Assembly: GCA_033763895.1 (NCBI GenBank)
Contig: JANRJQ010000010.1
Coordinates: 190,146 to 254,145, forward strand
Direction of reading: 5' to 3'
DNA length: 64,000 nt
Source: Chloroherpetonaceae bacterium
GTDB taxonomy: Bacteria > Bacteroidota > Chlorobiia > Chlorobiales > Thermochlorobacteraceae
Position numbers and translations under genes: made by a program. Numbering within the stretch: the stretch's first letter is position 1; every line of letters begins with the position of its first letter. Of the stretch, positions 1 through 64,000 are shown one piece after another. The notes beneath the pieces were generated by a model that saw only the letters and a list, made by a program, of their open reading frames with translations, made no database searches and was not told the DNA's origin.

Positions 1-1
1 A

Positions 2-1231
2 GCGGAAGATATTTTTAATTATGTTCTCTGTGATATGCGCGATTCCGTTACAGGTGGTTTTTATTCCGCTGAAGATGCCGATAGTTTACCCTCCCACGAT
101 TCTTCTCATAAAACTGAGGGAGCATTTTATGTTTGGGAACAAGATGAAATCGATCAAATTTTAGGAGAAAAAAACAGTGAAATATTTTCTTATGTATTTG
201 GTGTAAAGCCCTCAGGAAATGCCCCAAGCGACCCACATAACGAATTCGTTCTCAAAAATATTTTGATTCGACGCGTTTCGGATGAAGAAGCAGCAAAACG
301 GTTTTCGCTTACCATTGACGAGATAAAATCAATACTCTTACACTCAATCGAACGGCTTTACTCTGAACGTTTGAAACGCCCAAAACCGCATCTTGACGAT
401 AAAATTCTGACTTCGTGGAACGGGCTCATGATTTCAGCTCTTGCAAAGGGTTTTGCTGTGCTTGGAAAAGAGGAATACAAAAATGCAGCAACAAAAGCAG
501 CGGATTTCATTCTCTCCAAGATGGTGGATGAAAACCAAAAAAACTTGAAACGCAGATACAGAGAAGGTGAATCAGCGATCAATGGAATGGCGGATGATTA
601 CTCCAATTTCATTCAAGCATTATTAGACTTATATGAAGTGACTTTTGATGCAAGATATTTTCTTTCCGCAATTTCATTAAGTGAATCAATGATAAACCTT
701 TTTTACGACAATGAATTAGGAGGATTTTTCAACTCTTCTTCCGAAAACACCGATGTGCTGTTTCATCTCAAAGAAGATCACGATGGTGCAGAACCTTCCC
801 CAAATTCAGTTGCAATTCTTAATTTTTTACGGCTTTCTTCAATGACAGATCGAGAAGATTTTAAAGATGTTGCAGAAAAAACGATTTTGTATTTCACTCC
901 TCTTATACAGAAATCACCAAGCTATATTCCTCAAATGTTGATTGCGCTTCAATTTCATTTGTCAAAATCGGTGCAACTCATATTCACGGGAGATCGCAAG
1001 GATGAAACATTTAAAGAACTACACAAACAAGTCTTCAAAAGATTTTTGCCCAATAAAATATTGTTGAGAGCAGATAGCGAATCTGTTAAAGGGTATCCCT
1101 TTTTGAAAACGCTCATTGATGACCAATTGAAAGGCGAACCGCGTGCATATTTATGCGTTGATTACGCTTGCCAATTGCCAACGTCAAATCCACAAGAATT
1201 GAATCAGAAATTACAAGAAATAAGTATTTGA
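2..1231 (+). CDS. DUF255 / YyaL-type thioredoxin-domain protein, 3' part
   Basis: The reading frame is open from the first bases of the window, so this is the C-terminal part of a gene beginning upstream; the first in-frame ATG (position 35) is internal. The visible ~409 residues match the alpha/alpha-barrel part of the DUF255/YyaL (SSP411-like) family, with DAD-SLPS near the start, a KPHLDDK-ILTSWNGLM stretch and a late DGAEPSPNS motif. The N-terminal thioredoxin-like domain that normally carries CxxC lies outside the window. The catalytic function of the family is not established; the barrel resembles N-acylglucosamine 2-epimerase-like enzymes. A histidine kinase gene starts 14 bases downstream on the same strand. 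Confidence 0.9.
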   Translation, partial: AEDIFNYVLCDMRDSVTGGFYSAEDADSLPSHDSSHKTEGAFYVWEQDEIDQILGEKNSEIFSYVFGVKPSGNAPSDPHNEFVLKNILIRRVSDEEAAKRFSLTIDEIKSILLHSIERLYSERLKRPKPHLDDKILTSWNGLMISALAKGFAVLGKEEYKNAATKAADFILSKMVDENQKNLKRRYREGESAINGMADDYSNFIQALLDLYEVTFDARYFLSAISLSESMINLFYDNELGGFFNSSSENTDVLFHLKEDHDGAEPSPNSVAILNFLRLSSMTDREDFKDVAEKTILYFTPLIQKSPSYIPQMLIALQFHLSKSVQLIFTGDRKDETFKELHKQVFKRFLPNKILLRADSESVKGYPFLKTLIDDQLKGEPRAYLCVDYACQLPTSNPQELNQKLQEISI

Positions 1232-1245
1232 CTTTTTATTGATGA

Positions 1246-3270
1246 ATGCAAACAAATATTTATCAATCATATTTAAAGAGCCATTATAAGACTTTTCTGT
1301 TTTTGCTTACCCTTTTGTTTTTAATTGCATTTCCTAGTGGTCAAGTGTTTGCGCAGATAGAGTCTTTCAAAAAAAAAGCGGATAGTCTTCTTTTGGTTTT
1401 GCCCAAAATCAAATACATCGAGCGGGTCGATGCTTTGAATCAAGTTGCCGAATACTTAAGATTTTATTCCACCGATTCATCAGTAAGTTTCGCAAACGAG
1501 GCGCTTCAATTAGCTGATTCTATTGGATATAAAAAGGGAATTGCTGATGCAAAATTATGGATAGGTTATGGGTTCGATCATGAAGCAAAATATGATTTAG
1601 CGTTTGACTACGAATCTCAGGCCCTTCGTATTTACCAAGAATTGAATGATAAACGAGGCTTGGCAATGGCCAATAATTTGATTGGACTCATATTCAGACG
1701 CCAAGAAAAAATTGACCAGTCAAGAAACTATATCTTGGAATCTTTGAAGTATTACGAAGAATTGGGTGATGAGGAAAATGTAGCGGTTATTGAGGTAAAC
1801 ATTGGAATTCTCAAGCAAAAAGAAAAAAAATATGAGGAAGCACTTCCTTATATGCAAAAAGCTCTCCCAACTTTGAGAAAATATAACCGAGTCGATTTCA
1901 TTGGAGGGTGTTTGTTTTACATCGGTGAAACCTATGAATATCTATCAAAATATGATTCAGCGTCTTTCTATTACAGATCCTGTATTCAATATTCAATTGA
2001 ATCCAATAATCGCAGGTTTATTGCAACAGTCTCCTACAAGTATGGGAGGTTGTTGCTTACTCTGAAAAAAAATAAAGAAGCGAAAGAAATTGCAGAATTA
2101 GGGCTTAAAGCATCCCAAGAAGGCGGTTTTCAAAATGAAAAGAAAAATATGTTCGAACTCTTTTCAAAAATCTATTCTTTGGAAGAAAACTTTGAGAAGG
2201 CGTTGTATTACTATCAGAGTTATGCAACTCTTAACGATTCCATCATAAAATCATCAACAGGTAGCAATATTCAAAACCTCCAATTAAAACTTGAAAACGA
2301 ACGCAAGCAAGCTGAATTTGATCGATTAAAGGCGGAAAGCAATCAAAGGAAGTTTTTTCTTTATAGTCTTATCATTCTTCTTTCTTTTGGTGCTTTTACA
2401 ATTGCTGTGCTAATTAATCGATTCAGAATTAAATCAAAGTCAGAAATTGAACTGCGCCAAAAAAATCTTCAAATTCAAAGAACACTACGAGAAGAGGAAG
2501 CTCTAAGAGTTGAAGCCGAACGACTAAGACATCGCGCAGAAGAGGCCAACAAAATTAAATCAGAATTTTTAGCGATTGCTGCGCATGATATTAAAAACCC
2601 AATTCAATCAATCTTGGGTTTTACGCAATTAATGCTGAATGAAAGCACTACAACCAAAGAGCAAAAAGAAGGGATAAACATTATTCGTAATGCAACAAAC
2701 AGAATACTTGACCTTGTCAATAATCTGTTAAAAAGCGCAGAACTTGAAAACGAGCATCTACAGTTATCACTTACAGAAACAAATCTCAGTGATATTCTTA
2801 AGGCTGTGATTGAAGACAACTTGGCCTATGCGGCAACAAAATCAATTTCAATTGAAGTCCAAGTTGAAAATAACCTTTACTCAATCGCAGACCCCCTTTA
2901 CATTCGTGATGTTTTTGAAAATCTTCTTTCTAATGCAATTAAGTATTCTCCGCTTGGAAAGAAAGTGATGGTTGTTGCATCCTTAAAGCAACCGGAAATG
3001 AATGAAAACAACCAAAAAATTCGAATTCAATTCGTTGATGAAGGGCTTGGGATTCGCCCTTCCGAAATGGAAAGGCTCTTTGGAAAATTCCAAAGACTTT
3101 CGGCCCGCCCCACCGGAGGAGAATCTTCAACAGGACTTGGTCTATCTATTGTGAAAAAAATCGTTGATCTCCATCACGCCAAAATTTGGGTAAAGTCGAA
3201 AGGGGAAGGAAGTGGATCGACATTTTTTCTTGAAATGAACGCCATTTCAATTCAAGAACCACCGGCGTAA
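1246..3270 (+). CDS. TPR-containing membrane sensor histidine kinase
   Basis: This 674-residue sensor kinase starts with an export signal (hydrophobic run ending in FAQ near residue 36). Tetratricopeptide repeats (about residues 50-340) should then be periplasmic. A membrane segment lies near residues 372-392, followed by a short coiled coil. The dimerisation/phosphoacceptor box has HDIKNP with the phosphorylatable His at residue 447. The ATPase domain has the N box NLLSNAIKYSP, a DEGLGI G1 box and TGLGLSI G2 box. This is the common Bacteroidota/Chlorobiota layout in which TPRs sense an unknown signal. No response regulator is adjacent, so it is an orphan here and its target cannot be named. 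Confidence 0.92.
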   Translation: MQTNIYQSYLKSHYKTFLFLLTLLFLIAFPSGQVFAQIESFKKKADSLLLVLPKIKYIERVDALNQVAEYLRFYSTDSSVSFANEALQLADSIGYKKGIADAKLWIGYGFDHEAKYDLAFDYESQALRIYQELNDKRGLAMANNLIGLIFRRQEKIDQSRNYILESLKYYEELGDEENVAVIEVNIGILKQKEKKYEEALPYMQKALPTLRKYNRVDFIGGCLFYIGETYEYLSKYDSASFYYRSCIQYSIESNNRRFIATVSYKYGRLLLTLKKNKEAKEIAELGLKASQEGGFQNEKKNMFELFSKIYSLEENFEKALYYYQSYATLNDSIIKSSTGSNIQNLQLKLENERKQAEFDRLKAESNQRKFFLYSLIILLSFGAFTIAVLINRFRIKSKSEIELRQKNLQIQRTLREEEALRVEAERLRHRAEEANKIKSEFLAIAAHDIKNPIQSILGFTQLMLNESTTTKEQKEGINIIRNATNRILDLVNNLLKSAELENEHLQLSLTETNLSDILKAVIEDNLAYAATKSISIEVQVENNLYSIADPLYIRDVFENLLSNAIKYSPLGKKVMVVASLKQPEMNENNQKIRIQFVDEGLGIRPSEMERLFGKFQRLSARPTGGESSTGLGLSIVKKIVDLHHAKIWVKSKGEGSGSTFFLEMNAISIQEPPA

Positions 3271-3380
3271 TAGCACCACCAAGCAATAAATTTTATTCCT
3301 TCACGCTTCGTTATTCTCTTGCCCTCTTGTTTTACAAACGAGAAGAGGCGAGTTCTCATTCTAAATTAGATTTCGATTAT

Positions 3381-4787
3381 ATGAAGGTTGCCATTTTTGG
3401 GGGTGGTGTCGCAGGTCTTACTGCTGCTATCCACTTACTTGATAAAGGATTTCAAGTTGAAATTTTTGAAAAAAGATCTGTATTGGGTGGTAAAGTATCG
3501 GTATGGAAAGATAAAGACGGAGATAATATTGAATCCGGATTACATGTCGTTTTCGGTGGATATAAAGAACTTCAGCGAATCCTGAAACACATTGGTGCGG
3601 AAAATGCGATCGAATGGAAAGATCTCGCTTTAATCTATGCAGAGAAAAATGGAAGTAGAACATCTTTTGAAAAACAATCTCGATTCCCCAGCCCACTTGC
3701 TGAACTGATTGGAGGTCTTAAAACAAATGTAATTTCGCTGAGAGATAAGCTTTCTCTCATTTGGGGTCTCCTTCCATTAATATTAACTGGCAATGAAAAG
3801 TATTTCAGAAGTCAGGATGATTTAACTTACTCAGATTGGCACAAGCGACACGGCTGTACCGAGAATTCCCTTCAAAGACTTTGGCGACCCATTTCTCTTG
3901 CACTCAATTTCATTGAACCCAATGTTATTTCAGCGCGACCAATGGTTACTATCTTTAATTACTTCGGTCGGAATTATGAAGATGCGCGCTTTGCATTTTT
4001 TAGGAAAAACCCCGGCGAATCAATGATTGAGCCGATGAGAAACTATATTTTATCAAAAGGAGGAATCATTCATACAGGTTCAAAACTCACCGAGTTTAAT
4101 CTCAATGAATCAGGTGAATTGGTTTCAGTGACCGTTTCAGGAAATAAATTAATCTCAGCCGATTTGTTCATTTCAGCACTACCGGTTCACAATCTGAAAA
4201 AACTCATCCCGCCACAATGGATAAACTATCCCTATTTCAAAAATCTTTTTCATTTTACGGGTAGTCCCGTAGCGAACTGCCAACTTTGGTTTGACATAAA
4301 AGTCACTGATGTCAACAATCTAATGTTTTCTCACGGTACCACTTACGCCACTTTCGCTGATGTCTCGATTACTTGCCCCGATGACTTTCAAAAAGGGCAC
4401 GGCTCTGCAACAGGAGGAAGTGTTTTTAATCTTGTACTTGCACCTGCACATCACTTAATGGATTTGCCTAACGATGTCATTGTGGCGGATATCATGAAGG
4501 AATTACAGGTTCAATTTCCCCAGATAAAAAATGCAAAATTGTTGAAATCAACGATTGTGAAAATTCCTGAATCGGTGTATAAAGCTGTACCCGGTGTTGA
4601 TAAATTTCGTCCTGACCAAGTTTCACCAATTAGTAATTTCTTTCTTGCCGGAGATTATACCTATCAAAACTATTTGGCCTCTATGGAAGGTGCCGCATTA
4701 AGTGGTAAACTTGTTGCGGAAAAAATCGAAGCAAAAGTGAAGAAGAAACATGCATTAAACATAGTCAGGGAATCAACAGAAGTGTAA
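3381..4787 (+). CDS. crtP: Plant-type carotene desaturase (CrtP/CrtQ family)
   Basis: This 468-residue FAD enzyme belongs to the CrtP/PDS-CrtQ/ZDS family, which introduces double bonds into phytoene or zeta-carotene during carotenoid synthesis. The N-terminus has the dinucleotide fold GGGVAGL (residues 7-13), then LGGKVSVW and GLHVVFGGY, and the C-terminal FAD signature FLAGDYTYQNYLASMEGA near residue 421. LLPLIL, ALNFI, ALPV and QLWFD look more like phytoene desaturase (CrtP) than zeta-carotene desaturase (CrtQ), but the two paralogues are hard to separate by eye. A TTG 54 bases upstream would add 18 unconserved residues. The ATG at 3381, directly before the Rossmann motif, is the better start. 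A hairpin follows the gene. Confidence 0.82.
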   Translation: MKVAIFGGGVAGLTAAIHLLDKGFQVEIFEKRSVLGGKVSVWKDKDGDNIESGLHVVFGGYKELQRILKHIGAENAIEWKDLALIYAEKNGSRTSFEKQSRFPSPLAELIGGLKTNVISLRDKLSLIWGLLPLILTGNEKYFRSQDDLTYSDWHKRHGCTENSLQRLWRPISLALNFIEPNVISARPMVTIFNYFGRNYEDARFAFFRKNPGESMIEPMRNYILSKGGIIHTGSKLTEFNLNESGELVSVTVSGNKLISADLFISALPVHNLKKLIPPQWINYPYFKNLFHFTGSPVANCQLWFDIKVTDVNNLMFSHGTTYATFADVSITCPDDFQKGHGSATGGSVFNLVLAPAHHLMDLPNDVIVADIMKELQVQFPQIKNAKLLKSTIVKIPESVYKAVPGVDKFRPDQVSPISNFFLAGDYTYQNYLASMEGAALSGKLVAEKIEAKVKKKHALNIVRESTEV

Positions 4788-4812
4788 AGATTTCTAAATT
4801 GAATTCAATAAA

Positions 4813-4842
4813 CTAAAATTTCACTCGAAAATTTTAGATTTT
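4813..4842 (+). terminator. AT-rich hairpin after the desaturase gene
   Basis: Nine-base inverted repeat (CTAAAATTT at 4813-4821 with AAATTTTAG at 4829-4837) followed by ATTTTT. It is plausible as a weak intrinsic terminator between the desaturase and the serine palmitoyltransferase gene. The stem contains only two G-C pairs, so the call is tentative. Confidence 0.45.
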
Positions 4843-4901
4843 TATGGTTTATGCTATTTTGATAGGTTAAAGATTCCTTAATAAATAATTTTTTATTCAA
4901 T

Positions 4902-6176
4902 ATGAGCACAGCACAGGTTGCTTCAAATGAGATTAACACCAACGGTAACGATAATAACGGAGCGATGATGACAGAAAATGTCAAAAAAGATTTATTTCAA
5001 AAATGTTACGAATTCACTGCGGCCGATGAAGCAAAATCGCTTGGCCTTTATCCCTATTTCAGACCTCTTGAAGAAAACGAAGGTCCCGTTGTGCGAATCG
5101 AAGGACGAGAAGTGATTATGGCTGGTTCGAACAATTACCTCGGACTTACGGCCGACCCTCGTGTAAAGGAAGCGGCCAAAAAAGCCATCGATAAATTCGG
5201 AACGAGTTGCTCAGGCTCCCGATACCTTACCGGAACAGTAAAGTTACACGTGGAACTTGAAGAAAAATTAGCCGAATTTTTTGAGACTGAAGCCTGTATG
5301 ATCATCAGCACAGGCTTTCAAGCGGGTCAAGCAATTATACCTTCATTGGTTCAACGCGGCGAATATGTCATCAGCGACCGTGATAATCATGCCTGTATTG
5401 TTGTTGCCAATTTAATGGCCAGAGGAGCGACAGCAAACGTCGAGCGTTATAAACATAATGATATGCAAGACCTTGAGCGTGTTCTTGCTAAACTTCCACT
5501 TGAGGCTGCAAAACTTGTTGCAACAGATGGCGTCTTTTCAGTTTCAGGTGAAATTGTAAACTTGCCTGAATTGGTAAGGATTGCAAAAAAATACAATGCA
5601 AAAATAATGGTTGATGATGCCCACGCAGCAGGCGTCATTGGAAAAGGCGGAAGAGGGACTGCCTCAGAATTTAACTTGATTAAAGAAGTCGATATTACGA
5701 TGGGGACTTTCTCGAAAAGTTTTGCCTCGCTTGGCGGATTTATTACCGGAAGTCGAGCAGTAATTAATTATATCCAACATCATGCACCTGCCTTAATCTT
5801 TAGCGCATCTCCCACTGCTGCAAGCGTCGCCGCGGCAATCAAGTCCTTGGAAATCATGCAAGCAGAGCCTGAGCGAATCGATCAACTTCTCAAAAATGCT
5901 GATCGTGTACGTCAAGGATTGAAATCCTTAGGCTTCAAATTATTAGATTCTCGAACAGCCATCGTTTCCGCAGTCATTGGTGATCACGAAAAAACCTTGC
6001 TTTTCTGGCGTAAACTTTATGACAATGGTGTTTTTGTCAATGCATTTGTAAGACCCGGTGTCATGCCCGGTCACGAAATGCTTCGTACCAGCTATATGTC
6101 TTCGCATGAAGAGTGGCATCTCGATAAGATTGTCAGCGAATTTGGGCGTATTGGAAAAGAATTAGATGTTATCTAA
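4902..6176 (+). CDS. spt: Serine palmitoyltransferase-like alpha-oxoamine synthase
   Basis: This 424-residue PLP enzyme belongs to the alpha-oxoamine synthase family (serine palmitoyltransferase, KBL, BioF). The family condenses an amino acid with an acyl-CoA and releases CO2; serine palmitoyltransferase makes 3-ketosphinganine, the first sphingolipid intermediate. Motifs seen are [28 protein letters not shown], a DDAHAAGV cofactor-binding aspartate segment and GTFSKSFAS with the Schiff-base Lys at residue 272. The pattern follows Bacteroidota serine palmitoyltransferases more closely than BioF or KBL, and no biotin genes are nearby. The first ~25 residues are low-complexity (Asn-rich); a downstream Met (MMTENVKKD) is an alternative start. 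Confidence 0.83.
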
Positions 6177-6192
6177 TGTGCATTGTTATTAT

Positions 6193-6220
6193 AGAGGCAT
6201 CTTATCTCTAAGGTGCCTCT
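6193..6220 (+). terminator. Strong hairpin after spt
   Basis: Eleven-base-pair stem (6193-6203 with 6210-6220, six-base loop) containing one T-G wobble when read on +. It starts 16 bases after the spt stop. The following tract is pyrimidine-rich rather than a clean T run, so it could be a terminator or an mRNA-stabilising hairpin. Confidence 0.5.
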
Positions 6221-6262
6221 GTACTCTCCCTTTCATTTCATGATTTCAAATCCGAAACGATT

Positions 6263-7447
6263 ATGTTCTCAAGCGTAAGGGCTGCATACAATGCCGCATT
6301 TAATGAAAGTCACTATCAAAATTTTGTGAATGAAATTCAAGCATACTCTGAAAATAGACTTGACTTTCGATTGTGCGAAACACCCCTGTTTCTAACCACT
6401 GAACTATCCGATATGCTTGTCGTCGCTGCCGACGAAGTTCTTTCACAATGTTTCTTGCCTGATATTCTCCAGAAATGCCAAAATGCAGTGAGTCACAATC
6501 ATTTTGTTCCTAATTGCGATCATCATCCGCAATTTGTTCAAATTGACTTTGCAATATGTAAAGATGAAAATGGTAATTTTTTCCCTCAACTCATTGAATT
6601 GCAAGGATTCCCAACCGTTTATGCCTTCCAACATTTACTTGATATTGCCACGCAAAACCATCTTCCGATCCCAAAAGGATTTACAACTTATTACAGTGGC
6701 TTAGATAGAGATTCGTTCGTTACGCTTTTCAAGAAAGTTTTATTAGGTGATGAATCTCCTGAACAAACAATATTATTGGAAATAGAACCTGAAAAGCAGA
6801 AAACTCGAATTGATTTTTTTTGTACCGAAAAGTTAACCGGTGTAAAAACAGTTTGCTTAACTAAAATCAAAAAAAGGGGAAGGAAACTATATTACGTTCT
6901 TGAAGGAAAGGAAATCCCGGTCAACCGCATCTACAACCGTGTAATTTTTGATGAGTTGTATAAAAAAGAAGATTTGAAAATCGAATTCGATTATCGTGAG
7001 GATGTTGATGTCACTTGGAGAAATCACCCGAATTGGTTCTTTAGAATCAGTAAATACTGCTTGCCCCTTCTCAAGACTCACTTTGCTCCAAAAGCAATGT
7101 TCCTTTCTGAAATAAATGAATATCCTAAAGATCTAGATAACTTTGTCTTGAAACCGCTGTTCTCATTTTCGGGAGGCGGTGTGGTGGTGGATGTAATAAA
7201 AGAAATTTTAGATCATGTAAAAGATCGTCAGAACCACATTTTACAGAGAAAGGTGGAATATGCCCCACTTATCCTCTGTCCTGATGGCACTTATACCAAA
7301 GCCGAAGTTAGGATGATGTACTTGTGGGATGAAAAACCCATATTGGTCAATAATCTTGCAAGAATGAGCAAAGGAAAATTAATGGGCGCTTCTTACAATA
7401 AACAAACAACTTGGGCAGGTTCAGGAATTGCATATCATCCTATTTAA
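6263..7447 (+). CDS. Orphan ATP-grasp-like protein
   Basis: This is a 394-residue soluble protein without a signal peptide or membrane segment. I do not recognise a named family. The C-terminal third carries an ATP-grasp-like glycine-rich segment (FVLKPLFSFSGGGVVV) followed by basic and acidic residues (EVRMMYLW, then NLARMSKGK), reminiscent of glutathionylspermidine-synthase or peptide-ligase ATP-grasp proteins. The N-terminal half contains QIDFAICKDENG and LIELQGFPTVYAFQ, consistent with a substrate-binding half. A ligase role is therefore inference only. Its stop codon directly abuts the stop codon of the convergent acetyltransferase gene (TAA at 7445-7447 against 7448-7450). Confidence 0.8.
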   Translation: MFSSVRAAYNAAFNESHYQNFVNEIQAYSENRLDFRLCETPLFLTTELSDMLVVAADEVLSQCFLPDILQKCQNAVSHNHFVPNCDHHPQFVQIDFAICKDENGNFFPQLIELQGFPTVYAFQHLLDIATQNHLPIPKGFTTYYSGLDRDSFVTLFKKVLLGDESPEQTILLEIEPEKQKTRIDFFCTEKLTGVKTVCLTKIKKRGRKLYYVLEGKEIPVNRIYNRVIFDELYKKEDLKIEFDYREDVDVTWRNHPNWFFRISKYCLPLLKTHFAPKAMFLSEINEYPKDLDNFVLKPLFSFSGGGVVVDVIKEILDHVKDRQNHILQRKVEYAPLILCPDGTYTKAEVRMMYLWDEKPILVNNLARMSKGKLMGASYNKQTTWAGSGIAYHPI

Positions 7448-7930
7448 TTAAAGGTCTATGTAGAAGTATTGGTTGCATCCAAAGTGGCCCGTGTTTCCCA
7501 TCGGCCTATCTAATTTCTTGAACCCAAATTTTTGATAAAGTTTCTGCGCTTGTTCCATTTGAGTTAAAGTTTCTAGATAACAGCCCTTAAACCCAAATGA
7601 ACGGGCTTCATCCAATGCCCTGCGAATCAAAAGTGAGCCAAATCCCTTCCCTCGAATTTCTCTGTAGAAATACATTTTTTTGAGTTCACATATAGTCTCA
7701 GCCGCGCCTTGGAGCGGAGCAATACCGCCCCCGCCTAAAATGAGTTCCGTTTGAGGATTTTCAATAACCCAATTGCGAGACCGTGGAAGCTGATAAGTTT
7801 CATACATTTCATCGACTTCTTTATCCATAATCGCAAACCCCGAGCCAATCGCACCAAATTCTGGCATCACTGTACGAATAAGTTTTGCAACTTTGGGGTT
7901 ATCAAATATTTCAATTTGTCGAATCACCAT
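7448..7930 (-). CDS. GNAT family N-acetyltransferase
   Basis: This 160-residue acetyltransferase has the GNAT fold. The acetyl-CoA pyrophosphate-binding loop is seen as EIRGKGFGSLLI, preceded by strand beta-4 (KKMYFY) and followed by a C-terminal segment YQKFGFKKL that is typical of the family. The substrate cannot be deduced. The gene starts 2 bases after the murA stop on the same strand and is almost certainly cotranscribed with it. Its stop abuts that of the convergent ATP-grasp-like gene. Confidence 0.88.
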   Translation of the reverse strand: MVIRQIEIFDNPKVAKLIRTVMPEFGAIGSGFAIMDKEVDEMYETYQLPRSRNWVIENPQTELILGGGGIAPLQGAAETICELKKMYFYREIRGKGFGSLLIRRALDEARSFGFKGCYLETLTQMEQAQKLYQKFGFKKLDRPMGNTGHFGCNQYFYIDL

Positions 7931-7932
7931 CT

Positions 7933-9234
7933 TTAAGCCGCATCCTCGGAAGTCTTTGGTTTTTCAAATTCATCATATTGCTCTCGTCGCACATTTCCGC
8001 CTAAAGCTTTGAGTTTAGCTTCTATTTTTTCGTACCCTCGGTCAAGGTGATAGATCCGCAAAACTTCTGTAGTTCCTTGAGCAACAAGACCGGCTAAAAT
8101 CAAACTTGCAGAAGCTCTTAAATCTGTTGACATAACCTTTGCGCCCTTCAATTTTTTTACCCCAGAAACAATTGCCGTGTTCCCTTTGATTTCAATGGAT
8201 GCACCAAGTCTGTTTAGCTCAGGAACTTGCTTAAACCGCTCAGAATAGATATGGTCAATAATTTTTGATTTCCCATTGGCTTGTGTCATCAAAGCAGTCC
8301 ACTGCGCTTGCATATCCGTTGGGAACTTGGGAAATGGCTTGGCTTCAATATTGACAGCTTCAAGAATTTTTGGGGCTTGAAGTTCAATCGAGTTCTCCGT
8401 CGATTTAATGGTGCAACCAGTTGCTTCAAGTTTTTTTAGAATTGAAGTAAGATCTTTATGGTCAACTTCTGTAAGCTTAATCTTGCCGTGAGTAATAGCC
8501 GCTGCTGTTAAGAGTGTACCTGCTTCAATTCTGTCACATAAGTTTTCAAATCGAACTGAATAAAGTTCCCTTACACCTTCAATTTCAAGTGTTGTCGTTC
8601 CAATCCCATCAATTTTTGCGCCCATCATCACAAGCATCTTGCAAAGCGCGGTGATTTCAGGCTCAATCGCAGCATTCGTAAATCGGCTGTTGCCTTTTGC
8701 CAATACAGCAGCCATAATTCCATTTCCTGTTGCACCGACGGAAGACACCTTAAAGTGAAACGATCCACCAGTTAAATTCTTTTTCTTCGATTTTGCAACA
8801 ACATAACCATCTTCAAGTTCAATGTTGGCACCTAAAGCCTTCATCACCTCCAAATGTAAATCCACTGGGCGTGGGCCAAAGGCGCATCCACCGGGAAGCG
8901 ACACACGCGCTTTCCCGAATCTACCAAGCATCGGTCCTAAAACATAAATTGAAGCACGCATTTGCTTAACCAATTCATAAGGTGCCTCATAATGAGAGAT
9001 GTTTGCAGCTGAAACAGTCATCGTATGTGACTCATAGTCAACACGAGCTCCGATAATTCTTAGCAAATTTGAAAGCGTATGCACATCACGTAAATCAGGA
9101 ACCCGACTTAACACGGTTTTTCCGGATGCAGGGAGAAGCGTGGCTGCCATTAATGCTAATGCAGTATTTTTTGAACCCGATACGCTTACACTACCCGTTA
9201 AAGTAGTGCCGCCTTTAATGACAAGTTTTTCCAT
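7933..9234 (-). CDS. murA: UDP-N-acetylglucosamine 1-carboxyvinyltransferase
   Basis: MurA (433 residues, usual length) transfers the enolpyruvyl group of PEP to UDP-GlcNAc, the first committed cytoplasmic step of peptidoglycan synthesis. Family marks are SGSKNTALALMAATLL near the N-terminus, the active-site loop PGGCAFGPRPVDLH with its catalytic cysteine (so the usual fosfomycin-target form rather than the Asp variant), and FPTDMQAQ and DLRASASL later. The extra C-terminal ~15 residues are charged and unconserved. It heads a two-gene unit with the GNAT acetyltransferase downstream. A 399-base divergent intergenic region separates it from the ECF sigma gene. Confidence 0.97.
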   Translation of the reverse strand: MEKLVIKGGTTLTGSVSVSGSKNTALALMAATLLPASGKTVLSRVPDLRDVHTLSNLLRIIGARVDYESHTMTVSAANISHYEAPYELVKQMRASIYVLGPMLGRFGKARVSLPGGCAFGPRPVDLHLEVMKALGANIELEDGYVVAKSKKKNLTGGSFHFKVSSVGATGNGIMAAVLAKGNSRFTNAAIEPEITALCKMLVMMGAKIDGIGTTTLEIEGVRELYSVRFENLCDRIEAGTLLTAAAITHGKIKLTEVDHKDLTSILKKLEATGCTIKSTENSIELQAPKILEAVNIEAKPFPKFPTDMQAQWTALMTQANGKSKIIDHIYSERFKQVPELNRLGASIEIKGNTAIVSGVKKLKGAKVMSTDLRASASLILAGLVAQGTTEVLRIYHLDRGYEKIEAKLKALGGNVRREQYDEFEKPKTSEDAA

Positions 9235-9633
9235 TGTTTTATGAAAAAGTTAAAATCTTAAATCTTTAGAAGTAAAGGAAAATCTATAACTCATTGAAAT
9301 CATAGATGAAACAAACCTTAATGCTCAATGTATATTGAACCGAAAATAATTACAATCCAAAATAAAATAAGGAGTGTAATTCACTTGGTAACTTTTTCAA
9401 CTCAATTTTTTCATAGGGATTGACTTTCGTTTTGTTGCAATTTTAATTGCAGTTCAATGGTTTCGGAAAACTGATTTAACCGATTCAAAAAAAAATTATT
9501 TTATCGTTTCTTATCCGAAATCCGTTGTTCTTTCGTTCGTTTCTGGCTATGTTAGAGTATGAAGTTCAGTAAGATTGAGTTAATGAAAACCGTGCCGAAT
9601 GAATTATGATTTCGCAAGGAGAAAGGCAAGAAT
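9235..9633. promoter_or_regulatory. Divergent intergenic region murA / ECF sigma
   Basis: This 399-base stretch holds no credible gene and must carry the promoters of murA (-) and the sigma-factor gene (+). A perfect 7-base dyad (TGCAATT, TT, AATTGCA, positions 9436-9451) stands out and could be an operator. A TTGACT at 9420-9425 lies upstream, but no good -10 element follows at 17 bases. A Shine-Dalgarno-like AAGGAG is present at 9616-9621 ahead of the ATG at 9634. Confidence 0.5.
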
Positions 9634-10671
9634 ATGTTGATATTACTTTCAATTGGAACCCGCAAAAAGAAGCATACTCCTAAAAAGAGAGCTACGAAAG
9701 CGATTGAAACAACCTCGAAAGGAAAAAAAGATCGCGGTGAAGAAATAAAGCAAAAAAATACAGAGCCCAAAAGAGCTACCAAATCAAAGCTCGCATTGAT
9801 TAGTTCAGGTAAGAAAGATTCTTCGAAAGAAAAGAAAGAAAAATTAATAACCGGTAAATCAGTGCCGGTGAAGCCCATTTCATTGAAGGACGCTGTAGAA
9901 AGCCTAAACCAACCAAAGAAGTTAACGAAACAAGCGATGGTTGCTTCAAAGAGTGAAACGCTGAACAAGCAAAAAACAATCGAACCGGCAATTCCAACTC
10001 CATTACCGGATGTTGACTTTGAGTCACTTGTTCCTATCACTGATGATGATCTTTCGATTGTCACTTCAGAAAAGCCTGTTTCAAATCGAATTACCCGTTC
10101 AGAAATTGAAAGACAATTGGATTTTCAAAAAGAAGCGATGATTCATATCGACGCATTATACAATTTTGCTGTCCGAATGACCGGTGACCCTGAAGATGCC
10201 AATGACCTTGTCCAAGAAACCTATATGAAAGCTTATCGTTTCTTTGACTCCTTTGAAAAAGGAACGAACTGCAAAGCGTGGCTGTTTAGAATCCTTAAGA
10301 ATAGCTACATCAATAAGTATCGGAAAGAATCCAAAGAGCCTGATAAAGTCGACTACGACGATATAAAGGACTTCTATCATACTGTTAAGCACAGTTCGCT
10401 CGATTCTAACGATATGCAAGAACAGATGTTTGGGGAGCTCTTAGATGATGAGGTCTCTCGTGCCTTGCAAAACTTGCCCGATGATTTCAAAGAAGTGGTT
10501 CAATTGTGTGACATTGAAGGATTTACCTATGAAGAAATTGCAAATATGGTTGATTGTCCAATTGGAACAGTTCGCTCGAGGCTTCATAGAGGAAGAAAAA
10601 TCTTGCGTGAAAAGCTTATTGATTACGCCCAGCAACACGGTTATAAAATTAATCCGGAAGAGTGGGATTGA
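9634..10671 (+). CDS. ECF-type RNA polymerase sigma factor with lysine-rich N-terminal extension
   Basis: This 345-residue protein has a C-terminal ~190 residues that form a standard ECF (sigma-E-like) factor. Region 2 contains [21 protein letters not shown] and [10 protein letters not shown], and region 4 contains [37 protein letters not shown]. The first ~150 residues are an unusual Lys/Thr/Pro-rich low-complexity extension beginning [12 protein letters not shown], with no recognisable domain; it could bind nucleic acid or be a linker. AAGGAG 12 bases before the ATG supports the start and hence the extension. The anti-sigma gene follows 196 bases downstream. Confidence 0.93.
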
Positions 10672-10760
10672 TTTTCTCTCAATTGCATCGTTAGTCAAGT
10701 TAAGTTTGATTGATTCAATTCAATCTTCTTTTTCGAAATCAATATTTAATTCAATTACTC

Positions 10761-10790
10761 GGTTGGTTTTCCGACCAACCTCTTCTTTTT
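10761..10790 (+). terminator. Hairpin between sigma and anti-sigma genes
   Basis: Seven-base-pair stem (GGTTGGT at 10761-10767, ACCAACC at 10774-10780) followed by TCTTCTTTTTCT. It may be a partial terminator or processing site that lowers the anti-sigma transcript relative to the sigma transcript. The T run is interrupted, so the call is tentative. Confidence 0.45.
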
Positions 10791-10867
10791 CTGTGCAAAA
10801 CCTTATGAAGCAAAAGTTTACGGCGCAGAAATTGTTAATATTAGACTATAAATCGGAGTAGTACATC

Positions 10868-11920
10868 GTGGATTGTAAAACAGCCCAAAATCTTATATCG
10901 GCAGCCGTTGATGGGGAACTCGACCCTAAAACTATGAATGAGTTCCTACAAGCAATAGAATTGTGCGAAGATTGCAAAGCAGAGTTTCTTGCACAAAAGG
11001 AAACGAAAGCCCTCATTCAAGCTAAGCTGAAATACATGAAGGCGCCCCAAAGTTTAATTGATGGTATTAAGCGCCAAATTGCTGAGAAAGCTAATACAAG
11101 TAATCAAACACCAAAAGATTCATTTTCAAAAAAAATCAAAGAACCCAAGTTTTCCTCATCAAACAAAGAAAAAAAGCAAGTTGAAAATATCATTGTTAGA
11201 AAGTATAGCAATGTTGATATAAATGAAAACACATCAGGTGAAGCGATTCTCTCCGGGCAATATGCGTTTTCAAACGACACATCCTTTGGCTTAAAAAATA
11301 AAATTTCAGAGTGGTTGTTTATAAATCCTAATTTGAACAATCGTTATAATACCTATTTCGCTACCGGTTTAGCAGTGACGGTTCTCGCTATGCTTTTATT
11401 CGCTGCATTTTCGCGAAACCATCAAGCAGTTCTGATAGATAATACAAGTGTTTCAATTGAATCTACACCCAATATTTATGAGTTGACCAAGCAGGCGTTT
11501 TCTCAAACGGTTCTTCATCGGCCGGATTTAATGACCGATGAGCCTCAAGTCATTGAAAATTTTTTAACGAAGCATCTTCGAACCTATACACCAGTTCCCA
11601 TTGTTAAAGGGTTTCTCCCTCATAGTGTAAGGCTTACAGCGTTTAAAGAAATCAATGCAGGAGAAATCACTTATGTTGATGAAAAAAACAAAAACCACAT
11701 TATCGTATATGTGATTTCCAGCTTGGATGATCATCATAATCTTTTGATACCAAGTGAAATCAGAGAATTAATCTCCACCGACCATCGATATTTTTATTCA
11801 TCAAATGAATCTGGAAAGTCTGGCATAGTAATTTGGCAATGGGGGAATGCGGTCTATTCAGCTACATCTGAAAAAGAAAATCATGATTTGACAAGTCTTG
11901 TTAGAAATCCAAATTGGTAA
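10868..11920 (+). CDS. Membrane anti-sigma factor (zf-HC2-like)
   Basis: This 350-residue protein is the probable partner of the sigma factor just upstream. The N-terminus (DCKTAQNLIS...DGELD) and CEDCKAEF match the anti-sigma zinc-finger (zf-HC2) helix, but the histidine normally four residues before CxxC is replaced by Ala, so zinc binding may be altered. One membrane segment lies near residues 163-182; the C-terminal ~165 residues would be periplasmic and could sense the signal. The GTG start at 10868 follows CGGAG (10854-10858) at a good distance. A strong terminator follows. Confidence 0.82.
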   Translation: MDCKTAQNLISAAVDGELDPKTMNEFLQAIELCEDCKAEFLAQKETKALIQAKLKYMKAPQSLIDGIKRQIAEKANTSNQTPKDSFSKKIKEPKFSSSNKEKKQVENIIVRKYSNVDINENTSGEAILSGQYAFSNDTSFGLKNKISEWLFINPNLNNRYNTYFATGLAVTVLAMLLFAAFSRNHQAVLIDNTSVSIESTPNIYELTKQAFSQTVLHRPDLMTDEPQVIENFLTKHLRTYTPVPIVKGFLPHSVRLTAFKEINAGEITYVDEKNKNHIIVYVISSLDDHHNLLIPSEIRELISTDHRYFYSSNESGKSGIVIWQWGNAVYSATSEKENHDLTSLVRNPNW

Positions 11921-11934
11921 GTGATAAATCTCAT

Positions 11935-11964
11935 AAAAAAAGGCGCATTAAGCGCCTTTTTTTA
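11935..11964 (+). terminator. Rho-independent terminator after the anti-sigma gene
   Basis: AGGCGC (11941-11946) pairs with GCGCCT (11952-11957) around loop ATTAA, extended by A-T pairs and followed by a T run; the A tract on the other side makes it usable by the convergent nuoI transcript too. Confidence 0.9.
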
Positions 11965-11994
11965 TCAAAACATACAAGTAATTCCTCTCATACC

Positions 11995-12549
11995 TTACTT
12001 GACCTCAACATGAGACACTTGATCTTCAGTTTTCCTCACCTGATTTTTAAACATCCTCAAAAAATCTAACCGATCCTTAACCTTTTCCATTGGAACAACC
12101 AACTTCTGCTTATCCATAATGGCATCTTTTCGATGATGATAAGTAATATCATATTCATCGCTCATAACAATCGCTTCTTCTGGGCAAACTTCCTCACAAT
12201 AACCACAATAAATGCAACGAAGCATATTAATTTCAAACGATATGGGATGTCTTTCTTGAGGTAGGTCTGTTTCATTGGCTTGCATACTAATCGCCATCGG
12301 AGGACAAACCCTTGCGCATAAGCCACAAGCAACACAACGCTCACCGGTTTTATCCTCTCTTTCAACCAATACCGGACGACCTCTAAAAAAGCCGGGAGGT
12401 TTCCATTTTACTTCAGGATACTCTGTCGTAAATGTCGGTTTAAACATTTGCTTAAATGTCCAAGCCATCCCTTTTAAAATGGCAGGGAGATACAACCTTT
12501 CTAAAAACGAAAGCTTTGTTCGTTTGATGGGTGGATTTGATGACTGCAT
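11995..12549 (-). CDS. nuoI: NADH-quinone oxidoreductase subunit I (2x[4Fe-4S])
   Basis: This 184-residue protein carries two ferredoxin-type clusters, [13 protein letters not shown] and [15 protein letters not shown]. It is the hydrophilic-arm subunit that relays electrons towards quinone in complex I. The length fits NuoI (about 160-190). The frame stays open further upstream to 12789, but that part is a Lys/Gln-rich out-of-frame reading of the exported-protein gene, so the Met at 12549 (MQSSNPP) is taken as the start, 16 bases after that gene's stop. Unusually, no other nuo gene is within the window. A 4Fe-4S subunit of another quinone-reducing complex is the main alternative. Confidence 0.82.
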
Positions 12550-12565
12550 ACTACTGAATAAATTT

Positions 12566-12844
12566 TTAGCTTTTAGAAACCTTTTCAGTTGACTTTTTTT
12601 CTTTTTCTTTAGGCTTCGCTGAAGCAGATTTTTTTGATTCTGTTTTTTGTTCCGTACAAGTAGCTTTTTGTGAAGCGGTTTCAGATGTGGATTCTTCGCA
12701 GCAAGAAGTTTCGCAAGATTTTTCTTTTGCTGTATTGGTGCTTGCTGAAGTTTCTTTTGAAGCTGCTTTTGGTTTTGCTTCTTGTGCAAAACAAAGCGTA
12801 TTTACGCCGGCAAAGAGTAACCCAAAGAATAAGAGTTTTTTCAT
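12566..12844 (-). CDS. Small exported Cys/Lys-rich protein
   Basis: A 92-residue product with a clear signal peptide ([20 protein letters not shown], cleavage predicted before QEAK). The mature chain is low-complexity Lys/Ser/Thr/Glu with a cysteine cluster CETSCCEE and one further CTEQ cysteine. I do not recognise a family. The CxxxCC arrangement could bind metal, which is inference. It sits immediately upstream of nuoI on the same strand with a 16-base gap, suggesting cotranscription. The signal peptide makes this frame, not the overlapping one, the real one. Confidence 0.72.
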
Positions 12845-12923
12845 TGTTTGTTTGATAAAAAGTTATAAAACTTAATATACAGAAGTCTAAACACTTGATT
12901 GAAAATTTAATTACTCTTCAACA

Positions 12924-15587
12924 ATGCCTCAAAGATTTGAATTTGACCCAGAACAGTTAAAAGCTATTGAAAATTGGGATCAGTGCCTTTGGGTTCAAGC
13001 CCCTGTTGGGACCGGTAAAACAGAAGTGCTGACTGCACGAATAATAAAAGCCATAGAAGAAGGAATTAACCCTTCTAAAATATTATCAATATCATTTACG
13101 AACAAGGCTGCAAAGAATATTCAAAGGAGAGTAAGTGAACGAGTCCCGCACTCATCAAATGCGTTGGTAATCACGACGTTTCACGCACTCTGTTCTTCAA
13201 TTTTAAGAAAAGAGTCGTATCACATCGGGTTTAATCCGGAGTTCACCATTCTCGATGAAGAGGAAATTAAGGATTTATTATGGCGAACAGCAATTCATTT
13301 TGGAATTCTGATCCCTACCGAAAAGGCACATCGAAGAGAATTTCAAAAAGTGTTGCTTGGGTTTATTAATTCCATTAATCCTAATTTCTTAAACGCTGAA
13401 GAATACTCTGAAAAGGAAATTGAATCATATCTCCTAAAGCTTTTCCAGTCAAGTTTGAACTTTGCAAGACTGCCGAAGCTAAACTTGAATCAGAACTTTT
13501 TTCTGAAAGAGCTTTATCAAAGTTACAATCGATACAAATCTCAAGCACAAGCACTTGACTTTAATGATTTGGTCAATTATGTGACATTCCTATTTAATAA
13601 AAATGATGATACTATTTCAAATTGGCGTGATGCTTTTGAGTGGATTCAAGTTGATGAAATGCAGGACACCTCACTCAAGGAGTATGAGGTTCTAAAGTTC
13701 TTGGCGAATTCTACAAAAAGATTGTCGCTGTTTGGGGATCCAGATCAAACCATTTATGAATGGAGAGGCTCACAACCCCTTCAAATTAAAGAAGCGTTTC
13801 AAAAGGATTTTGAACCGGTTCTTAATCTTCAATTTATTCGAAACTACCGTTCTACATCGACGATTCTTAAAGCCTGCTCAGCATTGATTGGGTATAATAA
13901 TGATTCTCAAACCAAGGAAATGGTTACTGATGAAAATAAAAAGGGAGAAAAGATTAAAGTCATTATTGGGGAAAACGAAACAGATGAGTATTACAAAATA
14001 GCCAAAGAAATTGTTCGATTGAATCATGAAGAAAGGGTTCCCTTCGGCAGTATTGCTTTACTTGTAAGAACAAATTTTACCGGGGCGATGCTGTCGAATA
14101 AATTAAATGAAGTAGGAATTCCTCATTATCTAATTGATGAGTATAAGTTTTTTCGACGTCTTGAAATCAAAGATGCCTTAGCATATTTAAGAATCCTCAT
14201 AAACCCATTTGATATTCAAAGTCTGAAAAGAATTGTTAAGGAACTTCCCAATGGAATTGGAAAGGCAACACTCAAAAAGATTCAGTCTTTGCCAAGAGAG
14301 TGGGGGCTTCGGTTAACTGATTTTATTGATGAAAGAACCCACAACAATCCAGACCTCTATGCCAAGCTCTTTGAAAATTTAGACGCCGGTGAGGTGGTAA
14401 TACTTGATACTGAAACAACCGGATTGAATCCAAATAAAGACGAAGTTTTGGAGGTGTGTGCAGTTCGGGTAAAAAGAAGTGAAGGAAAAATTCTACCCGT
14501 AGAGCATTATTGTGTGCTCATACAACCTGAAAATGGTTTAGTTGAGGGAATCCACGGTATAAGTGAGGAAGAGATGACTGCTAAGGGAATTTCTAAATTG
14601 AAAGCCTTCCAAGAATTAGAGAAATTTGTGGGCAACTCAATAATTGTTGGGCATAACATCCTGTTTGATATTAAAATGCTTAATTCAGAATTTACTAAGA
14701 CAACAGGATCTTCATTTGAACTTGAGCGGTGCTATGACACACTTTCACTAACAAGACATTTTTATAAACTGCTTGGTTATAAACTTGAAAATCTTACTGT
14801 TGAATTAAACCTTACGAAGCGAAAATCTCATAGAGCATACGAAGATTGCCTAACCACGGTTGAACTATTAGAAAAGTTGGTAGAGAAAATTCAAAAATAT
14901 CAATCAGAGCGAATTCAGTTTTTGAATGAGGTGAAACCAAAATTTTTATGGCTGTCGAACCAAATCAGCATTTGGAAAAAGGAAATGTATAATCTTCGAC
15001 CCGCCCAATTGCTTGAAAAAATTATTTATGAATCAGGACTGTGGGAATTCTACGAAAGAAAACGAAAATACAATCAGCATCGAGAGGCGATAATGAAAGA
15101 GGAAGGATCTACAGAATCTATAAATATTGATGAAAGTGTGGATGAAGTTGAAATTGAGATAAATGACCCAAGAGTATCTCGAAGACTTGGTAACCTCAAA
15201 GAACTTGTTGATATCTTCTCAAAATACGACAATCAAAATCTCAAACCGGTTGATTCTTTAATTGAATTGGTTACGCTTACACACTTGGGCAATGGTGATG
15301 AACGCTTTTTAGGTATTGATGAAAAAGTGATGTTGATTACCGCGCATCAATCGAAGGGCTTAGAGTTTAATACAGTTTTTATCGTTTCATCTGTTCAAGG
15401 GGAATATCCATCTTGGAAGAGTATCAAAGAAAATAGGTTAAGTGAGGAAAGAAGATTGTTTTATGTTGCGATGACAAGAGCGAAAGAACGCTTATATATT
15501 TCGTTTTCAAAACGATACAATGAAAAAATTCAAGAACCCTCACAATTTCTAAGTGAACTACCTATTGACCTATTAGAACGGATGTAA
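12924..15587 (+). CDS. UvrD/Rep-family helicase with inserted DnaQ-type exonuclease
   Basis: This 887-residue protein is a superfamily 1A DNA helicase split by a DEDDh 3'-5' exonuclease. Helicase motifs are VGTGKTEV (Walker A), SFTNKAA, VDEMQDTS (motif II), FGDPDQTIYEWRG (III), NYRST (IV), TAHQSKGLEFN (V) and FYVAMTRAKERL (VI). The exonuclease (about residues 490-665) has D495/E497 (LDTETTGL), D582 (GHNILFDIKML) and H636/D641 (HRAYEDC), so all catalytic residues are present. It sits inside the 2B subdomain, between motifs IV and V. A role in DNA repair or recombination, unwinding coupled to trimming, is inference. A hairpin terminator follows the stop. Confidence 0.93.
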   Translation: MPQRFEFDPEQLKAIENWDQCLWVQAPVGTGKTEVLTARIIKAIEEGINPSKILSISFTNKAAKNIQRRVSERVPHSSNALVITTFHALCSSILRKESYHIGFNPEFTILDEEEIKDLLWRTAIHFGILIPTEKAHRREFQKVLLGFINSINPNFLNAEEYSEKEIESYLLKLFQSSLNFARLPKLNLNQNFFLKELYQSYNRYKSQAQALDFNDLVNYVTFLFNKNDDTISNWRDAFEWIQVDEMQDTSLKEYEVLKFLANSTKRLSLFGDPDQTIYEWRGSQPLQIKEAFQKDFEPVLNLQFIRNYRSTSTILKACSALIGYNNDSQTKEMVTDENKKGEKIKVIIGENETDEYYKIAKEIVRLNHEERVPFGSIALLVRTNFTGAMLSNKLNEVGIPHYLIDEYKFFRRLEIKDALAYLRILINPFDIQSLKRIVKELPNGIGKATLKKIQSLPREWGLRLTDFIDERTHNNPDLYAKLFENLDAGEVVILDTETTGLNPNKDEVLEVCAVRVKRSEGKILPVEHYCVLIQPENGLVEGIHGISEEEMTAKGISKLKAFQELEKFVGNSIIVGHNILFDIKMLNSEFTKTTGSSFELERCYDTLSLTRHFYKLLGYKLENLTVELNLTKRKSHRAYEDCLTTVELLEKLVEKIQKYQSERIQFLNEVKPKFLWLSNQISIWKKEMYNLRPAQLLEKIIYESGLWEFYERKRKYNQHREAIMKEEGSTESINIDESVDEVEIEINDPRVSRRLGNLKELVDIFSKYDNQNLKPVDSLIELVTLTHLGNGDERFLGIDEKVMLITAHQSKGLEFNTVFIVSSVQGEYPSWKSIKENRLSEERRLFYVAMTRAKERLYISFSKRYNEKIQEPSQFLSELPIDLLERM

Positions 15588-15590
15588 AAA

Positions 15591-15616
15591 AAGGCTGCTT
15601 GAATCGCAGCCTTTTC
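15591..15616. terminator. Bidirectional terminator between helicase and rny
   Basis: AAGGCTGC (15591-15598) pairs with GCAGCCTT (15606-15613), preceded by an A run and followed by TTTT, so it can terminate both the helicase transcript and the convergent rny transcript. Confidence 0.85.
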
Positions 15617-15628
15617 ATTATTCATTGG

Positions 15629-17215
15629 TTACTTTGCGTAAGCTACAGAACGGGTTTCTCGTACGACTGTAATTTTAATTTGACCGGGGTATTGCACGGT
15701 TTGCATAATTCGATTTGCAATATCCTTAGCTAAGAATTCCGATTGGGTATCATTGACTTTTTCTCCTTCAACAATCACTCGAATTTCCCTCCCTGCTTGT
15801 AAGGCGTAAGTTTTCGTGACACCCGGAAATTGACGCGCAATTTCTTCAAGGCTTTCCAAACGTTTGATATACCCTTCTGCTGTGATGGCACCTCGCGCTC
15901 CGGGTCTTGCGCCTGAAATTACATTGGCAGCATCCACAATATCTGATATTGGATACTCTTTAGGGATTTCACCGTGATGAGAACCAATCGCATTCAAAAC
16001 AACTGGATGTTCCTTAAATTTCTTTAAGTATTCCATACCTGATAACGCATGTGATGTTTCCGGTTCATCAAGCATCTTTCCAATATCATGAAGTAATCCG
16101 GCGCGTTTAGCCAATTTTGAATCCAACTTCAACTCCGCGGCCATTAACCCGGCTAAGACGGCCACTTCATGAGAGTGCTTTAAAAGATTCTGCCCAAAAT
16201 AAGATCTGAATTTCATCTTCCCAATGAGCTTTATGATATCAGGGTGTAAGTTTGTAACTCCGAGCGTAGAAACTGTTTCTTCACCTGTTGAGATGATAAT
16301 TTCATCAATATCTTTTAAGGCGGCTTGATAGCTCTTTTCGATTGAACCGGGGTGAATAACGCCATCGGTTAATAGCCTTTGAAGTGTCAGTTTTGCGGTT
16401 TCTCTCCGAATCGGGTCGAAGCAAGAAAGAATCACAACCTCCGGGGTATCATCAACGATTATATCAACGCCGGTGGTATTTTCAAAAGCTTTGATGTTTC
16501 TGCCTTCTCGGCCAATGATTCTTCCTTTCAATTCATCATTTTGAAGATGAATCGTTGTGATCGCATTCTCAGCCGCTTGATCAAGCGAGGTTCGTTCAAT
16601 TGCCGATAGGATAACTTTCTCTGCAATCTTTCCGGAATTTTCTTGAGCTTCTTTTTGAATAAGTTCCAAAGAAGTTTGAGCCTCTTGTTTCGCCTTGGAA
16701 ATCATATTGTCAATAAGCATTGCTTTTGCATCATCGGCATTCAAGTTGCTAATGCTTTCGAGCCTTTTGTTTTGCTCTGCGATTAAATTCCCATACTCCA
16801 GAGTTTTTTGATCAAGAATTTGTGACTTGTTCTGTAAATCTTTTTGTTGTTGTTCTACCGCGCGTTCTCTTTTTTGAAGTTGCTCGGCTCTTTTATTAAG
16901 AAGTTCTTCTTTTGACTGTACTTGTTTTTGAAGTTGTGCCAATCGATTATTCTTTGCTTGAAGTTCAGACTCGAATTCGCGTTTTTTGCGTTTCCACTCT
17001 TCATTAACTTCGTCAAGTTTGGCCGTTGTCTGAGCTTGAGCCTCACGCTGAGCATCTTGTATAATTTGAACGGCCCGCTCTTCTGCTTCAAGGGTTTTTG
17101 ATGTCCCTAATCGATCAAGAAGAAATCGACCGATAAAACCTCCAGCCATTAAACCAAAAAAAAGAAACAATAGTGCAATGACCGCGTTTAGTGCAAAATT
17201 GATAGCAAAATCCAT
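15629..17215 (-). CDS. rny: Ribonuclease Y
   Basis: RNase Y (528 residues, typical ~520) is a membrane-anchored endoribonuclease that starts mRNA decay. In order it has an N-terminal membrane segment (about residues 5-27), a long coiled coil (about 40-200), a KH RNA-binding domain (GRIIGREGRNIKAFE, then GVDIIVDD) and an HD phosphohydrolase domain (LLKHSHEVAVLAG, RAGLLHDIGKM). It lies downstream of zapA and a structured RNA on the same strand. All expected catalytic HD residues are visible. Confidence 0.97.
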   Translation of the reverse strand: MDFAINFALNAVIALLFLFFGLMAGGFIGRFLLDRLGTSKTLEAEERAVQIIQDAQREAQAQTTAKLDEVNEEWKRKKREFESELQAKNNRLAQLQKQVQSKEELLNKRAEQLQKRERAVEQQQKDLQNKSQILDQKTLEYGNLIAEQNKRLESISNLNADDAKAMLIDNMISKAKQEAQTSLELIQKEAQENSGKIAEKVILSAIERTSLDQAAENAITTIHLQNDELKGRIIGREGRNIKAFENTTGVDIIVDDTPEVVILSCFDPIRRETAKLTLQRLLTDGVIHPGSIEKSYQAALKDIDEIIISTGEETVSTLGVTNLHPDIIKLIGKMKFRSYFGQNLLKHSHEVAVLAGLMAAELKLDSKLAKRAGLLHDIGKMLDEPETSHALSGMEYLKKFKEHPVVLNAIGSHHGEIPKEYPISDIVDAANVISGARPGARGAITAEGYIKRLESLEEIARQFPGVTKTYALQAGREIRVIVEGEKVNDTQSEFLAKDIANRIMQTVQYPGQIKITVVRETRSVAYAK

Positions 17216-17280
17216 AATTAAAGTGTCATTAAATCGTTAACAAACTTTGGGAAGTTTGATGAAAAAAAAGTTGAATAAAT

Positions 17281-17565
17281 AAAAAATAAAAAAAAATCCG
17301 CACGTAAAACCTCCGGGCTGTGTCAGGTCAAATGGATCCAGACCTAACACGGTGGGTGCGTCCTTCATATCTCATGCTTCCACTGAGGCGAGTATTTCCC
17401 ACTTCAAACGAATCCTCAATCTTCGTTGAAAAATAGCTCCCTGCCTGAATTAACCCTGAGGTGAAGTTAGGCCGAGGCCTGCGTTCGATACAAAGAGATG
17501 AGCTCCCTAAGGCTTAATTTATAGACCATTTTTCTTAAGCACAACCCGATGATTTTGGTGCGGAT
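17281..17565 (-). ncRNA. Structured RNA between zapA and rny (6S-like candidate)
   Basis: A ~270-nt gene-free segment folds back on itself. Its ends pair (GTGCGGAT 17558-17565 with ATCCGCAC 17296-17303), continued by a 9-bp helix (17540-17548 with 17314-17322). Inside are a 10-bp hairpin (17320-17329/17341-17350), a 6-bp hairpin (17407-17412/17422-17427) and a GCTTAA/TTAAGC hairpin (17512-17517/17535-17540). Two of these helices contain positions that are G-U pairs on the minus strand but A-C mismatches on plus, so minus is the sense strand. The final stem is followed by a U-rich run, as at an intrinsic terminator. It lacks RNase P, tmRNA and SRP RNA signatures. 6S RNA is the leading guess from its position after zapA, but it is longer than usual. 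Confidence 0.7.
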
Positions 17566-17652
17566 AAACGCGCAAAAATCGTGCTTCTTTACCATACTTA
17601 TGGTAAAGGAAAGTTTTCAAAGAACTAAATTATTAAGAAAAAAATATAGATT

Positions 17653-17934
17653 TCAATTGCCTTTGTTCAAATAACTTAAGGAATTGTCCAATAAGGAATT
17701 AAACTCTTTCAAAGTAGATTCATTCTCAGTAAAAAGTTCGGTGTAAACCAAATTTTTTTCAGCGAGATGAAGAGCCACTAAAAAGGCTATTTTTTGAAGA
17801 TTGAGATCAGGCATATGTTGTCGATAATCCTGAATTAATCGATTGACCTCACGAGCTGCCTGTTCTGTCTTAAGTTTTTCTTCAGTTCGAAGAGGAAACT
17901 CTTCATTTGCAATCTTTATTCGTATCGATTCCAA
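17653..17934 (-). CDS. zapA: Cell division protein ZapA
   Basis: This 93-residue product matches ZapA, the small FtsZ-ring-associated protein that bundles FtsZ filaments. The N-terminal half (SIRIKIANEEFPLRTEE, then AAREVNRLIQDYR) is the beta-rich head, and the C-terminal half is an amphipathic helix for dimerisation (FLVALHLAEKNL). It follows the coiled-coil gene by 24 bases and precedes the structured RNA. The gene order pheT, coiled-coil gene, zapA on one strand supports the identification. Confidence 0.9.
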   Translation of the reverse strand: MESIRIKIANEEFPLRTEEKLKTEQAAREVNRLIQDYRQHMPDLNLQKIAFLVALHLAEKNLVYTELFTENESTLKEFNSLLDNSLSYLNKGN

Positions 17935-17958
17935 CTCATTCCTCCAGATAAATTTCCT

Positions 17959-18876
17959 CTAACTTTCCTCTAACTCATCCTCTATTGTGGCTAAAATCAT
18001 CCTTAATTGATTCTGCAAAGTCAATTTTTCATCAAGACTAAGAAAACAACCTGACTCTAATTTTCTTAATAATTTCTCATTTTGCTCAATCAAGAACATC
18101 CTTTCTGATTCAAGTGAATTTTCTCGATTCCTAATCTGAAGAATTTCATTCTGCAAACTAAGAATTATTTCTGTTTCTTGGTCCTTAACACTTTTGAAGG
18201 AAGAAATTTCTTTTTCCAACTTTAAGATTTTTTCCTTGAGTGCAAGCTCATTTCCAATAAATAACGATTCTTTTTCAGAAAGCTTTTGGCTCAAAAAATC
18301 AGAAGTTTCACGAGTTTTTTGATACTGAGTCTCTAAAAAATGCTTTTCTTGTAACGCTTTACCTAGATCATTAATCGCAATCTTCAATTCAACCTTTGTA
18401 TTATTTAGTTCTTCTTCAGTAGCGTTAAGGAGCCGTGAATATTCAATTGTTTTTTGGTTTATTTCTTTCTTAAGAGAATCTATCGTTGCATTTAAATCAG
18501 AATTAAGAATTTCAGCTGATTTTAGGAAGTTCGACTTTTTTTCAAGTTCATCGGAAGTATCACTTAATAAATGTTCATTGATTGAAAGTTGTTCCTCAAG
18601 AACTTTTACTTTTTGATTTGTCGAGATTTCTAATTGAAAATAATCTTCGCGTAAACCAGCAAACTTTACTTTAAGTTCTTCAAGTTCTTTACGAAGAGTG
18701 TCTCTTTCGATTTTCCAAGCAACTGTATTCTTGGTAAGTTCCTCCTGAATTGAAATTGCAATACCAGAAAGTTTAATCAATTTTGATCTTACGGAGTTTT
18801 TGAGTGAAGTTGATTCTTCAAATAAACTAATCTCCGTTGTTTCAAAATTTTGATGTGAAAGAGATGATTTCTTCAT
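17959..18876 (-). CDS. Coiled-coil protein between pheT and zapA
   Basis: This is a 305-residue protein made almost entirely of heptad-rich coiled coil (about residues 25-300), very rich in Glu, Lys, Leu and Ser, with no signal peptide, membrane segment or catalytic motif. I do not recognise a named family. Its position between pheT and zapA, 24 bases before zapA, suggests a structural partner in division or envelope organisation; that is inference from context. The only cysteine is near the C-terminus. Confidence 0.82.
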   Translation of the reverse strand: MKKSSLSHQNFETTEISLFEESTSLKNSVRSKLIKLSGIAISIQEELTKNTVAWKIERDTLRKELEELKVKFAGLREDYFQLEISTNQKVKVLEEQLSINEHLLSDTSDELEKKSNFLKSAEILNSDLNATIDSLKKEINQKTIEYSRLLNATEEELNNTKVELKIAINDLGKALQEKHFLETQYQKTRETSDFLSQKLSEKESLFIGNELALKEKILKLEKEISSFKSVKDQETEIILSLQNEILQIRNRENSLESERMFLIEQNEKLLRKLESGCFLSLDEKLTLQNQLRMILATIEDELEES

Positions 18877-18973
18877 TTTAATCTCGATTCGCTTGATACT
18901 TAAACTTAAAAAAACGAATCACCCATAGGCAGCAAAGAACAATTTAGTTTGAAAAAAGTAGCAGAATGAAATA

Positions 18974-21379
18974 TTAAGACCTCAATTCTGCATTAAACTC
19001 TTTACACACCAACTCTACAACTTTTTCAGTGACTTGATTAACTGCCTCATCGGTAAGCGTATTCAAGTAACTGACAACCTTTATCGAGAAAGCAATGCTT
19101 TTTTTGTTATTCATCAAAGTCTTTTCATCTTCGTAAACATCAAAAATAGAAACATCCTCAATCGATTCATTTGCTTCTCGAATCTTCCGGAGAATCTCTT
19201 CGGATTTTGTCTCTCTAGGAAAGAAAAATGCCAAATCACGAATAACCGCCGGAAACTTTGAAGGTTCCTGATAATGACGTTTCAAATCAGAAAAACGTTG
19301 AAGCAAATCAACATCGAACAATGCAATAAAAACAGGCTGATCGATGTCGTAACGCTTTAAGATGTCAGACTCTATACGATACAAACGACCAAAATTATCT
19401 TCAAAATTTAATTGACCTTCTCGAATCAGTTTCAGTTGTAAAGCATTTGCAGTATAAGGAATAAAAGTTGCTTTTTCAAGCAGACGAAGTTTTCGCAAGA
19501 ATGCCTCTACAACACCTTTTAGATCAAAAAAATCCACCTCACCCGATTGAGAATCCCAATTTTGAATTTTACTTTCTCCGGTGATTAGAAATGCCAAAGC
19601 AGAGTTTTCACGATATCCTTTTACAAGTGATGCAGATGTAAAGTTATCTTCATTTTCAAAAACATGAGCCAGTTCAAAGAGTCTTAAATTTTTATTTCCT
19701 CTATTCAAATTATGTTGAACAATTTTCAAAAGAGAGGGAATTAATGATGGCCTCATTGCAGCCATTTCCTCACTAATAGGATTGAGGGTTTTTACATAAA
19801 AATCTGAAAACAACTTTGCCTCTTCTTCTTTTAGAAGGGGATTTGTTAGTACTTCCTTAAACCCAAAACCAACCATTATTTCGCGTAGGTTTCTCTCAAA
19901 AAGCGTGCTCAAATCGCGAGACTGGGGGAATGAGGCTTTGAGATAAGGAGCTGGTGTAATTTGATCATAACCATAAAGTCGAGCAATTTCTTCAATGATA
20001 TCGGCCTCTTGAAAAATATCAACCCGATATGATGGAACAGTCACTCTTAAATGTTGGTTATGAAGCAACTCGGCTGAAAATCCATTATGATTCAAGAGTT
20101 GAAGAGACAAATTCACATCAATATTTACTCCTAATAGTTCTTGAACTCTCGAAAATGGGAATTCAATAATAGTGTCAGAATTTTTCAGTGCATTTGATTC
20201 ATAAGCGCCAACAATGGTTCCTCCTGCTATTTCTAAAATTAACCTACTCGCGAATTGAGCGGCATATTGTACATTTTTTGGGTCAGTTCCGCGTTCAAAA
20301 CGGTAAGATGAATCAGAAGAGATTCCGGTTATCTTCGCTGCCTTTCTAATTTTTGAAGGATTGAAATAAGCGGCTTCAAGCAATAGTCGTTTCGTCGAAG
20401 AAGTAATTTCGGAGTTTTCCCCCCCCATCACTCCACCTATAGCAACAGGTTTGGTTGCATCACAAATCATCACCATTTCAGGATGAATCACTCGGGTCTT
20501 CCCATCAAGTGTTACAAAGTGTGATGTAATATCACTCCGTACGAGAATTCTTTCTTCTGAAAGAGAATCAAGATCAAAAGCATGCAATGGTTGGCCGATG
20601 CTTAATAAAACATAATTGGTGATATCAACAATGTTATTGATAGGCCTTAGACCAACATTTTTCAAAAGGGTTTGAAGCCAAACCGGAGAAGGTTTTACTT
20701 CAAAACCCTCAATGATGACCGCTGTGTACAATGGGCAACCTTCAAGATCCTGAACAACAACTTTTTCAGAAGGAACAAAATTGAGAGACTGGGTATCAGG
20801 CATTTTAACAGCATGTATTCCCATTAATTCACGAGCGACCCCAAGATGAGACAGTACATCAGGTCTATTGGGTGTCATTGAGATTTCGAAAATGGTATCG
20901 CTTTGAATGTATGCGGAAAGGGGTTGACCAACTTCGTAATGATTTGGCAAAATCATAATCCCATCATGATTGTCAGACAATCCAAGTTCGTCTTCAGCAC
21001 AAATCATTCCTTCGGAGATTTCGCCGCGGATTTTAGCTTTTTTGAGCTTTATTTTTTCTCCTGATTTGAAAGTGAGCTCTGTTCCAACTAAAGCAACGGG
21101 TACGATTTGCCCCACAGCAACATTCGATGCCCCACAAACAATAGTAAGGAATTGATTATTATTTAAGCCAACATCGACACCGCAAATCGATAGTTTTTCA
21201 GCATTTGGATGTTTAACACATGTAATAATTTTCCCAACCACTACGCCATCTAGATTTCCACCTCGCGTTTCTATTTTTTCAACTTCGATTCCGAGTAATG
21301 TTAATTTGCGCTCTATTTCGTTAACAGAGAGCGAAAGCTTGGGAAGAAAGGACTTAAGCCAATTCAAAGAAATAATCAT
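18974..21379 (-). CDS. pheT: Phenylalanyl-tRNA synthetase beta subunit
   Basis: PheT (801 residues from the chosen start, the normal size) forms the alpha2-beta2 enzyme that charges tRNA-Phe. In order: catalytic-core-like start MIISLNWLKSFLP, an EMAP-II-like tRNA-binding domain (about 40-150), B3/B4 editing domain, B5 domain, and the C-terminal anticodon-binding FDX-ACB domain (KFPAVIRDLAFFF). An upstream Met at 21412 would add 11 residues, but it lies next to the tRNA-Glu terminator hairpin, so the Met at 21379 is preferred. pheS is not in the window. Confidence 0.96.
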   Translation of the reverse strand: MIISLNWLKSFLPKLSLSVNEIERKLTLLGIEVEKIETRGGNLDGVVVGKIITCVKHPNAEKLSICGVDVGLNNNQFLTIVCGASNVAVGQIVPVALVGTELTFKSGEKIKLKKAKIRGEISEGMICAEDELGLSDNHDGIMILPNHYEVGQPLSAYIQSDTIFEISMTPNRPDVLSHLGVARELMGIHAVKMPDTQSLNFVPSEKVVVQDLEGCPLYTAVIIEGFEVKPSPVWLQTLLKNVGLRPINNIVDITNYVLLSIGQPLHAFDLDSLSEERILVRSDITSHFVTLDGKTRVIHPEMVMICDATKPVAIGGVMGGENSEITSSTKRLLLEAAYFNPSKIRKAAKITGISSDSSYRFERGTDPKNVQYAAQFASRLILEIAGGTIVGAYESNALKNSDTIIEFPFSRVQELLGVNIDVNLSLQLLNHNGFSAELLHNQHLRVTVPSYRVDIFQEADIIEEIARLYGYDQITPAPYLKASFPQSRDLSTLFERNLREIMVGFGFKEVLTNPLLKEEEAKLFSDFYVKTLNPISEEMAAMRPSLIPSLLKIVQHNLNRGNKNLRLFELAHVFENEDNFTSASLVKGYRENSALAFLITGESKIQNWDSQSGEVDFFDLKGVVEAFLRKLRLLEKATFIPYTANALQLKLIREGQLNFEDNFGRLYRIESDILKRYDIDQPVFIALFDVDLLQRFSDLKRHYQEPSKFPAVIRDLAFFFPRETKSEEILRKIREANESIEDVSIFDVYEDEKTLMNNKKSIAFSIKVVSYLNTLTDEAVNQVTEKVVELVCKEFNAELRS

Positions 21380-21409
21380 GCCATTCAGATGTATAGAGTT
21401 AATGACAAA

Positions 21410-21438
21410 CAAAAAAAGCCTTGTCTAAGACAAGGCTT
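21410..21438 (-). terminator. Terminator of tRNA-Glu
   Basis: A perfect 10-bp inverted repeat (AAGCCTTGTC 21416-21425, GACAAGGCTT 21429-21438) with a three-base loop, followed on the minus strand by a U run. It lies between the tRNA gene and the pheT start. Confidence 0.93.
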
Positions 21439-21442
21439 GTTG

Positions 21443-21514
21443 TGACCCCAACGGGATTCGAACCCGTCCCGCCACCTTGAAAGGGTGGTGACCTAACCGC
21501 TAGTCGATGGGGCC
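21443..21514 (-). tRNA. tRNA-Glu (anticodon UUC)
   Basis: Cloverleaf on the minus strand: acceptor GGCCCCA pairs with TGGGGTC, discriminator A. The anticodon loop CTTTCAA gives anticodon TTC (Glu), and the T arm has GGGTTCGAATCCC. The 3' CCA is not fully encoded. It lies 63 bases upstream of pheT with its own terminator in between. Confidence 0.96.
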
Positions 21515-21745
21515 TCTTTTTTAGTAAAGACCGAATACATCAAAAATATTTAATAAATGAGTACTCGAAAAAAGTCTGCAAATCTACAATGCTTTAAGTG
21601 AAAAACAAGAACTTTTGAAAAATATTTTTTTTGTAGAAAAGAATCTCTAAGTTCATAAAGAAAAATGTGAAATTGAAAAACTCCCGACTACCATCTTTCG
21701 TTGAAGTCCTTCAAACGGACTCATTATTGTAAAGAAGTTATTGAA

Positions 21746-22918
21746 ATGGACCATACGCAAGAAAATAAAGATTCAGAACAATTTGGTAGTGACTCTGAAA
21801 ATAGGATAAACACCAATTTGCCATACACAACCGCCTTGAATGAACCAACAAATTTTATAGTTCTAACCGCAGAAGAACAGCGAATTGAACGACTGAAGAA
21901 ACCATTTTGGCAAAGAATCGACGAGCAAAAATATTGGCTTCATATCACGCTTTTCCTCATAACCATCCTAACGACATCGATTTCCGGCGCGTTTTGGGTT
22001 AATAAAGAAGTTGATTTTAGAGTTGAAACTTGGGAGAACATTCTATATGGCCTTCCATATAGCATTTGTTTACTATTGATTTTAACCTCTCATGAATTTG
22101 GACATTTCTTCGCAACTGTTCATCATGCGGTAAGAGCGTCGTTGCCTTTTTTTATCCCAATGCCACCTATACCGATTCTCTTGAACATTGGTACCTTTGG
22201 CGCGATGATTCGTACTCGAGAAAGAATTCATGACTCTGATAGCCTTTTCGATATTGGCGTCTATGGCCCACTTGCAGGATTTGTGGTTGCTTTCTTCATA
22301 CTCTTACTTGGCTTTATAAGCATCCCATCAATCGATTATATCTACCAAATCCATCCTGAATACCGCTCTCTCGGTGGAATTCCAGAACTCTCAGGATCTA
22401 TTTTGGTAGGTAAAAATTTATTGTACTGGATTTTAGAAAAAATTTTCTATAGTGAAGATTTACCTCCAATGACTGAAATGTACCATTATCCTTTACTCTT
22501 TGCCGGTTGGCTTGGATGCTTTGTAACAGCGTTGAATTTACTACCAATTGGACAGCTTGATGGGGGACATATCATCTATGCAATGTTTGGTGAAAAAAAG
22601 CAAGAGCAAATTGCCAAAGTCTTTTTGGTAATTATTATTGTTTTAGGGCTTCCATCTTTTTTAGAACTTATTTCCGCGCTCGGGTTTTATGCTTTTGACA
22701 TCCCTTTTAATGGATTTGAATATCCTTTTTGGGTAAGGGAATATTCTTGGGCCAGTTGGATGATTTGGGCATTGATTTTATATCGCTTTATAGGTATTAA
22801 ACACCCACCTGTCTTAATTGAGAAGCCACTGAATACAAATCGAATGATTATTGGGTGGGTCAGTATTGTTGTTTTTATTCTTTGTTTTACTCCAGTTCCT
22901 TTTTCTCAAGTGCCATAA
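21746..22918 (+). CDS. Site-2 protease family (M50) membrane metalloprotease
   Basis: This 390-residue polytopic membrane protein has the zinc-protease motif HEFGH (H116, E117, H120) in one transmembrane helix and the second zinc-ligand motif NLLPIGQLDGGH (D272) in another; a conserved FGAMIRTRER segment lies between. Family members cleave substrates within membranes. The first ~70 residues are cytosolic and hydrophilic. A TTG 45 bases upstream keeps the frame open, but the ATG at 21746 is the natural start. It heads a + strand run with the MORN-like gene, folP and cdaA. Confidence 0.9.
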   Translation: MDHTQENKDSEQFGSDSENRINTNLPYTTALNEPTNFIVLTAEEQRIERLKKPFWQRIDEQKYWLHITLFLITILTTSISGAFWVNKEVDFRVETWENILYGLPYSICLLLILTSHEFGHFFATVHHAVRASLPFFIPMPPIPILLNIGTFGAMIRTRERIHDSDSLFDIGVYGPLAGFVVAFFILLLGFISIPSIDYIYQIHPEYRSLGGIPELSGSILVGKNLLYWILEKIFYSEDLPPMTEMYHYPLLFAGWLGCFVTALNLLPIGQLDGGHIIYAMFGEKKQEQIAKVFLVIIIVLGLPSFLELISALGFYAFDIPFNGFEYPFWVREYSWASWMIWALILYRFIGIKHPPVLIEKPLNTNRMIIGWVSIVVFILCFTPVPFSQVP

Positions 22919-22920
22919 TT

Positions 22921-23328
22921 ATGAATTGGAAAACCATCGCATTTTTCGTTTTTTCTCTTGTATTACTAGGGGTTTTGGGTGTTTATACGCAGCATCAACT
23001 TGCGATACATGATGGACTTTACAAGGAGTATTATTTTACTGGCGAATTGAGGTCTGAAGTTGAGTATAAGGCGGGTAGGCCTCACGGAGTTGCTAAGATT
23101 TACTTTAAAAATGGGGTTATGAAACGAATAGCGAACTTTCGAGATGGGATGCAAGAGGGTGAAACAAAAAATTATTATGAAAATGGTGTATTAATGTCTG
23201 AAGAAGTCTATGAAAGTAGTATGCTAATAGGGATTGCAAAGTATTATACAGCCGATGGTAAAATTCAATGGGAAGCAGAATATCAAAAAGGTAGAATTAT
23301 TCCCGGAACAAGAAAAGTCTATCAATAA
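22921..23328 (+). CDS. Exported MORN/YwqK-repeat protein
   Basis: This 135-residue protein has an N-terminal hydrophobic anchor or signal (about residues 5-22) and four to five short repeats of the MORN/YwqK type (GLYKEYYFTGEL, GVAKIYFKNGVM, GETKNYYENGVL, GIAKYYTADGKI). In such repeats Tyr/Phe-rich beta hairpins stack. The function is unknown. The reading frame extends upstream into the M50 gene, but the ATG at 22921, 2 bases after the M50 stop, gives the signal-like start and implies translational coupling. Confidence 0.82.
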   Translation: MNWKTIAFFVFSLVLLGVLGVYTQHQLAIHDGLYKEYYFTGELRSEVEYKAGRPHGVAKIYFKNGVMKRIANFRDGMQEGETKNYYENGVLMSEEVYESSMLIGIAKYYTADGKIQWEAEYQKGRIIPGTRKVYQ

Positions 23329-23358
23329 ATTGTATTTCGCTCGAAGGCTGAGGGTTCT

Positions 23359-24252
23359 ATGATTTGGAACTGTCGAGATTACCAAGTTGATCTTCGTAAC
23401 CCAATTGTAATGGGAATTTTGAATATAACGCCCGATTCATTTTCAGACGGTGGAAAATTTTTCAGAAGTGGTAGTGACGAGGGTTCTTACGAAATTGATG
23501 TAAACCAAGTGCTTGATATTGCTCATCAAATGATTCAGGATGGAGCACAAATTATAGATGTTGGTGGGGAATCGACAAAGCCGGGAGCAAAGCCGATAGA
23601 TACCAAAGAAGAGTTAAATCGGGTATTACCCGTAATTACCGCTTTGGCGAATGAGGTGTCGATACCGATTTCAGTTGATACATCCAAAGCAGAGGTAGCA
23701 GAAAAAGCATTAATTGCGGGTGCTGCAATCGTCAATGACATCTCTGGTTTTCGAAATGATTCTCAAATGTCAAATGTTTGTTTTTCATATAATGCAGGCG
23801 TTGTTTTAATGCACAGCACCGAGCTCCCGAAAGAAATGAAATGGAGTTATGAAATTTCTCAAGATGCTATGAACATCATTTCGAATGTGAAATCAGGACT
23901 TGCGTTATCGTTGACTCTTGCCGCTCAAATTGAAAAAAATCGAATCGTGCTTGATCCGGGGTTCGGGTTTTCAAAATCAACTGAATCAAACTTTCGAATT
24001 CTTAAAGGGCTTAGGTCTCTGAGTGATTTAGGATTTCCACTTCTGATTGGTCTTTCAAGAAAATCGTTTTTGGGAAGTGCAATTTCAGTTAAGCCGTTCG
24101 ATATTCCTCCAAGTGAGCGAGACTATGCCACAACAGCAGCACATTTTTTCGCTTTGCAACAAGGCGTTAAAATTATAAGGTCACATCATGTTAAAGCAGC
24201 AAATGATGCAATCAAAGTATTTCGTAAGTTGAATGAAGTTACTTTGACTTGA
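23359..24252 (+). CDS. folP: Dihydropteroate synthase
   Basis: FolP (297 residues) joins 6-hydroxymethyl-dihydropterin pyrophosphate to p-aminobenzoate in folate synthesis; it is the sulfonamide target. TIM-barrel signatures are GILNITPDSFSDGG, IDVGGESTKPGA, SVDTSKAEVAEKAL, VNDISG, LDPGFGFSKS and LIGLSRKSFLG, all intact. It starts 30 bases after the MORN-like gene and is followed 56 bases later by cdaA, a pairing often seen in Bacteroidota and Chlorobiota. Confidence 0.97.
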   Translation: MIWNCRDYQVDLRNPIVMGILNITPDSFSDGGKFFRSGSDEGSYEIDVNQVLDIAHQMIQDGAQIIDVGGESTKPGAKPIDTKEELNRVLPVITALANEVSIPISVDTSKAEVAEKALIAGAAIVNDISGFRNDSQMSNVCFSYNAGVVLMHSTELPKEMKWSYEISQDAMNIISNVKSGLALSLTLAAQIEKNRIVLDPGFGFSKSTESNFRILKGLRSLSDLGFPLLIGLSRKSFLGSAISVKPFDIPPSERDYATTAAHFFALQQGVKIIRSHHVKAANDAIKVFRKLNEVTLT

Positions 24253-24308
24253 GTATCTAAGGTGAATTAGTGAAGAATAATTTGTTCGACCCAATCCAGT
24301 GATTTATT

Positions 24309-25181
24309 GTGATCCCGTTCGAATTTAGCAATGTAGAGCTTTTTAATGTGCTCTTCATCCGCTTTACGCTGCTCGATTTGGCCGATGTGCTAATCGTGGG
24401 TTTTTTATTTTATAAACTTTATGATTACTTGCGAGGCACGGTTGCAGCGCAAATCTTTGTTGGTCTTATTCTCACCTTAATTGCTTCCGCGATTTCAACC
24501 TTTTTTAACCTCACCACACTCAGTTGGATATTTGAAAAACTTGCAAGCGTTTGGTTGATTATCGTTGTTATTTTGTTTCAACCTGAAATCCGACGTTTTC
24601 TTCTTTTTCTTGGGCAGAGTAGGCTTTTCGGTCGATTATTTCAAGGCGACAATGAAGACATCGTAAACATTGTTACCGCGGCTGTTAGTGAGCTTTCTGA
24701 TAAGCATTATGGTGCGCTTTTGGTTTTTGTAAGAAATGTTGGGCTAAAGATTTATATAGAAACGGGAGAAAAGATGAATGCTGAAATGTCAAAACGGTTG
24801 ATTGCATCCCTTTTTTATCCCAACACGCCCCTTCATGATGGGGCTGTAATTATCAATGGAAAAAAAATTGAAGCTGCCCGATGCGTTCTTCCCTTAACTC
24901 AAAATGAAATGATTTCAGGAAATTTTGGGATGAGGCATCGCGCGGCCTTGGGGATAACTGAAATTTCTGATGCTTTTGTGATAGTTATTTCTGAAGAAAC
25001 AGGAAGAATTTCAATTGCAGAGAATGGGAAACTCACAAGCGGATTATCTTTACCTGAGCTAAAAATGAAATTAGCGGAAGCGATTTCACCGAGAACTTTT
25101 CGGAAAAATAAGAGACCTCCAAATGAGCAGGCCCCTCCGATGACAGAAATAAAAAAAGTCCCGAATTACGGGACTTTCTAA
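24309..25181 (+). CDS. cdaA: Diadenylate cyclase (CdaA/DacA type)
   Basis: This 290-residue membrane enzyme makes cyclic di-AMP from two ATP. Three N-terminal membrane helices (about residues 15-90) precede the DAC domain, whose catalytic signatures are DGAVII (D177) and RHRAAL (R209-R211). The start is GTG at 24309, and no strong ribosome site precedes it. The C-terminal tail (residues ~265-290) is Lys/Pro-rich. The last codons are part of a terminator hairpin, an economical arrangement described separately. Confidence 0.94.
   Translation: MIPFEFSNVELFNVLFIRFTLLDLADVLIVGFLFYKLYDYLRGTVAAQIFVGLILTLIASAISTFFNLTTLSWIFEKLASVWLIIVVILFQPEIRRFLLFLGQSRLFGRLFQGDNEDIVNIVTAAVSELSDKHYGALLVFVRNVGLKIYIETGEKMNAEMSKRLIASLFYPNTPLHDGAVIINGKKIEAARCVLPLTQNEMISGNFGMRHRAALGITEISDAFVIVISEETGRISIAENGKLTSGLSLPELKMKLAEAISPRTFRKNKRPPNEQAPPMTEIKKVPNYGTF
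25155..25178. terminator. Bidirectional terminator overlapping the cdaA 3' end
   Basis: AAAGTCCCG (25155-25163) pairs with CGGGACTTT (25169-25177), loop AATTA. The stem is coding sequence for the last residues of CdaA. The A tract upstream acts as the U tract for the convergent RRM gene, whereas on + only TTT follows, so its main client is probably the minus-strand gene. Confidence 0.8.
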
Positions 25182-25197
25182 TCTAAATACAAAAAAC

Positions 25198-25542
25198 TTA
25201 GAAGCGTCTATCGCTATCGCCGTAATTTCCACCCTCGCGTCGTGATCCACCACCCGAAGGACGCTCACGACGAAATCCGCCGCCACCGCCACCCGGACCA
25301 CCTGAACCCATTTCCTTTTGACGGGCTTCATTGACCTTGATGGGTCTTCCGTCCACAGGGAAATTGTTAAGTTCGGCTTTTGCACGGTTCGCTTCGTCTT
25401 CAGATTGGTATTCAACGAATCCAAATCCTTTGCCAAGAATGATTTTAACTGATTTGACTTCGCCTTTTTGTGAAAAGACTTCCTTCAAGGTGTCTTCAGT
25501 CGTTTTGTAATTAAGATTGCCAACGTAAAGTTTGGTAGACAT
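25198..25542 (-). CDS. RRM-domain RNA-binding protein
   Basis: This 114-residue protein has a single RNA recognition motif (residues 3-78) with RNP2 LYVGNL and RNP1 KGFGFVEY. A Gly/Arg-rich tail (GGPGGGGGG, then RRERPSGGGSRREGG) follows. It resembles the cyanobacterial and Bacteroidota Rbp family of small glycine-rich RNA-binding proteins, often linked to cold or mRNA metabolism. An in-frame Met 39 bases upstream exists, but MSTKLYVGNL is the family's usual start. Confidence 0.93.
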   Translation of the reverse strand: MSTKLYVGNLNYKTTEDTLKEVFSQKGEVKSVKIILGKGFGFVEYQSEDEANRAKAELNNFPVDGRPIKVNEARQKEMGSGGPGGGGGGFRRERPSGGGSRREGGNYGDSDRRF

Positions 25543-25752
25543 AAAAAAAGAAAAAAAGATTACATAAGATAAACTCACCAATTATGAGATGACCAAGAGA
25601 GTTTGAACTACGCTGGCAATTTTTAAGATCCTAAAGGCGAGTGCAAAATATCAAAGTACCTTCTCCAAGGGTGAAAACGGATTGAATATAGGAAATATTT
25701 TCTCGCCATCAAACTTATTAATCAAATATATTTAGGGGTTAAAGGAATCTCA

Positions 25753-26436
25753 TCACAAATAATTTGGTCTATTTTTATAAGGAATTGGATCTCGAATACC
25801 CGCTTGTTCGAAACCTCTTAATCGTAGGGCACAACTGTCACAGATGCCGCAAGCTTCTTCTTCGGATTGGTAGCATGACCAAGAGAGTTCAAAAGGCACT
25901 TCCAATTGTGCGCCTTTCTCAACAATTTCCCATTTTTTCATCTCAATTACGGGGGTCACAATTTCAATTGAAGTACCGGGTTTTGTACCGGTTTTAATCA
26001 TTGCATTAAATGCTTGATAAAATTCTTTTCGGCAATCGGGGTAGCCGGATGAGTCTTCTTCAACAGCTCCGATAAAAATTTTTTTTGCGCCGATAACTTC
26101 AGCCCAACTGACCGACATCGAAAGAATATTTGCATTTCTGAAAGGCACATAAGAGGATGGAATTCCTGTGTAGGTAAGATCAGCTTTACTGACTTCAATT
26201 TTTTTGTCTGTTAAGGAAGACCCACCAATTTGTGAAAGATGAGTGGCATTTATTACAAGTTTTTCATGAATAGTAAAGTAAGAGCAAATGTCATCAAAAG
26301 CTTTAAGCTCTCGGTGTTCAGTACGCTGACCGTAATTCAAGTGTAAGGCCGCAACTTTAAGGCTTTGGTCTAAAGCAATTGCTAAAGAAACCAAGCTATC
26401 CATTCCACCACTCAATAAAACAACTGCTTTATTCAT
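25753..26436 (-). CDS. queC: 7-cyano-7-deazaguanine synthase
   Basis: QueC (227 residues) converts 7-carboxy-7-deazaguanine to preQ0 with ATP and ammonia, for queuosine tRNA modification. The PP-loop [10 protein letters not shown] is at residues 9-18, and the C-terminal zinc-binding cysteines are seen in [18 protein letters not shown]. It lies 18 bases downstream of serS on the same strand and is probably cotranscribed. Other queuosine genes are not in the window. Confidence 0.96.
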
Positions 26437-26454
26437 AGGAAGATATTTTAAATT

Positions 26455-27768
26455 TTAAGGCGTGATAAGGTCAAATCCGGTATAAGGGCGAAGCACTTCC
26501 GGAACAATAACATTTCCTTCTGGGGTTTGATAATTTTCTAATATGGCAACCATTAATCGTGAGGTCGCTAAACCCGAACCATTGAGGGTATGAACAAACT
26601 CAGGCTTTGATTTTTCATCTCGTTTGAAACGGATATTTGCTCTTCTTGCTTGAAAGTCTTCAAAGTTTGAGCAACTTGAAGCTTCAAGGTATCGGTTTTC
26701 TGCCGGCGACCATACTTCGATATCATAGCATTTGGCAGCATTTGAGCCTATATCGCCAGAGCAGAGAAGAAGTGTGCGATAACGGAGTTTAAGAGACTCT
26801 ACAATTGACTCGGCATCGCGAAGAAGAGATTCGAGTTCCTCGTATGAGGTTTCCGGAGTCACAAATTTGACCAATTCAACTTTATTGAATTGATGGACTC
26901 TTAAAAAGCCCTTTACATCTTTTCCATAACTGCCCGCTTCGCTTCGGAAACACGCGGAATATCCAGCGTATCGTATGGGCAGTTGTGATGATTTTAGCAC
27001 TTCATCACGATGCAGGTTAGTAATCGGAACTTCAGCGGTTGGAATTGCAAAAAGATTAAACCCGCCTTCTTCATATTTTCCGGATTCATCATAACCAACA
27101 TGATAACTCTGCCCGATGAATTTTGGAAACTGTCCTGTGCCACGCATTGATTGGAGATTAACGAAAAAGGGTGGAAAGACTTCTTTGTAATCGTTTTTGC
27201 CAATATGTGTGTTAAGCATAAAGTTAATTAGGGCTCTTTCTAAGGTTGCCCCCTTCCCGAGATAGACAGGAAATCCAGCACCTGCGATTTTTGCACCGCG
27301 TTCGAAGTCAAGAATACCAAGGTGTTTCCCGAGTGAGAGATGATCTTTTGGAGTGAAAGTCAGTTCAAGTAAACTTCCTTTATGCTCACGATAAATTTGA
27401 TTTTCAGAAGAGTCTTTTCCCACGGGAACACTTGCGTGGAGAATATTTGGGAAATAAAGCAGTTCTTCTTCTTGTTTTGACTCTATTGACTTCAATTCAA
27501 TGTCTAATTCGGTTATTCGATCTGAAACTCCTTTCATTTTTGCAATGAGAAGTGTGGCATCACCTTTTGCTTTTTTTATTTTAGCGATTTCCTCACTGGC
27601 AGTATTTCTTTCCGATTTCAATTGATCACTTTCAGCTATCAAAGCACGTCGATTCTTATCAAGTTCAAGGATTAAATCGACTTTTTCAACATCTTTTTGT
27701 TGTTGTCTTGCCTTAAGGATATCTTTAATTTTTGAGGGATTTTCTCGAAGTAGTTTGATATCTATCAC
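26455..27768 (-). CDS. serS: Seryl-tRNA synthetase
   Basis: SerS (437 residues) charges tRNA-Ser. The N-terminal long antiparallel coiled-coil arm (about residues 25-100) grips the tRNA variable arm. Class II motifs follow: motif 2 in [15 protein letters not shown] and motif 3 in [17 protein letters not shown]. The start [16 protein letters not shown] is typical. It heads the serS-queC pair; a 209-base divergent region separates it from the giant secreted-protein gene. Confidence 0.97.
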
Positions 27769-27977
27769 AATATTAAATTAATTTTATTCTGAACTTAAGA
27801 TTAGATATCTAAGTTACAGAAATTACATGAATGTCTTGAGCAAGTCCTTTCAGAACTCAAGCATTACAATTGCAAAAGCCATCATTATTTGCAGTTTATT
27901 TTAGGCTTATCTCCAAGACATTTCTTTTTTGCACCTTTAATCAAGTTTCAATTAACGATTTTCAAAAATTTGGAATA

Positions 27978-30900
27978 ATGAAATTATTCTATAAGCTATT
28001 GTTATTAGCATTGGCATTTAACTTTCTTAGTAAATCATTAATAGCTCAATCGGACCCGATTGGAACGGCAAGGCCATTACCTATTCTTTACTATGATTTC
28101 GAGGTGAATTCAAGTAGAAATGCAACTAGTCCGATTGAGAATTCAATTGAAGCAGGCATAAATCAAACTGGTGGAATAATTCTTTCACCAACTGGATTTG
28201 GATTAACAAGAAATACTGGTGCAGGAAATACTACGCTACATAGTGGATTTACTGGTGGTGGGCAAGGAAATGCGTTACAAGGGGCTGTCGTTAATTCAGT
28301 GACCGATCCCGGTACAGGGGTAACTCAGTACTTTCAATTGGATAGTGTTGATGCACGAGGATTTAGTGGAATTTCAATTCAATTTGATGCCTTTGCCACT
28401 GCCGTTTCTAATTTTAATGTCCTTTATAGTATTAACGGCGGAGGCTACACTGCTCTGACTCCTGTTACCGGAGTATCCGCTTTCCAAACATTATCCTTTG
28501 TATTACCGGTATTAGCAGATAGCAGCAGAAATATCAAACTACGTTTTTATTCATATCGAAACGGAACAGGTACCTCCTTTCGTATTGATAATTTAATGAT
28601 CCGTGCCGGAGCTGTATTATCGTCAAAAACATTAATTAACATGAGGGTAGTTGGGGATGGTTTGAAATCGTTTCCACCAACAGCAACCAACATCTTCATT
28701 CCTTCTGTTTCTGACTTAGAGATAAAAAACTCCGGAACAATTGCAACTATGGCGGGTCAATTTCGGGTTGCAGGTCAATTGGCACTTACAGAAGGGACAT
28801 TTCGTGTGGTGGGTACGGATACCCTCGTTTTTCATACCGGGAATAATCCAATTTCAAGAGTTAATGGTTTGCTCGATTTATCAAATGCTTCAACGCTGAG
28901 GTTTGGATTCACGGGAGCATTAGCTGGAAATTTATTTTCGGTACCTGATGATCTATTCTTTTCGAATACTATCGGTAAGCTAAGAATTCAACGAACGAAT
29001 GCAATTTCTTTAGGTAATCAGAGTATCTCTGTTTCGGATAGTTTAATTTTTACAAGTGGAATTTTGATTACTTCATCCAGTGGGTTTATTCGTCATTTAA
29101 ATGTCGCTTCAGGTTCAATCACAGGTGCGAGTGCAACTTCACATGTTCGTGGGCCATTATCAAGAATTCTTTCTGCCTCGATTTCTGTAGATGGTACGGA
29201 TGTATTTTTTCCGGTTGGAGATGGGGCTGGAAACTATCGCCCTACTACTTTTCTAAATATTCGTACTGGGGGAATATCTCCCGAAATTCAAGTCAGGATA
29301 AACTCCTCAGGTGCGACAACGACAAATCCACTAAACCTTACATCCATTAGAAGTAGAAATTGGTTTGTTCGAAATATTACTGGAGATTTTACGAGTGCCA
29401 CATTAAGAATCGATAATGAATCACCGGCAATTACAAATGGAACGCATTTGATTGGTCGCTCGGATGCTCAATCAGGTGACTATAATTCAATTGGGGGGAC
29501 AGTCGTTGGAAGTCAAATTACTTCTAACCCACAAGAACTCACCCTCATTTCAGGTTCACGTTATTTTGCGATTGGCTTTTTTACCTCTGCCCCAACCGTT
29601 TCAGCTTCATCAGTTGGATTTAGTTTTGTCACCACAAGTTCGATGATTTTAACTTGGACGAATGGAAATGGGTCGAGAAGAATTGTCGTGGCAAAAGCAC
29701 TCTCTGCTGTTGATTTTGTTCCTTCTGATCTTACTGATTATTCCGGCGGTGTGAATACAAATTTTACGACCTCGACAGATGTCGGCAATGGTAATAAAAT
29801 TGTGTTTGATGGAACTGGAAATACAGTTTCATTAAGTGGTCTTACAACTAATACCATTTATCACTTTCGAGTGTATGAATATAATGGAGGAATGCCCTCA
29901 CTCTCATCGGTGTTTTTAACAGGTTCATTTGCTTTGGCTTCGCAAAGTACATCTCCATCTGAACCTTTGGTTACGGTATCGAATATTACTTTCTCAAATA
30001 TTTCAACATCGTCATTTACTGTTAATTGGACTGTCCCAACTTCAAATGCTGGCGAAAGAAGGTTAGTGACAATACGAGCATTTAGTGATCCACAAGATTC
30101 TCCGACGGATGGGATAACCTATACAACTAATCCTGTATTTGGCTTAGGTCAAAATTTGGGATCCAACAATTATGCTGTTTATGATGGAACTGGAACAAGT
30201 GTGACGATTACGGGTTTGAGTGCTGCAACACGCTATGCAATTTCAATTTTTGAATATAATGGCAGTGGCGCGGCTCTTAATTACAATACGAATGGAGCTT
30301 TAGTGAATCGATTTACAATATTTGCCTCAGAACCGACTACGCATATTGTAGGTCTCAATGTTGGAACTGTTACAAAAAACAGCGTTCAATTGAATTGGTC
30401 AACGACTGTTCCTTCTGCAAGTGGATATGTTGTGGTTTATAGCCCAATCTCTGTAACAGAAGATGCTCAAGACGGCTTTAACTACACAGATGGTCAAGTG
30501 GTGCTAGGAACCAACCGAGCAACGCTTGCCGTGACACCAAACAGCGCAACCTCAATAACGGTAAATGGTCTTAACTCCGGAACTTCGTATGAATTTCGAG
30601 TATATCCCTTTCGCTTTGATGGATCTAATGGGGAAACGCGCAACTACTACACTGCAGCCGTTATACCAAGCATTACCCAATCGACAAACGCGGGCGACAC
30701 CTATGTTTTTGAAGTTAATGGAGGAGATTGGACAACAGCAGCAAACTGGAATCCCGATGGGCTTCCCGGTGCAGGGGATATTGTTCAAATTCCGGGTGGT
30801 TTTACGGTGATAAATCTCCCTGCTTCTATCTCAATTGGGCGATTAGAAGTTTCGAGTGCGGGAACTGCAATTTTAAATAGTGGTGCAGGTAGTACCACGA

Positions 30901-32774
30901 TTACACTCACCGGTAGTGGAACCGCGACGCCGAATGCCCTTTCAATTATTGCAGGGAGAACCTTAAGTCTGGCGTCTTCTGAAGATTTGACCATTGTTCT
31001 TAGTGCCGGTGCTACGGGTTTAATTGCAGGGACATTTTCAAATCCCACAACTCCATCAAATGTGAACCGCTTGATCGTTACTGATTCTGCAGGGCTGATT
31101 GTGACTGGAACTGTCAACAACAACTTTAATAACAATGGTTTGTTTATCGGTTCTGCTTTGAATAGTGTCGTGTTTCAGAATAATTCGATTTATTCAGCCA
31201 ATAACGCCAATAGCATTCGTGTTTTTGGGGCAGCAGCTCCGAATTCAATTCCAATTTTTAATACTGGTTCGATTTACCGTATTACAGCAAATGCACGCAT
31301 TGATACTGTTATTCAAAATCGGCGTTTAAGACGAGTGGAATTAACATCGGCAACGTTTAATCAAACTTCAACTTCTAGTGGTTTTTTTGAATGTGATTCT
31401 CTTGCGATAACTGCAATAACAACTCAAACTCCTGCGTTTAATTTCACAGGGGGGTTACGAATCAATAATGAATTAAGTTATACATCCTCAACTGGTTCTA
31501 TAAACTTTAATGATGGCACGATAAATGTTGGAGCAGGTTCACCGTTCAAGATTCGTAGCACAGCAGGAAATCTTAATTTTGGTGGAACAAGTAATTTTGT
31601 GGTCAACAATACAGGAGGAATACAACTCTTGAATAATGCTTCGCCATCCTTTAATTCTACCTTGACACTTACCAACGGCAATATTATTTCCTCTTTAACA
31701 GCGATTCCAACCATAGGCAGTTCTGCAACTGTAAATGGTGGTTCTGCAGTAAGTTATATTGAAGGTCCGCTTCGAAGGGTATTAGCAACCACGACACCCA
31801 CGGTATTTCCAATAGGAAAAGGTGGGGTTTACAACCCACTTACTGTTGTGCCTCAAAATGCTACATCGGTAACTTATACTGCTGAGTACTTCAACGCACC
31901 GTTTTCGGATGTGACAAGTGTGACCGCACCGCTCAATAATGTCAGTATCCTTAATTATTACAACTTGACTCGTGCTGTAAGTTTAATCGATGCCCAAGTT
32001 GTTCTCTCTTGGGATGGAACAAGCGGCGTATCCGATTTGGTGGACTTACGCGTAGCACGATGGAATGGTTCGTCTTGGGTTGATGCAGGCGTGGCGTCAA
32101 CAACAGGGAATGCTTCTGCAGGAACGATTCGCTCCGGGGTAATTTCTATTTTCCCATCGAATATTACACTTGGTTCAACTTCTACCGATAACCCATTGCC
32201 GGTTGAATTGGCCACTTTTACGCATAAAGTGACCCGTGGCGGTGTTGAGCTCAAATGGGAGACGATTTCAGAAGCGAATAATGCCGGATTTACCATTCAA
32301 CGCCGAGGTGTTGGGGTTGAAGAGTGGTCATCTTTAGGATTTGTAAGAGGAAATGGAACAACCTCTGAACGAAAGAGTTACACCTTTACCGACAAAGAAG
32401 CGAAAGGAAAATACGAATACCGTTTAGCGCAAGTGGATTTTGATGGAACCCTTAATTTTTCTTCGGTGATAGAAGTGAATGCCACCTTGCCGAGAGAATT
32501 TGCATTAGGTCAAAATTATCCGAATCCATTTAATCCATCCACGACCATTCGTTATGATGTGGCTGAATTTTCGGATATTTCACTACGCGTTTACGATATT
32601 CTTGGTAGAGAGGTAGCGACCTTAATTAATCAAGCTCAAGATGCCGGGACATATCAAGTTCCATTTCAAGCTGGGAATTTGGGTTTAAGCAGCGGAGTCT
32701 ATTTTTATAGAATTACGGCGAAATCATCAAGTTCAACATTTGTTCAAACCAAGAAGATGATGCTTTTGAAGTAA
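27978..32774 (+). CDS. Giant secreted FN3 protein with type IX sorting domain
   Basis: This 1598-residue exported protein starts with a signal peptide (MKLFYKLLLLALAFNF..., cleavage after IAQ). The middle contains at least three fibronectin-III-like domains (about residues 535-980: segments ending YHFRVYEYNG, YAISIFEYNG and YEFRVYPFRF) and Ser/Thr/Gly/Asn-rich beta repeats. The C-terminus ends in a type A Por/T9SS sorting domain: GQNYPNPFNPSTTIRYD, LRVYDILGREVATL, SGVYFYRI, KKMMLLK. Export across the outer membrane by T9SS and surface attachment follow from the family. The ligand is unknown. A TTG start 108 bases upstream is possible but would precede the signal peptide. Confidence 0.93.
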   Translation: MKLFYKLLLLALAFNFLSKSLIAQSDPIGTARPLPILYYDFEVNSSRNATSPIENSIEAGINQTGGIILSPTGFGLTRNTGAGNTTLHSGFTGGGQGNALQGAVVNSVTDPGTGVTQYFQLDSVDARGFSGISIQFDAFATAVSNFNVLYSINGGGYTALTPVTGVSAFQTLSFVLPVLADSSRNIKLRFYSYRNGTGTSFRIDNLMIRAGAVLSSKTLINMRVVGDGLKSFPPTATNIFIPSVSDLEIKNSGTIATMAGQFRVAGQLALTEGTFRVVGTDTLVFHTGNNPISRVNGLLDLSNASTLRFGFTGALAGNLFSVPDDLFFSNTIGKLRIQRTNAISLGNQSISVSDSLIFTSGILITSSSGFIRHLNVASGSITGASATSHVRGPLSRILSASISVDGTDVFFPVGDGAGNYRPTTFLNIRTGGISPEIQVRINSSGATTTNPLNLTSIRSRNWFVRNITGDFTSATLRIDNESPAITNGTHLIGRSDAQSGDYNSIGGTVVGSQITSNPQELTLISGSRYFAIGFFTSAPTVSASSVGFSFVTTSSMILTWTNGNGSRRIVVAKALSAVDFVPSDLTDYSGGVNTNFTTSTDVGNGNKIVFDGTGNTVSLSGLTTNTIYHFRVYEYNGGMPSLSSVFLTGSFALASQSTSPSEPLVTVSNITFSNISTSSFTVNWTVPTSNAGERRLVTIRAFSDPQDSPTDGITYTTNPVFGLGQNLGSNNYAVYDGTGTSVTITGLSAATRYAISIFEYNGSGAALNYNTNGALVNRFTIFASEPTTHIVGLNVGTVTKNSVQLNWSTTVPSASGYVVVYSPISVTEDAQDGFNYTDGQVVLGTNRATLAVTPNSATSITVNGLNSGTSYEFRVYPFRFDGSNGETRNYYTAAVIPSITQSTNAGDTYVFEVNGGDWTTAANWNPDGLPGAGDIVQIPGGFTVINLPASISIGRLEVSSAGTAILNSGAGSTTITLTGSGTATPNALSIIAGRTLSLASSEDLTIVLSAGATGLIAGTFSNPTTPSNVNRLIVTDSAGLIVTGTVNNNFNNNGLFIGSALNSVVFQNNSIYSANNANSIRVFGAAAPNSIPIFNTGSIYRITANARIDTVIQNRRLRRVELTSATFNQTSTSSGFFECDSLAITAITTQTPAFNFTGGLRINNELSYTSSTGSINFNDGTINVGAGSPFKIRSTAGNLNFGGTSNFVVNNTGGIQLLNNASPSFNSTLTLTNGNIISSLTAIPTIGSSATVNGGSAVSYIEGPLRRVLATTTPTVFPIGKGGVYNPLTVVPQNATSVTYTAEYFNAPFSDVTSVTAPLNNVSILNYYNLTRAVSLIDAQVVLSWDGTSGVSDLVDLRVARWNGSSWVDAGVASTTGNASAGTIRSGVISIFPSNITLGSTSTDNPLPVELATFTHKVTRGGVELKWETISEANNAGFTIQRRGVGVEEWSSLGFVRGNGTTSERKSYTFTDKEAKGKYEYRLAQVDFDGTLNFSSVIEVNATLPREFALGQNYPNPFNPSTTIRYDVAEFSDISLRVYDILGREVATLINQAQDAGTYQVPFQAGNLGLSSGVYFYRITAKSSSSTFVQTKKMMLLK

Positions 32775-32796
32775 AATGAAATTTGAAAAAAATGTG

Positions 32797-32820
32797 AAAA
32801 GGGGCACTCGCCCCTTTTTG
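32797..32820 (+). terminator. Terminator after the T9SS cargo gene
   Basis: AAAAGGGGC (32797-32805), loop ACTC, GCCCCTTTTT (32810-32819): a textbook Rho-independent terminator 22 bases after the stop. Confidence 0.93.
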
Positions 32821-32875
32821 ATTTTCAAACCTTTAGAAAGACTGTTGAGTTATCTAAAAACAATTTAAAGAGAAT

Positions 32876-33325
32876 ATGCCCAAATATCGCGCATCGATTG
32901 ATATTCAATCAACACCAGAAAAAGTATTTCATTTTCATGATGATACTTCAAATTTACTTCGAATAACGCCTCCAGACACAAGAGTTGAGTTGGTTTCAGC
33001 AACTCCGGCCGGAAAAGGTCAACGCGTCAAGCTTTCGGTAACTCAATTTGGATTTTTGAAGAACACGTGGGAGGTTGAGATTACAACTTATGAACCGCCG
33101 AGGAAGATGATTGATGAGCAACTTCACGGTCCATTTCACAAATGGGTACAAACAAGAACGGTTATGGATTTGGGGAATGGGTTAACCCGTTTAACAGATG
33201 AGGTTGAATATGAATTACCGATGCATGCAATTGGAGATTTTTTTGCAGGTCGTTTTGTTGCCGCTGAAATTTCAAAAATGTTTGAATATCGGCAGCGTAA
33301 AACAAAAGAAATTTTAGAAAATTAA
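32876..33325 (+). CDS. SRPBCC (START/polyketide-cyclase-like) family protein
   Basis: This 149-residue soluble protein has the helix-grip fold of SRPBCC proteins: MPKYRASIDIQSTPEKVFHFHDD at the N-terminus, a central beta sheet (NTWEVEITTYEPPRKMID) and a C-terminal long helix (FFAGRFVAAEISKMFEYRQ). The fold holds hydrophobic ligands. The ligand cannot be deduced; a role near pigment or lipid metabolism is only suggested by the B12-radical SAM gene 111 bases downstream, from which it is separated by a terminator hairpin. Confidence 0.8.
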   Translation: MPKYRASIDIQSTPEKVFHFHDDTSNLLRITPPDTRVELVSATPAGKGQRVKLSVTQFGFLKNTWEVEITTYEPPRKMIDEQLHGPFHKWVQTRTVMDLGNGLTRLTDEVEYELPMHAIGDFFAGRFVAAEISKMFEYRQRKTKEILEN

Positions 33326-33334
33326 TTGGGGGAT

Positions 33335-33361
33335 AAAAGGTTCCCAGTAAAACCTTTTTTC
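33335..33361 (+). terminator. Terminator after the SRPBCC gene
   Basis: AAAAGGTT (33335-33342), 8-base loop, AACCTTTTTT (33351-33360). The T run supports intrinsic termination, separating the SRPBCC and radical SAM transcripts. Confidence 0.7.
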
Positions 33362-33436
33362 TTTGAACTCCACTTAGCTTCGCGTATCTTAGAAACAGAA
33401 AAATGAATGTTTTGAATCTATATACCGGAGGTAACT

Positions 33437-34840
33437 ATGAGTGCTCTCAATATGGCAGAGTCGGTTTCTGTCACACCCCAAATTGATCCTTCCATTTTAA
33501 GCGGGGTTTCCCAAAAAAATAATTTTAAGAAAAAGAAGTGGCTTTTGGTTCAGCCCAAAAGTAAAACGAACCTTATGGTTGATTCGGGAAAGGTAAGTAT
33601 CCCGCTCAATTTGATGATGGTTGGCACGCTTGTCAAACAAGATTTCGACGTTGATTTTATCGATGAACGAACGGGAGACAAGGTTCCAGAAGATCTTTCT
33701 GGATATGATGTTGTGGCGATTACCGCAAGAACACTTAATGTGAGTAATGCTTACGATATCGCTGATAAGGCGAAGTCTCAAGGCAAACGGGTCATTATGG
33801 GAGGTACTCACCCAACTATGATGTTTCAAGAGGCGAAAGATCATTGCGATTCTGTGGTGTTCGGCGAAATTGAATCCGTTTGGGATGAGCTTAAAAGCGA
33901 TGTTGAAAATGATGCGATGAAGCCACAATACAAGGCTGGGGCATTCAAATCGATGACCGAAATGGGGATGCCCGATTTTAACATTGTTTTAAACTCCAAG
34001 CATGCAAAAAATTACAGTTTCAGAATACCATTACTTGCAACAAAAGGATGCCCTGTCGGATGTAATTTTTGCACAACACCAACGATTTACGGAAAGTCTT
34101 TTCGAACACGAGATTCTCAACGAGTTGTTGATGAAATAAACTTCCATCAATCCCGATTAGGAAAAAAAGATATTCATATCTCATTTATGGATGACAACAT
34201 CAGTTTTAAGCCTGCATTTATGGATGAGCTGATGAATTCGATAGCGCCAACGGGAGCAAAGTGGAATGCAAATATTTCAATGAATTTTTTGGAAAGCCCA
34301 TCGGTGCCAAAAGCCGCGAAAGAAGCGGGATGTGAGTTGTTAAACATCGGGTTTGAATCAGTAACTCCTGAAACGATCAAGTATGTTCATAAAGGCTCGA
34401 ATCGGGTTGGGCGATATGATGAAGTGGTTGACAATGTTCACAAAAATGGAATTGGGATTCAAGGGTATTTTATATTTGGCTTCGATACAGATACAAAAAA
34501 TAGTTTTCAAGGGACTTACGATTTCATCATGCGAAATCGTATTGAGTTTCCTGTTTTCACGATCGCCACGCCATTTCCGGGAACGCCTTGGTTTGATGAA
34601 ATAAAACCGCGGATTCGTCATTTTGATTGGGACAAATACGATACTTTTCATTATATGTATAAACCTGAAAAACTCGGTGAAATGGAATTTCTTGAAAATT
34701 TTATCAAGGTCCAGCGTGAAGTTTATTCTTGGAAATCAATTTGGTATCGGATGCAAGGGAAGCCTATGAATTGGCTTTGGGCTGTAAATATTGCGATGCA
34801 CTATTTTACAAGAAGGCTTAAGCCTGAAATGCTGATGTAA
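33437..34840 (+). CDS. B12-binding-domain radical SAM protein (1)
   Basis: This 467-residue protein has an N-terminal cobalamin-binding-like Rossmann domain (about residues 30-170, with GGTHPTMM and VVFGEIES) and a radical SAM domain whose cluster cysteines are CPVGCNFC (C205, C209, C212). The C-terminal tail resembles the DUF4070-type end of this class. Related enzymes make bacteriochlorophyll (BchE cyclase, BchQ/BchR methyltransferases), hopanoids and others. In a BChl-making organism a pigment role is attractive, but the subfamily cannot be fixed by eye. At 467 residues it is short for BchE. A GGAGG (33427-33431) precedes the ATG. Confidence 0.85.
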   Translation: MSALNMAESVSVTPQIDPSILSGVSQKNNFKKKKWLLVQPKSKTNLMVDSGKVSIPLNLMMVGTLVKQDFDVDFIDERTGDKVPEDLSGYDVVAITARTLNVSNAYDIADKAKSQGKRVIMGGTHPTMMFQEAKDHCDSVVFGEIESVWDELKSDVENDAMKPQYKAGAFKSMTEMGMPDFNIVLNSKHAKNYSFRIPLLATKGCPVGCNFCTTPTIYGKSFRTRDSQRVVDEINFHQSRLGKKDIHISFMDDNISFKPAFMDELMNSIAPTGAKWNANISMNFLESPSVPKAAKEAGCELLNIGFESVTPETIKYVHKGSNRVGRYDEVVDNVHKNGIGIQGYFIFGFDTDTKNSFQGTYDFIMRNRIEFPVFTIATPFPGTPWFDEIKPRIRHFDWDKYDTFHYMYKPEKLGEMEFLENFIKVQREVYSWKSIWYRMQGKPMNWLWAVNIAMHYFTRRLKPEMLM

Positions 34841-34842
34841 TT

Positions 34843-36162
34843 TTATCCCTTACTTTGAAGCATCTGCAAAGCGGCGTGTTCACCCGAAACCCAACCGGTT
34901 GAATATGCCGCTTGCAAATTAAAACCTCCAACTTCTCCAGCCACATCAAGGACTTCTCCGGCAAAATATAAATTTTGAATAAGCCTAGATTGCATTGTTT
35001 TAGGATTTACATCTTTGAGCGAGACGCCACCCGCAGAAACCTCACCCTTTTCAATTGGAACCTCAAGAACACGACCTAATTTGAAAGATTTAAGTATTGA
35101 GGCAATACTTTTTCGTTTTTCTTTTTGAAGTGAATTCCATTTTTGATCAAGTTGGTTTTCAGATTGAAGAAAAAAATCTTCAACCAATGCGTTTGGAATA
35201 AGCGTACCAATTAACGTTTTTACGAGTTGCGTGCTATTTCGCTGGCCGTATTCAATTAATGAAAGTTGTAGATCTTGTTCATTTTTTTCGGGTAAGAAAT
35301 CCACACACATTTCAATTGGAAAAGGGTTAGAATTTTTTTCAGTATGGTTGGCTGTAATATTTTCGGCAACATGTCGAGAAATCGAAAGACATGCTGGTCC
35401 AGAAATTCCTATATGTGTGATAAGGACATCGCCACGTATCTTTGGAATTTCATTAGAAGAGTTCCTTGCAAATAGAGTTACATCGCGCAAAGAAACGCCA
35501 ACCCAATCCTTTTTTGGTTTTTCATGAAAGTAGATGGGTGCAAGAGCGGCAAGGGGGTTTTCGATTTTATGCCCCATTTTTTTGGCGAATTTGATTCCAT
35601 CGCCGGTGGTTCCCGTTTTTGAGTATGAAACCCCACCTGTTGAAATGATAACTGAGTCGGAGAAAACCTCTTTGACAAACGCTTTGATTTCAACGATCAA
35701 TGAAAACCCCTGCTCTTTTGGTTTTAAATCTAATACCCGTGAAAAAGTCAGTACCTCAATCTCATTTTCTTGAAGCAAGGTCTCAAAAACTTCTAAAACA
35801 TCTTCGGCCCGACCCGAAACGGGAAATACTCGACCGTTATCGCGTGTATAGGTTTCTACATGTCGTTCATGAAGCCAATTCAAGACTTGTGTATTGGACA
35901 AATGGAAAAATGAAGGTTTAAGAAAATTCTTTTCATTACTTAACTGAAACCCTTCTCGAAGAACAGCCATCATGTCGCCTTCGTGGGTAATGTTGCATTT
36001 GCCCCCTCCAGAAATCCTAATCTTTATCCCTAATCGAGGATTTCGTTCGTAAATCGTTATACGAAGATTTGAGTTTGGAAATTTTTCTTTTTGGATTTGG
36101 CGAGCTCGAATTGCAGCGCACATTCCGGCGGCCCCGCCACCGATTATCGAAAGAGTTGGCAT
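34843..36162 (-). CDS. HI0933/BaiN-family FAD-dependent oxidoreductase
   Basis: This 439-residue flavoprotein has the FAD-binding GGGAAGMCAAIRA at residues 7-19, SGGGKCNITHEGD (GKCN is a hallmark of the HI0933 family) and a C-terminal GEVLDVAGEVGGFNLQAAYSTGW motif that closes the FAD site. Family members are of uncertain substrate; some act on NAD(P)H-linked reductions. It is the last gene of a four-gene minus-strand unit (M23 peptidase, cinA, LOG, this gene) with gaps of 2-9 bases. Confidence 0.93.
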   Translation of the reverse strand: MPTLSIIGGGAAGMCAAIRARQIQKEKFPNSNLRITIYERNPRLGIKIRISGGGKCNITHEGDMMAVLREGFQLSNEKNFLKPSFFHLSNTQVLNWLHERHVETYTRDNGRVFPVSGRAEDVLEVFETLLQENEIEVLTFSRVLDLKPKEQGFSLIVEIKAFVKEVFSDSVIISTGGVSYSKTGTTGDGIKFAKKMGHKIENPLAALAPIYFHEKPKKDWVGVSLRDVTLFARNSSNEIPKIRGDVLITHIGISGPACLSISRHVAENITANHTEKNSNPFPIEMCVDFLPEKNEQDLQLSLIEYGQRNSTQLVKTLIGTLIPNALVEDFFLQSENQLDQKWNSLQKEKRKSIASILKSFKLGRVLEVPIEKGEVSAGGVSLKDVNPKTMQSRLIQNLYFAGEVLDVAGEVGGFNLQAAYSTGWVSGEHAALQMLQSKG

Positions 36163-36169
36163 TTCGAGG

Positions 36170-37039
36170 TTAAAAATTTGGAAGGTAATTGCCGTCGGGG
36201 TAAAACTCTTTAATAACTTTTAATGCTTCTTCAGGCGAATCCACAACGGAGACAAAGTCAAAATCATTAACACCCACATAACTCTTTTCTTCGATGAGAA
36301 CCTTCTTAATCCAATGGATTAAGCCGCTCCAAAAGGTTTTTCCTACAAGAATAACAGGAAACATTGTAATCTTTTGGGTTTGAATTAAAGTTAAGGCCTC
36401 TGTTAGCTCATCAAGAGTACCGTATCCACCCGGCATTACAATTAAGGCTTGGGAATACTTCATAAACATTGCTTTCCGTGCGAAGAAGTATTTGAAAGTG
36501 ATGGATTTATCAGGATCAACATAAGGGTTTGATTTTTGTTCAAAAGGGAGCTTGATATTCAGCCCAACTGAAGCCCCATTGGATTCATGTGCCCCACGAT
36601 TGCCGGCCTCCATTATTCCCGGCCCACCACCCGTGATAACAGCAAATCCTTCTTTCACAAGAAGTTTAGCTAAGTGAACGGTGAGTTTATAAAAAGGATC
36701 TGTCTCTTTAATTCTTGCTGAGCCAAAAATTGTGACGGCTGGGCCAACTTCTGAAAGCTTATCAAACCCTGTTACAAATTCAGACATAATTCGAAACGTG
36801 CGCCAACCATCATGACTCATCTCTCCCCATTCCTTTAAGGCAGAAGGAGAAAGATGAATTTTATTTTGAGTTTTATTTAAGGGTGAGACTGATAACCCGG
36901 AAGCATTTGTTCGGCGAACAACCTTAGATCCAACGCGTGAAAACTTCACATCTAAATTTTTTTTTCCTTTAGAAGGGGTTGCTTTTTTTGAAGAAGCTTT
37001 TAATGATGAAGGTTTCTTATTTGATTTTTCTTGTGGCAT
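36170..37039 (-). CDS. LOG-family nucleotide 5'-monophosphate phosphoribohydrolase
   Basis: This 289-residue protein has a C-terminal Rossmann domain of the LOG/TIGR00730 family. The signature segments are VITGGGPGIMEAGNRGA and MPGGYGTLDELTEAL (PGGxGTxxE). The family removes ribose phosphate from nucleotide monophosphates and includes cytokinin-activating enzymes. The first ~90 residues are a Lys/Ser-rich basic extension with no domain. It starts 2 bases after the cinA stop and ends 7 bases before the FAD oxidoreductase start. Confidence 0.92.
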   Translation of the reverse strand: MPQEKSNKKPSSLKASSKKATPSKGKKNLDVKFSRVGSKVVRRTNASGLSVSPLNKTQNKIHLSPSALKEWGEMSHDGWRTFRIMSEFVTGFDKLSEVGPAVTIFGSARIKETDPFYKLTVHLAKLLVKEGFAVITGGGPGIMEAGNRGAHESNGASVGLNIKLPFEQKSNPYVDPDKSITFKYFFARKAMFMKYSQALIVMPGGYGTLDELTEALTLIQTQKITMFPVILVGKTFWSGLIHWIKKVLIEEKSYVGVNDFDFVSVVDSPEEALKVIKEFYPDGNYLPNF

Positions 37040-37041
37040 AA

Positions 37042-38307
37042 TTAGTCAAAACGAATAAGATGTTTTCTAACCATATTCAGTGCAGTGTTAGAAAAAAGTT
37101 CTTTATTTCGGATTCGATCCGTAGAGAAAGTAAATTTTTGAGCATAGCACTCGTCTCCTAATTTGTTAGATGTTGCAAGTCCAATCCAAACTGTGCCAAC
37201 GGGCTTTTGTTCGTTTCCTCCTCCGGGACCGGCGATTCCTGTAATGCTGACCGCAAGATCAACATCAGCACGCTCGAGGCAACCCTTTGCCATTTCTTTC
37301 GCAACTTCTTCGCTGACCGCGCCAAATTGATCGAGTGTTTCTTGCCTTACTCCCAGTGCCTGTTTTTTTGAGAAGTTATTGTAAACGATATATGACTCCA
37401 CAAAATACCGTGATGCCCCACCAATATTGGTGATTTTATGAGAGAGCAAACCTCCGGTGCAGCTTTCAGCTGCTGCAAATCGAATATTTTTTTCAACCAA
37501 TAAATTGCATACGATTTCCTCCAAGGTTCTATCGTCACTTGAAACCAAGAAAGAGCTTATTCTTTGCGTAATGTGAGAGACAATTCGACTGTTCTCATTT
37601 TCAACTTCAATAAGATCTTTTCCTTTTGAACTAATTCTCAATTTTACTCCTGCAAGTTGAGGCAAGTAGGCAAGGGTTGAAATCTTTCCAAGAAAAAGGG
37701 ATTCATCACCAATCATTTCAGCAAGAGGGGATTCTCCAATGCCGGAAGTAAGCAGGGTTGTATGTTTAATAAACGTATCCGAGCGTTCTTTAAGATATGG
37801 AATCAGAGATGAAACGGTCATTGTTTCCATTTCAGCAGGAACCCCCGGCATAATGACAATGTAGCGGTTTGGAAAAGCTTTGAGGTTTGAAAGTAACATT
37901 CCGGGAGCAGTTCCACGTGAGTTTTGAAATACGAGACTTCCTTCAATGACCTCGCCTTGAGAGCGGTTCATTTCAGGCATTGCAATGCCTCGATGTTTAA
38001 AAATTCGTTTACAATTTTCAAAAGCCTCTTCATTGAATTCAATGCCTAAATCGAGAAAATCAGCAACAGCCTTTTTCGTGATGTCATCATGTGTTGGTCC
38101 TAACCCACCAGTAATAATGACTACATCTGCTCTTGAAAGTGCATCTGCTAATGCTGAATGTATATCCTGAAATGAATCTCCGATTGTAATAATTCTGCGG
38201 GTGTCGATTCCGATCCGACCTAATTCTTTAGCAATAAATGAAGCGTTGGTATTAACAACTTGACCAATAAGTAACTCATCACCTATTGTTACAATTTCTG
38301 CAATCAT
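37042..38307 (-). CDS. cinA: CinA-family nicotinamide-nucleotide amidase
   Basis: CinA (421 residues, full length) has an N-terminal MoaB/MogA-like COG1058 domain (ITIGDELLIGQVVNTN, ITGGLGPTHDDITKKA) and a C-terminal amidase domain (AAESCTGGLLSHKI, TGIAGPGGG). The C-terminal enzyme deamidates nicotinamide mononucleotide in the NAD salvage cycle. The N-terminal domain acts on ADP-ribose-type compounds in homologues. It lies in the middle of the four-gene minus-strand unit, 9 bases after the M23 peptidase gene. Confidence 0.96.
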   Translation of the reverse strand: MIAEIVTIGDELLIGQVVNTNASFIAKELGRIGIDTRRIITIGDSFQDIHSALADALSRADVVIITGGLGPTHDDITKKAVADFLDLGIEFNEEAFENCKRIFKHRGIAMPEMNRSQGEVIEGSLVFQNSRGTAPGMLLSNLKAFPNRYIVIMPGVPAEMETMTVSSLIPYLKERSDTFIKHTTLLTSGIGESPLAEMIGDESLFLGKISTLAYLPQLAGVKLRISSKGKDLIEVENENSRIVSHITQRISSFLVSSDDRTLEEIVCNLLVEKNIRFAAAESCTGGLLSHKITNIGGASRYFVESYIVYNNFSKKQALGVRQETLDQFGAVSEEVAKEMAKGCLERADVDLAVSITGIAGPGGGNEQKPVGTVWIGLATSNKLGDECYAQKFTFSTDRIRNKELFSNTALNMVRKHLIRFD

Positions 38308-38316
38308 ATACTTGAA

Positions 38317-39114
38317 TTACCGTTCAAAATGAAGATAGTTCTCAGGGTTTTGAGGAACACCATCTTTCCAAATTTCTAGATGCAAATGCGCCCCGTAACT
38401 TTCTAAGCCGGTGTTACCTGCTAATGCAATTGTTTGACCTTTTTTTACTTGCTCTCCTTCACGAACAAGAATTCTATTGCAATGTTTATAGAAACTCACG
38501 ATAAAGTCGTGTTGGACTATGATTGTGTAGCCAAAATCACTAATCCAATCCGAAAAAAGTACTACCCCATCTGCAATGACAGAAATCGGCTCGTTGGAGG
38601 AAGTGGAAATATCAATTCCGTAATGACTTGTCAAAGGAGAGAATTTCTGAGATAATCTCCCGCGAACAATGGGAATGGAAAGAAGGCTTGAACCATCAAT
38701 CGGCTTTCGCTCAATATCGGCGAGGCGAGTAAGTTTAACATTCATTGCCGATTCATTGTTTCCGCGAGGCTTCCCATCCTGAACCGGAGTTCCTAAAGAA
38801 CCGGTTCCAAAAAGTGAAAGGACGCGTTGATTATAATTTTCAATTGTGGCCATTTTACGATTAAGACTATCTATTCGTAATTGTTGACTCATAATGACTT
38901 TAGTCTTTTCATCGGAAAAACTGTAACCCGGCAAAAGTGTCCGAAGCGGGGTATAGACGATAAACAAGCAAGTCGAAAGAATGATCAGTAAAGTATAAAG
39001 AACCGTAAAAGTCCAAAATTTCTTTAGGGTAATGTTTGAAAAAGTCTTTACGCTTCCACCAATATCAGGTGTAATTGATACTGAATACACGATTGGCTTT
39101 TTCTTTTTTTTCAT
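38317..39114 (-). CDS. M23-family membrane-anchored peptidase
   Basis: This 265-residue protein has a lysine-rich cytoplasmic start, a single membrane helix (about residues 33-55), a short periplasmic coiled coil, and a C-terminal LytM/M23 zinc endopeptidase-type domain. Its HYGIDIS and HLHLEIWKDG motifs provide the usual H..D and HxH zinc ligands. M23 proteins cut peptidoglycan cross-links or activate amidases. It is the first gene of the cinA-LOG-oxidoreductase unit. Confidence 0.93.
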   Translation of the reverse strand: MKKKKKPIVYSVSITPDIGGSVKTFSNITLKKFWTFTVLYTLLIILSTCLFIVYTPLRTLLPGYSFSDEKTKVIMSQQLRIDSLNRKMATIENYNQRVLSLFGTGSLGTPVQDGKPRGNNESAMNVKLTRLADIERKPIDGSSLLSIPIVRGRLSQKFSPLTSHYGIDISTSSNEPISVIADGVVLFSDWISDFGYTIIVQHDFIVSFYKHCNRILVREGEQVKKGQTIALAGNTGLESYGAHLHLEIWKDGVPQNPENYLHFER

Positions 39115-39227
39115 ACTTGTTTAATGATGAAGTTCAATGGTTCAACAACAAGTAATTTTTTGAAAGCAAGTTGTGATTCGAAGATAGAGGACATGAATGA
39201 TAAAGGATAGAAAAGGGGGAATGAAAA

Positions 39228-39926
39228 TTAGGATATGCCAAAGGTTTGCTTGAAGTTTTCAAAATTATTGATAATAATTTTATTCATGTCACGCTCAATG
39301 TAACCTTCACGTTCAAACATAGAGAGAACTCTAGAAATCGTTTCACGGGAAGTTGAGGCGTAATTTGCAATTTCTTGCTGGCTGGCAAAATTTTCAATTT
39401 CAACTCTTCCTCGCTTTACCCGTCCGACATCATTGGCGAGGCGAATAATCACAGAAGCGACTTTCCCAACGGCATCTGCAAGAGAGATGGTTTTGATTTG
39501 ATGATCGGTTTTCCTTAATCGAATGACCAACTCCCTCATTAAAGCAAGCGAAAGATTGGGATGCTTTTTTAACAAATCGAGAAAAACATTATCTGAAATT
39601 TTTAACAAACTGACCTTTGATAGTGCTGTTGCATCAGCGGAGCGAACAGCGCCATCAATTACAGACATTTCGCCAAAAAAATCATGTTCAGTGAGAATAG
39701 CAAGAATCACCTCTTTGGATTCTTCATTGGTACGGGAGATTTTAACCATCCCTTCTAAAATCACATAAACAGTATTTCCTTGTTCACTTTCAAAAATAAT
39801 AACCTCATCTTTTCTGAAAGAAACCATTTGGCTACGGTCGATTACTTCACCTATTTCCTTTTCGGAAAGGGTTTCAAAAATTGTAACCTCGCTTAAATGT
39901 TGGATTAACTCTTTCTTGTCCATCAT
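39228..39926 (-). CDS. Crp/Fnr-family transcription regulator
   Basis: This 232-residue regulator has an N-terminal cyclic-nucleotide-binding-like beta-barrel (about residues 10-125: FRKDEVIIFESEQGNTVYVILEGMVKI, then GEMSVIDGAVRSADATAL) and a C-terminal winged helix-turn-helix (SQQEIANYASTSRETISRVL). The PRSA-like segment with GEMSVIDGAVRSADA keeps the acid/Arg pair typical of cAMP-type pockets. No Fnr-type cysteine cluster is seen. The frame is open 57 bases further upstream (Met at 39983); MMDKKELIQHL is the usual kind of start. It is divergent from trpE. Confidence 0.9.
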   Translation of the reverse strand: MMDKKELIQHLSEVTIFETLSEKEIGEVIDRSQMVSFRKDEVIIFESEQGNTVYVILEGMVKISRTNEESKEVILAILTEHDFFGEMSVIDGAVRSADATALSKVSLLKISDNVFLDLLKKHPNLSLALMRELVIRLRKTDHQIKTISLADAVGKVASVIIRLANDVGRVKRGRVEIENFASQQEIANYASTSRETISRVLSMFEREGYIERDMNKIIINNFENFKQTFGIS

Positions 39927-40140
39927 TTGGGATGGTATTTGCTTTAATAAAATTATAGAAAAACGCGCCTTAGCAGCAGGCATTGTGCGAGTTACATAAT
40001 AACTTCAATATAGATAGTCAGATTGTTTTTTTCTAATATCATCTTTGCGTATCGCTTTTAATACAACTTCGCGAAAAAAGGTGTAAAGTATATTACATTC
40101 AATTTTTCGTTACTGATTACCTCGATTCTTTTCGTCTAAA

Positions 40141-41637
40141 ATGAAATCAAAAGATGCATTTATTTTTAAGCCATTAATTGAAGAATTGATGGCAGATACA
40201 GAAACACCGGTTTCTGTTTATTTAAAGTTGAAATCTAAATATTCCTGTCTCCTTGAATCAGTTGAGGGAGAGGAGCGAATCGCACGGTTTTCATATATCG
40301 GGATCAATCCGTTTATGAAGTTTGAAGCAACGATTTCCGGTGCGATTTCTGTTAAGATTTTTGACGAACGCTTCGATAAAATTGCCGAAGAAATAAGGGG
40401 GATTCAGGACGTCCGAGAGGCCTTAAAAGTTGCCCTTGATCTTGTTCGAAACGAAATGCAAATTAGTTCGAAAATGCTAACCTCTGGAGCCTTCGGGTTT
40501 TTTACCTATGATGCAGCACATTTGACTGAGCGGTTTAAAATTCCAGAAAACCCTCATCCGGTTGAGCTTCCAGACATCGCGCTTTTTTTTTACGACACTT
40601 TAGTTGTTTTTGACAATGTCCGACGAAAGTTGTTTATCATTTCCAATTATCTCAAAGGAACAGGAAATGATGAAAGAGAAAAAAGGAATGCCGAAAGAAA
40701 AATTAGCGAGGTGAAGAAACTGATTTATGCCCCGCTTTCAACAAAAGAAATTCAATTGAAAAGCGAAAAGTCGGAGCTTCTTACATCAAATGTTACAAAG
40801 AAGCAATACCTTGATAAGGTAAACATTGCCAAGGAATACATTTTAGCCGGAGATATTTTTCAAGTTCAACTTTCTCAACGGCTTTCACGAACCTTAAATG
40901 CTCGCCCATTTGATGTTTATCGCTCCCTGAGAACCATAAATCCTTCTCCATATCTTTATTTCTTTGAAATGGGAAAAGTACAGATTATCGGATCATCTCC
41001 CGAACTTTTGGTCAGTGTAGAACGCGACGAAAGTGGTGAAAGAATTGTCCAAACTCGGCCGATTGCAGGAACAAGAAAACGTGGAAAGACTTTGGAGGAA
41101 GATAAAGCACTTGCCGAAGAACTCTTGCACGATGAAAAGGAATTGGCGGAGCATTTAATGCTGATAGACTTAAGCAGAAATGATGTTGGAAAGATATCGA
41201 AAACCGGGAGTGTTGATACCAATGAAATTATGATCATTGAGAGATATTCACATGTGATGCATATTGTGAGCAATGTCAAAGGAATTTTAAAAGAAGAATT
41301 GCATCCTCTTGATGCATTTTGGTCATGTTTCCCTGCTGGAACTCTAACGGGAGCACCGAAAATCAGATCAATGGAAATAATTTCTGAATTGGAAGATGAA
41401 TGTCGTGGTCTTTACGGTGGAGCGGTTGGATATTTTGATTTCAATGGAAACCTTAAAACAGCCATTGCCATTCGAACTATGCTGACAAAAACCGGTAAAA
41501 TTTATTTTCAAGCGGCAGGCGGAATTGTTGCAGATTCAGTTCCAATCAATGAATTTGAAGAAACTTTAAGCAAGATGAAGGCCGGTATTCGATCGGTTGA
41601 AAATCTTATACCTGAAAATCAAAAGCACGAGAAATAA
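40141..41637 (+). CDS. trpE: Anthranilate synthase component I
   Basis: TrpE (498 residues) makes anthranilate from chorismate with glutamine-derived ammonia supplied by TrpG. Chorismate-binding-domain marks are DIFQVQLSQR, NPSPYLYFF, GSSPELLV, RPIAGTRKRG, DLSRNDVGKI and FPAGTLTGAPK. The N-terminal ESVEGEERIARFSYIG carries the LLES-type tryptophan feedback-site motif. trpG is not adjacent and trpD is about 17 kb away, so the pathway genes are dispersed. No leader attenuator is obvious in the upstream 214 bases. Confidence 0.96.
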   Translation: MKSKDAFIFKPLIEELMADTETPVSVYLKLKSKYSCLLESVEGEERIARFSYIGINPFMKFEATISGAISVKIFDERFDKIAEEIRGIQDVREALKVALDLVRNEMQISSKMLTSGAFGFFTYDAAHLTERFKIPENPHPVELPDIALFFYDTLVVFDNVRRKLFIISNYLKGTGNDEREKRNAERKISEVKKLIYAPLSTKEIQLKSEKSELLTSNVTKKQYLDKVNIAKEYILAGDIFQVQLSQRLSRTLNARPFDVYRSLRTINPSPYLYFFEMGKVQIIGSSPELLVSVERDESGERIVQTRPIAGTRKRGKTLEEDKALAEELLHDEKELAEHLMLIDLSRNDVGKISKTGSVDTNEIMIIERYSHVMHIVSNVKGILKEELHPLDAFWSCFPAGTLTGAPKIRSMEIISELEDECRGLYGGAVGYFDFNGNLKTAIAIRTMLTKTGKIYFQAAGGIVADSVPINEFEETLSKMKAGIRSVENLIPENQKHEK

Positions 41638-41669
41638 AAAAGGTCGTGGAGAAATTAATCGAGATTGAA

Positions 41670-42080
41670 TTAGAAATTTCCATCAGCTACTTGAAAGCAG
41701 GTAAGACCGATCTCTCGCCACATCTCTACAACTTGATTTCGATCATCGAGAACAAAAAACACGTCGAATTGTTGCGAAATAAAACTCAAATATATTTCCC
41801 TTTTTATGATACTGTCTTTGCGTAGATCTGAATTTGGCCTAAGCCAAAGTTTATCAAAATGGATCTGATGTTTGTTAAGCCAAGCCTCTGAAATAGAACG
41901 AAACTTTTCCTCTCTGCCCGATACAATTAAGATTGAGAATTCCGTTTTCAACCTTTCAATTAAGAAGGCAACCGGAGGGTTAGGCTTGTCATCCAAGCAT
42001 TTGCCAGTCTCGTATGGATTTCGATGGTGGTGAAGAGCTAAGGTTCCATCTAGATCACAAATAATCGCTTTAGTGAACAT
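41670..42080 (-). CDS. Stand-alone PseT/Pnkp-type polynucleotide 3'-phosphatase domain
   Basis: This 136-residue HAD-fold protein closely resembles the phosphatase domain of T4 polynucleotide kinase. The catalytic CDLDGTLAL (D-x-D-G-T) is near the N-terminus, then NPYETGKCLDD, LIVSGREEKFR, LRPNSDLRKDSIIKREIY and LDDRNQVVEMWREIGL. That last stretch is characteristic of the PseT family. There is no kinase domain. It would remove 3'-phosphates from nucleic acid ends or nucleotides; the natural substrate is not known. The frame runs further upstream, but MFTKAIICD at 42080 sits 4 bases past the adenosine deaminase stop. Confidence 0.85.
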   Translation of the reverse strand: MFTKAIICDLDGTLALHHHRNPYETGKCLDDKPNPPVAFLIERLKTEFSILIVSGREEKFRSISEAWLNKHQIHFDKLWLRPNSDLRKDSIIKREIYLSFISQQFDVFFVLDDRNQVVEMWREIGLTCFQVADGNF

Positions 42081-42084
42081 TAGA

Positions 42085-43173
42085 TTAACTGGCAAATTTC
42101 TCCCGTAGTTTTGCATAACCCGGTTTAATAACATTATAAATCATATCGACTCGTTCTGAATAGGGAATAAATGCACTTTTCATTGAATTGATGGAAAGTC
42201 GCTCTAAATCTTCAAATGAAAGCCCAAAAAACTGGTGAGCGATTCGGTATTCTTCGGAGAGGGTTGTGTTACTCATTAATCGATTGTCGGTATTAATGGT
42301 CACACGAAATTTATTTTTGAAAAAAATGCCAAACGGATGCTCTGCAAATGACTTTGCCGCTCCGGTATGAATATTAGAAGAAAGGCAAATTTCAAGTGGA
42401 ATTCGCTTATCAAGAACGTATTGAGAAAGCGAACCGAATTTTATCACCTCTCCATTGAGCACGGCCATATCGTCAATCAGTCGCGTAGCATGTCCAATTC
42501 GATGCGCACCGCACCACTGGATGGCTTGCCAAATGGATTCTTTTCCAAATCCCTCACCCGCGTGAATGGTAATACTGAAGTTCGCTCGTTGACAAAAATG
42601 AAAAGCTTCAACATGTTTTTTTGGGGGATATCCGCCTTCTTCGCCTGCCAAGTCAAAGCCAATTACTCCGCGGTCTCGAAAATCAACGGCAAGCTGCGCC
42701 ATATCCAAGGAATGCTGGCTTTCTAAATGCCGCATTGCACAAATGATAAGTCTTCCTTTTACACCAAAATCTCGCTCGCCCTTTTCTAATCCTTTAAGAA
42801 CGGAACGTAGAATTTCCTCCCAATGCATTCCTTTTCCAGTATGAAAAACTGGCGCAAATCGAATCTCAACATAACATACTCCATCGTTTTTCATGTCTTC
42901 AAGCAGTTCATAGGCGACACGTTCAAGCGCTTCCGGGGTTTGCATCAATGCACAAGTATGGGCAAAACCCTCTAAATACTCCGGTAAACTGCCACGGCTT
43001 GCGCCTCGAAAAAACCATTCTGCGAGTGCTTCAGGGTCAGAGGAAGGCAGCTCAGTATATTTTTGATCTTTTGCCAGTTCAATAATTGTTTTAGGACGAA
43101 GCCCACCATCAAGATGTTCGTGAAGCAACACCTTTGGGGCAAGCCGAAGAATTTCATCAGATAATTTTTTCAT
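42085..43173 (-). CDS. add: Adenosine deaminase
   Basis: This 362-residue amidohydrolase converts adenosine to inosine. The metal-binding HEHLDGG (HxH) is near the N-terminus, HAGEGFGKESIW gives the catalytic His/Glu segment, GHATRL follows, and NTDNRLMSNTTLSEE supplies the C-terminal Asp-Asn region. Classical adenosine deaminases have TDDP at that point; TDNR is less usual, so a related nucleoside or adenine-type substrate remains possible. The start at 43173 (MKKLSDEILRL) is chosen over the upstream in-frame Met at 43251 since the added residues look unconserved. The phosphatase gene follows directly. Confidence 0.88.
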   Translation of the reverse strand: MKKLSDEILRLAPKVLLHEHLDGGLRPKTIIELAKDQKYTELPSSDPEALAEWFFRGASRGSLPEYLEGFAHTCALMQTPEALERVAYELLEDMKNDGVCYVEIRFAPVFHTGKGMHWEEILRSVLKGLEKGERDFGVKGRLIICAMRHLESQHSLDMAQLAVDFRDRGVIGFDLAGEEGGYPPKKHVEAFHFCQRANFSITIHAGEGFGKESIWQAIQWCGAHRIGHATRLIDDMAVLNGEVIKFGSLSQYVLDKRIPLEICLSSNIHTGAAKSFAEHPFGIFFKNKFRVTINTDNRLMSNTTLSEEYRIAHQFFGLSFEDLERLSINSMKSAFIPYSERVDMIYNVIKPGYAKLREKFAS

Positions 43174-43343
43174 TTTGTTTAGGTGTTTATGTTGGCTCAA
43201 TTTGCTAAAATAAGTGTAAGTGTCGAAATGAAATTCATTTGAACGAAGCAAAATTCTTCTCGGTTAGGTATGGCTGAAGGAACTCAAGATTTCGGCACCT
43301 TCCTGTATCTTCACAAGATTTTTTTGCAGTAACAATAACTATT

Positions 43344-45668
43344 ATGGTCGTTCATTTTTTAACGGGAAAATTAGTCACGATTGTTGGCTTTACAGCAGCA
43401 GCTATGTCGGCCTTTGCGTATTATCGATCGGCTCAATCAAATGCGTTCAGCCAACTTGAAAACGAATGGAAAAGATTGGCTCGATTAATGTACTGGGTGA
43501 TGCTCGGGGCAATTGTCATTAATGGGATTCACCTGCTTACCCTGATTTGGACTCATCAATTCCAATACAATTATGTGAAACATTATTCCTCTACAGATTT
43601 AAACCCATTTTATTTACTCTCTACCTTTTATGCCGGTCAAGAGGGCAGTTTTATGTTGTGGATGTTTTATGGAAGTTTATTCGGTTATTTTCTGATAAGA
43701 ACTGCAAAAGAATACGAAGCCCCTGTTATGGCGATTCTTATGCTCTCTCAAGCGTTCTTGTTATCGATGATTTTGGGGATTGAAGTTCCGGGTTTAGGTA
43801 CTTTAGGAAGCGATCCTTTTGCCCTTGTTCAAGGTCCTATACCAACTGAAGGTGATGGCTTAAACCCACTCCTTCAAAACCCTTGGATGGTGATTCACCC
43901 ACCAACGTTGTTTGTCGGTTTTTCGTCACTCATTGTTCCGTATGCATTTGCAATTGCAGCCGTTTGGAAAAATAAATACAACGATTGGATTCGACCGGCA
44001 ATGCCGTGGGTTCTCTTAAGTGCGGCTGTTTTAGGAACAGGAATTATGATGGGCGGCTATTGGGCCTATAAGGTATTAGGTTGGGGTGGTTATTGGGGAT
44101 GGGATCCGGTTGAAAACTCCTCGCTTGTGCCTTGGCTCTTGACGGTTTCTTTAATTCACACAATGATTGTTCAAAAAAAGAATGGGGGATTAAAGAAAAC
44201 AAATATCCTTTTTGCCATCCTTGCTTTCACAGCAGTTTTATATAGTGCCTTTTTAACACGAAGCGGCGTCCTAGCTGATTTCTCTGTTCATTCTTTCACC
44301 GATTTAGGGCTTTACAATCAACTTCTTGCCTTTTTTGTACTTTTTTTGCTGATTGGGGTTGGTCTTTTGCTTTATCGCTTGAAAGCGATTCCCTCAACAG
44401 CCTCAAGCGATTCAATCTATTCAAGAGAGTTTTTTTTGCATTGCGGTTCTGTTGTGCTTTTTTTGATTGCAATTGTGGTTGCTTCAGGAACCAGTGCCCC
44501 AATTATCAACCGATTTTTTACTGATAAACCAGATCCGGTTTTGCCCGAGTTTTATAATCGCGTAACCCTTCCGTTGGCCGTTTTAATTGGCCTACTTTCA
44601 GCTATTGGACAGCTTATTTGGTGGAAAAAAATCGACAAAGAGAATCTTATTAAATCGATCTCTACACCGATTTCACTTGCTATGATTTTTACTTCTCTTT
44701 TGGTGGTGATGGGTATGCGTGATGCGGGAATGATTCTTTTAGCCCTTGCCGCTTCATTTTCATTATTTGCCAATGCTCAAGTGTTTTGGAAGGTGGCACA
44801 AGGCAATGTTCGCTTTGCCGGTGGAAGCATTACGCATGTCGGGCTTGGCTTAATGTTGCTCGGTATTATTGGCTCTGCAAAGTATGGAGAAAATAAACAT
44901 TTAGAACTTCCTAAAGGGGAAACAGTCACGGCATTTGGCAAAAAGCTGACATACACAGGAATGGAATTGATTGAAGGTGCAAAAAGCGGATTTCGAATTG
45001 AAGTTGAAACGACTCCCGAGGATGTTTATTTGGCAATGCCTGTAATGTATGAAACGCAGCGAATGACCGTTCAAAACCCCGACGTGCTTCATTTTGCAAC
45101 GCAAGATTTTTATATCTCTCCGGTCAATTTGATGACTAAAAAAAGTGAAAACGAATTAATCTTAAAAAAGGGGGAAAGTCAAACGATTAAGGGCGTTACC
45201 GTTCAATTTACAGGATTCAACTTTACCAGAAGTTCTTTAAATCCACAAGGCGGTGCCGCGCCGGTTCGTGTCGTTTCAACGCTATCAGTGACCTATAATG
45301 GCATATTAGAAACAATTGAACCTGTTTATGTGATTGCTCCCGGCAGCGATCCTGTAATTCAAACGGCAGCATTGAAATCTGCACCGGATATTTCACTTGC
45401 CGTAACCAATATTGATGCGTCAAATGGGCGTGTGGCTGTGGATATAATTGGGTTGCCAAATCAAAGCAATCAACCTTCTGAAACTCTTTTGATTGAAGCT
45501 TCTACAAAACCCTATATCAATGTTCTTTGGATGGGCACCTACTTGGTATTTTTAGGATTTGGTTTTTCGATTTATCGCCGTTGGAAGGAGCGTGTTTTTT
45601 TATCAAAGGGCGTTACTAAAAATGAAGTGTCGAAAGTTGATAAAACTGAAATAAACGAGATGGTGTAG
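43344..45668 (+). CDS. ccmF: CcmF-like cytochrome c-type biogenesis protein (heme lyase)
   Basis: This 774-residue polytopic membrane protein belongs to the CcmF/CcsA heme-handling family. The tryptophan-rich WWD-type signature appears as GWGGYWGWDPVENSSLVPWLL, and the pattern of ~15 membrane helices with periplasmic loops is typical. A periplasmic soluble domain occupies about residues 520-730. The protein attaches heme to apocytochrome c in System I maturation. No other ccm gene is in the window. The gene is flanked at its end by a bidirectional terminator. Confidence 0.93.
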   Translation: MVVHFLTGKLVTIVGFTAAAMSAFAYYRSAQSNAFSQLENEWKRLARLMYWVMLGAIVINGIHLLTLIWTHQFQYNYVKHYSSTDLNPFYLLSTFYAGQEGSFMLWMFYGSLFGYFLIRTAKEYEAPVMAILMLSQAFLLSMILGIEVPGLGTLGSDPFALVQGPIPTEGDGLNPLLQNPWMVIHPPTLFVGFSSLIVPYAFAIAAVWKNKYNDWIRPAMPWVLLSAAVLGTGIMMGGYWAYKVLGWGGYWGWDPVENSSLVPWLLTVSLIHTMIVQKKNGGLKKTNILFAILAFTAVLYSAFLTRSGVLADFSVHSFTDLGLYNQLLAFFVLFLLIGVGLLLYRLKAIPSTASSDSIYSREFFLHCGSVVLFLIAIVVASGTSAPIINRFFTDKPDPVLPEFYNRVTLPLAVLIGLLSAIGQLIWWKKIDKENLIKSISTPISLAMIFTSLLVVMGMRDAGMILLALAASFSLFANAQVFWKVAQGNVRFAGGSITHVGLGLMLLGIIGSAKYGENKHLELPKGETVTAFGKKLTYTGMELIEGAKSGFRIEVETTPEDVYLAMPVMYETQRMTVQNPDVLHFATQDFYISPVNLMTKKSENELILKKGESQTIKGVTVQFTGFNFTRSSLNPQGGAAPVRVVSTLSVTYNGILETIEPVYVIAPGSDPVIQTAALKSAPDISLAVTNIDASNGRVAVDIIGLPNQSNQPSETLLIEASTKPYINVLWMGTYLVFLGFGFSIYRRWKERVFLSKGVTKNEVSKVDKTEINEMV

Positions 45669-45710
45669 GAGTTTAAGCAAGTAGGTGAGTTTAAGGTGTT
45701 AAGCGTCATT

Positions 45711-45736
45711 AAAGCCCATCATTGATGGGCTTTTTT
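45711..45736. terminator. Bidirectional terminator between ccmF and the phosphoesterase
   Basis: AAAGCCCATC (45711-45720), loop ATT, GATGGGCTTT (45724-45733) followed by a T run. It serves ccmF (+) and, less clearly, the convergent phosphoesterase gene. Confidence 0.9.
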
Positions 45737-46611
45737 TAGTCGTGAAGTCGATGAAAAGATTGGGATATAGAAAAATCGGGGTGAACGGTCAGAGAGTTAA
45801 TTGATGAAGCACTTCGTTTAACACTGCCACTATTCAAAAAAAGGATATCTTCCACCAAATATTTTTCTTGACGATGATAATGACCGTGTAGGGCAATTTT
45901 TACCCCAATTTTCTTCAAAGTTTCTAAAAAGGCTTCCTTTTCGATAAGCTCCATCGACCAAATGAATGCTTTATCTGTGGGCGACTTTGGTTCAAACAAA
46001 AAATATGCGTGATGAAATAAAGCAATCGGGAATGTATCGGAAAGTGATTTTAAGATATCGGGGTGGCGAATTCCAAACCGCTCGGAAGCGTGAACATAAC
46101 CTCTTGCCCCTGTGGGATTAATGTTCAACGACCATTCGAGCACACTATTAAATGAAATCAAAGAAACCTTAAGTTCACCGTTGGTCAGAATTTTTACGAA
46201 GGGGAAATATTCTTTGATTTCAGTGTCGTCTGTGATGGTTTCGCGGAAAATGTCGCAAAACTCATGCAGTTTTTTTGCGTATCCCAAGCCCTTGGATTCC
46301 ATTGCGCGAGTGGCAGTGGTCTTAAGTGTTGCAGCAAATCCCTCAGGGATCACTTCATACTTTCCAAAAATGTCATGATTGCCGGGGATTAAGGTCACCT
46401 TTTCCCAATTTAATATTCCAAGACGAAGGAAAACCTCGCGAAGCCGATACAAGTCATCATAGTTGGCGACATCCACGACATCGCCTGTAATGGCGATATG
46501 ATCGTGCCCGGTTTCTAAAATCTTTTCAAGAAGAAATTCGATTTCATCGATACAATTCGGCCGCTTTTCAGTATCGAGATGAAGATCAGAGATGTGAGCA
46601 ATCTTAATCAT
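45736..46611 (-). CDS. Calcineurin-like metallophosphoesterase
   Basis: This 291-residue cytosolic protein carries the five metal-binding blocks of the calcineurin-like fold: ISDLHLD (residues 7-13), ITGDVVD, PGNHD, a middle FHHAYF block, and LHGHYHR near the end. These bind two metals and hydrolyse phosphate esters; related Icc-type proteins act on cyclic nucleotides or UDP-sugar lipids, but the substrate here is unknown. It lies next to a 54-residue membrane protein gene on the same strand. Confidence 0.92.
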   Translation of the reverse strand: MIKIAHISDLHLDTEKRPNCIDEIEFLLEKILETGHDHIAITGDVVDVANYDDLYRLREVFLRLGILNWEKVTLIPGNHDIFGKYEVIPEGFAATLKTTATRAMESKGLGYAKKLHEFCDIFRETITDDTEIKEYFPFVKILTNGELKVSLISFNSVLEWSLNINPTGARGYVHASERFGIRHPDILKSLSDTFPIALFHHAYFLFEPKSPTDKAFIWSMELIEKEAFLETLKKIGVKIALHGHYHRQEKYLVEDILFLNSGSVKRSASSINSLTVHPDFSISQSFHRLHD

Positions 46612-46648
46612 AAGGGCAATTCCTTCTTAAGTCAAAAAACCTTGATGC

Positions 46649-46813
46649 CTAAGCCTGTTCGTCGGTTTGGGGTTCTTTGAGATGCAATTTTTCTAATATG
46701 ATATCATAAACTTCTTTAAGGATTGCTATAATCCAAATAAAAATACCGACAACAAGCAGCGTAACTGCAAATGTGACAAGGGTAAGAAAGATGTATCCCG
46801 CAATAACTTCCAT
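46649..46813 (-). CDS. 54-residue single-pass membrane protein
   Basis: A short open reading frame beginning with ATG at 46813 encodes 54 residues: one hydrophobic segment of about 28 residues (GYIFLTLVTFAVTLLVVG onward) and then a charged helix ending EPQTDEQA. There is no Shine-Dalgarno site, as is common here. It lies upstream of the phosphoesterase gene with 37 bases between them. Its strongly hydrophobic, in-frame composition supports a real gene, but I recognise no family. Confidence 0.55.
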   Translation of the reverse strand: MEVIAGYIFLTLVTFAVTLLVVGIFIWIIAILKEVYDIILEKLHLKEPQTDEQA

Positions 46814-47052
46814 ACAACAAACGGATAAATTAGAAACAACATGTTAAAATTACACTCTTTTCCGGTAGAAACGAAAAAGAGGTTTCGAAAAATCGGATTA
46901 AACGACAGCATAAAATGCCTAAATTTGCAAACTGCAATATCGAAGGATTTTTTGCAGAGAAAGAGTAAATGCGAATAACCGGCGAGTTTCATCGCTGATT
47001 CAACAACCAAAATCGAGGTAACTCGGCAAACCGTAATGGGAAAGGAGTAATT

Positions 47053-49548
47053 ATGCCACCATTGGCAAAAACAGCGAAGAAAGAGGTTCATCCGGAAAAA
47101 AACGGATTTACACAAAACGATGTCACAACGCTTAAAGAATCTTTTTTCCGTCATCTTGAATTCACACTCGCGAAAGATAAATATTCTGCCTCTGCCCGCG
47201 ATAAATATCTCTCCCTTTCACATTCCATTTGCGACCGATTAATTGAGCGATGGTTATATACCCAACAAACCTATTACAATCATGATGCCAAAAGACTTTA
47301 TTATTTATCGATGGAATTTTTGATTGGCAGAAGTTTAAGTAATTCAATTGTGAATCTCGGGATGGAAAAAGAGGTTCGAGAGTGCCTCTCAGAACTTGGG
47401 TATTCCCTCGAAGACTTGGAAGAATTGGAATCTGATGCTGGTTTAGGAAATGGAGGTCTTGGGCGTTTAGCAGCATGCTTTTTGGATTCAATGGCCACAA
47501 TGGAGCTTCCGGGATATGGATACGGAATTAGATATGAATTTGGAATTTTTTCTCAAAAGGTTGTCAATGGGTTTCAAATGGAACGACCTGACAATTGGCT
47601 CCGCTACGGATGCCCTTGGGAGTTTGAGCGACCGGAGTCGATTCATGTAGTAAAATTTTACGGGAAAGTTCATCAATTTACCGACCACCTCGGAATTTTA
47701 AGAACCCTTTGGGAAGAAACACAAGATGTGGTGGCAATGGCTTATGACTATCCTATTCCGGGGTATAAAAATAATACGGTGAATAACCTTCGGTTATGGG
47801 CAGCAAAAGCAACACGAGAGTTTCAATTTGAATATTTCAATAGTGGCGACTATGCAAAGTCAGTCGAGGAAAAAGCCCAAACAGAAACCATTTCAAAGGT
47901 GCTTTATCCAAATGATAACAATGCTTTTGGAAAAGAATTAAGACTGAAACAAGAGTACTTCTTTGCCTCGGCATCTTTACAAGACATTATTCGCCGCTAT
48001 AAAAAAGAAAGAAAAACCTTTGACGATTTCCCCAATAAAGTTGCCATTCAGTTAAATGACACGCACCCTGCTATTGCCGTAGCGGAACTCATGCACATTT
48101 TAATCGATCAGGAGCATTTGGCGTGGGACAAGGCGTGGAGCATAACTCAAAGAACATTTGCCTATACCAATCATACGGTGATGCCGGAGGCTTTGGAAAA
48201 ATGGTCGGTACAATTATTTGGAAAAGTATTACCTCGCCACCTACAAATTATTTTTGAAATCAATCATCGCTTTTTGGGAGAAGTGCGCGGGAGGTTCCCC
48301 GGAGATGAAGCCCGAGTGGCGAGAATGTCTTTAATTGAAGAGGGCGGTGAAAAATTGATTCGAATGGCAAACCTTGCCATTATCGGAAGTCATTCGGTGA
48401 ATGGGGTTGCTGCAATCCACTCGGATATCATTAAAGAAACGCTTTTCAAAGATTTCTATGAAATGTTTCCGTCGCGGTTTAATAACAAAACCAATGGAAT
48501 TACACAGCGTCGTTGGCTAAAGCTTTGCAACCCGACGCTATCAAATCTGATTGATTCGAAAATTGGGGATGGATGGTGTAAGCATTTGGAAGAAATCAAA
48601 AAGCTTGAACCCTTTGCCAAAGACAAAGCATTTCAAAAAGAATGGCATGAAGCCAAACAGGTCAATAAAAGAAGATTGGCTGAGCACATCAAATCTCATT
48701 TGGATCTAAATGTGAATCTGGATTCAATGTTTGATATTCAAGTGAAAAGAATTCACGAATACAAACGCCAACTGCTCAACGCGTTGCATGCGATTCATCT
48801 TTATATGCAATTGAAAGAAAATCCAAAAGCGCCATTTACTCCAAGAACCATCATTTTTGGGGGTAAGGCAGCACCGGGTTACTATATGGCAAAGTTGATT
48901 ATAAAACTGATTAATAGCATCGGTGATAAAGTCAATTTTGATGATGAAATCGGTGATCAATTAAAAGTAATTTTTCTGGAGAATTACTCAGTTTCACTTG
49001 CGGAAAAGATTATCCCAGCGGCTGATCTTTCGGAACAAGTTTCCACTGCTGGAACAGAGGCTTCAGGAACTGGAAATATGAAGTTTGCCTTGAATGGCGC
49101 ACTCACGATTGGCACACTTGATGGGGCAAATGTAGAGATTAAAGAAGAAGTGGGAGATGAAAATATCTTCATTTTTGGGTTGACGGTTGATGAGGTGGAT
49201 TCATTGAAAGCGCGCGGTTACAACCCTATGGATTATTATCAATCCAATCCGGATATCAAGAAAATTTTGGATTTGATTGCAAGCGGATTTTTCTCACCAT
49301 CTCAGCCGGACTTATTTAAGCCTATCGTGGATTCTCTTATTTCAAATGATCGTTATTTGCTTTTGGCTGATTTTGCGTCGTATATCAATTGTCAAAAAGC
49401 GGCATCTGAAGCGTATCGAAATCAAGAGAAGTGGAATGAAATGTCGATTCTAAATGTCGCGAGGATTGCGAAGTTTTCAACCGACCGAACCATTTCTGAG
49501 TATGCTGATGAAATTTGGAGGCTAAAAGCAATACCGGTAAAAATTTGA
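47053..49548 (+). CDS. glgP: Glycogen/starch/alpha-glucan phosphorylase
   Basis: GlgP (831 residues, family length) is a PLP-dependent enzyme releasing glucose-1-phosphate from alpha-1,4-glucans. It has [57 protein letters not shown], and the cofactor-lysine segment [18 protein letters not shown] good Shine-Dalgarno AAAGGAG (47041-47047) precedes the ATG by five bases. The N-terminal 25 residues are Lys-rich. It fits with the GH57 gene in the window as part of storage-polysaccharide use. A strong terminator follows. Confidence 0.97.
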
Positions 49549-49563
49549 AGGTAATTTTGCCGT

Positions 49564-49600
49564 AACCAAAAAGGGAGCACAAAATGCTCCTTTTTTGGTT
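49564..49600. terminator. Bidirectional terminator between glgP and DUF3108 gene
   Basis: Long near-perfect inverted repeat (AACCAAAAAGGGAGCA starting 49564, TGCTCCTTTTTTGGTT ending 49600) with an A-rich left arm and T-rich right arm, serving both converging genes. Confidence 0.9.
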
Positions 49601-49604
49601 AAGA

Positions 49605-50480
49605 TTATTCGTTCAACTTCGAGGTGATTGGGTTTTTAAGACCCGTTGCACTGATTATCTCGGCATAAAGTGATCCAACAGGCACTTTCATTGAAATTTT
49701 GACCGGCACTTTATTTTCATCATCAGTTACCCAAACCAAAATTTTTCCTTCACTCTTAAATAAACCTTGGCCTTGAACAAGGGGCTCCAAAACAATTGTC
49801 CTTACGGTTCCAATTTCTGTTTCAAGTAAGTCTCGATTACGAACTTTAATGATTAAAGGAAATGATTTGTCACTACTAAAATTTTGAATTGTAATCACAT
49901 CGTCGTTTTTATAAGAACGAAGATTTAAGGTTCGAACAAAGAAATAGGCAGAAATAACATCTTGCGTAAATGCTTCCATTGGAAAGTCTTTATTGTGATG
50001 ATAAGAACGAGCAATGGCGGACTCGTGAAAAAATTCTACTTCATCGTCATGAGAAAATTTCCCTTCCCGTATTTGCTGACGGAAGTACATCGGATATTGC
50101 CCTTCTTTATGAATGATGCTTTCATATCGATCATTGACCGGAAAAAAGTTCTCAAAAAAAGGAACTGTTTTTGCGGTATAAACAATATGATAACAGTCTT
50201 GACCACGAATCACGGTGTCTTTTGGGACGGATATTTCAGTTGTGACGGCTGTGATGCCGGTGTACTTGATTCGAAACTCGAGTTTTTCTCCGGTATGATA
50301 AGCGGTGTTTCTAATTTGCCTTAGGGCTCGAGAGGTTATATTTCGATTCGCCGATAGGGTATCGATGCCTGAAGCAAGGGTTTGAGCCTCGCAGTTATTG
50401 AAAGAAAAAAAAGATGGAATAACCAAGAAGAATGCGACCGCTGTATGTAATGTAATATCGCGAGGTCCTTTCATATTCAT
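49605..50480 (-). CDS. Exported DUF3108-domain protein
   Basis: This 291-residue protein has a hydrophobic export signal (about residues 10-28, FFLVIPSFFSFNNCEAQ) and one long DUF3108-type domain with YHTGEKLEFRIKYTGI, GQDCYHIVYTAK and a conserved DRYES-type segment. The Cys within the signal region could allow lipidation, but the residues before it do not form a clean lipobox. The domain occurs in outer-membrane-related proteins of unknown function. In-frame Met residues at 50549, 50480 and 50474 are possible starts; 50480 gives a normal signal peptide. Confidence 0.85.
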   Translation of the reverse strand: MNMKGPRDITLHTAVAFFLVIPSFFSFNNCEAQTLASGIDTLSANRNITSRALRQIRNTAYHTGEKLEFRIKYTGITAVTTEISVPKDTVIRGQDCYHIVYTAKTVPFFENFFPVNDRYESIIHKEGQYPMYFRQQIREGKFSHDDEVEFFHESAIARSYHHNKDFPMEAFTQDVISAYFFVRTLNLRSYKNDDVITIQNFSSDKSFPLIIKVRNRDLLETEIGTVRTIVLEPLVQGQGLFKSEGKILVWVTDDENKVPVKISMKVPVGSLYAEIISATGLKNPITSKLNE

Positions 50481-50775
50481 CAAGTTAAGCAGTTGGATGG
50501 TATTGTTTGTTACAGCATCATAGAAATAACCTTTTTTCAAAAACAGCAATGTTTCGATTTAGGTAAAATTCTTGTGAGAATCAACACATTAATGAACTCA
50601 TTCATACGAGTAGAATTTTTCTTTTGATTCAACAAAGGTTTGCGGTAAATTATTCTTAGAAAAAATGAACAAAAGCCAATATTAATAAATAATTCATATT
50701 AGCTTTTATACCCTATCAATGATTTCATCCGTTATGCGCGGATGACTTACCGAAAGTTTAAGGAGAATGACGAAA

Positions 50776-52095
50776 ATGAATCGAAATACGGGCTTTATCA
50801 ATCTCGCCCGCCTGACCCTCTTTCAAATTTCTTTGGGTATAATCTACTTTATTCTTACCGACACCCTGAATCGCGTGATGACCATAGAACTCTCAATTGC
50901 AGCTTGGATTGTGGGGAGTCTCATTGGGATTCGAGAAATTATGGCTCTGATTGGGATTAAAATTTGGGCCGGAAATCTCTCCGATAAAACACATTTTTTG
51001 GGTTATAAAAGAACGCCGTTTATTCTTGGCGGGTTACTGGCATCGGCGATTTCATTTTACTTCATTGCACCAACAGCCTTTGAAGTTCAGAGCAACTATA
51101 TGCTTGGTATTCTAAAGTTATTGATTGCATTTACGATTTTCGGAATCGGTTATAATGCTTCATTGACAGCCTACTATGCGCTTATTGCAGATATCGCAGG
51201 AGAAAAAAATATTCCAAAGGTCGCAGCAATGAGTTGGACATTAATGGTTCTTGGGGGAATTGTTACTTCGGTCTTAATGTCGTCGTATTTGAAAGAATTT
51301 TCGGAAGAAAGGTTTGTTTCAGCGCTCCAAACCGCAAGTTTGATTTCAATCGCAATTGGCTTTGTAACGATCATTGGGGTGGAAGATCGAACGGATGAAA
51401 GCATAAAAAATATATCCAATGAAACACTCACTTTTCTCGCCTCTCTTAAGTTGATAAATGCCTCTCCCTTAACAAAAAAATTCGCTTTTTACATCTTCAT
51501 TTCAATTTTTGCTGCATTTGGAACAGAACTTATTCTTGAGCCTTTCGGCGCCGATGTATTGGGTTTAAGTGTGAGCGAGACGACAAAATTCCGTCAGTAC
51601 CTTGGGCTGCCTCAGCTCCTTTTTATGATTTTAACAGGATTTATTATTAATCGTTTTGGAATCAAAAAAGCGGTATTGGTAGGGAATGCTGTGGCGACGG
51701 TAGGATATACGCTTCTAATTTCTGCGGGTGTTTTTCAACTGCAAAAGTTATTGATACCGTCGTTAATACTTGTCGGTGTTGGATTGGGATTTTGCACGGT
51801 TGGGAATATAGTGATGATGATGATGATGAACGCCGGTAGAAGCGGATTGTATGTTGGCCTTTGGGGGACTGCACAAAGCCTTGCAATGTTTCTTTCCGGA
51901 ACGGGAGTCGGTGCTATTCGAGATATAATGCTTCATTTTTTTGCAAACCCTATGATGGGTTATACAATCATTTTCCTACTCGTTATTGGAGCATTTACAA
52001 TTTCAACCTCAATGCTCCCTTCTATTTCAAAAGAGAATTTTGAGGCAGAATCAAAAGTAAAATTAGAAGAAGTATTAGCAACAGCTGCCGATTAA
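50776..52095 (+). CDS. PucC/BCH-family MFS protein (bacteriochlorophyll-related)
   Basis: This 439-residue, 12-helix protein belongs to the PucC (BCH/LHA) branch of the major facilitator superfamily, found with photosynthetic pigment genes and implicated in bacteriochlorophyll delivery or antenna assembly. Hallmarks are the opening ISLGIIYFILTDTLNRVMTIEL and the GYNASLTAYYALIADIA segment of helices 4-5. A met codon at 50767 lies only one base from AAGGAG (50760-50765), so the ATG at 50776, ten bases away, is the better start. The B12-radical SAM gene begins 4 bases after the stop. Confidence 0.88.
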   Translation: MNRNTGFINLARLTLFQISLGIIYFILTDTLNRVMTIELSIAAWIVGSLIGIREIMALIGIKIWAGNLSDKTHFLGYKRTPFILGGLLASAISFYFIAPTAFEVQSNYMLGILKLLIAFTIFGIGYNASLTAYYALIADIAGEKNIPKVAAMSWTLMVLGGIVTSVLMSSYLKEFSEERFVSALQTASLISIAIGFVTIIGVEDRTDESIKNISNETLTFLASLKLINASPLTKKFAFYIFISIFAAFGTELILEPFGADVLGLSVSETTKFRQYLGLPQLLFMILTGFIINRFGIKKAVLVGNAVATVGYTLLISAGVFQLQKLLIPSLILVGVGLGFCTVGNIVMMMMMNAGRSGLYVGLWGTAQSLAMFLSGTGVGAIRDIMLHFFANPMMGYTIIFLLVIGAFTISTSMLPSISKENFEAESKVKLEEVLATAAD

Positions 52096-52099
52096 AGTA

Positions 52100-53563
52100 A
52101 TGAAAAAAAAAGTCCTCTTAGTTTTTACCCGTTCAGCGAGTGGTGTTGATGGGCCACGCTCAGTTACCAACGCCAAGAAAAACTTGTTTGGAAAGATTAA
52201 AGACAGCGTTTTCGAATCCGTTTTGAAACGGGGTCAATTTGCCGTTCCTCCAATGGCTCTCATGATGTTGAGTTCAGTTGATATCCCCGGAGTTGAAATA
52301 AAAATTTGTGATCTTCGTTTCGATGCCCTTCCGCTTGATGAAAATTGGGATATGGTCGGGTTTACAGTCCATACGGGGCTTGCTAAAACAGTCTTTGAAG
52401 TTTCTGAATTATTTCGAACGCGTGGCGCAAAAATTATTTATGGAGGTCCTCATGTAACCCTTTTTCCTGATTCCGTGAGAGAATATGCAGATTCAATTGT
52501 CTTGGGAGAAGCCGATGAATTATGGCCTCAAGTTTTGGATGATCTCAAAAATGATTCTCTGAAATCGAGATATGAATCGCAAACTTCACCAGATTTGGAG
52601 AAAATTGCTCCTGTTTCAAAACGAGCAATTCACATCTCAAATTATTTCACAACAAATTTGATTCAAACTTCACGAGGCTGCCCTTATCGATGCGATTTTT
52701 GCAATGTGTATGTTATGAACGGAAATCGAATGCGACATCGCCCCATCGATCATGTTGTTAAGGAGGTTGAAAATTTTCTCAAGGATGATCAACGGGTTTT
52801 CTTTTTTGTCAATGATACAATGAATGCAGACCCTAAGTATTCTCTTGCCCTTTTCAAACGATTAATTCCCTATAAAATCCAATGGGTTGGACAAGCCACA
52901 ACAATGCTTGGGTCTCAAACAGAACTCCTTGAAGCTTTTTCACTTTCAGGTTGTAAGGGGTTACTCTTAGGTATTGAAGGTGTAACGGATAAGTCGAATC
53001 ATGAGCACCGGAAGGTGCAGAATAAAGAGTCGCAACTACTTAAGAATATCCAAGCCATTCGAAAAGCTGGAATATGTGTTTATGGGAGTTTTATTTATGG
53101 TCTTGATGGTGATACGCTTGAAACACCAAAATTGCTCAAAGATTTTATCAAGGAGTCGGGAGTTGATGTTCCGGGGATTAATATTTTAAGACCAATTCCG
53201 GGAACGGCACTTTTTGACCGGTTAAAATCTGAAGGGCGATTGCTTTTTCCTTCAGATGATATCTACGCCTTTCGTTATAGTTGGGGTCAGGAGTTACTTT
53301 GCAAGCCAAAAAATATTGACCCTTCAGATTTTATTTTAAGCTATTGTGAACTGACTAAAGATATTTTTTCGCTGAAAGGTGCCCTTCAAAGAACGATTGA
53401 TGCGCCTTCAATTAAACAAGCGATTTTGGCATTCAATTTAGCGTACATTCACATGTACGGGCTTTCAAGACGTGATTTAACTCACCAACTTCAAGGGTGG
53501 GTTGGGAGTAGTAATACGGAAAATAATTATATTGAAAATTCCGTTTTACTTGAAAGTAAGTAA
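52100..53563 (+). CDS. B12-binding-domain radical SAM protein (2)
   Basis: This 487-residue protein shares the layout of the other radical SAM gene: cobalamin-binding-like domain (about residues 40-165, with GGPHVTLFPD and SIVLGEADELW) and radical SAM core with CPYRCDFC (C194, C198, C201). The N-terminal RGQFAVPPMALMML resembles the bacteriochlorophyll-type B12 radical SAM enzymes, of which BchQ and BchR methylate C-8 and C-12 side chains of BChl c. Cotranscription with the PucC-like gene makes a pigment role likely. The exact reaction is not determined. Confidence 0.87.
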   Translation: MKKKVLLVFTRSASGVDGPRSVTNAKKNLFGKIKDSVFESVLKRGQFAVPPMALMMLSSVDIPGVEIKICDLRFDALPLDENWDMVGFTVHTGLAKTVFEVSELFRTRGAKIIYGGPHVTLFPDSVREYADSIVLGEADELWPQVLDDLKNDSLKSRYESQTSPDLEKIAPVSKRAIHISNYFTTNLIQTSRGCPYRCDFCNVYVMNGNRMRHRPIDHVVKEVENFLKDDQRVFFFVNDTMNADPKYSLALFKRLIPYKIQWVGQATTMLGSQTELLEAFSLSGCKGLLLGIEGVTDKSNHEHRKVQNKESQLLKNIQAIRKAGICVYGSFIYGLDGDTLETPKLLKDFIKESGVDVPGINILRPIPGTALFDRLKSEGRLLFPSDDIYAFRYSWGQELLCKPKNIDPSDFILSYCELTKDIFSLKGALQRTIDAPSIKQAILAFNLAYIHMYGLSRRDLTHQLQGWVGSSNTENNYIENSVLLESK

Positions 53564-53654
53564 GTGTCTGAATTCCCATTTGAATGAATCAAAAACAACA
53601 ATCCAAGTTGATTTCCCAATACTTCGATTAAGTTTTTAAAGAGAATACTCCAAT

Positions 53655-55940
53655 ATGGCAAATTTCTATTTTCAACCGAATCTTTCCACGTCTCCCTCCT
53701 CTCAATATAAGGGGTTCTTGAATGACCGTCAATACGGGATGAACCTCTTAAACTCGTTGAGCGTAGTTGCTCAAGTTTATGATGGTGATATTCGTGCTAT
53801 TAATGAAACTGCAAAAACGAAAGGGTCAAATGACCCTAAAGGGAAACGTGCGCGTGAAATGTATCAAGCCGCTCAAATTGTGGCTGGATCGCTAATTGAT
53901 GGATTGAAAGCCAATCTAAAATTGTTAGAGACGATTAAGCACGAGCTTTCAGAAAATAAAAGCACTTTACTAAACAAGTATTACACTGTATTTGACCAAA
54001 GGCTTGCTCTTCCTATTGATCAAAATCGTGTGGCTACAATGCTTCGTGATGACTTGACCATCTTGTTAGGAATTCCTGACCCGGATGATGAAAGAATTAT
54101 TAGCGTAACCCGTTGCTTCAATGCTTATCAAAATGCTACTGTTGCAAACGGAGGATTTCAGACGGCACTTTATGAAATTGAAAATGCACTCTCTAAGCCT
54201 GAAGGTGAAAAAGATTTTCTTCTTCTTTATCGCTTAGGAATGATACACCTTTACAGCCCGGAGCATCTTGATTTACCAAGGGCACTTTTTTGTTTTTCAC
54301 AGGTGGTTAAGGTATTAGAGGGAGAGATTACTGGTTCATTCAAAAGAATTCTATGTGCACTTGCGGATTATGGAAGCGAAGGAATGATGCTTTCGCAAGA
54401 GGAATTATTGAAGGAAGTTACGGCCAAAGCCCTTTACGAAGCTGGGATGGCGTCTTACATAGATCAAAACTTTACTGAAGCAAAAAAATATTTTTCAAAA
54501 GCGTGGAATTCAGTGAAATCGCCCTCTGCGGGATATATGCTTGCAAAGTCAACATTGTTTATTGGTGGAGAGACTTCAAATTCAGACACGGTTAAAATTC
54601 TTTCGGAAGTAATTGAAACGGATAGCAATTTCGCTTTTCGGCTTTCTGTCGATGAAGAGTTGTATCACAAGTCGCTGATGCTTCCGATTCTCAATAATTT
54701 GAGAGATAATGCATTGAGCGAAGTCGAGACGGCGATTGCGAATTCACGCAAAACAATGTCTCCCGAGAGTCAGGCAATTCCAATCCTAAAGGAAGTCGAA
54801 AAAAAGTTAGGTCTTAAAAGTTACTTTGAGGTTTTGGAGGCCTCAAATGAATTAAAGAAGGGTCGAAATTGGAAAATTTTACCGACATCTTTTGATCATA
54901 AGTACAGCATCAATGGTCACACACTGAAAGTAAATTCAACGGTATTTAGTCCCGATAGCCAATTTATAGCTTCAGCCAGTTGGAAAGTATTGATTACCGG
55001 AGCAAAGTCGGGTGAAGAACTCCAAACCTTGATGGGACATTCGGTCAAAGAGTATGTCTATTCACTTGCTTTTAGTACCAATAGTGTGATGCTTGCCTCG
55101 GCAAGTACAGATCGAACCATAAAACTTTGGAATGCAAAAACCGGACAAGAACTCTTTACACTTATTGGACACAAGCAAAGCATTAATAATGTCGCATTTA
55201 GCCCAAATGGAAATCAGTTGGCTTCGGGAAGTGTTGATGCTTCGATTATTTTATGGAATAGCAGCACAGGTGAATTATTAGACCGGCTAAAAGGCCACAA
55301 GGATAGTGTCAATTATGTTACTTATGCCCCTAATGGAAAGCTTTTAGCTTCTTGTAGTGACGATAAAACCATCATCATTTGGGATGTCGAGACCAAAGAA
55401 AAAATTCGGCAAATTGAAGGACATAATCATGTGATTGAATCCATAACCTTCAGCCCTGATAGTAAAAAATTAGTTTCGGCAGGGTGGGATAAAATTGTTC
55501 GACTTTGGAATGTCGAGACAGGAGAAAAAATTCGCGAAATGAAAGGGCACATAACGGGAGTCTCGGATGTTGCGTTCAATCATGACGGTCAAACCATTTC
55601 TTCAATCAGTTATAACCGTAGAACACAAATCTCGGTAATAAAACTTTGGGATACCGAAACCGGTGTGGAACTCCAATCCTTCGCAGGAAATTTTTATCAT
55701 GTGACATTTAGCCCCGATGGCAATACACTCGCACTCTCGACAAGTGAAAAAGATATCAAGGTCTTTGCAGCGCGGCCAACTTCTGTTTTGGATTTTATTC
55801 CTCTTGAACGATCAATCCGCGAGCAAATTGAAAAGTTAAAAGAAGCGGAGGAGAAAGAAGATGCCATTGAAGGAAATAATTCCCGCAAAACAGATGCCGT
55901 TTGGATTGGTGAAGGTGATCGAAGAAGAGGTCGATATTAA
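53655..55940 (+). CDS. Cytosolic protein with helical N-terminus and C-terminal WD40 propeller
   Basis: This 761-residue protein has no signal peptide. Residues ~1-410 are alpha-helical, with TPR-like repeats near residues 265-330 (AGMASYIDQNFTEAKKYFSKAW). Residues ~420-715 hold seven WD40 repeats, recognisable by GH and IKLWN, IILWN, IIIWD, VRLWN, IKLWD motifs, forming one closed propeller. A charged C-terminal tail follows. WD40 proteins are protein scaffolds; no partner can be named. Its stop abuts the stop of the convergent NUDIX gene. Confidence 0.9.
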   Translation: MANFYFQPNLSTSPSSQYKGFLNDRQYGMNLLNSLSVVAQVYDGDIRAINETAKTKGSNDPKGKRAREMYQAAQIVAGSLIDGLKANLKLLETIKHELSENKSTLLNKYYTVFDQRLALPIDQNRVATMLRDDLTILLGIPDPDDERIISVTRCFNAYQNATVANGGFQTALYEIENALSKPEGEKDFLLLYRLGMIHLYSPEHLDLPRALFCFSQVVKVLEGEITGSFKRILCALADYGSEGMMLSQEELLKEVTAKALYEAGMASYIDQNFTEAKKYFSKAWNSVKSPSAGYMLAKSTLFIGGETSNSDTVKILSEVIETDSNFAFRLSVDEELYHKSLMLPILNNLRDNALSEVETAIANSRKTMSPESQAIPILKEVEKKLGLKSYFEVLEASNELKKGRNWKILPTSFDHKYSINGHTLKVNSTVFSPDSQFIASASWKVLITGAKSGEELQTLMGHSVKEYVYSLAFSTNSVMLASASTDRTIKLWNAKTGQELFTLIGHKQSINNVAFSPNGNQLASGSVDASIILWNSSTGELLDRLKGHKDSVNYVTYAPNGKLLASCSDDKTIIIWDVETKEKIRQIEGHNHVIESITFSPDSKKLVSAGWDKIVRLWNVETGEKIREMKGHITGVSDVAFNHDGQTISSISYNRRTQISVIKLWDTETGVELQSFAGNFYHVTFSPDGNTLALSTSEKDIKVFAARPTSVLDFIPLERSIREQIEKLKEAEEKEDAIEGNNSRKTDAVWIGEGDRRRGRY

Positions 55941-56474
55941 CTACTCAGCGCCTGTAAAGAAAGAAAAATTCATCGTTTGAAACCCGTTTTCAATTCCTTC
56001 TTTCAGGAAATGATTTAAGAATGGAGGAAAAAGCGGCTCTCGATCAAAATCCTTTACTTCAAGCCATTTTGTTTCAAGAATCAATTGTTCAGATAAATTA
56101 AATTCAGGGTCATATCCTGTTTTTAATTCTCCTTCAACAGCAAGGCAATGAAACCCAAGCGTTAATGAATGAAAGTCTGCACACCCCGTGTTTTGAGTTT
56201 CATAAGGGAAAATGAGTTCTTTGATAAAAAGAAGTTTTCCAACGGAACAAAGAATCCCTGTTTCCTCTAAGACTTCTCGTTTAACCCCATTTTCAATACT
56301 CTCTCCAAATTCTAAAGCACCTCCCGGCAATATCCACGCTTCCTCAGGAAAGTGCTTGTTGTTAAAAAATCGTTTGTGCTTTACAAGTGCAATCGAATTT
56401 CCATTTTGCAAAATTCCGCAAACGCGCAGTCTAATTTTTCCTTTTGGGGAAAGGTTTGATTGAATATCGATCAT
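55941..56474 (-). CDS. NUDIX hydrolase
   Basis: This 177-residue protein has an intact NUDIX box, GGALEFGESIENGVKREVLEETGI, which binds divalent metal and cleaves nucleoside-diphosphate-linked compounds. The exact substrate is unknown. The reading frame continues upstream to 56537, overlapping the zinc-ribbon gene. The Met at 56474 lies just 4 bases past that gene's stop and immediately before the domain start, so it is preferred. It ends a three-gene minus-strand unit. Confidence 0.93.
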   Translation of the reverse strand: MIDIQSNLSPKGKIRLRVCGILQNGNSIALVKHKRFFNNKHFPEEAWILPGGALEFGESIENGVKREVLEETGILCSVGKLLFIKELIFPYETQNTGCADFHSLTLGFHCLAVEGELKTGYDPEFNLSEQLILETKWLEVKDFDREPLFPPFLNHFLKEGIENGFQTMNFSFFTGAE

Positions 56475-56478
56475 TGGG

Positions 56479-56688
56479 TTATCGCGATAACTTTTTTTTA
56501 GGAACTGACCGCTTTGGTAAGTCGTAGAGTGAGACAATTGTAAAAAAAGCTTCTTCTTTTCGCCAGTGATTGATGTCGCTGCGGCATGATTTACAAAAAT
56601 CGTGGAAGAGTTGCTTGCCGTTCAACTCAACTTTGAAATCGCTCGATGGCTTGGTTGTCCAACACCGATTGCAGGTAATTTTTTTCAT
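56479..56688 (-). CDS. Small zinc-ribbon-like protein
   Basis: This 69-residue protein carries two CxxC pairs, CNRC (residues 5-8) and CKSC (residues 32-35), the spacing of a zinc ribbon, followed by a basic tail ending KKKLSR. I do not recognise a named family. Such small ribbons bind nucleic acid or act as protein adaptors. It lies between the winged-helix-like gene (gap 15) and the NUDIX gene (gap 4) on the same strand. Confidence 0.75.
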   Translation of the reverse strand: MKKITCNRCWTTKPSSDFKVELNGKQLFHDFCKSCRSDINHWRKEEAFFTIVSLYDLPKRSVPKKKLSR

Positions 56689-56703
56689 ACTTGATTCAAC
56701 TTG

Positions 56704-57018
56704 TCATGAAGAATGATGAATCGCTTGAAGGCCCTTCTTGGTTGCCAAAAAATAATATTGTGAGGCCAGTTTGTCAGAAACTAAAAGTCGGTTCACAATT
56801 TCTTGATAAAACGGAATTAAATCTGCCTCCCGTTCAATTCTTACATAATCTTCTTCAAATTCACTCCACTCTAATATATCAATCAATCGCTTGGTTAATA
56901 GGCTATTCAACGTTTGTGCAAGCAGTTCACGAGATAAATGACATTCATCCATTAAATCTGTAAAGGTTGCAACAAAATGGAGGTTATCTAATATTGTTTC
57001 TTCGGATTCACTCAGCAT
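56704..57018 (-). CDS. Small winged-helix-like hypothetical protein
   Basis: A 104-residue, Leu/Glu-rich soluble protein. The predicted helix-turn-helix-like part (FTDLMDECHLSRELLAQTLNSLLTKRLIDIL) suggests a winged-helix fold, and the rest is helical. The function is unknown; DNA binding is inference. It is the first gene of a short minus-strand unit with the zinc-ribbon and NUDIX genes. Confidence 0.7.
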   Translation of the reverse strand: MLSESEETILDNLHFVATFTDLMDECHLSRELLAQTLNSLLTKRLIDILEWSEFEEDYVRIEREADLIPFYQEIVNRLLVSDKLASQYYFLATKKGLQAIHHSS

Positions 57019-57139
57019 TTAAGTAAAGCGTTCAATTTGCATAACTAAAATAATGCATTCAAAAGAGTAAATGTTCTCAAGTCAAGTTTTGTATTTTGCA
57101 ATCTTTCAATAAGGATTGACTTAATTTAGTGGCTGATTT

Positions 57140-57439
57140 ATGATTGTTCGAATGGTTCGAATGACATTCAAACCGGAAGAAGTGTCGCGATTCTTGGCTC
57201 TTTATACAAGTATCGCTCCAAAAATTAAGGCTGTTGAGGGATGTCACTCCGTCGGTTTGTATCATGATGTAGATGCCGAATTTACATATGCTACCATTAG
57301 TGCGTGGGAGTCGAAAGAAGCTTTGGAATCCTATCGTCAGAGTGATTTTTTTAAGGAAACTTGGGCAAAGGTCAAAATGATGCAGAGCAGCAAAGCAGTC
57401 GCACACAGTTATGAAATTCATCCGCTACAAAATTCATGA
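57140..57439 (+). CDS. Antibiotic-biosynthesis-monooxygenase (ABM) domain protein
   Basis: This 99-residue protein is a single dimeric ferredoxin-like ABM domain: IVRMVRMTFKPEEV, GCHSVGLYHD, TYATISAWESKEALESY. Members are small quinone or heme-related oxygenases or simply stress proteins. The heme-degrading IsdG-type residues cannot be confirmed. The stop overlaps the start of the aminotransferase gene by four bases (ATGA), so the two are translationally coupled. Confidence 0.87.
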   Translation: MIVRMVRMTFKPEEVSRFLALYTSIAPKIKAVEGCHSVGLYHDVDAEFTYATISAWESKEALESYRQSDFFKETWAKVKMMQSSKAVAHSYEIHPLQNS

Positions 57440-58638
57440 TATCAAACCAATCAGTCTTAAACTTTTCCCAAAAGCCTCTTCAAACTGGAATTGCCTTACA
57501 ATTTATTACGGAGAGCTATAGGTCAAACTTTCCGCATCTTTCAAATCAAAAATATTACAATCACGCTGCCGTTTCACCGTTATCAAACCGAGTGGTTCAA
57601 GCGGTAAAATCTCAACTCCACGAGTGGAATAATGGCGATATCGAAAACTACCTAACCGATTTGATGCCGCTATCAAATGTATTGCGGAATCGCGTTGCAA
57701 GACTAATTGAGGCTAACTCGAGCAATGTGGCGTTTATTCCAAACACCAGTTATGGGTTGAATGTTTTAGCGCAAGGCTTAAAGTGGAATGCAGGTGATCG
57801 AATTCTTCTTTATGAACAAGACTTTCCTTCAAATATCTATCCATTTTTGAACTTGAAAGCGAAAGGAGTCGAAATCGACTTTATTCCATATACCGATGGA
57901 ACGGTTTCACTTGAAGCGATTCAGCAGAGACTCACCCCAAAAACGAAACTCCTTTCTTTAAGCTATGTTCAATACATCACTGGGGCGAGAATCGATTTAA
58001 AGCAAGTTTCAGAAACATGTCATCGAAACGGGACTTTGTTTTCTGTGGATGCAATTCAAGCAATAGGGGCAATGCCTATCTCTTGTATTGAGAGTCAGAT
58101 TGATTTTCTTGCGGCAGGGTGTCATAAATGGGGGATGTCACCGATGGGAACAGGATTTCTCTACATTTCTGATCAATTGCTTGAAAGGATAGAAACATCA
58201 TTTTGGGGATGGTTGAGTGTTGAAGAACCGTGGGATTTGATGAACTTCAATCAATCTTTACGAAAGGAAGCCAAGCGGTTTGAATTGGGAACTTACAATT
58301 GGGCGGGGCTTGCCGGAATGAATGAAGCCTTCACCATTTTTGAGGAAATCGGGAAGTTCAATCTTGAACAAAAGCTGTTAGACCTTTCAGAAACACTCAT
58401 CAATGAACTTGAAGACAAAGGGCTTCGATGTGTTTTAAAAAACGCGGTTAATCAGCGCTCGGGTATTGTATCAGTAAATGGTTTTGAAAATCCTGATCGT
58501 GTGGTTTCACAACTGTTGGAAAAAAAGATTGAGGTATCGGCTCGAGGAGGCGTTTTAAGAATTTCCCCGCATTTTTATAATTCACTTGATGAAATGAAAG
58601 AACTAGCTTTAGAAATTAAATCGGTAGTAAACCATTAA
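57436..58638 (+). CDS. Class V aminotransferase (cysteine-desulfurase-like)
   Basis: This 400-residue PLP enzyme of fold type I, class V, has YYNHAAVSPLSNRV at the N-terminus, SVDAIQAIGAMP for the cofactor-binding Asp, and AGCHKWGMSPMGTGFLYI with the Schiff-base Lys. The C-terminal half has RSGIVSVNG and SARGGVLRISPHFYN. These are the marks of the SufS/CsdA-like and kynureninase-like group; the substrate is unknown. It overlaps the ABM gene by 4 bases and precedes trpD by one base. Confidence 0.9.
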   Translation: MISNQSVLNFSQKPLQTGIALQFITESYRSNFPHLSNQKYYNHAAVSPLSNRVVQAVKSQLHEWNNGDIENYLTDLMPLSNVLRNRVARLIEANSSNVAFIPNTSYGLNVLAQGLKWNAGDRILLYEQDFPSNIYPFLNLKAKGVEIDFIPYTDGTVSLEAIQQRLTPKTKLLSLSYVQYITGARIDLKQVSETCHRNGTLFSVDAIQAIGAMPISCIESQIDFLAAGCHKWGMSPMGTGFLYISDQLLERIETSFWGWLSVEEPWDLMNFNQSLRKEAKRFELGTYNWAGLAGMNEAFTIFEEIGKFNLEQKLLDLSETLINELEDKGLRCVLKNAVNQRSGIVSVNGFENPDRVVSQLLEKKIEVSARGGVLRISPHFYNSLDEMKELALEIKSVVNH

Positions 58639-58639
58639 A

Positions 58640-59686
58640 ATGACAATTAAAGAAGCGGTTGTTACGCTCCTCAATGGAGAAAATCTTTCAGCCTTGGATA
58701 TTGAAGAAGTGGTGCTGCAAGTGATGCGAGGAGAGACATCGGATATCTTGATTTCCGCGTTTCTCGTTCTACTTCGCCAAAAGGGAGAAACAAGTGAAGA
58801 AATTATCGGCGCCGTGAAGGCGGTTCGAAGTCAGAGCACAAAAATTCAGCTAGATGAAAATTCTGTTGATACCTGCGGAACCGGAGGCGACGGTGCAGGT
58901 ACTTTTAATATATCAACGGCTTCTGCGCTGATTGCCGCGGCTGCAGGAGTAAAGATAGCCAAGCACGGAAATCGATCTGCCTCTAGCCGATGTGGCAGTG
59001 CGGATGTTTTAGAATCTATTGGATTTAAGATTGACTTAGATAGTGACAAAACGAAAGCTCTTTTTGAACAAACGGGTTTTGCTTTTCTTTATGCGCCGGT
59101 TTATCATAAATCTATGAAAGCCGTTGCTCCTGTTCGAAAGGAATTGGGACTACGAACCATATTTAATGTGATCGGCCCTATGTGTAATCCGGCCGGGGTT
59201 TTAAGACAGGTCATCGGTGTCTATGATAAAGGTCTCACCGGAATCTTTGCGCAAGTGCTTCGTCAACTTGGGAGTGAACACTGTCTCATCATTCACGGTC
59301 TTACTGCTGAAGGGGTAACACTTGATGAACCAAGCATTTGCGGTGCAACAGTAATCTCAGAATTAAAGGGAGGATTGGTGACTAATTACACGGTCTTTCC
59401 GGAAGACTTTGGGCTCAAGCGATGGCAGCTTTCGGATATTGAAGGTGGGGATTTAAAACAAAATGCTCAAATTATTTGGCACCTCGCAGAGAATCAAGTT
59501 TCCGATGCCATTAAAGAAGCCGCGCTTCTTTCGGCAGGGATGTCGATTTACATTAGCGGAAAAACCGACTCCATTAAAGATGGTATTGATATTGCAAGAG
59601 ATGTTATTGAAAGTGGAAAAATGAAAACATTTCTTAGGGAAACATTGGTAGCCACACAAAACCTTTCTTCATCGGTTCAAACATAA
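58640..59686 (+). CDS. trpD: Anthranilate phosphoribosyltransferase
   Basis: TrpD (348 residues) joins anthranilate to PRPP in tryptophan synthesis. It has the phosphate-binding CGTGGDGAGTFNIST, then AKHGNRSASSRCGSADVLE, and NVIGPMCNPA, all conserved. The gene follows the aminotransferase gene directly, so the ABM, aminotransferase and trpD genes form one likely operon. trpE lies about 17 kb away. Confidence 0.97.
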   Translation: MTIKEAVVTLLNGENLSALDIEEVVLQVMRGETSDILISAFLVLLRQKGETSEEIIGAVKAVRSQSTKIQLDENSVDTCGTGGDGAGTFNISTASALIAAAAGVKIAKHGNRSASSRCGSADVLESIGFKIDLDSDKTKALFEQTGFAFLYAPVYHKSMKAVAPVRKELGLRTIFNVIGPMCNPAGVLRQVIGVYDKGLTGIFAQVLRQLGSEHCLIIHGLTAEGVTLDEPSICGATVISELKGGLVTNYTVFPEDFGLKRWQLSDIEGGDLKQNAQIIWHLAENQVSDAIKEAALLSAGMSIYISGKTDSIKDGIDIARDVIESGKMKTFLRETLVATQNLSSSVQT

Positions 59687-59729
59687 TATCTGTAAATTTG
59701 TAGAGTTAATTTTGAAGTGATGAAGTGAT

Positions 59730-60734
59730 ATGGATAATTCATCGGTACATAAAACCGGTCTTTCACCCGAAACTGAGAAAATTTTGGGAACAAAATTTCA
59801 TGAGGCTGGCATAAGCGAAAGCGAAAAGCAACGGGTATTAAAAGCGCTTGTAACAGTAAACCAATCAGGCTTTTATATTAAACCCTCAGCGATTTTGAGA
59901 CTCATGAAACCGGTGACTTGGTTTCCACCAATGTGGGCATTTTTATGTGGCGCAATCTCTACGGGTGTTAGTCTTTTAGATTCTTGGCACATCGTGCTTG
60001 CAGGTCTGGTGCTCGCCGGTCCTTTAATGTGCGCGATGTCTCAAACAATGAACGATTACTTTGACCGAGAGGTCGATGCAATTAATGAACCTACACGGCC
60101 AATTCCTTCCGGCGAGATTTCAAAAACGGCAAGTTGGAGTATCACATTCTCTTTGATCATCATTGGTTTCTTTCTTGCATATTGGATTCACCCTTTTGTT
60201 TTAGTGGTCTCTTTTATTGGCGTTCTGATGTCTCATATTTACTCCGGCCCACCCCTTAGAGCGAAAAAGAATGGATGGTTTGGAAATCTTGTGGTAGGAT
60301 TTGCGTATGAAGGTGTTGCTTGGCTTACTGGATCATTCTCACTTTCTCAAGGTGTGCCAAGCGGTGAAACCATTGCATTGGCCATAACTTTCTCTTTAGG
60401 CGCGCACGGAATAATGACGCTCAATGATTTCAAGTCAATTGTTGGAGATTCAATTCAAAATGTTCGTTCAATACCGGTTCAATTAGGGCCAAAAAGGGCT
60501 TCGCTATTAGCATGTGCCGTCATGAATATGGCTCAAACCTTTGCCATCGTCCTTTTGGCGTACAAAGGAGCTTACATCAGTGCGATTTTCGCCTCACTCT
60601 TTCTTTTGATTCAACAACCAATGCAGCAAATTTTAATTCGCAATCCAAAGGAAAAGGCGATTTGGTATAATTCTTTTGGAACCCTTCTTTATGTGTTGGT
60701 CATGATGATCTCGGCGTTTGGTATCAGACCTTGA
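59730..60734 (+). CDS. bchG: Bacteriochlorophyll/chlorophyll synthase (UbiA family)
   Basis: This 334-residue membrane prenyltransferase esterifies bacteriochlorophyllide or chlorophyllide with a polyprenyl (geranylgeranyl/phytyl) alcohol. After a ~55-residue cytosolic head comes KPVTWFPPMWAFLCGAIS, a stretch typical of BchG/ChlG. The first prenyl-diphosphate motif is NDYFDREVD (N108-D116), the second is DFKSIVGDSIQN, and about eight membrane helices are visible. The BChl c synthase BchK is a close relative and could be confused with BchG, but the sequence reads as BchG. It is strong evidence for phototrophy. Confidence 0.9.
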   Translation: MDNSSVHKTGLSPETEKILGTKFHEAGISESEKQRVLKALVTVNQSGFYIKPSAILRLMKPVTWFPPMWAFLCGAISTGVSLLDSWHIVLAGLVLAGPLMCAMSQTMNDYFDREVDAINEPTRPIPSGEISKTASWSITFSLIIIGFFLAYWIHPFVLVVSFIGVLMSHIYSGPPLRAKKNGWFGNLVVGFAYEGVAWLTGSFSLSQGVPSGETIALAITFSLGAHGIMTLNDFKSIVGDSIQNVRSIPVQLGPKRASLLACAVMNMAQTFAIVLLAYKGAYISAIFASLFLLIQQPMQQILIRNPKEKAIWYNSFGTLLYVLVMMISAFGIRP

Positions 60735-60804
60735 TTTATAAAGGCATCAGTTCTTAAAATATCAATCGGTTCAGTTTTTAGGCCGATTAATTCTGATCAC
60801 GAAG

Positions 60805-63216
60805 ATGAAAAAGTATTTATGTATTCACGGCCACTTTTATCAACCGCCGCGCGAGAACCCGTGGCTCGAAGAGATTGAAGCGCAAGAATCTGCTTATCCT
60901 TATCGTGATTGGAATGAACGAATCACGGCTGAATGTTATGCCCCCAACGGCGCATCACGAATTTTAGATCGTGATAAAATCATCGAGATTGTAAACAACT
61001 ACTCGAAAATCAGTTTCAATTTTGGCCCTACCCTTCTTTCTTGGATGGAAAGGCGAACCCCAGAAACTTATGCAGCGATTTTAGAAGCAGACAAAGAAAG
61101 CTTAAAAAATTTCGGTGGGCACGGTTCTGCAATTGCACAAGTCTATAATCACTTGATTATGCCGCTTGCGACAAGAAAGGATAAAGAAATCCAAATTGTA
61201 TGGGGTTTGAGAGACTTTGAATCTCGCTTTAAGCGAAAATCAGAAGGAATGTGGTTAGCCGAAACAGCGGTTGATATCGAGACTTTAGAACTGCTTGCTG
61301 AGCACGGGGTGAAATATACCATTCTTTCGCCAAGGCAGGCTCAGCGAATTCGAAAAATTGGCGATGAAAAATGGACTGATGTTTCAGGTGAAAGAATTGA
61401 TCCAAAAATTCCTTACATCTGCAACTTACCTAATGGGAAAAGCATTTCACTTTTCTTTTATGATGGTCCTATTTCCCGTGCGGTTGCTTTTGATGGGCTT
61501 CTGAACAACGGCGAAAATTTGGCGCGAAGGTTGCTCAGTGCTTACACCGGAAGTGGAGATACACAGCTAGTTCATATTGCTACCGATGGAGAAACTTACG
61601 GGCATCATCATAAGCACGGTGATATGGCACTCGGGTATTGCCTTTATTATATCGAATCAAATGATCTAGCGAAGATTACAGTTTATGGTGAGTTTCTTGA
61701 AATTTACCCCCCCGCTTATGAAGTCATGATTATTGAACGAACATCGTGGAGCTGTTTTCACGGCATTGAGCGATGGCGGTCTAATTGCGGGTGTAATACC
61801 GGAACGGCTGCTTCGCAATCTTGGCGTGAACCACTTCGAGGTGCGCAAGATTGGCTTCGACTTCATCTTGAGCCGCTTTATGAAAAGGAAATCATAAAGT
61901 ACTTCAAAGATGAATGGCAGGCGAAACTGGATTTCATTGCTGTGATTTTAGATCGGAGTCAGCAGTCCTTAAATCATTTTTTTGAAAAACATCAATTGCG
62001 CCCACTAACTGATGCCGAACGAATAAAAGTGTTGCAGCTTTTGGAAATGGAGCGTAACGCCCTCTTAATGTACACAAGTTGCGGTTGGTTTTTCGATGAA
62101 ATATCCGGAATTGAAACCGTGCAGGTAATTCAATATGCGGCGCGCGCTATGCAGCTGGCAAAGGAGGTTGCGGGAGAAGATTATGAGGAAGAATATCTGC
62201 GAATTCTTAAACAAGCTAGAAGCAATGTCGCGGGGATTAAGAATGGCGGACGAGTTTATGAGTGGTATGTCAAACCGGCTTCTGTAGATACAAAAAGAGT
62301 TGCTGCACATTATGCGGTATCTTCATTATTCGAATCTTTCCCAAAGAAGGCAGATATCTATTCATTCAGTACCGAGCAATTGCAACATGAAGTTGTGCAA
62401 AATAAAGAGTGGAAATTGGTTTTTGGAAAAGTGTCGATTTTCTCGAAGATATCTTTCGAAAGCCACACCACTTTCTACGCTGTAAGTCATTTGGGTGGTC
62501 ACGACCTCTCGGGGGGAATCAGCGAAGAGATGACCGATGAAGTTTTTGAAGAAGCAAAAAGAGAGATTAAAGTCGCTTTTGAAAAGGGAGATCAAAAACA
62601 AACCATCCATTTAATTTCAAAGTATTTTGGTTCAGCTGAATATTCATTTCATCATGTTTTTGCTGACGAAAACAGAAAGATATTCAAGCATGTTTTGCAA
62701 GGGGCACTAACTGAAATTGAAACAGCAATGCGAAAGACTTATGAAACGCAGCACTCACTGATTTCTGTCATGCGTGATACGCACACCCCGCTTCCAAAAG
62801 CACTTAAAACAGCAGCAGAGTTTACTCTCAATCACGACCTAAGGGAACTCATCGAAAGCGAAATGCCAGACCCTGAAAAGGTGAGTGAATTAATGGAGGA
62901 ATTGAGAGAACTCTCACTCGAACTTGATCACGAAACCCTTTCTTATGTCTCAGTCAAAGTCGTCAATGATTTGATTGACCGTTTTTATAAGAACCCCGAT
63001 GACCTTGACCTTCTAAAGAAATTGGATAAGCGCTTGGAGGCGATTGATAAACTTTATCTAAAGCTCGATCTTTGGCATGCCCAAAACACGCTCTTTGCCA
63101 TATCGATTAAAAATTACGGTTCAAAGAGAGTGGCAGCAATGCAAGGTGATTCTACAGCAAAGCAGTGGATTCGATTTTTCCAAGGCATTTCAAATTATTT
63201 GAAGGTGGAAGTATAA
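60805..63216 (+). CDS. GH57-like DUF3536 alpha-glucan enzyme
   Basis: This 803-residue protein starts with the GH57/DUF3536 opening HGHFYQPPRENPWLE. A GH57-type catalytic region (up to about residue 340) has a GMWLAETAVD motif (the position of the catalytic Glu) and the segment HIATDGETYGHHH. A long C-terminal helical DUF3536 region follows. Family members act on alpha-1,4-glucans, which fits with glgP in this window; the specific reaction is not established. The stop is shared with a tiny reading frame, and recO begins 58 bases later. Confidence 0.88.
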   Translation: MKKYLCIHGHFYQPPRENPWLEEIEAQESAYPYRDWNERITAECYAPNGASRILDRDKIIEIVNNYSKISFNFGPTLLSWMERRTPETYAAILEADKESLKNFGGHGSAIAQVYNHLIMPLATRKDKEIQIVWGLRDFESRFKRKSEGMWLAETAVDIETLELLAEHGVKYTILSPRQAQRIRKIGDEKWTDVSGERIDPKIPYICNLPNGKSISLFFYDGPISRAVAFDGLLNNGENLARRLLSAYTGSGDTQLVHIATDGETYGHHHKHGDMALGYCLYYIESNDLAKITVYGEFLEIYPPAYEVMIIERTSWSCFHGIERWRSNCGCNTGTAASQSWREPLRGAQDWLRLHLEPLYEKEIIKYFKDEWQAKLDFIAVILDRSQQSLNHFFEKHQLRPLTDAERIKVLQLLEMERNALLMYTSCGWFFDEISGIETVQVIQYAARAMQLAKEVAGEDYEEEYLRILKQARSNVAGIKNGGRVYEWYVKPASVDTKRVAAHYAVSSLFESFPKKADIYSFSTEQLQHEVVQNKEWKLVFGKVSIFSKISFESHTTFYAVSHLGGHDLSGGISEEMTDEVFEEAKREIKVAFEKGDQKQTIHLISKYFGSAEYSFHHVFADENRKIFKHVLQGALTEIETAMRKTYETQHSLISVMRDTHTPLPKALKTAAEFTLNHDLRELIESEMPDPEKVSELMEELRELSLELDHETLSYVSVKVVNDLIDRFYKNPDDLDLLKKLDKRLEAIDKLYLKLDLWHAQNTLFAISIKNYGSKRVAAMQGDSTAKQWIRFFQGISNYLKVEV

Positions 63217-63278
63217 TGTATAAAGCAAGATTGATGGGTTTGCTTGGTTATCCACTCAAAGGCAAAGATATACGATGA
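63216..63278 (+). CDS. 20-codon reading frame linking GH57 and recO
   Basis: ATG at 63216 overlaps the GH57 stop codon (TAATG) and its own stop TGA overlaps the recO ATG (ATGA). The product would be 20 residues, including MGLLGYPLKG. It may be a translational-coupling cistron or chance. The GLLGYPL stretch resembles the start of shikimate dehydrogenase (AroE), so it could be a leftover of a lost gene; that is speculation. Confidence 0.25.
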   Translation: MYKARLMGLLGYPLKGKDIR

Positions 63279-64000
63279 TTCAAAAATGCGAAGCGATCGT
63301 GCTGCGTTCTTTGGATTACCGCGATGAATCAAAAATTGTTACGCTTTACACCAAACAGTTTGGGATTCTTTCAGCAATTGCTAAAGGCGTTCGCAAGCCC
63401 GGTGCTAAAATGAGTTCTGTATTTGAACCCTCCTATTCTATTGATGCGATTCTTTACCGTAAAACAACACGCGATCTTCAACTTATATCCGATGCCACAG
63501 TTCGCGAGTCCTTTCCAGAAATCAGCCTAAGTCTCGAGCGTCTGAAGTATGTGATGCAGGTATTAGAAATTGTTCGACTTTCCATCACGGAAAGCGACCC
63601 TCAAATCAAAATATTCTTACTTCTAAAAGATTTTTTACGGGCGATTGCACAGGCAAAAAAAAATTATCAAAATTTCTTTTTTCTGTTTCAAATCAAGTTT
63701 ATTTCTGAATTAGGTTTTAAGCCGGATTTTTCAAAAAGCGTTATTTCAGGGCTTGACTTAAAGGAGATTTTAGAAGCTGGAATTAAAAGCTATAAACTTC
63801 CGAAACTCGTAATGATTACAGGTTTAGGCGGAATCGCCTTAAAAGATGAAGCGAAAGCCAATGGTTTAAACGCAATGGAGATTTCTGTTCAGGCCTTCAA
63901 ACTCTTTGATATACTCTCAAAAGAAAAATTCGATTCGCTTGAATCCATAATTATTCAACCAACAACGGCCGCCGAAATAGCTCGAATGTTAGATCAATAT
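63275..64000 (+). CDS. recO: DNA repair protein RecO, 5' part
   Basis: The frame from ATG 63275 is open to the window edge (242 residues). The N-terminal OB fold (MIQKCEAIVLRSLDYRDESKI, KGVRKPGAKMSSVFEP, LQLISDATV) is that of RecO, which loads RecA with RecR on gapped DNA. The helical C-terminal domain begins near residue 80. At the usual zinc-finger position (after LGFKPDFSK) the cysteines are absent (SVISG), so this RecO lacks the zinc site as far as can be seen. The real length is not known because the gene runs off the window. Confidence 0.93.
   Translation, partial: MIQKCEAIVLRSLDYRDESKIVTLYTKQFGILSAIAKGVRKPGAKMSSVFEPSYSIDAILYRKTTRDLQLISDATVRESFPEISLSLERLKYVMQVLEIVRLSITESDPQIKIFLLLKDFLRAIAQAKKNYQNFFFLFQIKFISELGFKPDFSKSVISGLDLKEILEAGIKSYKLPKLVMITGLGGIALKDEAKANGLNAMEISVQAFKLFDILSKEKFDSLESIIIQPTTAAEIARMLDQY

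Follow-up and report, generated by a model that had tools for sequence, protein, structure and literature searches.

The structured element between zapA and rny in the window, i.e., the whole 64,000-nucleotide stretch that was analysed, is almost certainly the chromosomal 6S RNA gene (ssrS) of a member of the Chlorobiales, transcribed from the minus strand. 6S RNA is a small RNA which shuts down RNA polymerase by mimicking an open promoter. The element is homologous to the 6S family and has the 6S architecture; apart from its divergence it is a regular 6S RNA, which belongs to a known class and not to a new one. The names zapA and rny were proposed for the flanking reading frames in a preliminary description made from the sequence alone, and as predicted identities they fit the synteny with relatives.

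With the 3' U-run counted in, the gene is about 270-280 nt long. The minus strand folds with -90.3 kcal/mol (z -3.3; none of 200 shuffles was equally good), and since the plus strand also folds strongly (z -3.05), the folding energy by itself cannot decide between the strands. Both the strand and the reality of the RNA were settled by a covariance model (R1), for which 20 relatives but not the window were used, and which matched the minus strand at 17566-17286 over model positions 1-242 with 154.4 bits (E 8.6e-48). E-values from the search tool are rough, and the gap between 154.4 bits and the runner-up match at 11.7 bits is very large. The earlier claim that zapA and rny share their strand with a structured RNA is borne out by this match. 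No open reading frame of 60 aa or more was found on the minus strand of the same interval. A transcript from the plus strand folds well on its own, yet it was discarded, the R1 match and the U-run both being on the minus strand. Of 61 genomes searched at the DNA level (60 relatives plus the window's own), 27 had a match, the own genome among them, and almost every Chlorobiales genome searched carries the RNA at this site. All fetched loci adjoin rny, and zapA was also recognised by tblastn in most of them. The closing stem is followed by a U-run, from which 70 nt remain to rny in the window; the U-run is present in all relatives, and the spacing between the RNA and rny varies among them. A scan for a local terminator hairpin at the U-rich tail found none. 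Just upstream of zapA (17959-18876, minus strand), a 305-aa protein is encoded which is rich in Glu and Lys and looks like a coiled coil; a ZapB-like relation to cell division is posed here as a question only.

The secondary structure was derived from mapping of the Rfam 6S model RF00013, extended by eye and then tested. It consists of a closing arm (P1, P2 and P3), an open bubble and an apical arm (P4, P5 and P6), with the coordinates given in Table 1. Complementary ends, an adjoining closing helix and a U-rich stretch 3' of the terminal stem on the minus strand had all been noticed in the preliminary description, and they reappear here as P1, P2 and the U-rich tail. P2 contains one G-U pair, where the plus strand would have A-C. 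The view that the layout does not fit classical 6S RNA did not hold, as closing arm, central bubble and apical arm were all found. The unusual length of the RNA is due to the variable apical extension, and this extension together with the alternative 3'-strand hairpin accounts for the extra length and internal hairpins.

Table 1. Position of the 6S RNA gene, its structural elements and its neighbours in the window.
Feature	Position	Strand	Basis or remark
6S RNA gene (ssrS), predicted ends	17286..17566	minus	hold-out covariance model match, conserved locus
zapA, cell-division protein	17653..17934	minus	ORF; upstream neighbour, likewise in relatives
rny, RNase Y	15629..17215	minus	ORF; downstream neighbour, likewise in relatives
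P1, closing helix, CCGCAC / GUGCGG	17558..17563 / 17298..17303	minus	intact in nearly all loci
P2, GGGUUGUG / CACAGCCC	17540..17547 / 17315..17322	minus	covariation
P3, beside central bubble, AAAUGG / CCAUUU	17526..17531 / 17330..17335	minus	pairing varies in relatives
Central bubble, 5' side, 18 nt	17508..17525	minus	unpaired stretch separating P3 from P4
Central bubble, 3' side, 18 nt	17336..17353	minus	unpaired, 6S layout
P4, GGGAGC / GCACCC	17502..17507 / 17354..17359	minus	near-invariant 6S core block
P5, UUUGUAUC / GAUAUGAA	17487..17494 / 17364..17371	minus	covarying helix
P6, 5' side, GCAGGCC	17476..17482	minus	on RF00013 consensus in locus L032; invariant in the Chlorobiales alignment (A1)
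P6, 3' side, GUGGAAGC	17376..17383	minus	conserved block
Variable apical extension, 92 nt	17384..17475	minus	length and sequence differ in every relative
Alternative 3'-strand hairpin, UGUUAGGUC...GACCUGACA	17321..17349	minus	free minimum-energy fold; excludes P3
U-rich tail, likely terminator tract	17285..17297	minus	directly 3' of P1; sequence

Covariation among relatives, which the preliminary description had named as a check, was found at both depths of comparison. In a MAFFT alignment of 25 Chlorobiales (A1), 88.6% of the cells pair, double changes occur in 14 of 40 pairs, and the covariation score is 0.156 versus 0.038-0.071 in controls slid by 1-3 columns. The alignment across the phylum (A3), fitted to the model, had 39 rows including one spurious reverse-strand match, which left 38 loci; here 93.2% of the cells pair, double compensatory changes occur in 32 of 39 pairs, and the score reaches 0.386 versus 0.041-0.074 in the slid controls. 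Double changes in P1 were found in distant loci, and P2 showed them at all seven pairs in A3. The clearest covariation was that of P3, which is short in the window (6 pairs): AAAUGG/CCAUUU of the window corresponds to AAAGAAUC/GAUUCUUU in the window's family, to AGAAGAACC/GGUUCUUCU in L018 from a second family of the order, and to AUAGAUCC/GGAUCUAU and GAAAAACU/GGUUUUUC in more distant loci. RNAalifold on a sequence-only MAFFT alignment gave a poor structure, with just P1 and fragments of the core recovered; the probable cause is an apical region that resists alignment.

In the free fold of the window, the 3' strand of P3 sits in the loop of the hairpin UGUUAGGUC/GACCUGACA, and the energies of the two states differ by 0.7 kcal/mol (-90.3 kcal/mol for the free fold, -89.6 kcal/mol with P3 enforced). 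Strong hairpins occur at this place in several relatives (e.g., L018, L097, L106 and L110-L113), and in Chlorobiaceae-like loci they are weak. In other 6S RNAs, synthesis of the product RNA (pRNA) unwinds P3, upon which the hairpin can form. By analogy, and from the modelled energies, we infer that the balance between hairpin and P3 would be the arrangement expected for release triggered by a product RNA, with the 5' strand of P3 as the likely pRNA template. Following known 6S biology, the folded RNA would imitate a melted promoter, in which the two duplexes would be represented by the closing arm and the apical arm and the open stretch between them by the 18/18-nt bubble, and it would occupy the RNA polymerase carrying the housekeeping sigma factor once growth stops. 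When NTPs become available again, the polymerase would copy the 5' strand of the bubble and then the 5' strand of P3 into a short product RNA; the freed 3' strand of P3 could then fold into the local hairpin, upon which the polymerase would be released. The closing arm and the U-run probably also terminate transcription ahead of rny.

The assignment to 6S RNA was examined with the curated families of Rfam. The gathering cut-off of RF00013, 46.4 bits, is a curated detection threshold and not a biological feature. In the window RF00013 gave a partial match of 11.2 bits (E 7.5), below the cut-off, and this score means nothing by itself. The cut-off was reached in none of the Chlorobiales loci tested, the orthologues scoring 24-42 bits, and the Rfam scan of the window and 20 Chlorobiales loci found no family at its cut-off. 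Matches to cow-rumen-4, RnaG and a snoRNA in the scan of the window were dismissed as chance matches. The same scan gave no match to RNase P, tmRNA or SRP RNA, in line with what had been read from the sequence, and the tmRNA of the genome lies on another contig (G000:C7). When ten whole genomes were searched, the own and nine relatives, 7 of the 9 relatives had an end-to-end RF00013 alignment at the orthologous locus, with 24-31 bits, and in each of those 7 this was the best match genome-wide. In the residue alignment of L032, the blocks GGGAGC, GCAGGCC, GUGGAAGC and GCACCCA fall on the 6S consensus, in this order. Among 118 genomes of the phylum, RF00013 exceeded the cut-off in G091 from another family (C35:26059-26282, 47.1 bits), where R1 matched the same contig at 26060-26289 with 99 bits. 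Homology to recognised 6S RNAs is thereby given, R1 joining the window (154 bits) to the RF00013-positive RNA of G091 (99 bits). Sub-threshold RF00013 matches were found where R1 matches in four more distant genomes as well (G211, G064, G190 and G205). In the literature covered on 6S RNA in Chlorobi and green sulfur bacteria, a 6S RNA from Chlorobi was nowhere reported; an earlier listing in the survey of Wehner et al. (2014) is possible.

The partner of such an RNA does not follow from its shape. According to PMC9130861, Ms1 of Actinobacteria, likened here by description, has a 6S-like overall shape, but its polymerase partner is the core enzyme lacking the primary sigma factor, and an RNA of the same shape with another partner could be imagined here too. 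We consider this very improbable, since the sequence blocks match RF00013 itself and the arrangement of bubble and P3 is kept; in addition, a 6S RNA with two classes of pRNA has been reported from Bacteroides thetaiotaomicron (PMC7366714). This organism belongs to the same GTDB phylum and, likened by description, provides evidence for product RNAs. Compared with the RF00013 systems (E. coli ssrS etc.), the 6S RNA of Chlorobiales has the same order of core blocks, the closing arm, the central bubble, the apical arm and a P3-like helix at the bubble, whereas it stays below the Rfam cut-off, is longer (about 270 nt) and has rny as downstream gene. A link between zapA and 6S RNA is also known in beta- and gamma-proteobacteria (PMC7641849).

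The second 6S family of Rfam, 6S-Flavo (RF01685), exceeded its cut-off in 13 genomes, all from a single family (f15) which we take to be Flavobacteriaceae. At each of the six loci inspected it is found just upstream of rny, as is the Chlorobiales RNA, and zapA was detected weakly in three. Both Rfam families had been named as first candidates in the preliminary description: RF00013 turned out sub-threshold in the window and end-to-end in most of the relatives searched, and RF01685 had no match in any Chlorobiales genome. R1 gave weak matches or none in the Flavobacteriaceae loci, and so these loci are linked by position only; the Chlorobiales RNA and 6S-Flavo represent the same locus but a different subfamily. 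The identification as 6S RNA follows from the convergence of homology, through the bridge of RF00013 and R1, and of position, through the 6S-Flavo locus. The preliminary description had left a divergent 6S RNA and an undescribed class as equal options, of which the former stood and the latter fell as an equal to it on account of the RF00013 bridge. An unrelated RNA placed between zapA and rny by chance would agree with the lack of any Rfam family at cut-off in the window and the 20 Chlorobiales loci, but we give it practically no credence against the end-to-end RF00013 alignments at orthologous loci, the RNA of G091 recognised by both models and the locus shared with RF01685.

In the phylum as a whole, R1 matched 147 of 297 genomes, representing 66 of 140 genera, and 19 of the 20 distant loci that were fetched adjoin rny. 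One distant locus, L105 in G061, was matched by R1 with 70.9 bits, and neither rny nor zapA could be recognised within about 2.3 kb of it; we regard it as a 6S RNA that left the usual locus. A cis-acting leader of rny, e.g., a riboswitch or an autoregulatory site, instead of a free RNA would suit an RNA that immediately precedes rny on its strand in a widely kept neighbour order, but its probability is negligible, given that closing stem and U-run end ahead of rny at a spacing which varies in relatives, that the RNA matches a known trans-acting family, and that the copy at L105 has no rny nearby.

Several further signals were observed upstream of the 6S RNA. A boxA-like motif precedes the RNA by 30-60 nt in most loci from the order's three non-Chlorobiaceae families (the window, L002-L008, L011 and L012) and fits 10-12 of 12 consensus positions; it reads AGTTCTTTGAAAAC in the window (17613-17626, minus strand) and TGCTCTTTGACAAT in L005, and it is absent from Chlorobiaceae-like loci. 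A sigma-70-like promoter match in the window (17629-17656, minus strand; TTGAAA, 16 nt, AATAAT; 10/12) would start transcription near this motif; sigma-70-like matches in the region numbered 3 versus 1.0 expected. In the Chlorobiaceae-like loci (L009, L010, L013-L017 and L019-L027), TTACATT is conserved just past the zapA stop codon, about 20-27 nt ahead of the RNA start, and is possibly the -7/-10 box of the 6S promoter. A 10-bp palindrome, CTTTACCATA/TATGGTAAAG, lies between zapA and the 6S RNA in the window (17587-17608), and none was seen by eye in the intergenic sequences of relatives. BoxA occurs in rRNA leaders. The Chlorobiales 6S precursor might start with boxA and undergo antitermination of the rRNA type, by Nus factors, with read-through into rny; we put this forward as an unlikely, tentative reading, as it is based on the motif of the non-Chlorobiaceae loci and the conserved order of neighbours. 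If this reading is true, the sequestration of polymerase and the level of RNase Y would be coupled. Among the papers searched, none mentions boxA, NusB and 6S RNA together.

None of the Chlorobiales 6S loci tested is picked up by Rfam, nor are most of the other Bacteroidota loci examined, and this gap is now filled. A gene order with 6S RNA between zapA and rny, the latter downstream, is widespread; it recalls the link of zapA and ssrS in proteobacteria, and it makes annotation of 6S RNA by position feasible.
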